The notes under the pieces are model-generated. The model was not told the DNA's origin. It did not search any database and was given only the letters and a program-made list of their open reading frames with translations. Made by a program: the position numbers and the translations under genes. 37,636 nucleotides of DNA from Acidobacteriota bacterium (lineage in GTDB: Bacteria > Acidobacteriota > Terriglobia > Terriglobales > SCQP01), in contig JAKAZV010000010.1 of the NCBI GenBank assembly GCA_021826505.1, forward strand, positions 1 through 37,636. The letters are read 5' to 3'. Below, piece by piece: positions 1 through 37,636 of the stretch; positions within the stretch are counted from its first letter, which is position 1, and each line of letters begins with the position of its first letter.

Positions 1-253
1 GTGCTAGAAAGGAAAACAGCCTCACGCTGAGACTGCGCCAGATGGCTTGACTTGGCAACATCCACACACCCCTTGAACCAAGAATTTCGGCCCTCTCTCG
101 GCTGTGACCCGCGCTTCATGGCGCTGATCCAAACGAGAGTACATCGCTCAAGATCATATATCAGCTTTCGATGAAGTCAATATAAAAATTGCAAATTTAA
201 TTAAAAATATGGGGGCACCATATAATCAAATTCTTTAGTCCCATTATAAACCA

Positions 254-281
254 TTGAAAACAATCAATTTAATAGTAAATT
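254..281 (+). promoter_or_regulatory. candidate sigma-70-like promoter for the multiheme cytochrome
   Basis: TTGAAA at 254-259 and TAAATT at 276-281 are separated by 16 bp inside the AT-rich leader, about 50 bp upstream of the cytochrome start. The -10 match is poor and many AT-rich hexamers occur here, so this is a guess at placement. Confidence 0.25.
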
Positions 282-282
282 T

Positions 283-330
283 TGTGACTGTCGTCATATC
301 CAGGCCAAAATTTTTACGACCAGAGTCATA
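283..330. repeat. imperfect inverted repeat abutting the cytochrome start codon
   Basis: The 16-base arm at 283-298 (TGTGACTGTCGTCATA) matches the reverse complement of the arm at 315-330 at 12 of 16 positions, with a 16-base spacer. The right arm ends directly before the ATG at 331. It could be an operator or an mRNA hairpin covering the ribosome-binding region; no known regulator site was recognised. Confidence 0.35.
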
Positions 331-1521
331 ATGAATGTTCTTTTGGCCATGTCCACGCCTCCTTCATCCTCCAAACTACTGGCCGGCGCTATTACGGTCA
401 ATTTCTGTCTGCTCGCAGCGGGTTGGCGGAAGGCTGGCGCCGGCCAGACCGCAGCCGTGGTGCGGCCATCTGCTCATACACATTATTTTTCGCGTGAATG
501 GCGGCCGCGCGATGGCGGCCCGCGCGGATTGCATTATATGGGTGCGCAGGTCTGTATAGAGTGCCATCGGTATGAAGCCAGCGAACTGCACACTCCCATG
601 GGCCGGGCCGCAGAATATGCCAATCGCGCGGGTATCCTGCTGCGGCATACTCCGATTCGAGGGAACGTGCATGGCGATGCATATACCCTCCGGTTCAACT
701 CTGCCGGGCAAGCGCAATATCAAATACGACAAGCAAGGCATAAAATGGCCGTCCCATTGCTCTGGGCTTTTGGCTTGGGCAATGCCGGGCAGACGTATAT
801 TTATCAAAAAAATAATCTCTTTTATGAAAGCGAGGTCAGCTTCTATAACCGGCTCATGACGCTTGATCTAACCGTAGGGCATCCTGACCGGGAGCATCGA
901 AGCCTGCAGCGGAATCTCGGCATGCGCATGACCCCGGATGAAACCCGGCAATGCTTCGTCTGCCATACCACGGGAACCTATCTGAACGGAAGATTTCGAC
1001 CCACCAAGACAATGCCCGGAGTCACCTGCGAAGAATGTCATGGCCCCGGCTCCGCGCATGTGGCCGCCATGCGGGCTCTACGTCCGGGCCGCACTCATAT
1101 ATTTAATCCGGCGATATTATCCGCGGGCGGCCAGATGAACTTCTGCGGTTCCTGCCATCGCACGACCCTGATGGTGCTGAATATGCGGATGCATGGCATT
1201 GTGGATGTGCGCTTTCAACCCTACCGGCTGGCGCTCAGCCAGTGCTGGAACCCGGCCGACGCGCGCATCGGCTGCCTGGCCTGCCATAATCCCCATCAGC
1301 GCGTGGTCACTCAGCCCGCCTGGTATGACAGCAAATGCCTGGCCTGTCATGTGAATCAGGGTCAATCGCCCACAAATTCCAAACCCGGCATGGCTTGTCC
1401 CGTGGCGCGCCACAACTGTGTCACGTGCCACATGCCCGAGTTGCGGCTGCCGGGCGCGCATTTCAGATTTGCGGATCATGATATTCGCATCGTGCGGCCA
1501 GGCCAGCCCTATCCGGGATAA
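331..1521 (+). CDS. secreted seven-haem c-type cytochrome
   Basis: The 396-residue product carries seven CxxCH haem c attachment motifs, at residues 75-79, 208-212, 233-237, 272-276, 315-319, 336-340 and 363-367. Its N-terminus has a hydrophobic stretch (about residues 16-31) consistent with Sec export, as periplasmic haem attachment requires. The first motif is isolated from the other six by about 130 residues without Cys, so the protein may have an N-terminal mono-haem part and a C-terminal six-haem part. It is probably a periplasmic or outer-surface electron carrier; substrate and partner are unknown. An in-frame ATG at 349 is an alternative start, and neither start has a strong ribosome-binding site. 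No oxidoreductase gene is adjacent, and the gene converges on the FecR-like pair. The family call is firm, the specific role is not. Confidence 0.85.
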   Translation: MNVLLAMSTPPSSSKLLAGAITVNFCLLAAGWRKAGAGQTAAVVRPSAHTHYFSREWRPRDGGPRGLHYMGAQVCIECHRYEASELHTPMGRAAEYANRAGILLRHTPIRGNVHGDAYTLRFNSAGQAQYQIRQARHKMAVPLLWAFGLGNAGQTYIYQKNNLFYESEVSFYNRLMTLDLTVGHPDREHRSLQRNLGMRMTPDETRQCFVCHTTGTYLNGRFRPTKTMPGVTCEECHGPGSAHVAAMRALRPGRTHIFNPAILSAGGQMNFCGSCHRTTLMVLNMRMHGIVDVRFQPYRLALSQCWNPADARIGCLACHNPHQRVVTQPAWYDSKCLACHVNQGQSPTNSKPGMACPVARHNCVTCHMPELRLPGAHFRFADHDIRIVRPGQPYPG

Positions 1522-1531
1522 TCCCCCTCAT

Positions 1532-1560
1532 AAAAAACCGGCCGGGAAACTCCCGGCCGG
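1532..1560 (-). terminator. hairpin terminator between cytochrome and FecR-like gene 1
   Basis: Ten-base perfect arms at 1538-1547 and 1551-1560 (CCGGCCGGGA / TCCCGGCCGG) enclose the loop AAC. Read on the - strand the stem is followed by six T residues (complement of 1532-1537), a good intrinsic terminator for the FecR-like gene ending at 1595. On the + strand a weaker T-rich stretch follows, so it may also stop the cytochrome transcript. Confidence 0.8.
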
Positions 1561-1594
1561 CTGAATATTTTAGGAATGATTGCTGAGGACCGGT

Positions 1595-2209
1595 TTAGTA
1601 CGAAGCGCTGACCACGCAGCCGGAGCAGTTGGTGGCTTCATAGGTACCAATGCCTACCACCGCCACGGCGGCGCCAATCACGCCAATCGCCACAGGCAAT
1701 GATATGGTGCCTGAACTGGCGCTGCCACCACCCGCCATAGGACCTTGAAAACGCATGGCTTTGCCGGCCGCAATGTTATAAGTTTTACGTCCGCTCACAA
1801 CGCGCACTGCGCCGCGATTAGCCGCCACATACAGCACATCCGCGGTTTGCACGACGGTAAAAACCCCGGGGGTCACCGGCGTAATAATTTCCCGCGCCGC
1901 TCGCACCGCTTCCCGGCCCGAAATTTTCAGCATGCCATAGCTGAGCCGGATGGCGTTGGCTTGCAACTGGAACCGGCTGTTGGCGCCGGCCAGTACGGCT
2001 GCGCCCGGCAGGGTCAAACGCGCCCCGCCTTGCGCGCTCACCAGAATCGCATCTCCCGGCAATACAGCCGACCCGCTCACCACTGACTGGCCATTCAGAC
2101 TGACCGTCCCGGCGAGAGGAGTGACCATTGCGGCGGGAGCCGCGGATAAGGGCAGGCATGCCATCCCCCAGGCCAGGAGAGCCGCCATACTCAAACGCAT
2201 CAAACGCAT
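1595..2209 (-). CDS. small secreted FecR-like protein (tandem copy 1)
   Basis: The start at 2209 is chosen because AAAGGAG lies at 2217-2223 and a hydrophobic signal sequence begins at once, ending near the Ala-rich LSAAPAA segment; the frame stays open further upstream but crosses the promoter and the preceding terminator. The 204-residue protein has a FecR-type beta-rich core, with conserved phrases such as LAGTVSLNGQ, VLPGDAILVSAQGGARL and YNIAAGKAMRF. It then has a Gly/Ala/Val-rich hydrophobic segment and a C-terminal tail containing CSGC. FecR proteins classically relay iron-siderophore signals to ECF sigma factors, but this one lacks the cytoplasmic N-terminal domain and TonB-receptor neighbours, so a signalling role is doubtful. 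It is a clear paralog of the gene at 2365-2991. Confidence 0.8.
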   Translation of the reverse strand: MRLMRLSMAALLAWGMACLPLSAAPAAMVTPLAGTVSLNGQSVVSGSAVLPGDAILVSAQGGARLTLPGAAVLAGANSRFQLQANAIRLSYGMLKISGREAVRAAREIITPVTPGVFTVVQTADVLYVAANRGAVRVVSGRKTYNIAAGKAMRFQGPMAGGGSASSGTISLPVAIGVIGAAVAVVGIGTYEATNCSGCVVSASY

Positions 2210-2268
2210 ATCCCGTCTCCTTTGTCGTCGTCCTGATATTTCCCCATGGCTTGAGCAGGACTGCAAGC

Positions 2269-2296
2269 AATATACCTGATTTCGCGCTAAATGCAA
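2269..2296 (-). promoter_or_regulatory. candidate sigma-70-like promoter of FecR-like gene 1
   Basis: On the - strand TTGCAT (2291-2296) and TATATT (2269-2274) are separated by 16 bp, about 60 bp upstream of the start at 2209 and just downstream of the terminator of the previous gene. This suggests the two paralogs are separately transcribed. Confidence 0.5.
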
Positions 2297-2311
2297 ATAC
2301 AATTTTGGCGC

Positions 2312-2341
2312 AAAAAAAACCGGCCTGGAATTCCAGGCCGG
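2312..2341 (-). terminator. intrinsic terminator of FecR-like gene 2
   Basis: A 22-base perfect palindrome at 2320-2341 (CCGGCCTGGAATTCCAGGCCGG) is followed on the - strand by eight T residues (complement of 2312-2319). It sits 24 bp past the stop of the gene ending at 2365. Confidence 0.85.
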
Positions 2342-2364
2342 TTGATATTCATGATGGCAATGAA

Positions 2365-2991
2365 TTAGAACGAAGGGCTGATTGGCGCCGGAACGCAGTT
2401 GCTGCACTTGGTTGCCTCGTGCACCACCACGCCGGTGACTACTGCAGCCGCGGCCGCAATGCCCACCACCGCCGCCACCGGCAAGCCCGAACTGCCCGAA
2501 CCCGCCGCCGCCGGCGCAGTCTGGAAGCGCATGGCTTTTCCGGCCGCGATATTGTAGCTCTTGCTGCCGGCCGTGACGCGAACCGCACCATGATTGGCGG
2601 AAACATAGAGCACGCTGCTCAGCCGGGTCACGGTAAAGACACCCGAAACCGCCGCCGGAGCGATGGTTTCCATTCCCGACTGAACCGCCTCGCGGCCCGA
2701 CACCTTGAGGGTGCCGTAGTTGAGCCGGATGGCATTGGCCGCCAGTTTGAAGCGGCTGTTAGCGCCGGCCAGCACTGCTGTGCCCGGCAGCGTCAGACGG
2801 GCGCCCCCCTGGGCGCTGACGCGAATGGCATCGCCCGGCAGAACCGCCGAGCCATTCACGACCGACTGACCATTAAGACTGACAATTCCCGCCAGAGGAG
2901 TCACCATCGCCGCGGGTGCCGCGGACAAGGGCAGGCAAACCATCCCCCACGCCAGGAGAGCAGCCAGATTCATTCGCACAAAACTACGCAT
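2365..2991 (-). CDS. small secreted FecR-like protein (tandem copy 2)
   Basis: The start at 2991 is supported by AAAGGAG at 3000-3006; this gives 208 residues. It parallels copy 1 throughout: the signal peptide (ALLAWGMVCLPLSAAPAA), the FecR-type core with LAGIVSLNGQ, VLPGDAIRVSAQGGARLTL and SYNIAAGKAMRF, then an Ala/Val-rich hydrophobic segment and a C-terminal CSNC. Both copies share the same ribosome-binding context (GACAAAGGAGAC), so the duplication included the 5' leader. The tail after CxxC differs (PAPISPSF here, VVSASY in copy 1). The protein is expected outside the inner membrane, perhaps anchored by the hydrophobic C-terminal segment. Function unknown. Confidence 0.8.
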   Translation of the reverse strand: MRSFVRMNLAALLAWGMVCLPLSAAPAAMVTPLAGIVSLNGQSVVNGSAVLPGDAIRVSAQGGARLTLPGTAVLAGANSRFKLAANAIRLNYGTLKVSGREAVQSGMETIAPAAVSGVFTVTRLSSVLYVSANHGAVRVTAGSKSYNIAAGKAMRFQTAPAAAGSGSSGLPVAAVVGIAAAAAVVTGVVVHEATKCSNCVPAPISPSF

Positions 2992-3049
2992 TCGGTAGTC
3001 TCCTTTGTCGTGTCCCGGTGTACTGACCTCTCCAGGACTCACGGTTGTG

Positions 3050-3079
3050 ACAGTAGCATAAACATGCCGCGAAACACAA
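3050..3079 (-). promoter_or_regulatory. candidate promoter of FecR-like gene 2
   Basis: On the - strand TTGTGT (3074-3079) and TACTGT (3050-3055) are 18 bp apart, and the -10 is preceded by TGC, making it an extended -10. It lies about 58 bp upstream of the start at 2991. Confidence 0.4.
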
Positions 3080-3152
3080 TAGTTTATTTTTATTCCGAAC
3101 CGCGCATTTTCTGATGCTTATCCCTGGATAAAGCTCTGGATTCCAGTCCATT

Positions 3153-3695
3153 TTAAGCATATTCCAGACGCACCCAGTCCCGCCCCATCACCACCGATTT
3201 CACCCCGGCAGGCAGCTTGATCTGCAGGTTCTGACCCCATTGGGGATGCCGGGGCAGCACATATTCGCGCAAAATCAACTGCAGTAACCAACTGGATACC
3301 TGCCGTCCATCCAGCCCCACTTGACTCAACCGCAGCCGTGCCGCGGGCGCCTGGACGCTGATCACCCGTGCGGCGGCGCTGATATGGTGGGGGCCGGCCA
3401 GCAATGCCGCGGCTAAAATGGCCCATGTCCCGTGCGCGAGCCGAGGCAAAAGCGAAAAATTCACCTCGGCCTGGCCTTGCACCCAGCCTGGTCGGCAGGT
3501 CAGTTGGACTCCGGTAACAGCCGCAGGCAAACGGCGGCGTCCCCATGGCGATGCCAGCCAGGCGTTGACTTCACGCGCCGTCAACCGCACTGGACGATGC
3601 GGCCCGGCATGATGTTCATTCCATTGCACTTGAGCCAATTTTCGCGCACAATCCCGGGCCAGGATGGACGTAGCGGTTTGCGCAGGCATCATCAT
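3153..3695 (-). CDS. uncharacterised protein translationally coupled to the AsmA-like gene
   Basis: The 180-residue protein starts with three consecutive Met codons, the first overlapping the stop of the upstream AsmA-like gene as ATGA, so translation is probably coupled. It has no obvious signal peptide; one hydrophobic stretch lies near residues 90-105. The segment LTAREVNAWL followed by alternating polar/hydrophobic strands recalls small lipid-binding envelope proteins in which a helix starting LT.xE.N precedes a beta sheet, but I cannot assign a family. Its pairing with an AsmA-like protein suggests work on lipids or outer-membrane maintenance. It is the last gene of the run that begins with lepB at 7032. 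Confidence 0.7.
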   Translation of the reverse strand: MMMPAQTATSILARDCARKLAQVQWNEHHAGPHRPVRLTAREVNAWLASPWGRRRLPAAVTGVQLTCRPGWVQGQAEVNFSLLPRLAHGTWAILAAALLAGPHHISAAARVISVQAPAARLRLSQVGLDGRQVSSWLLQLILREYVLPRHPQWGQNLQIKLPAGVKSVVMGRDWVRLEYA

Positions 3696-6220
3696 GATTT
3701 AGGAATGCTGCTTTTTGCCGCAGATGCCGGCCGGGACAGCGGCGTTCGCACGCCCGCCGGGGTGACCGGCGCATGCGTCAGAGTCAAGGAGCGGCCAGCC
3801 GGGCTGATGAAATGCAAACTCCAGCCATTTGTCCGCGACCAGCCGCCCGTGCCGCGCCAGATACCGCGAGGCCATTCCGGGGTGGGCCGCTCATTTTCTG
3901 CTCTCGTCAAAATGGGAAGCCATTGCAATTGATGTAATTGAATTCGGCCTGGACTGGCATTGAAAGCCGCCGTGATTAATCGGGTGGGTGGTATTGGCAA
4001 TAGACTCTGGCCGGATTGCAAGCTCCAATGTGGCAGTTGCGGCGCGCGTATCACCGCCATGCCGCTCATATTCCAGCCCAGAGCAGGATCGCAGCCGCGA
4101 AGATCCGCGCGCAGCGGGCCTGACCAGTATCCGGACAGCCCGAATCCTGGCCACAGCGGGCGCAAGGGAAGACTGGCGGCCTGGGCCTGCCATTCACAAC
4201 CGGAGCGATTCCAGATCCCCGTGCCGGTCAGCACTCCCTGCTGGACAAACACCTGGGCGCTGGTCCAGTTCCAGCGATCGGGCTGCATCTCCACCGTCGC
4301 ACGAACCCGCAGCCGCGCGTGCCGCCAGTGCAGATCCCCCAGGTTCAAACTGGCGGTAATGCGATGCGGCGAAAATCGAGGCGGTTCAAAGCCGGAACCG
4401 CGCAGCCACGACTGCAATCCATGTCGGCGCCGCAATCCCAGCAAACTCGCCCATTGAGTCCAGTCGCCATGCGTGGAGTCAAGCCGCAGTCGCAGCGACC
4501 CGTCCGGATTTTTTCTCAGAAAAACACGCCAATTCAATTTTTGCAGCCGGCCCTGCAGGCGCATCCAGGCGGTTTGGGATTGATAGCGAACCTCTGCCTG
4601 TTGCAGAGGAATCGGCCGGATTCTGCCTGGCCAGAGCCAATACGCGGAGCGCAGCCGCACTCGCCCGCTCCATTGCGGATGGCGGAAGTTGCGCCAGCCA
4701 GCCCGCAGCCAGGCTTGAGCCCGAACGGTGCCCTGTAAGCCGCCGAGCCAGGCCGGTGGCAGCGTTAAAAGCCTCTGCAGGGCTCTCCACTGGCGGCTTG
4801 CCATGGCGGATGTCGCAAGATGAATTTGATAAATCCGGGGTGTCAGCCAGGCGCTGATGCGAGCCGAGGCTGGGGCATGGCCGGGCAGAGCGATTTTGAC
4901 TGCGGTCTGCGGCAGCCGCCAAACCTGAGAGTCTATCTGCCAAGTTACGGCCCGCGCGGCCTGGATTTTCATGTCCGGCGATGACCAGGCGGCATGGTAT
5001 AAGCGCAAGCTGCTGTTCTTTTGCCAGCGCGGAGCACGGCCTCGCCAATCGAGATCCCCCTCCAGCCAGCCCTGGGGGTGAAAGGACGACAGACCGGATT
5101 TGCAGATGGCGGCCAAAGGCAGCATATCCGCCAGCTTCACCTTCCGCAAACGCAAATTCCAGCGAGGGCGAGCATGGTGCAGCACATGCGCAATTCGGCC
5201 TGAAAGTTGCAGCCCCGGTATGGAATCCAGACTTGCCCGCTGGAGCGTGAACCGGTCCTGCCGGGTGCTGTAAGCAGCTTGAAACTGGATGCGCGGGCGC
5301 CAGTTGGTGGGCAGTAAATCCAGCCGGTGCAAGCTCTGGCCTGCGATTTGGCCCTGGATTTGAAAATCCTTGCCGTTGCCACTCAGCCGCAATTGCGCGT
5401 TGAACAGGCCGTCCAGTGATCCTTCATGCCCCAGCCAGAATGCGGAAAATGGCGCAATATATGCTTGTTCCAGTTGCGCCTGCAATAGAAACGGCAGGCG
5501 CCGCCAGGGCGCCGGGCCGGTTTGCCACCAGCCCTGAACCATGACCTGCCCTAAATCATGCAAATTTAGATCGGTGCGGGCCGGCACAAACCGCATGCTG
5601 AAGGTCCAGCGTCCGCCTGATTGCCCAATATCGGCATGAACCCGGCGCAGATAAAACGGCGTCTCCACGCCGTTCAAATTAAAATTAATCCGCCCCTGGC
5701 GTATTTTCAAAAAAGGAAAAGGCAGGCGGGCCGGCTTCCGGCGGGAAATGGCGCGTTGTTCCAGCGCGGGAATGCGGCGCGCGGAGCGGTCCACCAATGC
5801 GGCCAAATTCCAGCGCCGCTGGCGCGAACGCGCCAGATTTAAATTGGGGCGATCGAGCTCGATGCTGGAAAATTCAAACCGGCCCTTCCATAAGGCCGCC
5901 AATCGCAATGTTGCCGTCGCTTCCGCCGCGCGGATGATGGGCTGGTATCCATAAGCGGGATCATCGGCGACTTGCAGTTGATCCAACTCAAATCCCGGCC
6001 AGGGAATTAATACCAGATGCACCGATTGCGCCTGCACCGAACGGCCCAGCGCAGCCCGCAGCGCGGCCAGAATTCTGCCCCGGCCCTTGACTAAAGTAAA
6101 AAATGGAGCGGAAAAGCCCAGCAGAATGAGGGCGGTTATCACCCCCAGGCACCAGCGCCAAAACCGCCGGTGAGCCTTGACCGGCGCTGGGGTCCCGGCA
6201 TCTATGCTCTGCCCTGCCAT
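3692..6220 (-). CDS. AsmA-like envelope protein
   Basis: The 842-residue product has one N-terminal transmembrane segment (about residues 21-42), followed at once by an AsmA-type N-terminal region: a helix with GRxQAQSVHL-like sequence, then LELDQLQVADDPAY-type strands and FEFSSIELDRPNLNL. The rest is a long series of amphipathic beta strands rich in Trp, Arg and Gln with no catalytic motif. AsmA-family proteins are anchored in the inner membrane and reach across the periplasm; several act in phospholipid transport to the outer membrane. Length fits the larger family members. The start at 6220 has GGTAGG eight bases upstream and lies eight bases after the lepB stop; the 3' end overlaps the next gene by four bases. 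An operon lepB - asmA-like - unknown is likely. Confidence 0.75.
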   Translation of the reverse strand: MAGQSIDAGTPAPVKAHRRFWRWCLGVITALILLGFSAPFFTLVKGRGRILAALRAALGRSVQAQSVHLVLIPWPGFELDQLQVADDPAYGYQPIIRAAEATATLRLAALWKGRFEFSSIELDRPNLNLARSRQRRWNLAALVDRSARRIPALEQRAISRRKPARLPFPFLKIRQGRINFNLNGVETPFYLRRVHADIGQSGGRWTFSMRFVPARTDLNLHDLGQVMVQGWWQTGPAPWRRLPFLLQAQLEQAYIAPFSAFWLGHEGSLDGLFNAQLRLSGNGKDFQIQGQIAGQSLHRLDLLPTNWRPRIQFQAAYSTRQDRFTLQRASLDSIPGLQLSGRIAHVLHHARPRWNLRLRKVKLADMLPLAAICKSGLSSFHPQGWLEGDLDWRGRAPRWQKNSSLRLYHAAWSSPDMKIQAARAVTWQIDSQVWRLPQTAVKIALPGHAPASARISAWLTPRIYQIHLATSAMASRQWRALQRLLTLPPAWLGGLQGTVRAQAWLRAGWRNFRHPQWSGRVRLRSAYWLWPGRIRPIPLQQAEVRYQSQTAWMRLQGRLQKLNWRVFLRKNPDGSLRLRLDSTHGDWTQWASLLGLRRRHGLQSWLRGSGFEPPRFSPHRITASLNLGDLHWRHARLRVRATVEMQPDRWNWTSAQVFVQQGVLTGTGIWNRSGCEWQAQAASLPLRPLWPGFGLSGYWSGPLRADLRGCDPALGWNMSGMAVIRAPQLPHWSLQSGQSLLPIPPTRLITAAFNASPGRIQLHQLQWLPILTRAENERPTPEWPRGIWRGTGGWSRTNGWSLHFISPAGRSLTLTHAPVTPAGVRTPLSRPASAAKSSIPKS

Positions 6221-6228
6221 GGCACGGC

Positions 6229-7032
6229 CTACCGCACCAGATGAAAGGTACGCAGCCAGCGGGTGCGTACCGGGAAATGAATCAGAGTCGAAAAGAATGA
6301 GCGCATCCGCTGACCCATATTCGCGTAGCCGTTGTCGCGCTCGTGCGCCCGGTAGGACCAGTAAACTATCACCGGACGGCCGATGAGATTGCGGTCGGGG
6401 ACAAAGCCCCAGTAGCGCGAATCATAGGAAATATCGCGATTGTCGCCCATGACGAAAAAATGACCGGGTGGCACCACTAGCCAGCCATTATGAACGTACT
6501 GGGAATACGTGGCCGTCCACTGCGGCGTCGCTCCGTATGGCAGCCCCTGGGTGGGAAAATCATCCCGGCCCGAGTCAATACCCGGCTGGTGAATGGCATA
6601 GGGCTCTTTGAGCGCCACCCCATTGCGAAACACCACCTTATTCACTAATCGAATCCGGTCGCCGGGTAGCCCGATCACCCGCTTGACCAGATGCAGATCC
6701 GGCTGCACCACCGACATAAAGACCACAATATCGCCATGCCGCAGCCTGTGATACGGCACGACGCCATGCAAATAGCGGGCAGCCGGCGCGAATCTGATCC
6801 GGTCTACCAGCACATGGTCGCCAATCTTGAGCGTCTTCTCCATTGAGCCCGAAGGAATCTCGAACGCCTGCACGTTGAAGGTAATGATGAATAATGCGGT
6901 CACCAGGGTCGGCGCCCAGATGCGGACAAAGTTTTCCGCCAGCGGACGCACGGGTTTGGCCGCGGGTTTAAGCGTGGATGCGGCCGTCTGAGGTGCATTT
7001 TTTTTCGGCAAAACCAGCTTCCTCCGCCGCAT
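6229..7032 (-). CDS. lepB: signal peptidase I
   Basis: This is the inner-membrane serine/lysine protease that removes signal peptides from exported proteins. The 267-residue protein shows one transmembrane segment (about residues 37-53) and the family boxes in order: PSGSM with nucleophile Ser63, GDHVLVDR (71-78), the general-base Lys117 in LVKRVIGLPGDRI, and GDNRDISYDSR (196-206). A Lys/Arg/Ala-rich cytoplasmic N-terminus precedes the membrane segment. Only one N-terminal anchor is clear, as in most non-enterobacterial enzymes. A TAGGAG lies rather far (about 20 bases) upstream of the ATG at 7032, so the start is less certain than the identity. The AsmA-like gene follows after eight bases. 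Confidence 0.95.
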   Translation of the reverse strand: MRRRKLVLPKKNAPQTAASTLKPAAKPVRPLAENFVRIWAPTLVTALFIITFNVQAFEIPSGSMEKTLKIGDHVLVDRIRFAPAARYLHGVVPYHRLRHGDIVVFMSVVQPDLHLVKRVIGLPGDRIRLVNKVVFRNGVALKEPYAIHQPGIDSGRDDFPTQGLPYGATPQWTATYSQYVHNGWLVVPPGHFFVMGDNRDISYDSRYWGFVPDRNLIGRPVIVYWSYRAHERDNGYANMGQRMRSFFSTLIHFPVRTRWLRTFHLVR

Positions 7033-7151
7033 CGGGGAAAACAGACCGAGGCTCCTAAGCGGCTGAGTTTAGTTTAGCCGATCAGCAGGCTCCGGGAACT
7101 TGTCCGCTCAATGGATGGAAGAGCTTCGGCGGGTACGCTGGACACATGATC

Positions 7152-7355
7152 TCAGGCCGCATCACGCTTTGGCGCGGCAGCCTGAACGCGCTCCCGGCTG
7201 AGACGCATGCGGCTCCAGTCGTACCAGAACTCGCGTCCACAATCGAGACAGGTTACATGCGGCATTTCATTTAATACCTGCTCGGGCCGCGCGCGCGGGC
7301 TCATGGGAAAGCTCAGGCGCGCATGCCGGCAGGCGCGCCAAATGAAACCCATCAT
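7152..7355 (-). CDS. small CxxC protein, possible zinc ribbon
   Basis: The frame encodes 67 residues with CLDCG at 36-40 followed by REFWYDW and an Arg-rich tail. One CxxC pair plus Cys9 is too few for a classical four-Cys ribbon unless the protein dimerises. From memory, short proteins with a VCLDCGxExxYDW-like core recur in acidobacterial genomes, which makes the frame credible, but this was not checked. It begins 44 bases after the anti-sigma gene on the same strand, so it probably belongs to the sigma/anti-sigma transcript. No good ribosome-binding site was seen before the double ATG at 7355. Confidence 0.55.
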   Translation of the reverse strand: MMGFIWRACRHARLSFPMSPRARPEQVLNEMPHVTCLDCGREFWYDWSRMRLSRERVQAAAPKRDAA

Positions 7356-7399
7356 TGTGCAGCTTGATGCAAACAGTGCGGCAAAGGTTTTCTGGAGCT

Positions 7400-7657
7400 T
7401 CAGGGCCGCGAGGCCAGCCGCGATGAATTACCCCGGGACTGAATCGTACGCATCACTTTGTCATGCAGCGCCGCCGGCAAGGGGCCGGTTCCAGCCGCAT
7501 CCCGGCGAAACCAGGCGATCGTGTCCCGGCAACTCTCTAAAATGCGCTGGCATTCCGCACATTTGCGGATATGATCGCGGCATTCGGCACAGGGCTTGCC
7601 GGTTAAGTCCCCATCCAAAAACTCGCTCATTCGCAGTTGAAATTGCCGGCAGTTCAT
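7400..7657 (-). CDS. zinc-finger anti-sigma factor, soluble
   Basis: The 85-residue protein has the ZAS/zf-HC2 signature HxxxCxxC (His29, Cys33, Cys36) with a further upstream Cys pair (Cys23, and Cys3 near the N-terminus). Such domains bind the partner ECF sigma factor; in some members zinc release on oxidation frees the sigma factor. No transmembrane segment follows the domain, so this looks like a cytoplasmic anti-sigma factor. Its ATG overlaps the sigma factor stop as ATGA, so the two are probably translated in a fixed ratio, as expected for a cognate pair. The stimulus is unknown; an oxidative or thiol signal is possible from the family precedent but unproven. Confidence 0.85.
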   Translation of the reverse strand: MNCRQFQLRMSEFLDGDLTGKPCAECRDHIRKCAECQRILESCRDTIAWFRRDAAGTGPLPAALHDKVMRTIQSRGNSSRLASRP

Positions 7658-8334
7658 GTGACTGGCTTCTCCTCACGATTTTCCCCGGCATGAGATGCTA
7701 AAGGACCGGCCGGGACGCGGTCAAAATAGGGAGCCAGCAATTCCCGCAGCTTCAAACGCGCCCGCAACAACCGGGATTTTACTGCCGGCACGCTGAGATG
7801 CAGAATATCGGCGGTTTCCTGATTCGATAGTTCTTCGATGTCGCGCAGTTGGAACACCATGCGATAAGGCGCCGCCAGGCTGGCAATGCCGCGATTGAGC
7901 ACCGCGGCCATTTCTTCAGCGGCAAATTGCTGTTCCGGGTCCGACCTCCAATCCCGGAGCTCCAGCGGCGCGGTTGCTCCAGATTCGGTATCACCCGTGA
8001 TCGAAACCATGCTCCGGCGTTTCTGCCGGCGCAGCCGCATCAAGCCCTGGTTGACCGTGATCCGGACGAGCCAGGTGTAAAAATGAGATTCAGCGTGAAA
8101 TTGATAGAGCTTGCGGTAGGCGTTCAGAAACGCTTCCTGCAGCACATCTTCAGCATCCTGGGCGTTACCGGTGATTCTTTCGGCCAAACGATAGATACGG
8201 CTTTCGTGCCGCCGCACCAGAATATCGAAGGCATGCAAGTCTCCCTGCTGCGCGGCGGCCACCAACTCGGCATCCGGATCGGCTGAAATTTCCAGCTTGT
8301 GGGCTTGTGTGGCCATGGCGGCCTCTGTCATCAT
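7654..8334 (-). CDS. ECF-type RNA polymerase sigma factor (RpoE-like)
   Basis: The 226-residue protein has region 2 at about residues 34-100 (FDILVRRHESRIYRLA, then DAEDVLQEAFLNAYRKL and the Trp-containing TWLVRITVNQGL) and region 4 at about 145-200 (LAAPYRMVFQLRDIEELSNQ followed by a helix-turn-helix, ETADILHLSVPAVKSRLLRAR). It should direct RNA polymerase to a small stress or envelope regulon. The anti-sigma gene overlaps its 3' end. The ATG at 8334 is the longest standard start; a second in-frame ATG at 8316 has AGAGG six bases upstream and may be the real one. No target promoters could be assigned within the window. Confidence 0.9.
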   Translation of the reverse strand: MMTEAAMATQAHKLEISADPDAELVAAAQQGDLHAFDILVRRHESRIYRLAERITGNAQDAEDVLQEAFLNAYRKLYQFHAESHFYTWLVRITVNQGLMRLRRQKRRSMVSITGDTESGATAPLELRDWRSDPEQQFAAEEMAAVLNRGIASLAAPYRMVFQLRDIEELSNQETADILHLSVPAVKSRLLRARLKLRELLAPYFDRVPAGPLASHAGENREEKPVT

Positions 8335-8433
8335 GATGCGTTTTTCGGGCCGGGAATTTCAAGCCACGGCGACCCTCCTCTTTTGCGGGGATGACATGAG
8401 GGCCAAGCGCGCACTATATTGTCCCCAGCCATC

Positions 8434-10026
8434 ATGGCCAGCTCCGCACAAACCCGGCTCGAAGCCGCCAGCATAGCGCAGACCGTACGGCAATTTTTTC
8501 TGCTCCATCCCGACTGTGAACTGATCGAAGCGGACGGCTCAAGCATGTTTCTCGGCGGCGAAGCCTGCGGATATTCATTGGAAACCCAGGCAGGTTCGGT
8601 TGTTGCCCATTGGTGGTCGCCGGCTTATAACATTGTGCGCCGCATCGAATCCGCCACCATGAGAGGCAGTCATTTGCGCCTTTTGTGCCGCCGCATGGGC
8701 CAGAGCCGATCCCAGACCGTCTGGCTGCGTCCCCGGGCCGCGGGAAAAAATATCAGTCAGGATCGGGAAGAATTCCGGCTTCAACTGCTGGCCGCCATTC
8801 GCCAGCACTGGCCAGAATGGAAAGCTCGTATTTGCGGAGCTATGAGTTCCCCCTGGACCAAAGTCATATTGGAATCGGGCGAACAGTACATGGCCATTCT
8901 GGCCATCGGACCTTGCGAAAATCGGGCGGCCCACGATGCGGCACTCACCCAGCTTCTCTTATGGCGGCATAGTTTACAGACGCGGCCACCCAGAAAAATT
9001 CCGGCAGGATGGCATCTGATTTTTCCGGACACAAGCTCTGAGATGGCTGCCGGGCTGGAATCATCCCCAATAGTCCTATCCCAATCGGCATGGAAAACTG
9101 CGGCGCTTCGCATCAGCGGCTTGCGCAAGGATCGCCCCATTCAACTTTGGCTGTTCTCGCATGAAAGGCCCTTGAGCCAGCCGGACCCATTGCCCTTGCC
9201 GGCTTTGGTCTCACAAATTGGCCGGGCTTCCGATTCCAGCCAGGAATTTTCCGCAACGGCCATGGAGTTGGCCCATCGGGCCGAGGCGATTTGCCCATCC
9301 GTGAAACTTGAGCGCGATAGCTTCGGCGGGGCATGCCTGCAATTGCATGGTCTGGAAATCGCCCGGCAAGCGCGCGGATTGGAACGGGGCGAGGCTGAAT
9401 TCGTATTTGGCTTGGGCGGAGGAGAGCAATCCCCGCTGACGGCGGAAAATTGGCCTTTGTTTCAGCATTGGATCAGCCAGCTTTGCCAATTTCGGCGCGC
9501 CAAACCAGATAGCCTGGGCGCCATGTTCCCGCAAGACGTTCACGAACGAAATATCTGGTATACCACCCAGCCCGAAGCGTGGCTGCAATCTCTGCTCCGG
9601 AACGATTTAGGCGACCTCGACCCGGACTGGAATCCAGACCGCGTCTATTCGCAGATCGTGGTTTCCGTTGCCGGTGATGCGGGCCGTTTGGATTTACTCC
9701 TGCTGAACCGCGCCGGCCGCATTTGCATTCTGGAGCTGAAGACCAGCGAAGATGCCGATTTCCCCTTGCAGGCCCTGGAATACTGGCTGCGTATCCGCCA
9801 ACTGCATCGGGACGGGCGGTTGCAGGCCGCCGGCTATTTCCCCGGCCGGGAACTGGCCCCTGCGGCGCCGCTCTTATTTTTGATCGCGCCGGCGCTGCGG
9901 CGCCATCCGGCGCACGAAATTCTGCTGGCGGAAATTTCCGCGGAAGTGCCCCTTACGCAGTTATTGTTGAATGAAAACTGGCGCGCCGGACCACGCCTGA
10001 TCGAACGGCGTGAACGCCGGCCCTGA
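8434..10026 (+). CDS. uncharacterised protein with PD-(D/E)XK nuclease-like core
   Basis: The 530-residue product (from the ATG at 8434; an upstream in-frame TTG at 8419 would add five residues) has no recognised family over most of its length. Near the C-terminus the segment RLDLLLLN-x4-ICILELKTSED has the layout of a PD-(D/E)XK nuclease active site: Asp on one strand (about residue 420), then ExK thirteen residues later (434-436), followed by LQALEYWLR, which supplies the Gln/Tyr helix typical of the fold. There is no helicase motif. The N-terminal 350 residues are soluble and rich in Trp and Gln. The gene stands alone on the + strand between the sigma operon and the lactonase gene. It could be a DNA-processing or defence enzyme, or a non-catalytic relative; the fold call is from the motif alone. 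Confidence 0.7.
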   Translation: MASSAQTRLEAASIAQTVRQFFLLHPDCELIEADGSSMFLGGEACGYSLETQAGSVVAHWWSPAYNIVRRIESATMRGSHLRLLCRRMGQSRSQTVWLRPRAAGKNISQDREEFRLQLLAAIRQHWPEWKARICGAMSSPWTKVILESGEQYMAILAIGPCENRAAHDAALTQLLLWRHSLQTRPPRKIPAGWHLIFPDTSSEMAAGLESSPIVLSQSAWKTAALRISGLRKDRPIQLWLFSHERPLSQPDPLPLPALVSQIGRASDSSQEFSATAMELAHRAEAICPSVKLERDSFGGACLQLHGLEIARQARGLERGEAEFVFGLGGGEQSPLTAENWPLFQHWISQLCQFRRAKPDSLGAMFPQDVHERNIWYTTQPEAWLQSLLRNDLGDLDPDWNPDRVYSQIVVSVAGDAGRLDLLLLNRAGRICILELKTSEDADFPLQALEYWLRIRQLHRDGRLQAAGYFPGRELAPAAPLLFLIAPALRRHPAHEILLAEISAEVPLTQLLLNENWRAGPRLIERRERRP

Positions 10027-10035
10027 AGTTTTTTT
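10006..10035 (+). terminator. weak candidate terminator of the PD-(D/E)XK-like gene
   Basis: A five-base stem (CGGCG 10006-10010, loop TGAA, CGCCG 10015-10019) at the end of the coding sequence is followed, nine bases later, by seven T residues (10029-10035). The distance between stem and T-run makes it marginal. Confidence 0.3.
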
Positions 10036-10065
10036 GCCTGTTTACCCAGCCGCGGCCGTGCGCTG

Positions 10066-10947
10066 TCATTGCGCCGCACTCAGCGTACCCGCGCCGTCAT
10101 GAAAAGTTTTGGGCTGGAGGCCATACCATTGGCCGGCCGTGCCGCCCCAGATCATGGCCTGCTCCGGTTCGCTCAGGCGCTGCATGTAATTGCCCGCCAG
10201 TTGCAAAACTTTTTCATAATCTCCGGCCACCGTGCAGACCGGCCAGTCAGAACCGATCATCAGCCGTTTCGGTCCGAAGGTCTCAAGCGCGGTTTCGAAA
10301 TAAAAATCAAAATCGCCCGCCCGCCACTGCGTCCAATCCGCCTCGGTGACCAGCCCCGAAACTTTGGCCGCCACATTCGGATAGCGCGCCAGCCGGGCCA
10401 GATCGCGGGCCCAGGGCTGGCGGGTTCCGCTGCGCACCGCGGGTTTGGCCAGATGATCCACAATAAAGCGCTGGCCGGGAAAACGCGCCACCAACTCGCA
10501 GGCAATGGGCAAGTGCCGGCGATGGATCAATAAGTCATACGATAAATTGAAGGCTGCCAGCTGCCGCAGGCCGGCGCGAAAATCCTCGCGCAGCATGAAC
10601 CGGTCATCCGGCTCATCCTGCAGCGTATGCCGCAAGCCGCGCAGGCGCGGATTCCGGGCCAGCTCCGCCAGCCGGGGGCGCACCCGCGGATCACATAAAT
10701 CCACCCACCCCACCACGGCCTGAATCAGCGGATTCGCCTGGGCCAGCTCCAACAGCCAGCAGGTTTCTTTTAGACTGCACCGGGCCTGCACGGCGACCGT
10801 TGCGCACACCCCGGCGCCCTCCGCCAGCGGTTTGAGGTCTTCCGGCAGAAAATCACGGCGCAGGCCCGCCATGTCATCGCCGATCCAGCCGTACTCCTCT
10901 GGCTGGTAGCGCCAAAAGTGCTGATGGGCATCGATGCGGACCGGCAT
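10066..10947 (-). CDS. amidohydrolase of the L-fuconolactonase / sugar-lactonase type
   Basis: The 293-residue protein (ATG at 10947) fits the amidohydrolase-2 family that hydrolyses sugar lactones and related compounds. It opens with RIDAHQHFW (His8, His10) and has the other expected landmarks: His142 in DLLIHRRH, VDHLAKP with His165, and IGSDWPV with Asp234. The N-terminal placement of DAHQHFW argues for this start; the frame can be extended to a GTG at 10998 without conserved sequence. L-fuconolactonase and L-rhamnono-lactonase are the closest characterised roles I can name, but no fucose or rhamnose genes are adjacent and the true substrate is open. The gene is divergent from the one at 11032, with an 84-base gap. 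Confidence 0.85.
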   Translation of the reverse strand: MPVRIDAHQHFWRYQPEEYGWIGDDMAGLRRDFLPEDLKPLAEGAGVCATVAVQARCSLKETCWLLELAQANPLIQAVVGWVDLCDPRVRPRLAELARNPRLRGLRHTLQDEPDDRFMLREDFRAGLRQLAAFNLSYDLLIHRRHLPIACELVARFPGQRFIVDHLAKPAVRSGTRQPWARDLARLARYPNVAAKVSGLVTEADWTQWRAGDFDFYFETALETFGPKRLMIGSDWPVCTVAGDYEKVLQLAGNYMQRLSEPEQAMIWGGTAGQWYGLQPKTFHDGAGTLSAAQ

Positions 10948-11031
10948 GGCTGGAGTCAGTTTACGCGCATTCTCTTCATCGTAGGCCGAGTTCAACACGA
11001 TATTCTAGTATCTCAGCCTCATAGCCACTTT

Positions 11032-11853
11032 ATGTTCACGACCCTCAGCGAACTGGAAACCGTCAGGCACGCCCGCTGGCGAGCCATGGCCGGCGAATCG
11101 CCCGCCCCCACTCCGCTTCAGGATTGGATTACGGCCCAGGGCCTCGCTCCTCTCAGCCCCTGGCCCTCAGCGCCTCCGTCGTTGGCCTGGCGCACCGAAA
11201 CGCTCGCCGACACCGACGGAATCATGCTGCAGGAGCTGGAAATCGCGCTGGAAAAGCAGCAAGTCATTGAAACTCCGCTCTGGCCCGTGCCGGTTTACAT
11301 CGGGCGGGAATGCTTTCCCTGGGCTTACTCGCTGATCGGCGAACGCGACCTCGCCGGCGGCGTGCGGCGGCAAATGCGCATGGGCCGGCAGTCACCGTTG
11401 AGCGTGCAGATACTCGAACTGCTGCGGGCGCCTCATCCGCAAACCATTCCGGAGCTGCGGCGGGCGGTTGGCGGCGAGAAAACCTCGGAACTGGCCATCG
11501 CGGAAGCTCTGGAAAAACTGCAGTCCGCCGCATGGGTACTGCGGCTGGGCCGGCGCGAGGGGCTGGGTTTGTGGCAAGCCACCAGTCTGGCCTGGCCCGA
11601 GTTGCCCCGGCTGGCACAAACTTATTCCAAGGCCAGCGCGGCGGCCAATTTCATCATTCGTTATCTGGAATGCATGCTGGCGGCGACCGAACCTGAATTA
11701 TCTGATTTTTTCCGGCCGCTGATACCGGCCTCCCGGCTGCAATCGGGATTGCGCGCCCTTACCTCCGGCGGCTATTTACGTCCCGCCAATATCGCCGGCA
11801 CGCCCGCCTGGGAACTGACAGGCTCAGAACTTCCTGCTATACAACCTGAATGA
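11032..11853 (+). CDS. uncharacterised protein with winged-helix-like segments
   Basis: The start at 11032 (MFTTLSELETVR) is preferred because the frame upstream of it lies antisense to the lactonase gene. The 273-residue protein has two segments that look like winged helices: one around SPLSVQILELLRAPHPQTIPE and the next helix pair (about residues 120-160), and one near the C-terminus (LSDFFRPLIPASRLQ, then GLRALTSGGYLRP). This layout weakly recalls the YcaQ/AlkZ group of winged-helix DNA glycosylases, but the diagnostic QxQ motif is not seen, so a catalytic role is not claimed. No ribosome-binding site is visible and no operon partner follows on the same strand. Confidence 0.65.
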   Translation: MFTTLSELETVRHARWRAMAGESPAPTPLQDWITAQGLAPLSPWPSAPPSLAWRTETLADTDGIMLQELEIALEKQQVIETPLWPVPVYIGRECFPWAYSLIGERDLAGGVRRQMRMGRQSPLSVQILELLRAPHPQTIPELRRAVGGEKTSELAIAEALEKLQSAAWVLRLGRREGLGLWQATSLAWPELPRLAQTYSKASAAANFIIRYLECMLAATEPELSDFFRPLIPASRLQSGLRALTSGGYLRPANIAGTPAWELTGSELPAIQPE

Positions 11854-11908
11854 CCCGCGGCCGCACTGACCCGGCTTCAGCCAGCGGCCTCGCCACGAAT
11901 TTTATTCT

Positions 11909-14299
11909 TTACTGGCGCAGGCCTTCGGCCATGGGAGCCGGCTGCACCGCCGTTTCCACCGGCTGCAGGGGAACCAGCGGGCCCTCCAGCGCCAGCCCCA
12001 GCACTTCGTCCATGTTGGTGACCAGGCTGATCTTCATGGCCCCGCGAATCGGCTCCGGTATTTCTGACAGATCCTTTTCATTGTCGCGCGGCAAGATCAG
12101 ATTGAGAATGCCCATGCGATGGGCGGCCATCAGCTTTTCTTTCACACCGCCGATGGGCAGCACCTTGCCGCGCAGCGTAATCTCGCCCGTCATGGCCAGA
12201 TCACGGCGCACCGGAATGCGGGTCAAGGCGCTGATGATGGCGGTGGCAATGGTAATGCCGGCCGAGGGTCCATCCTTGGGGATGGCGCCTTCGGGCACAT
12301 GCACATGGATATCCACATTGCGGTAAAAATCCCGCGGCAGGCCGAGCAAGTGGGCGCGGGAGCGTATATAGCTCATCGCGGCCTGGGCTGATTCCTGCAT
12401 GACGTCACCGAGCTTGCCGGTCAGCGTCAGCTTGCCCTTACCATCCATGAGCGTGACTTCGGTGGGCAGTATCTGGCCGCCCACTTCCGTCCAGGCCAGG
12501 CCGGTGGCCAGGCCAACTTCGCTTTGCTCCTCGTTGCGGGTATCGCGGTACTTGGGCACGCCCAGCATGTCCCGCACCACCTCCGGCGTGGCCTCCACAT
12601 GAACCTGACTGCCTTCGCTGACCACGCGGCGGGCCATCTTGCGGGCCAGATTGCCGATTTCGCGCTCCAGGCTCCGGACTCCCGCCTCGCGGGTATAGCT
12701 GCTGATCACCGTGCGCAGCGCGTCTTCATTCAGGGTGAGCTGCTCCGGACGCAGACCGCAGGCCTCGCGCTGCTTGGGCAGCAAAAAGCGGCGGGCGATT
12801 TCCAGCTTTTCCTGCTCCGTATATCCGCTCAGGCGGATAATCTCCATGCGGTCCTGCAAGGGCTGCGGAATGGTGTGCAGCACATTGGCGGTCGTGAGGA
12901 ACATGACCTGCGACAGGTCGTATTCCACATCAAGGTAATGATCCATGAAGGTGGCGTTTTGTTCGGGATCCAGCACTTCCAGCAGCGCCGATGCCGGATC
13001 GCCGCGAAAATCCACCCCCATTTTGTCCACTTCATCCAGCAGAAAAACCGGGTTGATGGCGCCCGCCCGCTTCATCATTTGCAGAATCTGTCCCGGCAGG
13101 GCGCCGATATAGGTGCGGCGATGGCCCCGGATTTCCGCCTCGTCGCGCACTCCGCCGAGGGACAGGCGCACGAATTTGCGGCCGGTGGCGCGCGCAATCG
13201 ACATGCCCAGCGAGGTTTTGCCCACGCCGGGAGGGCCCACGAAACACAGAATGGAGCCGCGCGGCGTCTTCACCAGCTGGCGCACCGCCAGAAATTCCAG
13301 AATCCGCTGCTTGACTGAATCCAGCCCATAATGATCTTCATTCAGGATATTTTCCGCCGCCTGAATATCGCGCAGTTCCCGCGTCCGCTTTTTCCACGGC
13401 ACGGCCAGCATCCAATCGAGATAGTTGCGCGAGACCGTGGATTCCGCCGACATGGGTGGCATCTGCTCCAGCCGCTTCAGCTCCTGCAGAGCTTTTTCCT
13501 TGGCCGAGGCGTTCATGCCGGCGGCTTCGATCTTACGCTTCAGCTCGTCGAGTTCGCTTTTTTCCCCGCGCCCCAACTCCTTCTGGATAGCCTTGATTTT
13601 TTCGTTCAGGTAATACTCTTTTTGCGCCCGTTCCATCTGGCGCTTCACCCGGCCCTGGATGGCCCGGTCCACGTTCAGCTTTTCGATTTCCAGGCTGATT
13701 TTTTCGGCCAGTTTTTCCAGCCGCGGGCCGGGCTCATAGAGCTCCAGCAGTTCCTGTTTTTCGGCTACCTTCAGCGGCAGATTGGCCGCGATGGTGTCGG
13801 CCAGGCGGCTGGCGTCTTCGCCCCGCACGGCATTGAGCATGGTTTCGTAATTGAGCGTCTGGTTCAGCTTGACGTACTGCTCGAACAGCCCGGTCACTTT
13901 CTGCGTCAGCGGCTCCAGTTGGGGCGTCATGGCCTCGCCGCGCTCCGGCGCCGGCCGCACCACCGCCTGGAATAAGCCTTCCTCCAGGGTCAGACTGACG
14001 ATGCGGGCCCGCTCCAGACCCTCCACCAGCACCCGGATATTGCCATCGGCCAGGCGCACGCTTTGCACAATGCCGGCGATCACGCCGACACTGTAAATCT
14101 CCTCCGGCTTGGGCTCATCCACGCTGGCGTCGTGCTGGGTGGCGAGAAAAATTTTCTTGTCCGCCGCCAGGGCATCTTCCAGTGCCCGCACCGAACTCTG
14201 GCGGCCCACCACAAAGGGGGTCATCATGTGCGGAAAAATGACCACATCCCGGATGGGCATCATGGGCAGGCGGCGGGTTTCCATTTTTTCTCGGCTCAT
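11909..14299 (-). CDS. lon: ATP-dependent protease Lon
   Basis: The 796-residue protein is a full-length LonA-type protease, which degrades misfolded and regulatory proteins in the cytoplasm. The N-terminal substrate domain ([17 protein letters not shown]) is followed by a coiled-coil region, an AAA+ module with Walker A GPPGVGKT (355-362) and Walker [10 protein letters not shown] (419-427), and the protease domain with the Ser679-Lys720 dyad in KDGPSAG and GGVKEKL. The start at 14299 is used; an in-frame ATG at 14284 preceded by GAGAAAA also fits the family N-terminus. It is the last gene of the tig-clpP-clpX-lon block, separated from clpX by 128 bases, so it may have its own promoter. No CIRCE-type heat-shock operator was seen. 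Confidence 0.97.
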
Positions 14300-14427
14300 A
14301 AAGCTGGCGGCGCTTCCTTCCGGCTATGCTTCATAGTAAACGATGACACGGATGGGCTCCGCGATTCAGACGGGAAAAAATGCCTGGCGCCTGAAGGGAT
14401 GGAATTTGCGGTCCGCGGCAGGGAGGG

Positions 14428-15711
14428 TTATCCGGCTTTTTCCAGGGTCTGGAGGGCAATATCGCGCTTTTTGACCATCTCGCGCGTGACCACGAACTCG
14501 CGCACGCGTTTCTGCGCCGGCAGGTGATACATCAGCTCCAGCATTAATTCTTCCAGAATCATGCGCAGGCCGCGGGCGCCCACTTTGCGCGCCAGCGCCT
14601 CGCTGGCGATTTCAGCCAGCGCGTCATCGTCGAAGCGAAGCTTGACATTTTCAAATTCAAACAGCTTTTGATATTGGCGCACCAGGGCATTCCGCGGCCG
14701 GGTCAGAATCTGAATCAGCGCCGCCCGGTCGAGGTCATCCAGCACGCCAATCACGGGCAAGCGGCCGATAAATTCGGGGATCAGTCCGGCCCGGATCAGA
14801 TCCTGCGGCTGCACATGGCTGAGCAGTTCGGTGTCGCGCAGGCCCTGGGCGGCGACCTGCTGGGCGTCGCCTTCTTCGGAGCGGAAGCCCACCGCGCGCC
14901 GTCCCAGCCGGCGGGCGATGGTTTTTTCCAACCCCACAAAAGCCCCGCCGCAGATGAACAGGATGTTGGTGGTATCCACCGGAGTGAATTCCTGATGCGG
15001 ATGCTTGCGTCCCCCCTGGGGCGGGACATGCGCCACCGTGCCTTCTAAAATCTTGAGCAGCGCCTGCTGCACCCCTTCCCCGCTGACATCCCGCGTAATC
15101 GAGGGGTTTTCGTCACGCTTGGAAATTTTGTCGATCTCGTCTATATAGATGATTCCCTGCTGGGCCCGCGCCACATCGCCGTCGGCCGCCTGCAGCAGCT
15201 TTAAAATCACATTCTCCACGTCTTCGCCCACATAGCCGGCTTCGGTCAGGGTCGTGGCGTCAGCCAGCGCGAAGGGGACATCCAGCATTTTGGCCAAGGT
15301 CTGGGCCAGCAGCGTCTTGCCCGTGCCGGTGGGACCGATGAGCAGAATATTGGATTTCTGCAGCTCGACTTCCGTGCCTCCGGCGGGCCGGCTGCGGTTC
15401 ATATGCAGCCGCTTGTAATGGTTATAGACGGCGACCGCCAGTTTGATTTTGGTGCGCTCCTGGCCAATGACGTATTCGTCGAGAAAGCTTTTGACTTCCT
15501 GCGGCTTGGGCAGTTGCGTCATGCCCGGCGCGGCCGGTTGCAGGCGGTCGTCTTCCAGAATCGAATTGCACACCGAGACGCACTCGTCGCAAATGTAGGC
15601 GCGCGGATATTCGTTAGGGCTGGAAATCAGCTTCGCCACCGCATCCTGGTTCTTATGACAGAACGAACACCGCAAGGTCTCATCACTGCCGTTTTTTGTG
15701 CGCACGCCCAT
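14428..15711 (-). CDS. clpX: ClpX, ATPase subunit of the ClpXP protease
   Basis: ClpX unfolds substrates and feeds them to ClpP. The 427-residue protein has the N-terminal zinc-binding domain (Cys15, Cys18, Cys41, Cys44), Walker A GPTGTGKT (126-133), the pore loop GYVGEDVEN (159-167), Walker B IYIDEIDK, and the C-terminal AAA+ lid with the [12 protein letters not shown] motif. Length is typical for the family. GAGGGG lies directly before the ATG at 15711. It follows clpP after 39 bases on the same strand, so the two subunits are very likely co-transcribed. Confidence 0.98.
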
Positions 15712-15750
15712 ACCCCTCGTTTTTTGCCGCCCCGCGGCCCGGCGGCCGGT

Positions 15751-16425
15751 CTATTTGTGTTTGAAAATGATTTCATCCACAATGCCGTAATCTTTCGCCT
15801 GCTGGGCATTCATGATGAAATCCCGCTCCACATCCCGCTCGATCTTGCTCAAGGCCTGCTTGGTATGCTGGGCCAGCACCTGATTGGTGATCTCGCGCAT
15901 CCGCAGAATTTCCTTGGCATGGATGTCAATATCGGTGGCCTGGCCGGAAAGCCCGCCCATCGAGGGCTGATGAATCAGCACCCGCGAATTGGGCAGCGCG
16001 AAACGCTTGCCCGGGGCCCCGGCGGCAAGCAGCAGCGCCGCCATGCTCGCCGCCTGGCCGATGCAGATGGTGGTCACGTCGGGTTTGATGAATTGCATGG
16101 TGTCGTAAATCGCCAGCCCCGCCGTAATTGAGCCGCCCGGACTGTTGATATAGAGCCATACATCTTTTTCCGGATCCTCGGCCGCCAGAAAAAGCAACTG
16201 CGCGGTCACCAGATTGGCAATATTATCGTCAATCGGTGTGCCGATAAAAATAATATTATCCCTCAACAGGCGGGAATAAATATCGTAGGCCCGTTCGCCC
16301 CGGTTGGTCTGTTCGACCACCATCGGAACCAGCGCGCCCTGGGGAGGATCCTCTTCCCCGCCGCCCCAGTACGGCGTCCGCGCTGCCAGCTTCCGGCGTG
16401 CAATGGATAAGTCTGAATGTTTCAT
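15751..16425 (-). CDS. clpP: ClpP, proteolytic subunit of the ClpXP protease
   Basis: The 224-residue serine peptidase forms the barrel that degrades substrates delivered by ClpX. Ser127 lies in [11 protein letters not shown] and His152 in [11 protein letters not shown]; the catalytic Asp is in the IERDVERD stretch (198-202). [16 protein letters not shown] is also typical. The start at 16425 is chosen because its ATG overlaps the trigger factor stop as ATGA and gives a normal length with a short propeptide-like leader; the frame extends upstream to 16578, but only in the shadow of tig. The overlap implies translational coupling of a chaperone to a protease subunit. Confidence 0.97.
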
Positions 16426-17810
16426 GATGCCATGGCGGGAGCGGCGGCTTGCAGCAGCCACTCCACGGTTTTTTCGTGGCGCAACGAGGCGCGCAGGCGG
16501 TCGAGCCCGCCGTTTTTTTCCAGCCGGGCGCGCAGCTCCGCCGGCGATTCCGCGCCGCGGGCGGCCAGCCGCTCGCATTCGGCCTGAATCTCCGCCTCGT
16601 CCACCTCCAGATGCTCCCGTTCCGCGATGCGATCCAGGATCAGCGCCGCTTTGACCTGGCCCCGCGCCGATTCATGCTGTTCCCGCAGCAGCTGGTTCCA
16701 GTCCAGGTTCATGCTCCGCGGATCCAGGCCTTGATGCATCAGCGAGCGCAAGCCGCGTTCCAGCCGCACTTCCGCCTGCTGCTCCACCAGCGCCTCGGGC
16801 ACCGGGAAATCATGCCGGGCCAGCAGTTGATCCACCACCTGCTGGCGGGCATTTTCTTCGGAGGCATGCCGGCGCGAATGCAATATATTGGCCCGAATGC
16901 GGTCACGCAATCCGGCAAGCGTCACCTCCGGCACCGGTGCTTCGCCCGCGGCATCGGCTTCGCCCGCCGCCGCGGGTTCCAGGGACCGGGCGAAATCATC
17001 GTTCAACTCCGGCAGCTTGAGCTGCTGGCGCGCCTGGATCTGCAGCTTGAAATGCATGCTTTTGCCCGCCACGCTCTGGTTCTCGTAATCGGCCGGATAT
17101 TGCAGGTCAAACTCACGCTCTTCGCCCACCCGGGCGCCGCTCAGAGCTTGCGTGAATTCCGGCAATGTCTCTTCATGGCCCACCCGCACACGCGCCTCCG
17201 GCACCGTCTCGCCTTCCGCTTCTCCGGCCACCCGGCGTTCATAGCGGATCACGGCGTAGTCACCGGCCGCCAGCGGCGTTTGCGGATCCAGATCTTCCCA
17301 TTCGCCCCGGCGCTGGCGCAGGTCTTCCAGCGCGGCATCCACATCCTGCTCACTCACCTCGGCCGTTTCGACTTTGATGGGAAGCTGGCGGTAATCGGCC
17401 AGCTCGAAACGCGGCAGCACTTCAAAGCGAGCCTGGAATTTCATCGGCTCGCCGTGCTGATAGCGGAGCTGGTCAATGGCGGGACGGGAAACCGGCTCCA
17501 TCTGATGCTGTTCGAAGCTGGAGCGTAAGTACGCCGGCACCATGGTCTGCACCACTTCATCCCAGATATGCTCTTCAAAGCGCCGGCGCACCATGGAAAG
17601 TGGCGCTTTCCCCGGGCGAAAGCCTGGAATGCGCGCCTTGCGCTGCAGGTCGCGGGCGATGCGGTCGTATTCCCGCTCCACTTCGGGGGCGGGGATTTCC
17701 ACCTCTAACGATTGCTGGCAATTGGGCGCCGCGGCCGGCGCCGGTTCAACCGGGGCGGGAACGGCGGATGCGGCCGTGGAATCGGCCGGATTGATTTCAG
17801 GACTTTCCAT
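16422..17810 (-). CDS. tig: trigger factor, ribosome-associated chaperone and prolyl isomerase
   Basis: Trigger factor meets nascent chains at the ribosome exit. The ribosome-docking signature GFRPGKAP is at residues 63-70, after the typical EVEREYDRI helix. A central FKBP-like prolyl-isomerase domain (about 165-265, containing GDYAVIRYE and [15 protein letters not shown]) and a helical C-terminal chaperone domain follow. The start at 17810 gives 462 residues and a 30-residue Ala/Pro-rich extension before the conserved [10 protein letters not shown]; a TTG at 17897 in the same frame would add 29 residues without family support. The 276 bases upstream hold no gene I can support and probably carry the promoter of the tig-clpP-clpX block. 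Confidence 0.95.
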
Positions 17811-18086
17811 TGCGCTTTGGATCTTTTCTCGCGGTCGCGGCCGGCCCTGCCTGGGACGTCCCTCGCCATCGTGGCTGCTGGCCTCGGGTTGAGCCAATAC
17901 CTGATTATGGATTCATTTACGAAAATTCCGCAAGCCACCCGACCCGGCAAGCGCCGCTTTGCGGTCCCGCATTGCATCAATCACGCATCGGCCGAGTCGC
18001 GGGCCCGGGGGAATAGTAATTATTTTTCTTTTTTCCCGACGAGGCCGAAGGCTGGAATGGCAACGCAAAAAAGCGGCCCCGCCTCT

Positions 18087-18653
18087 TTAGTGGCCCGCAG
18101 GTTGCCAGGTCATATCTACCTCAACCGGAATGGCGTTATGGATTTTGATCCATAAAAATTCCGGCGATTGAATCTGAAAATCCTTCAGGGTCGCGGGAAT
18201 CGTGCCCCGCAGCCGCAAGCCCGTTCCCTGCCGCGTAACCGTAAACGGCACCCGGTGAAATATATGCGTATGGCCGGCGAATTGAATTTGCAGATTGACC
18301 CGCAGCTTGCCGGGATGCAATTCCGTCGCGGGCAGGCTCGTCCGCACCACGACCATGGGATACTGCCCGCCCCGCACCGCTTGCAGCATGTGCAGATCGC
18401 GGTTGCTGTCGCCGGAATGAAATGAATTCACCGGCGCGGCGGCTAAAAACTGGCAGGCGCCTTTTTGGCATACGCCTTTGCCCCGGGCGGCGTGGCTGAC
18501 GCCATACACCTGATGGAAGGGATCGGAGACATGATAGGTCAGGGTCGAGGCAGTCAGCACCCAGGCGGCGGGCGTGGACGCGGCGGCTATCGTTGCGGAC
18601 ATGGCCAGGCAGACCAGCAGCCCGGTATGAATTTTTAAGCTTTTGGTTCTCAT
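18087..18653 (-). CDS. YceI-like periplasmic protein
   Basis: The 188-residue protein has a Sec-type signal peptide (about residues 1-24, ending ATIAAAS) and a YceI-type lipocalin-like barrel. It starts WVLTASTLTYHVSDPFHQVYG, then has the SNRDLHMLQAVRG segment, FAGHTH and a C-terminal VEVDMTWQ strand. YceI proteins bind long polyisoprenoid or quinone-like ligands in the periplasm. Two Cys residues flank GKGVCQKGACQF, which is not general in the family and may form a disulfide. GGAAAG lies upstream of the ATG, inside the end of the preceding gene, only three bases from its stop. Coupling to that haem-b-like membrane protein parallels the E. coli pair yceJ-yceI (cytochrome b561 plus YceI). Confidence 0.8.
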   Translation of the reverse strand: MRTKSLKIHTGLLVCLAMSATIAAASTPAAWVLTASTLTYHVSDPFHQVYGVSHAARGKGVCQKGACQFLAAAPVNSFHSGDSNRDLHMLQAVRGGQYPMVVVRTSLPATELHPGKLRVNLQIQFAGHTHIFHRVPFTVTRQGTGLRLRGTIPATLKDFQIQSPEFLWIKIHNAIPVEVDMTWQPAGH

Positions 18654-18656
18654 GCT

Positions 18657-19721
18657 TTACTTTCCATTTCCGCGGCGGACCAGGGCATCAACCGGCCGCA
18701 CCGTCTCATGGCCCACCCCCAAAAAGCCCAGCACGCCGTGGGATGTTCTGGAAAACAGATTCGATACCCGTTGTGTGGAATTCGAAAACAAATGCGGCTT
18801 GGCCACCGCCAGCCAGGCCGCAACATAGGCGCCCAGCGTCACCATGGCCACCAGCCCGTGCAGTTTGGCAATGCCGTGCACGCGCTCGCCGCGCGCCCGC
18901 TGGGCATAGGCCATTTCTCCCAGAATCGGGGTCAGAATCATGCCCGGGCCGTGAATCCAGGCCAGTGCCTCATGCACTTTAATGGGTCCGCGCGTCTTCA
19001 CGCCCTTGATGCGCGGCGCGAAGATCGCGTAATAAGCCGTGGCGCTATACATGCCGAAGGCCGTCAGCCCCAGAATGGCGTGAATATTGCGGCCGGTGGA
19101 AGATGTTTTACTCGGCCGTCCGCCGGCAAAGCCGCCGGCGATCACCGTTGCGGCCAGCGGGATCATCGTCAGCAGGCCCAGCTTCTGGTGGATTTGCAGC
19201 ATGCGGGATCGGCGGTTGAGCCGCGCCTGCAGTTTCCGGCTGCCTTGGGTTTGCTGCGGGGAAAAGCCCAGATTCTGCAGCGACAGTTGCGGAATCTGAG
19301 CCGGCGCGGGAACTGGCGCGGGGGAAGTGGATTCCGGCGGTCCATTCAAGGCCAGATTCACTGTCTGCCGCGCGCCGGACTGAATAGTAACCACGCTCGC
19401 CGGAGCATGCCAATTCCCCGCGCGAGCCGTAATGCGATACTGTCCCGGCGGCAGCGCGGGCGCATCGTAATGTCCCCGGGCATTGGCGGTAACCTGCGTA
19501 GTTTGCCCATTAGCCAGACTTGTGATCGTAATGACGGCGCTGGGCACATTCCTGCCCGCAGCATTAATCACGGTACCGGAAATAATTCCTCCTTCGGCCT
19601 GGGCGGAAAGACTCAGCGGGCTGAATAGCAGGCCGATCATGACCAGACCCGCGCAAGCGCGCCGGGCCATGGGGGTCAGCCAAACGGTTTCAATCGGATT
19701 GCGCACGAAATTTTTCGCCAT
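18657..19721 (-). CDS. membrane protein: carboxypeptidase-regulatory domain fused to a cytochrome b561-like four-helix module
   Basis: The 354-residue protein has an N-terminal signal sequence (about 18-41), a carboxypeptidase-regulatory-like beta domain (about 45-127: IISGTVINAAGRNVPSAVI, PPGQYRITARAG), a Pro-rich linker, and a membrane part with about four helices (roughly 179-198, 213-233, 251-271, 285-306). His178, His214, His257 and His282/His288 lie at or near helix ends, a pattern compatible with two b haems as in b561-type electron carriers. No known b561 signature was matched exactly, so haem binding is inferred. It is followed within three bases by the YceI-like gene. An in-frame ATG at 19670 is an alternative start. 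Confidence 0.65.
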   Translation of the reverse strand: MAKNFVRNPIETVWLTPMARRACAGLVMIGLLFSPLSLSAQAEGGIISGTVINAAGRNVPSAVITITSLANGQTTQVTANARGHYDAPALPPGQYRITARAGNWHAPASVVTIQSGARQTVNLALNGPPESTSPAPVPAPAQIPQLSLQNLGFSPQQTQGSRKLQARLNRRSRMLQIHQKLGLLTMIPLAATVIAGGFAGGRPSKTSSTGRNIHAILGLTAFGMYSATAYYAIFAPRIKGVKTRGPIKVHEALAWIHGPGMILTPILGEMAYAQRARGERVHGIAKLHGLVAMVTLGAYVAAWLAVAKPHLFSNSTQRVSNLFSRTSHGVLGFLGVGHETVRPVDALVRRGNGK

Positions 19722-19775
19722 TCATGGAGGAATGAACGCTAGCGGAACGGTGGGGCTGGAAAATTTTGCAAATTC

Positions 19776-21020
19776 CTAGTTTGGCGTCCATTGCCGCACG
19801 GCCAGCACGGCATTCAGGCCGCCGAAGGCAAAGGAATTGGAGAGGGCCGCCCGCAACTCGCGCGGCCGCGCCCGGTTGGGCGTCACATCCAGATTGCATT
19901 CCGGATCAGGCGTCGTGTAATGCGCGGTGGGAGGCGCCTGTTGCGCCGCCAGCGCGGCCAGCACCGCCGCCAGTTCAATCGCGCCGCTGGCGCCCATGGC
20001 ATGGCCGTGCATGGACTTTGTCGAGCTGATCGAAACCTTTTCCGCCGCCGGGCCCAGCGCCTCGCGAATCGCCGCTATCTCGGTCACATCGTTCAAGCGC
20101 GTGGCCGTGCCATGGGCATTGATGTAGTCCACTTCATCCGGCGCCAGACCGGCCCGCTGCATTGCTTGCCGCATGGCCTGGGCCGCGCCGCGCGCGCTCG
20201 GCTGCGTGATATGGCCGGCATCGGCGGAAGCGCCGTAACCGGCCAGCTCGGCGATGATCGCGGCGCCGCGCGCCCGCGCCGCCGCCGCCCGCTCCAGCAC
20301 AAAAATCGCCGCGCCTTCGGCCACCACCATGCCCGCGCGATCGGCGCTGAAGGGCCGGCAGGCCGCGGCCGCGTTCTCCCCGGCCGGGGCCAGCACCCGC
20401 ATTCCCTCCCAGGCTTTGAACACGCCCCGGGTAAGGGGCGCATCCGTGCCGCCAGCCAGCACCATGTCCAGATCCCCGGCGCGCAGATAGCGCCAGGCCT
20501 CGCCCAGGGCATGGGCCGCGGAAGCGCAGGCGCTCGAAAGCGTAAAGCAGGCGCCTTGCGCGCCCCAGCGCATGCTGATCTGTGAGCTGGCCGCGTTGGC
20601 CATGGCCCGGGGAATCGAAAACGGATGCAGGCGGGCGGCTCTTTCGCCATACAACTGCCGCAGCGCCCGCTCCTGGCTCTCAATGCCGGGCATGCCCGAG
20701 CCGGTAATCACGCCCACCCGGGCGCCGTCATAATAGCGGCTGATCTCCTCCAGCCCCGCCATCGCCAGCGCACTTGCGGCGCAGGCCAGCGCCAGTTGCA
20801 CGCCGCGATCCAGCAGCTCGACTTCTTTGCCGAAGTGTTCTTCCGGCGCAAAACCCGTGATTTCGCCCGCCGGAAAACGCACTCCTTCGGCCGCCAGCCG
20901 CGCTGACAGCCCGATGCCGCTTTCGCCCGCCAGCAGCCGCCGCGCAAAGCTGGCGCGGTCCCGCCCCAGGCAGTTTATGGTTTCGTATCCGGTAATGACA
21001 ACAGCGTCGGCGGGCGGCAT
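19776..21020 (-). CDS. beta-ketoacyl-ACP synthase, FabF type
   Basis: The 414-residue enzyme condenses malonyl-ACP with an acyl thioester. The FabF active-site set is complete: Cys165 in SSACASAAHAL, His303 in NAHGTATRLND, Lys335 and His340 in STKSMHGHAMGASG. Length and motif spacing match FabF closely. It is preceded by an acyl carrier protein gene ending 19 bases upstream. No fabD, fabG, fabH or fabZ is nearby, so it may be a housekeeping FabF or a dedicated condensing enzyme of the NodE kind for a special acyl chain; the sequence alone does not decide. The b561-like gene starts 54 bases downstream on the same strand. Confidence 0.92.
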   Translation of the reverse strand: MPPADAVVITGYETINCLGRDRASFARRLLAGESGIGLSARLAAEGVRFPAGEITGFAPEEHFGKEVELLDRGVQLALACAASALAMAGLEEISRYYDGARVGVITGSGMPGIESQERALRQLYGERAARLHPFSIPRAMANAASSQISMRWGAQGACFTLSSACASAAHALGEAWRYLRAGDLDMVLAGGTDAPLTRGVFKAWEGMRVLAPAGENAAAACRPFSADRAGMVVAEGAAIFVLERAAAARARGAAIIAELAGYGASADAGHITQPSARGAAQAMRQAMQRAGLAPDEVDYINAHGTATRLNDVTEIAAIREALGPAAEKVSISSTKSMHGHAMGASGAIELAAVLAALAAQQAPPTAHYTTPDPECNLDVTPNRARPRELRAALSNSFAFGGLNAVLAVRQWTPN

Positions 21021-21039
21021 AGCGGCGCGTGACTGAGCT

Positions 21040-21351
21040 TTATGCGGTCTCGGAAGTGCTGGCGAGGGGTGCGCTGCCGCCGGCCGCCGCTTCCAGTTGC
21101 CGGCGTAAAAGCGTGACCACTTGGTCCACGCTGCCCAGTGTGCGCGCGGTTTCGTCGGGAATGTTCAGGTTGTATTGCTCCTCAAAGGCGAAAACCAGAT
21201 TTACGCCATCGAGCGAATCAATTTTCAGTTCCTGAAAAGTGGAATCAGGGCGGATGCGTTCGGCCGGAATGTGCTGCTCGCGCGCGATCACCGCGATCAC
21301 TTCCTGCGTCAACTGGTCTGGCACTCCAGCAAATCCCTCCTGCTTCATCAT
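21040..21351 (-). CDS. acyl carrier protein
   Basis: The 103-residue protein has the phosphopantetheine-attachment motif DSLD with Ser46, preceded by DSTFQELKI and followed by GVNLVFAFEEQYNLNIPDE, the recognition helix of carrier proteins. The core ends near residue 85; the remaining 15-20 residues are an Ala/Gly/Ser tail longer than in standard AcpP (about 78 residues). It carries the growing acyl chain for the ketosynthase gene that follows 19 bases downstream. TAGGA lies about 12 bases before the double ATG. Whether it is the main fatty-acid ACP or a dedicated carrier cannot be told from the window. Confidence 0.93.
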   Translation of the reverse strand: MMKQEGFAGVPDQLTQEVIAVIAREQHIPAERIRPDSTFQELKIDSLDGVNLVFAFEEQYNLNIPDETARTLGSVDQVVTLLRRQLEAAAGGSAPLASTSETA

Positions 21352-21511
21352 AGCGGATTCGGTCCTAGCCTTCGCGCGCCCGCTTGCATCCGCCCGTTCT
21401 CCTGTCCTGCCGCCTTTTCAGTCTTTCTGATTCCTGCTTTCTCCCGCCATTCGGCGCGCGATTCCGCCCCGGTCCGCATTCCCTTCCGCACCATTCCGCG
21501 CCTCGACCGCT

Positions 21512-22671
21512 TCAAGTTCCAGACCGGTTGATCCGTAATTGAAAATTTTGTTTCCCCCAGCCGCGGATCCACCGACGCAGCGGCCGCTCGACCCAGCGAT
21601 ACGCGGCCAAGCTGGCGGCGATCTCGGTCATCAGCATGACGGTGATAAAAGCCGGCGAATGCAGGCCCCAGCGCTCCGGCAGCCAGCCGGCATGCATGGC
21701 GTCGTGCCAGTACCAGTCGAGGCGCACCCAGACTGGCACCTGCAGAATATAAAGGCTATAGCTGGCCTCGCCCAATTTTTCCAGCACCGGATGTCCCAGC
21801 GCCCGGCTGACCCATGCCCGGGTATCGGCAAACCCCAGCACCACGGCGCCAAAGAGCATGGAGCAGGCGTGGTCAATCTGGCCGGCGGGGCATAAGCCGG
21901 GCACGGTGATGATGGCCATGATCGCGGCCGCGCCGCCCAGCCCCAGCCAGCCCCGCCCGCCGCGCGGCCAGCCCAGCTCGTGCGCCCGCGCCAGCATCAG
22001 GCCCAGCAGAAACAACGGCAGGTACTTCCAGGGCCAGCGCGCCCAGGCCGGCGCCGCCGCGCCCGCCGGCAGGCGCCAGCTTAAATACATCAGCCCCAGG
22101 GCCAGCAGAATGCCCAGCGCCACTTTCCCGTGCCGGATACGCGCCGGCTCCCGGCCCGCGCCCAGCTCGCGCAAACCCAGCAGCAGCGGAAACACGGCAT
22201 AAAAAAAAGCTTCGATTGAAAGCGTCCATCCGGGCGTGTTCCAGATATCGCGCCAGGCCGGCGTCCAATCCTGCAGCATCAACAGGCTGACGATGCCGCT
22301 GCCGGCAAAAACTCCGGGACTCAGCTTTTGGCCATACTGCAGCCGCACCGCAGAATAGAGCAGCACCAGCGCCAGCAGATAGGCCGGATAGAGCCGGGCC
22401 AGCCGCGCCCGCCAGAATTCCCGGGGCTGGAATCGCCCCGCCCGCGCGGCGGGAAAATAGTTATAGCCCAGAACGAATCCGGAAAGAATAAAGAAAAATG
22501 GCACGCCCAGATAGCCGCGCGCGATCAGCGCATGCACCGGAGGCCATAGCCCGGGCAGGTTGACGAAATGATAAAGCACCACCCCCAGCGCGGCAAAAAA
22601 ACGCAGCCCGGTCAGGGCCGGCAGCGCGGAGGGAGGAAAATACGAACCGCCGCGGGGCTCGGAAAGGGACG

Positions 22672-22699
<28 letters not shown>
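21512..22699 (-). CDS. acyltransferase-3 family membrane protein, start unresolved
   Basis: This is a polytopic acyltransferase (OafA/acyltransferase-3 type) that would transfer acetyl or other acyl groups to surface sugars or similar acceptors. The N-terminal signature LTGLRFFAALGVVLYHF includes the conserved Arg and His, and about ten hydrophobic helices follow. No ATG, GTG or TTG exists in any frame between the 3' end of tRNA-Cys and this signature; the nearest in-frame starts are GTG codons at 22699 and 22732, both inside the tRNA gene, and a GTG at 22582 that would delete the signature Arg. The 22699 start is given as the shortest that keeps the motif. A non-standard start or loss of the original 5' end is possible. 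The gene lies 160 bases upstream of the ACP gene. Confidence 0.75.
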
Positions 22700-22746
<47 letters not shown>

Positions 22747-22840
22747 GGAACCATCATTATATGCCAGCGGGACGGCCCTCGGCATGAACGGCCGAGTTGC
22801 ACTGGAATCCATGTGCGAGATCGCGGGCAATGCAAAACTC

Positions 22841-22915
22841 TGGAGCGGGAGACGGGATTCGAACCCGCGACTTCGACCTTGGCAAGGTCGCACTCTACCA
22901 CTGAGTTACTCCCGC
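22841..22915 (-). tRNA. tRNA-Gly (anticodon GCC)
   Basis: The - strand gives acceptor GCGGGAG / CTCCCGC with U discriminator, a D arm CUC...GAG, an anticodon arm CGACC-UUGCCAA-GGUCG with anticodon GCC, and T arm CGCGGG-UUCGAAU-CCCG. CCA is encoded (complement of 22841-22843). It lies 94 bases upstream of tRNA-Cys, probably in one transcript. Confidence 0.95.
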
Positions 22916-22983
22916 TCGCCGGCCGCCTGGCGGCCCTCAGCCACTCTTTTTAAATTAACACAGCTCGGCTTCCCGGCAGTGCG

Positions 22984-23769
22984 TTACGAAGCCATGGGCA
23001 GCACTTCCGGCTGGTTCTCCCGCACTGGACTTGAGCCAACACTGCTCGCTTCATTCTTGCAGCCCGCCAGCGCCTCGTGGTAGCCCTCCAGAGTGCCCAC
23101 ATCCATATAAATTTCGCCGGACTGGTCACAGGTGATCTTCTGTCCTTGTTCCATCCAGCCGTTCCACAGGTCGCCCCAATACGTCTCGCGTCTGCCGTGT
23201 TCCAGCCAGAACCGGTGGCATTCGTGCAAATAATGTCCGGGCAGCGTAATGGCGCCCCAGATGCGCAGCCCGCGCGCGCCCGGCTTTTTGACCTCAATCC
23301 GCATTACCCGGCCTTCGCCATCGCTCTCCACCGCGTCAAAATCTTCCGGATGCGAACTGGGAAACGTGATCAGATGCGGCGTGGGCCGGATCGCGCGGGC
23401 ATAAAGGTCTTCCGGCCACCACAGTGTATCGGGCAGTCCGATGAGCACCGGCTCCTGCTCCCGAGCCAGCGGCGCGGCCCGGAATATCGCGTCGCACAGC
23501 CCCAGCGGCTCCGGCTGCAGGCGGTAAAAAATCTTCTCCCCCAATGGATGCCGCGCGTAATAGCGCACCATGTCGGTCTTCTCGGGCGCGATCACGAAAC
23601 AGAGCCGATCGGCCCCGGCCCGCAGCATGCGTTCAATCAGGTATTCCGAAACGGCTTTGGGCCGTTGCCCTTCCGCGCCCTCGCGAAATCCCACCGGCAG
23701 CAGCTCCTTCGAGCAGCCCAGGGGCTGTATGCGTATGCCGCGGCCGGCGGCGGGAATGATTCCGAGCAC
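22984..23769 (-). CDS. sugar-1-phosphate nucleotidyltransferase-like protein
   Basis: The 261-residue protein has the nucleotide-binding start of the family, IIPAAGRGIRIQPLG followed by CSKELLPVG, where the Lys contacts the substrate phosphate. Later landmarks are the metal-binding-type strand IGLPDTLW and the C-terminal MDVGTLEGYHEAL, as in RmlA/GalU relatives, which end the sugar-binding region this way. The reaction would be NTP plus sugar-1-phosphate to NDP-sugar for glycan synthesis. The sugar cannot be named: no rml or galactose genes are adjacent. The start is a GTG at 23769, directly before the motif; no ribosome-binding site is evident. The tRNA genes lie downstream. Confidence 0.85.
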   Translation of the reverse strand: MLGIIPAAGRGIRIQPLGCSKELLPVGFREGAEGQRPKAVSEYLIERMLRAGADRLCFVIAPEKTDMVRYYARHPLGEKIFYRLQPEPLGLCDAIFRAAPLAREQEPVLIGLPDTLWWPEDLYARAIRPTPHLITFPSSHPEDFDAVESDGEGRVMRIEVKKPGARGLRIWGAITLPGHYLHECHRFWLEHGRRETYWGDLWNGWMEQGQKITCDQSGEIYMDVGTLEGYHEALAGCKNEASSVGSSPVRENQPEVLPMAS

Positions 23770-23857
23770 AATCTGGTAAAGATTCGCGCGGCCTCGCCAT
23801 GGTTTTATGCCGCGCCAAGATTAGGTGGACGAAGTTCCAAGCCGGTGGGGTATTTGC

Positions 23858-23890
23858 AGGGGAAAGAGCACGATTGCAACTCTTTCCCCT
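23858..23890. repeat. perfect 11-bp inverted repeat in the intergenic region
   Basis: AGGGGAAAGAG (23858-23868) and CTCTTTCCCCT (23880-23890) are perfect inverted repeats around an 11-base loop. Neither side has a T-run, so it is not a standard terminator. It lies between the divergent nucleotidyltransferase and msrA genes and may be an operator or an mRNA structure in the msrA leader. Confidence 0.6.
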
Positions 23891-24061
23891 GTGTGCGCTA
23901 ACGGGTTAATTCGTTCAACCCTGTTCAGAAAATAAAGTTGCGGAAATGAAAACCGGCGCCGTGTTTTTTGCAACTTTTACATCTCCGTCCAGAACGGATT
24001 CAATCTCGCACTGGACAGCGCGTCCCGCCGGGCGGATGATGAAGTATTGAGGCAGTTCATC

Positions 24062-24547
24062 ATGGATTCGCAAAATACGAATACCCAGAAAGCCTGCTTC
24101 GCCGCCGGCTGTTTCTGGGGAGTCGAGGCCGCCTTCCGCCGCATTCCCGGCGTAGTGGATGCCGTTGTCGGCTACACCGGAGGCGCGACGGAAAAACCCA
24201 CCTATCGCCAGGTCTGTTCGCACACAACCGGCCATGCCGAAGCCGTCGAAGTCAGCTTTGACCCCGCGCGGGTCAGCTATGCCGGTCTGTTGCAAGCCTT
24301 CTGGCAAATGCACGACCCCACCACGGTGAATCGTCAGGGACCGGACGTGGGTTCGCAGTACCGTTCCGCGATTTTTTACTATTCACCCGAACAAAAATCC
24401 GCCGCTGAAGCTTCCCGCCAGGCCCAGGCGAGCAACTTCGACCGCCCCATCGTCACCGAAATTACGCCCGCGGCCGTCTTCTGGCCGGCCGAGGAATACC
24501 ACCAGCGCTATCTGGAAAAAAATCGCGGCGCCGTTTGCGCGCATTGA
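24062..24547 (+). CDS. msrA: peptide methionine sulfoxide reductase MsrA
   Basis: MsrA reduces the S form of methionine sulfoxide in proteins. The catalytic Cys17 is in [16 protein letters not shown], the HAEAVEV segment and the YHQRYLEKN segment are all present, and a Cys near the C-terminus (CAH) could act as a resolving residue. The ATG at 24062 has GAGG nine bases upstream; an in-frame TTG at 24047 is less likely. At 161 residues it is a normal short MsrA without a fused MsrB. The etfB start follows 38 bases after its stop, so it may be co-transcribed with the ETF genes, perhaps a link to oxidative stress from flavoprotein activity. Confidence 0.96.
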
Positions 24548-24585
24548 ACGCGCATCCCATATCCGTCCGGTTCGCCCATTGCGCC

Positions 24586-25383
24586 ATGAAAATCATCGTT
24601 TGTCTCAAACAGGTTCCCGCCAAAGACGCTCCGCTCCGGCTGGCCGCGGGATCTGACGGCAGAGCCACCGCCATCCGGGAAGATGTTTCGTTTGAGATGA
24701 ACGAACCGGATGCCTATGCCCTGGAAGCCGCCCTGCGGCTGAAAGAAGCTTGTCTGGCGCGCCAGGAATCCGGCGAGGTCGCGGTCCTCACCGTGGGACC
24801 GGCGCGCGCCGCGCAGATGCTGCGCGAGGCCCTGGCCAAGGGCGCCGATCGCGCCCTGCACATCGAGACTCCCTCCGGCGCCGAGCTCGACTCGCATGCC
24901 ATCGCCGTGGCCATGGCCGCCGGGCTGCAATCCGAAAATTTTGATCTGATTCTCACCGGCTTGCAGTCCGATGATGCCGGCTATGCCCAAACCGGCCTGC
25001 TTTTGGCGGAAAACCTCGGTCTGCCGCACGCCACCATCATTATGAAAATCGAGCCGCACGCCGGAGGCCTGCGCGTGAAACGCGAACTCGAAGGCGGCCG
25101 CTTCCAGTGGCTGGAGCTGCCCCGGCCGGCGCTTTTGACCATCCAGTCCGGCATTGACAAGCTGCGCTATGCCACGCTGCTCGGGATCAAGCAAGCCAAA
25201 AACAAGCCGCTGGCGCGCCTCGAGCTCTCCGCGCTCGGTGTGAGCCCGGGCTCCAACCGCCTCGCCGTCGCTCGGCTGGCGATGCCCGAAAAAACCAAAG
25301 CCACCGAGATGCTCGCCGGCACGCCGGCGGAAATGGCCGCCGCGCTGGCGCAAAAGCTGCGCCAGTTACATCTTGTGCCCTGA
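24586..25383 (+). CDS. etfB: electron transfer flavoprotein, beta subunit
   Basis: EtfB pairs with EtfA to form the soluble FAD/AMP protein that collects electrons from acyl-CoA and related dehydrogenases. The start MKIIVCLKQVPAKD at 24586 matches the family exactly. Other markers are AVLTVGPARAAQMLREALAKGADRA, LILTGLQSDDAGYAQTG and the adenine-site region FQWLELPRPALLTIQSG. The length of 265 residues is normal. etfA begins 26 bases downstream on the same strand. Confidence 0.97.
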   Translation: MKIIVCLKQVPAKDAPLRLAAGSDGRATAIREDVSFEMNEPDAYALEAALRLKEACLARQESGEVAVLTVGPARAAQMLREALAKGADRALHIETPSGAELDSHAIAVAMAAGLQSENFDLILTGLQSDDAGYAQTGLLLAENLGLPHATIIMKIEPHAGGLRVKRELEGGRFQWLELPRPALLTIQSGIDKLRYATLLGIKQAKNKPLARLELSALGVSPGSNRLAVARLAMPEKTKATEMLAGTPAEMAAALAQKLRQLHLVP

Positions 25384-25409
25384 ATCGGCGCACACGGGAG
25401 TTGAATGGG

Positions 25410-26387
25410 ATGAGTTCAGTTTGCCTGCTCGCTGAACAGTCTGGTGGAAAGTTAAACCCGATTACGCTCGAAGTGCTTTCCGCCGCGCAGACGCTGGCCG
25501 GGGCCGCCGGCCTGCCCGTGCGCGCCCTGGTGCTCTGCGGCGCGGATGAAACCCAGGCCGCCGATGCCCTGGCGGGCTATGCGCTGGACAAAGTCATCCG
25601 CGTGGCCCATGCGCGTCTGGCGCCCTATGTCGCCGAATCGCACCTGGCCGCGGCTCTGGCGGCGCTTGCGGCCTGCGGCAGCGATCCTCTGGTCTTGCTG
25701 CCGCACACCTATCAGACCCGCGATTATGCGCCGCGGCTGGCGGCCCGCCGCGGTCAGGGCCTGATCACCGACGTCACCGCCCTGCGCTGGCGCGAAAGCC
25801 GCCTCGAATGCTCCCGCCCGGTCTATGGCGGCAAGCTGGCCGCCGAGGTCTATCTGCGCGCCGGGCCGGCCGGTTTTTACAGTCTGCAGGCGGGAGCTTT
25901 TCCGCAGCCGCCGGCGCCCGCGGCGCGGCCCGTTCCCATTGAAGATTTCGCCGTCGAAATTCCCGCCCCCCGCGTGCTCGCCGAAGCCCCCTTCCAGGAA
26001 GCCCGCCAGTCGGTGGATTTATCCCAGGCCGCGGCCATTGTCGCCGCTGGCCGTGGGATTAAAGAAGCCAAAAATCTCGAAATGATTCGGCAGTTGGCGG
26101 CGCAACTGGGCGCCGAAGTCGCGGCTTCGCGCCCGCTCTGCGACAGCGGCTGGCTGCCCATGGATTGCCAGATCGGCTCCTCCGGCCAGACTGTGGCGCC
26201 CCGGCTCTATGTGGCCATCGGCATCTCGGGCGCAATCCAGCATCTGGTGGGCATGAAAGGCGCACGCACCATCGTGGCCATCAATAAAGACCCCGAGGCG
26301 CCGATCTTTGAAGTCGCCGATTACGGCCTGGCCGGCGATCTGTTCGCCATCGTGCCGGCGCTGATCTCGGCCCTCAACGCGGCCTGA
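25410..26387 (+). CDS. etfA: electron transfer flavoprotein, alpha subunit
   Basis: EtfA holds the FAD in the ETF heterodimer. The C-terminal FAD-binding domain is clear: the VAAGRGI segment, [18 protein letters not shown], the [13 protein letters not shown] segment and [17 protein letters not shown]. The start is the ATG at 25410, with GGGAG nine bases upstream; the product has 325 residues, normal for the family. It lies between etfB and the ETF-quinone oxidoreductase gene, which begins six bases after its stop, so all three are likely one operon. Confidence 0.97.
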
Positions 26388-26393
26388 ATCCAG

Positions 26394-28058
26394 ATGATCA
26401 GTCCCCATCCCGAACTGCCGGCCGAGGTCGTCATCGTGGGCGCCGGTCCCGCTGGCTTGGCCTGCGCGCTGCGGCTGGCCCAGATCATAGATACACATAA
26501 CGCAGCCCACCCCGAGGCGCCGATCAGTAAAGACGGCATCTGCGTCCTGGAAAAAGGCCGCGAGCCGGGCGCGCATTTGTTAAGCGGCGCGGTCATGGAC
26601 CCCGGCGCGCTGCGGCGGCTGGCCCCGGAATTCGCAACCGATCTGGCCGCGCTTGATGCCGTTCCTGTGCATGACGATGCGGCCTGGTTTTTATCCCGCC
26701 GCCGCGCCTGGCGCCTGCCCATCACCCCGCCGCCTTTGCGCAATCACGGCAATTACATTATTTCCCTGCAGAAACTCGGGGCCTGGCTGGCGCAAAAAGT
26801 GGAAGCGGCGGGAATCACGATCTTTTCCGGCGTCGCCGGCGCCGAGCTGTTATGGACGGAATCAGGCCGGATCGCCGGCGTCCGCACCGACGATAAAGGC
26901 CGTGATCGCGATGGCCAGCCCAAAACCGGCTTTGAACCCGGTTCCGACATCACCGCGCCGGTCACGGTCCTGGCCGAAGGCGTGCGCGGCTCGCTCACTG
27001 AACAACTGAGAAAGCGGCTGCGCCTGGAAGGCAAGATTCCCCAGACCTTTGCCCTCGGCATCAAGGAAATCTGGGAACTTCCTCCCGGCCGCTTCCCCGC
27101 CGGACGGGTCTATCACACCCTCGGTTGGCCGCTTGGCAATGCTCTCTATGGCGGCGGCTGGATTTACGGCCTGCCGGAAAATCGCATCTCTCTCGGCCTG
27201 GTGACTGGCCTTGAAAGCTCCGATCCGCGGCTCGATCCTCACGCCCTGTTTCAAATCTTCAAGACCCATCCCTGGGTGCGTCAGCTGTTGCAAGACGGTG
27301 AAATGATCCGTTTCGGGGCCAAGGCGCTGCCCAACGGCGGTTGGCCGGCGCTGATGCCGCTGGCCGGCGAGGGCTGGCTGCTACTGGGGGATTCGGCGGG
27401 GTTTTTAAATGGCCAGCGGCTGAAAGGCATACATCTGGCCATCGAGTCCGGCTGCCTGGCCGCCGAGTCGGTCTTTGCCGCCCTGCGCGACCGCTCGCCG
27501 GCGCGCCTGGGCGAATACGCCACGCGGGCCCGCCAGGGCGCGATCCGCCGGGAGTTGTGGCCGGCGCGCAATTTTCATCGCGCCTTCGAGCATGGCATGG
27601 CGCTCGGGCTGGCCCGGGCCGGCCTGCAATGGATCATGGGCGGGCGCGATCCTTTCGGCTTTGCGCCGGCCCGGCCCGGCTATCAGCGCATGCGGCCGCT
27701 GGCCGAAATGCGCCATCCCGCGCCTGCATTGACCCCCGATGGCCGCCTCACCTTCGATAAAATGGCCGATGTCTATCACTCCGGCACGCGCCACGAAGAA
27801 GATCAGCCGGCGCATCTGTTAATCTCCGATACGCAAATCTGCGCCACCCGCTGCGCCCGCGAATTCGGCAATCCCTGCCGCTTTTTCTGTCCCGCTCAGG
27901 TCTATGAAATGGCAGAACAATCGGATGGCTCACGCCAGATCCATCTCAACCCTTCCAACTGCGTGCATTGTAAAACCTGCGATATTCTCGATCCGTATCA
28001 GATCATCACCTGGGCGCCGCCGGAAGGGGGAGGCGGCCCCGATTATCAGGGCTGCTAA
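26394..28058 (+). CDS. electron transfer flavoprotein:ubiquinone oxidoreductase
   Basis: This membrane-associated flavo-iron-sulfur enzyme passes electrons from reduced ETF to the quinone pool. The 554-residue protein has the FAD motif VGAGPAGL (from residue 16), a second flavin-contact region LLLGDSAGFLN, and a C-terminal ferredoxin-like part whose four cluster ligands are probably Cys499 (FFCP), Cys523, Cys526 and Cys529 (NCVHCKTCD). The YGGGWIYGLPENRISLGLV region is characteristic. It directly follows etfA. The trio suggests active oxidation of fatty acids, amino acids or similar substrates linked to respiration. Confidence 0.96.
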   Translation: MISPHPELPAEVVIVGAGPAGLACALRLAQIIDTHNAAHPEAPISKDGICVLEKGREPGAHLLSGAVMDPGALRRLAPEFATDLAALDAVPVHDDAAWFLSRRRAWRLPITPPPLRNHGNYIISLQKLGAWLAQKVEAAGITIFSGVAGAELLWTESGRIAGVRTDDKGRDRDGQPKTGFEPGSDITAPVTVLAEGVRGSLTEQLRKRLRLEGKIPQTFALGIKEIWELPPGRFPAGRVYHTLGWPLGNALYGGGWIYGLPENRISLGLVTGLESSDPRLDPHALFQIFKTHPWVRQLLQDGEMIRFGAKALPNGGWPALMPLAGEGWLLLGDSAGFLNGQRLKGIHLAIESGCLAAESVFAALRDRSPARLGEYATRARQGAIRRELWPARNFHRAFEHGMALGLARAGLQWIMGGRDPFGFAPARPGYQRMRPLAEMRHPAPALTPDGRLTFDKMADVYHSGTRHEEDQPAHLLISDTQICATRCAREFGNPCRFFCPAQVYEMAEQSDGSRQIHLNPSNCVHCKTCDILDPYQIITWAPPEGGGGPDYQGC

Positions 28059-28072
28059 CCCCCTCCATGGGT

Positions 28073-28099
28073 GGCGGGGCCACAAATAACGAGGCCGCC
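28073..28099. terminator. weak hairpin between convergent ETF and superoxide dismutase genes
   Basis: GGCGGGGCC (28073-28081) can pair with GGCCGCC (28093-28099) leaving a two-base bulge and an 11-base loop. No T-run follows on either strand, so termination is only suggested by its position between two converging genes. Confidence 0.3.
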
Positions 28100-28103
28100 T
28101 GCG

Positions 28104-28715
28104 TTACTTCTTCGCTGCTTCAAACCGCTTGTCCACCTCGGCCCAGTTGACCACATTCCACCACGCATTCAGGTAATCGGCGCGCTTGAACTGGTACTTG
28201 ATGTAATAGGCATGCTCCCAGACGTCGTTGCCCATGATGGGCAGGCTGCCATCGAGGTAAGGGCTGTCCTGATTGGGGGTAGATATGATTTCCAACTGCC
28301 GGCTGGGATTGAGCACCAGCCAGACCCAGCCCGAGCCAAAACGCTTCACCCCGGCATCCTGAAATGCCTTTTTAAACGATTCGAAGTCGCCGAATTTAGT
28401 GTTGATCGCCTGGCTCAGCGCGCCCGAGGGCTGTCCGCCGCCTTGCGGCTTCATGATCTGCCAGAACATGGTGTGATTGGCGTGGCCTCCGCCGTTATTA
28501 CGCACCGCGGTGCGGGCGCTCTCCGGCACTTCCTGCAGGTTGCGCAGCAGTTTCTCCACCGGCCATTGCGCCAGCGGCGAATTTTCCAGGGCGGCGTTGA
28601 GGTTTTTTACATAGGCCGCATGGTGGCCATCATGGTGGTAATGCATGGTGGCTTCATCAATGAAGGGCTCCAGGGCGTTATAGACATAGGGCAGCGGGGG
28701 CAGTTCGAAAGGCAT
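28104..28715 (-). CDS. superoxide dismutase, Fe/Mn family
   Basis: This cytoplasmic enzyme converts superoxide to peroxide and oxygen. The 203-residue protein starts with [15 protein letters not shown] and carries the four metal ligands His27, His81 ([10 protein letters not shown]), Asp164 and His168 (NDVWEHAYY). The Gln of NQD (residue 149) and the GGHANH context are as in manganese enzymes, so Mn or cambialistic use is more likely than strict Fe. There is no signal peptide. AGGAGG before the ATG at 28715 is the strongest ribosome-binding site in the window, suggesting high expression. It converges on the ETF genes. Confidence 0.97.
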
Positions 28716-29109
28716 GAAATGGTCCTCCTGTGGACGCTGGGGTTGACGGATGCAGCAACCGATGCGGCAGGCGCATCCCCTGGTTGTTATTTTAGGGCAG
28801 CCCGGACGAATGGTAAATCCATCCCTGGAAACGACGCACCGGCCAAGTCGTTGCCAATGCTATGTTTCGCTTCAGTATTTATTTTTTCTTCTCTAAGGCC
28901 AACCCCAGCCGGACTGCCGGCGGCGGCATACTATCATGGCTGACAAGCCGGTACCGCGCCCTGCCGCGTGGGCGGGCCGGCGGCACAAAGGCATGCAAGT
29001 TCAGGGAGCCACGGCATTCCGATAAAGTACAATTCAGTATTTGGGCTCTCGAACTGGCAGAATTCGCCCGATCCCGGTTACAATTCGCAAGTAGCCCAAT
29101 TTCAAGATC
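28716..29109. other. intergenic region between superoxide dismutase and the propeller-repeat gene
   Basis: This 394-base stretch separates divergent genes and must hold both promoters. A pyrimidine/AT-rich patch lies at about 28865-28895, and TACAAT near 29028 could be a -10 for the downstream gene, without a matching -35. No gene, tRNA or recognised riboswitch was found. Confidence 0.5.
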
Positions 29110-32094
29110 ATGTCATCGAAAAACTCGCTCACTCGCCTGTGTGTGGGACTGACCAGCCGCAGATTCACACGAAACCTCATGTTTTCCCTGGCGCTGGCGC
29201 CCCTGCTGAGCGCGGCGGTCCCGCCTGGTGTCCATCATCCCCGCACCCCGGCTCCGGTTCGCCCGGCCGCGGCGCGGCCGGTGAATTTGCCGCTGCAGTT
29301 TGAGCCGAATCGCGGGCAATGGCCGGCCCGGGTGCAGTATTTTGTCCGTGGCGACGGCATGGGCATGCAAATGGTTTCGCGGGGCGCCAATCTGGCCTGG
29401 CTGAACTATGGCCCGGGCGCTCGGCCGCGGACGCTGCGGGTAATGCGCTTGCGGTTTATGGGCGCGCCGGCGGGCCATTGGCAGGGCCAGAACCGGCTGC
29501 CGGGGCATGTCAGCGAACTGGTTGGCGCGCCGCGCGGCTGGCGCTCGAATCTTCCGGTCTATGGCGCCGTGGTGGACCGGAATTTGTATCCCGGCATTCA
29601 GGCCCAGTTTCAGGGCCGCGCCGGCGTCATGGAATGGAATCTGCATATTGCCCCGGGCGCCGCGCCCAGTCAGGTGCGGTTGCAGCTCACGGGCGGGCGG
29701 GCGAGCCTGATGGCCAACGGCGGCCTGCGCCTCAGCGCGTATGGCCGCGGCCTGCGCTGGCTCCCTCCCCAGGCCTGGCAGATGCGCGCCGGCCAGCGGC
29801 AATCCGTGGCCGTTCGCTATGTCATTCGCCGTCATGGGCAGATTGGCTTTCAGCTCGGCGCTTACGATCCCCGCCGCGCTCTGGTGATTGATCCCACCTT
29901 GTCCTGGTCCACCTACCTCGGGGGCGCGCAGGACGATCAGGCGACCGCCGTTGCCACCGACAGCAGCGGCAATATTTATCTCACCGGCTATACGCTATCC
30001 GCGAACTTCCCCGTCACCACCGGCGTGGTTCAGGGCAAGCTGACCGGCAACACCAATGTTTTTGTCAGCGAAATCAAGCCGGACGGCTCGGCCCTGGTCT
30101 ATTCAACCTATTTGGGCGGATCGGGCATTGATCAGGGCATGGGCATCGCGGTGGATTCCTCGGGCGATGCATTCATCACCGGATCCACCAACTCCACCAA
30201 CTTTCCCGTCACGGCCGGCGCTTTCCAGACCATCGCTCCGGCCGGATTTAACGCCTTTGTGGCCAAGCTCAACCCTACCGGCACAAGCCTGATCTACTCG
30301 ACCTATCTCGGCGGCGCCGGCGCCGATAATGCCGCCAGCGTGGCGCTCGATAATCTCGGCGATGCCTACATCACCGGCTCGACATCTTCCAGCGACTTTC
30401 CCGTCACTGTCGGCGTCGTGCAGACCCATCTGGCGGGCGCGGTCAACGCGTTTGTCAGCGAACTGAATCCCGCCGGATCGGCGCTGGTTTATTCGACCTA
30501 TCTGGGCGGTTCGGCCGCCGATCATGCCACCGCCATCGCGGTGGATAGCGCCGGCAATGCCTATATCTGCGGCTATACCGATTCCGCCAATTTTCCCGTC
30601 ACCAATTCCGCGTTTCAGTCCACGTTGAACGGCAAATTCAATGCCTTCGTGGCCAGTCTCGTGAACGGCGGCAGCAGCCTCAACTATTCCACATATCTCG
30701 GCGGCAACGGCGATGATCAGGCCAATGCCCTGGCCGTCAGCAGCAATGGCGATGTGGATATCACCGGGTTCACCAATTCCACCAACTTCCCCACCACCTC
30801 GGGCGTGTACCAGCAGGTGAAATCGAGCGGCGAAGATGTCTTCGTCACGCAATTCAACAACACCGGCGCCTCGCTCAATTACTCCACTTTGATCGGCAGC
30901 GGCAGCGGGAACAACATCGGCAACGGCATTGCGCTCGATGCCCAGGGCAATGCCTATATAGACGGTTCCACCACCTCGCCCGATTTCCCGGTTTCCACCA
31001 GCACCTTTCAATCCCTTCCCGGCGGGGCCACCGACGCCTTTCTGGTGCGCCTCGATGCCGTGGGCGCCACGCTGCCCTACGCCACCTATCTGGGCGGCAG
31101 CGGTGTGGATCAGGCCAACGCCATCACCCTGGATCCCTCCGGCAATGTGATCCTGGTGGGCACCACCTTCTCCACCAACTTCCCCGTCACCAGCGGCGCA
31201 TTGCAGTCCACCAACGCCGGCCAGTCTGATGCGTTTGTCATGAAGTTCACCACCGGCCCGGCGGGCGGATTTTCCAGCAGCACCCTGAGCTTCCCCGAAC
31301 AGGCCGAGTTCACCACCAGTTCGCCGATCGCGGCCTCGTTCTATAACTCCGGCGAAGCTCCGTTGGCCATCTCCGCGATCGCCGCCAGCAAGGATTATGC
31401 GGAAACCAACAACTGCCCGGTGGCGCCCGCCACGCTGGCGCCCGGGTTAAGCTGCTCGGTCAGCGTAACCTTCACGCCCAGCACCACCACCAGCCCGGAT
31501 ACGGGCACGCTGACGGTAACCGACAACGCTCCCGGTGGCTCGCAAACCCTGGCGCTGACCGGCACGGTGGGGACTTTTGCGATCACCTCCACTCCCACCC
31601 AGGCCACGGTGAATCCCGGCAACAGCACCAGCTATGCCCTGACCTTTACTCCGGCCAACGGCTACACCACCAAGGTCAACCTGACCTGCAGCGGATTGCC
31701 CAGCGGCGCCACCTGCACATTCTCGCCCTCTTCGGTATCCATGTCGGGCAACTCCAACTCGACTTCATCTTCCACCATGTCGGTTTCGACCACCACGAGC
31801 GCGGGCCTGCCGCTGGCGCCTCTGGGACCCGGTTCGAATCAGCCCTGGGCCTGGCTGGGCGCGGGACTGCTGCTGCTGGCCGCTCTGGTTCTGGCCTGGC
31901 GGCAATGGGGTCTGTCAAGGCGATGGGTGGGGCTGTTAGTACTGGGCTTGTTGAGTCTGGCTGCCGCCGGCTGCGGATCCAATTCCGCTGCCCTGTCCAC
32001 GCCTTCGGGCACCTATCCGGTTAAAATCAGCGCCGCCGATGTCAATGGCACGGTCATCCAGACCACTACGGTGAGCCTGGTGGTGATTAACTGA
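29110..32094 (+). CDS. secreted SBBP-type beta-propeller repeat protein with C-terminal membrane segments
   Basis: The 994-residue protein has an N-terminal signal-like segment, then a region of about 200 residues opening with LPLQFEPNRGQWPARVQYF, as seen ahead of SBBP repeats. Seven repeats of about 60-65 residues follow, each with (Y/W)STYLGG, AxDxxGNxYITG and NFPVT. After them come an ASH/HYDIN-like domain (LSFPEQAEF, then ISAIAASKDYAETNNCPV), an Ig-like domain with CSGLPSGATCTFSPSSVS, two hydrophobic helices (about residues 914-932 and 937-955) and a final Ig-like strand pair after AAGCGSNS. It is probably a surface-exposed adhesin or scaffold anchored by its C-terminus; ligand unknown. 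Such proteins are common in Acidobacteriota, from memory. Confidence 0.85.
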   Translation: MSSKNSLTRLCVGLTSRRFTRNLMFSLALAPLLSAAVPPGVHHPRTPAPVRPAAARPVNLPLQFEPNRGQWPARVQYFVRGDGMGMQMVSRGANLAWLNYGPGARPRTLRVMRLRFMGAPAGHWQGQNRLPGHVSELVGAPRGWRSNLPVYGAVVDRNLYPGIQAQFQGRAGVMEWNLHIAPGAAPSQVRLQLTGGRASLMANGGLRLSAYGRGLRWLPPQAWQMRAGQRQSVAVRYVIRRHGQIGFQLGAYDPRRALVIDPTLSWSTYLGGAQDDQATAVATDSSGNIYLTGYTLSANFPVTTGVVQGKLTGNTNVFVSEIKPDGSALVYSTYLGGSGIDQGMGIAVDSSGDAFITGSTNSTNFPVTAGAFQTIAPAGFNAFVAKLNPTGTSLIYSTYLGGAGADNAASVALDNLGDAYITGSTSSSDFPVTVGVVQTHLAGAVNAFVSELNPAGSALVYSTYLGGSAADHATAIAVDSAGNAYICGYTDSANFPVTNSAFQSTLNGKFNAFVASLVNGGSSLNYSTYLGGNGDDQANALAVSSNGDVDITGFTNSTNFPTTSGVYQQVKSSGEDVFVTQFNNTGASLNYSTLIGSGSGNNIGNGIALDAQGNAYIDGSTTSPDFPVSTSTFQSLPGGATDAFLVRLDAVGATLPYATYLGGSGVDQANAITLDPSGNVILVGTTFSTNFPVTSGALQSTNAGQSDAFVMKFTTGPAGGFSSSTLSFPEQAEFTTSSPIAASFYNSGEAPLAISAIAASKDYAETNNCPVAPATLAPGLSCSVSVTFTPSTTTSPDTGTLTVTDNAPGGSQTLALTGTVGTFAITSTPTQATVNPGNSTSYALTFTPANGYTTKVNLTCSGLPSGATCTFSPSSVSMSGNSNSTSSSTMSVSTTTSAGLPLAPLGPGSNQPWAWLGAGLLLLAALVLAWRQWGLSRRWVGLLVLGLLSLAAAGCGSNSAALSTPSGTYPVKISAADVNGTVIQTTTVSLVVIN
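29905..31249 (+). repeat. seven coding tandem repeats of about 190 bp
   Basis: The DNA encodes seven successive propeller units with recurring phrases for STYLGG, GNAYITG and NFPVT. Units five and six are the most diverged (unit six has STLIGSGSG in place of STYLGGSG). The repeat is diverged at the base level, so it is an old protein repeat and not a recent DNA amplification. Confidence 0.8.
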
Positions 32095-32103
32095 TCCGGG
32101 CCG

Positions 32104-32132
32104 GAGGACGGCCGCGTGCCGCGACCGTCCTC
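32104..32132 (+). terminator. hairpin downstream of the propeller-repeat gene
   Basis: GAGGACGG (32104-32111) pairs perfectly with CCGTCCTC (32125-32132) around a 13-base loop, starting nine bases after the stop codon. There is no T-run, so it may be a Rho-assisted end or a processing structure ahead of the next gene. Confidence 0.4.
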
Positions 32133-32180
32133 AATCCCAATAGTCTGCACAAGGAAAAATTTCAGGAAAGCGATTTGTTT

Positions 32181-32891
32181 ATGCGAGCCAAGCTGATCAT
32201 GATTCTAGCCGGTGGGTTGATGTTGTCCACAGCCGCTTCGCTGCGGGCACAGTCTTCCTCCAGCTCCTCCAGCTCTTCCAGCGGCAGCCAGTCCATCACC
32301 GCTCCGGTGGCGCGCCAGCGGCTGCGGCATCCTTACCGCTGGCATCCTTATACCGATGTCACCTTGCAGTTGACCGGCAATTTTAACCACCAGGTGCAAA
32401 ACGGCACGGTGATGCAGAACAGCATTAATACCGGCGGCATTCTGGTCGGCCTGCGCTATCACGACACCCCGCATCTGGCTTTTGAAATCAATGTGGCGCA
32501 TAACAAAGACACTTTCGAGTATGCATTTCTCAACACCGGCAATACCAGCGTGCAGGGCCTGCAGAGCGAGACCAACGAGATCAATGTCAATGCCGTGTAC
32601 GAAATTCCCTTCATGCGGACCTTTCATCCCTTCGTGCTGGGCGGCGGCAGCTTTCTGAACTTCGGCCCCTCCAATGAGCCCACTCTTACCGTGGGCAACG
32701 CCAAAGTGCAAAACCGGCCCGCCGGCGTGGTGGGTTTTGGCACCGATGTGCGGCTGAGTCATGCCTGGGCCCTCCGCATGCAAGTGCGTTTTCTCGGCTT
32801 CCGGGCCCCGGATTTCGGCTTGAGCCAGTACACCACCAAAAACTGGATGATTCGCACCGAGCCTTCGATCGGCTTTGTCTATCGCTTCTAA
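32181..32891 (+). CDS. small outer-membrane beta-barrel protein
   Basis: The 236-residue protein (ATG at 32181, with AGGAAAG upstream; a TTG at 32175 is in frame) has a signal peptide ending at SLRAQ, a run of ten serines, and then alternating amphipathic strands such as YTDVTLQLTGNFNHQV, GILVGLRYHDTPHLAFEIN and ALRMQVRFLGFR. It ends in YRF; a C-terminal aromatic residue is the usual outer-membrane insertion signal. It is probably an eight-stranded OmpA/OmpW-sized barrel of unknown ligand. The Ser-rich linker is coded by repeats of nine bases. A strong terminator follows, so its transcript ends before the GMC oxidoreductase gene. Confidence 0.75.
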   Translation: MRAKLIMILAGGLMLSTAASLRAQSSSSSSSSSSGSQSITAPVARQRLRHPYRWHPYTDVTLQLTGNFNHQVQNGTVMQNSINTGGILVGLRYHDTPHLAFEINVAHNKDTFEYAFLNTGNTSVQGLQSETNEINVNAVYEIPFMRTFHPFVLGGGSFLNFGPSNEPTLTVGNAKVQNRPAGVVGFGTDVRLSHAWALRMQVRFLGFRAPDFGLSQYTTKNWMIRTEPSIGFVYRF

Positions 32892-32919
32892 AGCTCAAGC
32901 ATTCAATGCAATTCTTCAA

Positions 32920-32948
32920 GGCCCGGGCCAATGGCCCGGGCCTTTTTT
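32920..32948 (+). terminator. strong intrinsic terminator after the beta-barrel gene
   Basis: Ten-base perfect arms GGCCCGGGCC at 32920-32929 and 32933-32942 enclose AAT and are followed by six T residues (32943-32948). This is the best terminator in the window on the + strand. Confidence 0.95.
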
Positions 32949-32996
32949 ATTTCCCGCGAATGTCCGTATTTAAACCGAAAAACGACTCGGGGAATG

Positions 32997-33005
32997 TGCT
33001 ATAGT
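32997..33005 (+). promoter_or_regulatory. candidate extended -10 promoter of the GMC oxidoreductase operon
   Basis: TGCTATAGT at 32997-33005 is an extended -10 element between the terminator at 32948 and the gene start at 33066. No -35 match was found. It would give a leader of about 50 bases containing a small CGAGC/GCTCG hairpin. Confidence 0.4.
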
Positions 33006-33065
33006 GCGGCCTTCGGCGCATGTCGAGCGTACGCGCAAGCTCGCGATGGCAACGCCTTCTCTTTT

Positions 33066-34751
33066 ATGGCTCACACCCACGTTCCCCAAAAATATGATGT
33101 GGTTATCATCGGCTCCGGCGCCGGCGGCGGCATGGCGGCATATATTCTGACCCGCGCCGGGGCGCGCTGCCTGATGCTGGAGGCCGGCGACTGGTTCGAC
33201 ACCGCCCGGGACTCCAAAATGATGATGTGGCCCTGGCAGGCGCCGCATCGCGGCGCCGCCACGCCCGCCAAGCCCTTTGGCTATTTCGATGGCTGCGTGG
33301 GCGGCTGGCAGGTGCCCGGCGAGCCGTACACCGTGGCCACGGGCGAACAGTTTATGTGGTGGCGCGGGCGCATGCTGGGCGGCCGCACCAACCATTGGGG
33401 ACGCATCGCGCTGCGCTGGGGCCCCTACGACTTCAAGCCCTATTCCCGCGACGGCCTGGGCTTCGACTGGCCATTTCCCTACGAGGAGATGGCGCCGTAT
33501 TACAGCAAAACCGAGAAGCTGATCGGCGTCTTCGGCAGCCATGAAAACATGGAGAACGCCCCCGATGGCGAGTTCCTGCCCCCGCCCAAACCGCGGGCGC
33601 ATGAGCTCCTGATCCAGCGCGCGGCGCGCAAGCTGACTCTGCCCTGCATCCCCTCCCGGCTCTCGATTCTGACCCAATCCATACACGGCCGCCCCGCCTG
33701 CGGCTACTGTGGGCAGTGCGGCCGCGGTTGCGCGACTTCCTCCAACTTCTCTTCCCCCACCGTGCTGCTGCCGCCGGCCCTCGCCACCGGACGTCTGGAG
33801 ATCCGCACCGGCGCCATGGCCCGGGAAATACTCACCGGTCCTGATGGCAACGCCACCGGGGTTTCCTACATTGACAAAAAAACCCGCAAGGAAGTCACGG
33901 TGCGGGCGCGCGTGGTGGTGGTGGCGGCCAGCGCCTGCGAATCGGCGCGCCTGCTGTTGAACTCCCAATCGTCCCGCCATCCTGACGGTCTGGCCAACTC
34001 CAGCGGCATCGTCGGCAAGTACCTGATGGATACGGTCGGCTCCGACGTGGGCGGCTATGTCCCCGATTTGTCGGGCCTGCCGCCGTTCAACGAAGACGGC
34101 GTGGGTGGCATGCATGTCTATCTGCCCTGGGGCAACTACGATAAGCAGTTGCGGCATGAGCTGGATTTCCCCCGCGGGTACCATATCGAACCCGGCGGCG
34201 GGCGCGGCATGCCCGGCCCGCACAGCTTTGGCGGCATGCATGACGGCTACGGCGTGCGCCTCAAGCAAGAGGCCCGCCGCGGCTTTGGCGCCGGCGTGGG
34301 CTTCTCCGGCCGCGGCGAAATGATTCCCAACGAAAACTGCTACTGCGAAATTGACCGCAGCGTGGTAGATGAATGGGGAATTCCGGTGCTCAAGTTCCAC
34401 TGGAAATGGAGCGATTACGAAATCAACATGGCCCGGCATATGCAGCAGACCTTCGAGGAGCTGATCGTGACTATGGGCGGCAAAGTGACCTACAAGTCGC
34501 CGGGGCCGCACTGGGGCATTTCCCGCGGCGGAGAAATCATTCACGAAGTCGGCACCGTGCGCTGCGGCAACGACCGCCGGACTTCGCCCCTGAACTCCTG
34601 GTGCCAGTCCTGGGAATGTAAAAATCTGTTTGTCACCGACGGCGCGCCGCTGGTCAGCAACGCCGACAAGAACCCAACGCTGACCATTCTGGCACTGGCC
34701 TGGCGCACTTCGGAAAACATCGCCCGCATGATGCGCCGCAAGGAAGTCTGA
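33066..34751 (+). CDS. GMC-family FAD oxidoreductase (sugar/alcohol dehydrogenase large subunit)
   Basis: The start at 33066 places the FAD motif VVIIGSGAGGGMAA near residue 13, as usual; the frame extends upstream to 32931 but runs through the terminator. The 561-residue flavoprotein has the GRTNHWGR segment after the N-terminal domain and the C-terminal GMC region with His494 in HEVGTVRCG and the SNADKNPTLTILALAWR motif. Cys212, Cys215, Cys218 and Cys222 (ACGYCGQCGRGC) form a ferredoxin-like cluster site; bacterial FAD glucose dehydrogenases hold a 3Fe-4S cluster at about this position, as I recall. It has no signal peptide, while the next gene encodes a Tat-exported small subunit, so co-export as a complex is likely. 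The substrate (gluconate, glucose or another sugar) is not determined. Confidence 0.9.
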   Translation: MAHTHVPQKYDVVIIGSGAGGGMAAYILTRAGARCLMLEAGDWFDTARDSKMMMWPWQAPHRGAATPAKPFGYFDGCVGGWQVPGEPYTVATGEQFMWWRGRMLGGRTNHWGRIALRWGPYDFKPYSRDGLGFDWPFPYEEMAPYYSKTEKLIGVFGSHENMENAPDGEFLPPPKPRAHELLIQRAARKLTLPCIPSRLSILTQSIHGRPACGYCGQCGRGCATSSNFSSPTVLLPPALATGRLEIRTGAMAREILTGPDGNATGVSYIDKKTRKEVTVRARVVVVAASACESARLLLNSQSSRHPDGLANSSGIVGKYLMDTVGSDVGGYVPDLSGLPPFNEDGVGGMHVYLPWGNYDKQLRHELDFPRGYHIEPGGGRGMPGPHSFGGMHDGYGVRLKQEARRGFGAGVGFSGRGEMIPNENCYCEIDRSVVDEWGIPVLKFHWKWSDYEINMARHMQQTFEELIVTMGGKVTYKSPGPHWGISRGGEIIHEVGTVRCGNDRRTSPLNSWCQSWECKNLFVTDGAPLVSNADKNPTLTILALAWRTSENIARMMRRKEV

Positions 34752-34849
34752 TGACGAGCAGCGAAGCATCGGGGATGTAAAGAATCCATCATGAGCAAAG
34801 CGGGCGGCGAAGCCGGGCGCCCGCGCGAAAGCAAAGATTTGGAGAAATC

Positions 34850-35587
34850 ATGGAGACCAAAACAAAGCGACCGTCCACGCCTAGCCCGTCTGCCAAACCC
34901 AGGAACACGCGTATCGCCCGTCGCGACCTGCTCAAGACGATGGGGCTGGCCCCGGCCGCGCTTTTGCCCTTATCGGCCCTGACCGCTTCCGCTGCGTCCG
35001 TTGCATCGCCCACGCCCGCATCGTCACCCGCGCCCCGGCTCAAGGTCCTCAATCCCCATGAATTTGCCACCGTCACCGTCCTGAGCGACTGGATTCTGCC
35101 CGCCGACGAACGTTCCAGCAGCGCCTCCCAGGCCGGCGTGCCCGCGTTCATTGATGACTGGCTCGATTTTCAAGGCGGCCGGGAGGGGTTTTTAAGTGAT
35201 GAACTCCGCGGCGGCCTCACCTGGCTCGACCTCGAATCCAACCGCCTGCATGGCCATGACTTTATCGCCTGTTCCCGCTTGCAGCAGCAATCGCTGCTCG
35301 ACCGCATCGCCTGGCCCGACCGCGCCGACCCTGCCGAAAGCCATGCCGTGGCTTTTTTCAGCCGCCTGCGCGACCTGGTGCTGGGCGGCTTTTACAGCAG
35401 CCCCGAAGGAGTTAAAGACCTTCCCTACCTAGGCAATAAAATGATCCCGGTCTGGACCGGCGGCGCTCCGCCCGAGGTATTGCAAAAGCTCGGCGTCACC
35501 AATGAGGAAGCCGAATACCAGAAATGGTTTCGCCGGCGCCAGGCCGAAGGCCATTGGGTGCAGCAATGGTATTACCAGGGGAAATAA
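34850..35587 (+). CDS. gluconate 2-dehydrogenase subunit 3 family protein, Tat-exported
   Basis: The 245-residue protein begins with a basic region and the twin-arginine motif ARRDLLKTMG, followed by a hydrophobic Ala/Leu stretch, and so should be exported folded. The body has the subunit-3 pattern LNPHEFATVTVLSDWILP, then PAFIDDWLDFQ and a C-terminal VHRRQAEGHW-like segment near the end. Such small subunits escort GMC flavoproteins across the membrane and support their folding. GGAG lies five bases before the ATG at 34850. The usual cytochrome c third subunit is not in the window. The gene is 98 bases downstream of the large subunit, in the reverse of the small-then-large order I associate with related operons. 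Confidence 0.88.
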   Translation: METKTKRPSTPSPSAKPRNTRIARRDLLKTMGLAPAALLPLSALTASAASVASPTPASSPAPRLKVLNPHEFATVTVLSDWILPADERSSSASQAGVPAFIDDWLDFQGGREGFLSDELRGGLTWLDLESNRLHGHDFIACSRLQQQSLLDRIAWPDRADPAESHAVAFFSRLRDLVLGGFYSSPEGVKDLPYLGNKMIPVWTGGAPPEVLQKLGVTNEEAEYQKWFRRRQAEGHWVQQWYYQGK

Positions 35588-35650
35588 GTTTAAACAGCTA
35601 ATCCCGACTTTTCAGCTTCTTTTCATCCTTGCATAGTGTATACAGTAGGC

Positions 35651-37432
35651 ATGGTCAAAACTGCCTGCCGCGTCCTGAGCGCCTGCATTGCAGTGAGTCT
35701 TTGGGGATACTGCCAGACGCCGGTTTCTACCTATCACGCCACCACGCGCCTGGTGCAGGTCCCGGTCACCGTTCTCAACGGCAACGGCCAATTCCTGAAT
35801 GGGTTGCGCAAGCGCAATTTCCGGCTCTGGGTGGATGGCAAACCCATACCCATTGCCTATCTGGATATTACCCGCAACATGAAGCCGCGGCCGCGCCGGA
35901 TCTATCATCTGCCTCCGGGCGCGGTGACCAACCGCCAGGAAAGCGGCGTGCTGAACCGCATTGTCTTTCTTTTTGATTTCTCGCAAATCCCTTTATCTCA
36001 ATTGAGCCGGCTGCGCGCCCAGATGCTGCATTTGTTTTCCCGTCCCCTGCCTCGCTACACCGATGCGGCCATTCTCAGTGAAACTGCCTGGCTGCAGTTG
36101 GACCAGCCCTTCACGCGCAATACCCGGCTGCTGCGCCAGGCCATTCGCGCGCAATTTCATCCCGGCCGCGGCACCGGCATGAATTACGCGGCGGGCTGGC
36201 AGGCGAAAATTTCCGAGATTCTCTTCGACCAGGCACTCAGTGCTGCGGCCACGGCTGGAATGCGTCAAGGCGGTGATGGTGGAATTACACATATCGGCCA
36301 AAGCGACATGGCGCAAGCCGAATACCGCCGTCTCAAAAACAATGCCATCAACCTGCTGGCGCTGGCCCGCATGCTCAACGGTATGCATGGCCACAAAAAC
36401 CTGCTTTGGTTTACCAGCGATACTGCATTTACCATCACCCCGCCGGGGTATTCCGAAGCCGCCGGCGTGCGCCACGGCCCGCAGCCCGGCGCGGCCTTCC
36501 GGCAGACCAACCAACTGGCCTTATGGCTGATGAATGCCGCCGATACCTCGCTCTATTTCATCAACCCGCGCGGCTTGAGCGCCTATACGGCTAATTCCGG
36601 CAGCTCGATATTAAACCGACCCTCCTGGGTCAGCAATCAGAATCCGGTGGTTCACGATCTGGTCTGGGAAAATGAAAATGTTCCGGCGCGGGCCACGGGC
36701 GGCATGGCGCTGAATAACAGCAATGACATCGCCGGTTTGGCGCGGCAGGCCATCGAACGTTTTCAGGATCAGTATATTTTGTATTTCAACCCAGATTTTC
36801 GCTACCACAGCCAGATGCGCTATCACAAAATCCGGGTGCGGCTGGCGGGCGCGCACGGCCAGATCTGGTATCGCCACGGATATCTGCAGTTCGCGCGCAA
36901 TCATAATTTGATGTTTGCGCAGAATTTTCATCCCAGCCGCCATTTTGTGCTCAGCCCGCTCGACTGGACGCAACTGCCGCTGACGCTTGAGCCCGGCGGC
37001 CGGATTCAGGGACCCATGCCGCAATACTGGAAGGGACCGCCGCATTTGCCGCTGGTGCGGGAGTGGCCCTTCAGCCTGCATATCGCCGCCCGCCGGCTGA
37101 TTCACCAATACCGGAATGGTTATTATTATTACGACTTTGACGTGGATAATTTTTCGATTCCGCAAACCAGCGGCAAAATATTGCGCCTGCCGCTCGATCA
37201 CTACCGCCGGCTGCTGTCTCCGGCGGAAGCGAAGGCGCTGCTGCGCTCCGGAGAAATCCGTTATAAGGGCCGCTTTGTCTTGCCGGCGCACGGCCATTAT
37301 CTTTGCCGGACCGTGGTGCGCGATAACGTCAGCGGACGCATTGGCACCGTCACCATTCTGATGCCAAAAGCCGCCTCAACCCCGGCGCCGGCTGGCCGGC
37401 GCGCGTTAGAACCTGTCTCAGACAAGTTCTGA
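35651..37432 (+). CDS. secreted VWFA-related protein (acidobacterial type)
   Basis: The ATG at 35651 begins a signal peptide (MVKTACRVLSACIAVSLWGY); a GTG at 35636 is in frame but adds nothing conserved. The 593-residue product opens with TTRLVQVPVTVLNGNGQF, NFRLWVDGKPIPI and the strand IVFLFDFSQI, the pattern of the VWFA-related domain widespread in Acidobacteriota. The normal metal-binding DxSxS is altered to DFSQI, so a standard MIDAS site looks incomplete. The middle contains the family phrase KNLLWFTSD and, before the C-terminal half, GGMALNNSNDIAGLARQAIERFQDQYILYF, where these proteins usually end. About 200 further residues of beta-rich sequence follow. Role unknown; probably periplasmic or surface-bound. 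Confidence 0.85.
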   Translation: MVKTACRVLSACIAVSLWGYCQTPVSTYHATTRLVQVPVTVLNGNGQFLNGLRKRNFRLWVDGKPIPIAYLDITRNMKPRPRRIYHLPPGAVTNRQESGVLNRIVFLFDFSQIPLSQLSRLRAQMLHLFSRPLPRYTDAAILSETAWLQLDQPFTRNTRLLRQAIRAQFHPGRGTGMNYAAGWQAKISEILFDQALSAAATAGMRQGGDGGITHIGQSDMAQAEYRRLKNNAINLLALARMLNGMHGHKNLLWFTSDTAFTITPPGYSEAAGVRHGPQPGAAFRQTNQLALWLMNAADTSLYFINPRGLSAYTANSGSSILNRPSWVSNQNPVVHDLVWENENVPARATGGMALNNSNDIAGLARQAIERFQDQYILYFNPDFRYHSQMRYHKIRVRLAGAHGQIWYRHGYLQFARNHNLMFAQNFHPSRHFVLSPLDWTQLPLTLEPGGRIQGPMPQYWKGPPHLPLVREWPFSLHIAARRLIHQYRNGYYYYDFDVDNFSIPQTSGKILRLPLDHYRRLLSPAEAKALLRSGEIRYKGRFVLPAHGHYLCRTVVRDNVSGRIGTVTILMPKAASTPAPAGRRALEPVSDKF

Positions 37433-37449
37433 CGTCCGAAGTCATGATT

Positions 37450-37636
37450 CTAGCTGTGGCGTTGCAGGGTTAATGCCTCAACTCTGGTTTCCCCCGGATT
37501 CAGCACACCCTGTTGGTATTCCAGCCCCATGCCTTCGAGAAACTGATGCACGATGGCGGCCAATATATATTCGCCGCGGCCGTGAATAATGCACAGCCCC
37601 TGATGCCGCCGGCGCGCCTGGCTCAGGGCCGTCCGC
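37450..37636 (-). CDS. C-terminal part of an Smr-domain protein (5' end outside the window)
   Basis: The - strand frame enters from the right edge and stops at TAG 37450-37452, giving 62 codons including the stop. It reads ALSQARRRHQGLCIIHGRGE and continues AAIVHQFLEGMG and a final VEALTLQ. The IIHGRGE core matches the HGxG loop of Smr domains, found as RNA/DNA nicking domains at the end of MutS2 or in stand-alone small proteins. The second Gly of the usual HGKGxG is replaced (GRGEYIL). Which protein it ends cannot be seen. It converges on the VWFA-related gene with a 17-base gap. Confidence 0.75.
   Translation of the reverse strand, partial: RTALSQARRRHQGLCIIHGRGEYILAAIVHQFLEGMGLEYQQGVLNPGETRVEALTLQRHS

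Follow-up and report, generated by a model that had tools for sequence, protein, structure and literature searches.

There is as yet no settled role for YceI lipocalins; at the locus described here, a membrane protein with an exported domain is encoded directly upstream of one. The window, i.e. the whole stretch of DNA that was analysed, comprises 37,636 nt of an Acidobacteriota bacterium (GCA_021826505.1, contig JAKAZV010000010.1), and the gene pair occupies positions 18087-19721 on its minus strand. Both reading frames were found where an earlier reading of the sequence alone had placed them. Gene A (18660..19721, minus strand; 354 aa) encodes a predicted b561-like membrane cytochrome with an exported domain, and its frame extends from 19721 to 18657, including the stop codon (18657-18659). 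After a gap of 3 nt between this stop and the next ATG (18654..18656), gene B (18090..18653, minus strand; 188 aa) encodes an exported YceI-type lipocalin in a frame of 18653-18087, with its stop codon at 18087-18089. The analysis described below points to a conserved two-gene unit of soil Acidobacteria, consisting of a probable haem cytochrome and a secreted, probably lipid-binding YceI protein. Directly downstream of the pair, at 11909-17897 on the minus strand, lie what we take to be lon-, clpX-, clpP- and trigger-factor-like frames. Upstream of gene A, at 19776-21351 on the same strand, presumed ketosynthase-like and acyl-carrier-like frames apparently form a stand-alone pair.

The architecture of gene A was derived from an AlphaFold2 model built on a homolog alignment of 60 rows (A1), with a mean pLDDT of 79; two of the 61 scan loci with broken frames (L060 and L061) were left out of this alignment and of alignment A3. 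All features lie on the minus strand. A predicted signal peptide covers residues 1-41 (19599..19721), with a hydrophobic helix at 17-33 and a putative cleavage site near SAQA; in this region, A40 is kept in 61 and Q41 in 59 of 73 homologs. It is followed by a carboxypeptidase-regulatory beta-sandwich at residues 45-125 (19347..19589; pLDDT about 95), modelled confidently over 45-120, and a Pro-rich linker at residues 126-161 (19239..19346), with low pLDDT around 126-150. The four-helix b561-like core spans residues 162-307 (18801..19238), with helices at 162-197, 208-233, 245-276 and 283-307. The C-terminal tail (residues 308-354; 18660..18800), which few relatives have, adds a further helix at 316-333.

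The exported carboxypeptidase-regulatory domain named by the sequence-only reading was confirmed by Pfam, in which PF13620 (CarboxypepD_reg) matched residues 47-125 with 58.6 bits, and by the fold, which aligned with carboxypeptidase N (2nsm; Z 12.7, rmsd 1.3, 79 residues aligned; VIA). Pfam gave no DOMON match up to an E value of 10. A domain profile detected the domain in 45 of 60 homologs; the remaining 15 carry different N-terminal stretches, mostly Pro-rich. On the core tree these absences are scattered and most deep branches have the domain, a distribution that fits its repeated loss. Neither of the two histidines in the window's domain is conserved in homologs. Because it is absent from a quarter of the homologs (15/60) and its histidines vary, the domain was considered accessory, probably an optional periplasmic module serving as spacer or docking site. 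A sensory role, as once suggested for it, or a redox role thus finds no support. The fusion, noted earlier as unusual, is not fixed, and the idea of its being essential to the system was rejected, since pairing with YceI persists in the homologs without the domain.

For the membrane core, PF03188 (cytochrome b561) scored marginally above its cut-off on gene A (25.5 bits against 23), and at E up to 1 it matched just 11 of the 60 homologs. Five histidines (H178, H214, H250, H257 and H288) are invariant in 60/60 aligned homologs, and H282 is kept in 58/60. This includes all four residues, His178, His214, His257 and His288, on whose conservation the proposal of a haem protein had been staked. Cytochromes b561 have four core helices, in which histidines 1 and 3 hold the non-cytoplasmic haem and histidines 2 and 4 the cytoplasmic haem (PMC10691727, available text). 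In gene A, H178, H214, H250 and H288 provide one invariant ligand-like histidine per core helix, at intervals of 36/36/38. The corresponding intervals in human Dcytb are 36/34/39, calculated from histidines 50, 86, 120 and 159, whose positions were derived from residue labels in the available text of PMC10691727. With H257 as third ligand, the intervals of gene A become 36/43/31. Because the spacing with H250 is nearer that of Dcytb, H250 is the likelier third ligand, and H257, located two turns deeper in the same helix, represents an extra conserved histidine. The haem ligands are likely H178, H214, H250 and H288, so that three of the four originally named stand and H257 is replaced. Together, the PF03188 match, the invariant histidine on every helix and the near-Dcytb spacing bear out a b561-like core; on this sequence evidence, gene A is a probable haem-containing electron carrier of the eukaryotic (CYB561) type.

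Gene B matched PF04264 (YceI) with an E value of 0.00046 and 21.0 bits, under the cut-off of 23.7. At E up to 1, the same profile matched 51 of the 54 rows of the gene B alignment (A2, from which loci with a YceI gene cut by the contig end were left out), the best at 8.3e-8. The AlphaFold2 model generated from A2 is a barrel with a mean pLDDT of 85, and its best nine VIA rows were all YceI structures (Z 13.5 to 17.9), led by 3q34 (Z 17.9, rmsd 2.7, 156 residues aligned) and including BcnB (Z 15.5), BcnA (14.7) and E. coli YceI (14.2). Judged from this model, gene B is an exported YceI lipocalin. The delivery of quinone or isoprenoid suggested for it earlier would be plausible.

The branch to which gene B belongs has features of its own. 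A CX4C motif from Cys62 to Cys67 (18453..18470, minus strand) is invariant in 54/54 rows of A2 and in 66/66 members of another homolog set, accompanied by several conserved histidines. The ordinary YceI proteins of relatives lack this cysteine pair: in the 25 that were checked, no cysteine was present. These 25 remained from 30 loci read after removal of three that gave no motif and two wrong frames (L150 and L168). Ordinary YceI genes occur in 59 of the 60 relatives, and in the window's genome the ordinary gene adjoins what is presumably an adenylosuccinate-lyase-like frame. According to the available text of PMC9113575, BcnA and its homologs are without cysteines, in contrast to the invariant pair of the gene B branch. 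In the simplest reading of this conservation, Cys62 and Cys67 would form a periplasmic disulfide.

The association of the two genes was then assessed by their recurrence. In the scan of genome contigs, the core was followed directly downstream by a B-type YceI gene at 60 of 61 loci, so the pairing is not due to chance. The exception (L019:5968-7135) is a second core copy, in the same MAG as L009; its contig ends after a further 259 nt, which contain no YceI gene. The coupling to yceI was equally evident in 60 related genomes, 15 of which have the core, each with an adjacent B-type YceI gene (15/15). B-type YceI was present in 16 of the 60 relatives, namely the 15 core-bearing genomes and G020, where a YceI gene of the Cys-pair branch stands alone, with no cytochrome core (L137:1501-2043). 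At class level, the core was identified in 51 of 399 genomes, at 52 places, and was paired at 29/29 loci fetched; a draw across the phylum gave matches in 9 of 396 genomes, one of them (G242) false, and as the scan, relative, class and phylum sets overlap, these counts are not independent. The false case, a weak A3 match (L101), falls in what we take to be an aldo/keto reductase-like frame and was dropped. Over 149 genomes of the phylum, PF03188 gave two sub-threshold matches, L103 and L104; the latter lies in a frame of 388 aa, next to one with many CXXCH motifs, and was rejected as a member of this family. In the 60 relatives, no PF01292 match lay within 13 kb of any PF04264 match.

The trees of the core and of its YceI partner are correlated (mirror-tree r 0.66 over 52 pairs; best of 1000 shuffles 0.31), a value not counted as proof because shared species history also contributes to it. 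A typical pair was also found on a short contig (L031, PLKS01000066.1) of a MAG titled Opitutaceae. Within the phylum of that genome the core occurred in 1 of 194 genomes, the one being that genome itself, and this pair is possibly contamination or the result of transfer.

The sequence-only reading had suggested that the pair could be a rewired version of E. coli yceJ-yceI. Gene A, however, gave no Pfam match to PF01292, the family to which we take LcoA and YceJ to belong, even at E up to 10; it matches PF03188 instead and its relatives often carry an extra exported domain, unlike LcoA/YceJ. Since its cytochrome is of another family, strict membership in the LcoA-BcnA system is without support. 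That system (YceJ-YceI) is the closest known one: a b561 gene likewise lies directly upstream of a secreted YceI gene as a conserved unit, described in the available text of PMC9113575 for Proteobacteria, whereas the gene A-gene B pair is found in Acidobacteriota. According to the same text, LcoA-BcnA shields Burkholderia from lipid peroxyl radicals, peroxidation of membrane lipids is increased in bcnA and lcoA mutants, and LcoA is suggested to re-reduce the quinone in BcnA, which then quenches the peroxyl radicals (PMC9113575). By analogy, this logic of quinone re-reduction most likely applies to gene A and gene B too, and the pair likely works in a similar manner.

In the following scheme, the binding of haem, the orientation, the ligand, the direction of electron flow and the antioxidant function of the pair are inferred. 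Gene A would be an inner-membrane di-haem cytochrome with a CYB561-type core. Because its signal peptide places the N-terminus outside, H178 and H250 would hold the haem on the periplasmic side, and H214 and H288 that on the cytoplasmic side. The gene B barrel would carry a hydrophobic ligand, probably quinone or another isoprenoid. Electrons would most likely cross gene A to the periplasmic face, which bears a conserved cationic patch, and re-reduce this ligand, which in turn would quench peroxyl radicals or other envelope oxidants. We give even credence to such a two-gene envelope redox unit, with di-haem A and lipocalin B acting as an antioxidant as proposed for LcoA-BcnA.

The cationic patch bears on this scheme in more than one way. 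In the orientation adopted here, the periplasmic loop before H250 has a mean net charge of +4.0, against +1.05 and +1.42 for the cytoplasmic loops. These charges oppose the positive-inside rule, and the orientation therefore depends on the signal peptide; a hydrophobic N-terminal stretch was detected in 45 of 60 A proteins by a rough script for which start codons are uncertain. Either the loop serves as a functional patch that receives an anion, a lipid head group or gene B, or its charge is a warning about the orientation. A different use of the patch would be that of a superoxide or oxidant scavenger, in which it collects superoxide or some other anion, the electrons travel inwards to the quinone pool, and YceI supplies or stores quinone. 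The comparison here is with the E. coli superoxide oxidase CybB (SOO), presumably of a Pfam family other than that of gene A. CybB, too, is a small membrane protein with four helices, two haems and a positively charged face towards the periplasm, and the available text of PMC11869295 describes no exported extra domain in it, whereas gene A has one. The basic loop before H250 resembles the superoxide antenna cluster described there, but the quinone-site residues H87, H151 and H158 of SOO could not be mapped onto the gene A core (PMC11869295, available text). The conserved H282 and the basic residue 280, both close to the cytoplasmic haem, could form a quinone site. Given that PF01292 does not match gene A and that its orientation is unproven, we consider this scavenger unlikely.

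The comparison with eukaryotic cytochromes b561 (Dcytb, AtCYB561; PF03188) bears on a second alternative, a trans-membrane reductase of periplasmic ferric iron, copper or an ascorbate-like compound, with YceI binding the substrate or metal. These proteins share with gene A the four-helix core, one ligand-like histidine per helix and near-identical spacing, but sequence similarity is very low, several residues in contact with haem or ascorbate differ, and the first and sixth helices of single-domain b561 were not seen as such in gene A. Small residues at H3+4, H3+18 and H4+4 are common to Dcytb and the gene A family, and the basic residue at H2-3 is kept in 54 of 60 homologs. The basic residues of Dcytb at H1+20, H2-7 and H4-7 and its Gln at H3+14 are replaced in the gene A family; the contact residues checked belong to Dcytb-like members rather than to all b561 (PMC10691727, available text). 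A reductase is favoured by the CYB561-like core, by the several conserved histidines and the cysteine pair of the lipocalin branch, and by a basic residue at H3-2 in 59/60 homologs, which recalls the KXXXXKXH motif of TScytb-like proteins, a proposed binding site for substrates outside the cytoplasm (PMC10691727, available text). Against it, the metal-binding histidine of Dcytb at H2+22 is Pro in 60/60 homologs, and the recurring neighbours, named only in part, included no recognisable gene for iron uptake. We therefore regard this reductase as quite improbable. An arrangement similar to that of gene A is found in CYBDOM, in which an exported domain also precedes a TM1-TM4 b561 core with the N-terminus outside (PMC10691727, available text). 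That domain is DOMON, whereas gene A carries a carboxypeptidase-regulatory domain that is dispensable in its family.

Structural comparison of the membrane part in VIA gave plant b561 (4o7g; Z 9.7, rmsd 4.0, 141 residues aligned) and human b561 (5zle; Z 9.5, rmsd 4.5, 145 residues aligned). Unrelated helical bundles score as high, e.g. 8w6f with Z 10.3, so the b561 match is compatible with the assignment and does not constitute proof. Sequence searches of solved structures with A1, A2 and A3 returned matches of carboxypeptidase-regulatory type or none, and no b561.

Further evidence was obtained from a second phylum. A tblastn search of plasmids with gene B returned one record, a plasmid of the Bacteroidota member Fibrella sp. 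(CP155472.1, E 2e-4); the core itself found nothing there. The gene 9 nt upstream of the Fibrella YceI gene, annotated as hypothetical, proved to be a remote core homolog (hhalign probability 97.4, E 1.6e-11), the two genes lying at 4254-5513 of the plasmid (L180:1712-2971). Evidence from this phylum amounts to one record, found via gene B, in which the cytochrome turned up without being searched for. H99, H135, H173, H180 and H204 of the Fibrella protein align with H178, H214, H250, H257 and H288, with a last interval of 31 against 38 in gene A; it has no Pfam match and no carboxypeptidase-regulatory domain. The Fibrella YceI belongs to the gene B branch (hhalign probability 98.7, E 1.5e-16) and has no cysteine. 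DUF5686, Rieske, Dps, catalase and metal-efflux genes were observed around the pair. With the Fibrella protein as query, only itself was found among plasmids, and a scan of viral contigs gave no relative. A YceI gene on a Hymenobacter plasmid was rejected as a further pair, as a transposase adjoins it and there is no cytochrome. A last alternative, in which the core is not a cytochrome, its histidines form a metal site or belong to a structural bundle, and YceI handles envelope lipids only, could draw on the weak family score of most members, the non-discriminating fold match and the six rather than four conserved histidines, but one histidine per helix at near-b561 spacing in 60/60 homologs and the Bacteroidota relative is hard to explain otherwise, making this reading very unlikely.

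Returning to the di-haem cytochrome with its lipocalin, we lean modestly towards gene A representing an unnamed CYB561-type di-haem family whose members serve a distinct branch of YceI as dedicated partners, at least in Acidobacteriota and Bacteroidota. No account of the acidobacterial b561-YceI pair was found in the open-licence literature, and it has the look of a so far unrecorded form of the pair that protects the envelope from oxidative damage in other bacteria. If gene A does represent such a family, YceI proteins would have been coupled to two separate four-helix di-haem cytochromes, that of PF01292 in Proteobacteria and the gene A type in the present pair. This would speak for a general YceI function in which a ligand borne by the lipocalin is reduced from the membrane. 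The retention of YceI beside a second cytochrome of different build in other phyla would constitute strong comparative evidence for a partnership with transmembrane electron carriers. For proteins filed as hypothetical or merely as carboxypeptidase-regulatory, the pair also provides both a name and a test.

No third partner gene recurs at most loci. At 11 of the 49 loci with at least 900 nt after gene B, an OmpR-type response regulator was identified downstream, joined at ten of them by a HAMP histidine kinase (e.g. L016:7072-9259 and L023:7502-9614, with nine other loci). This arrangement fits envelope-stress control.
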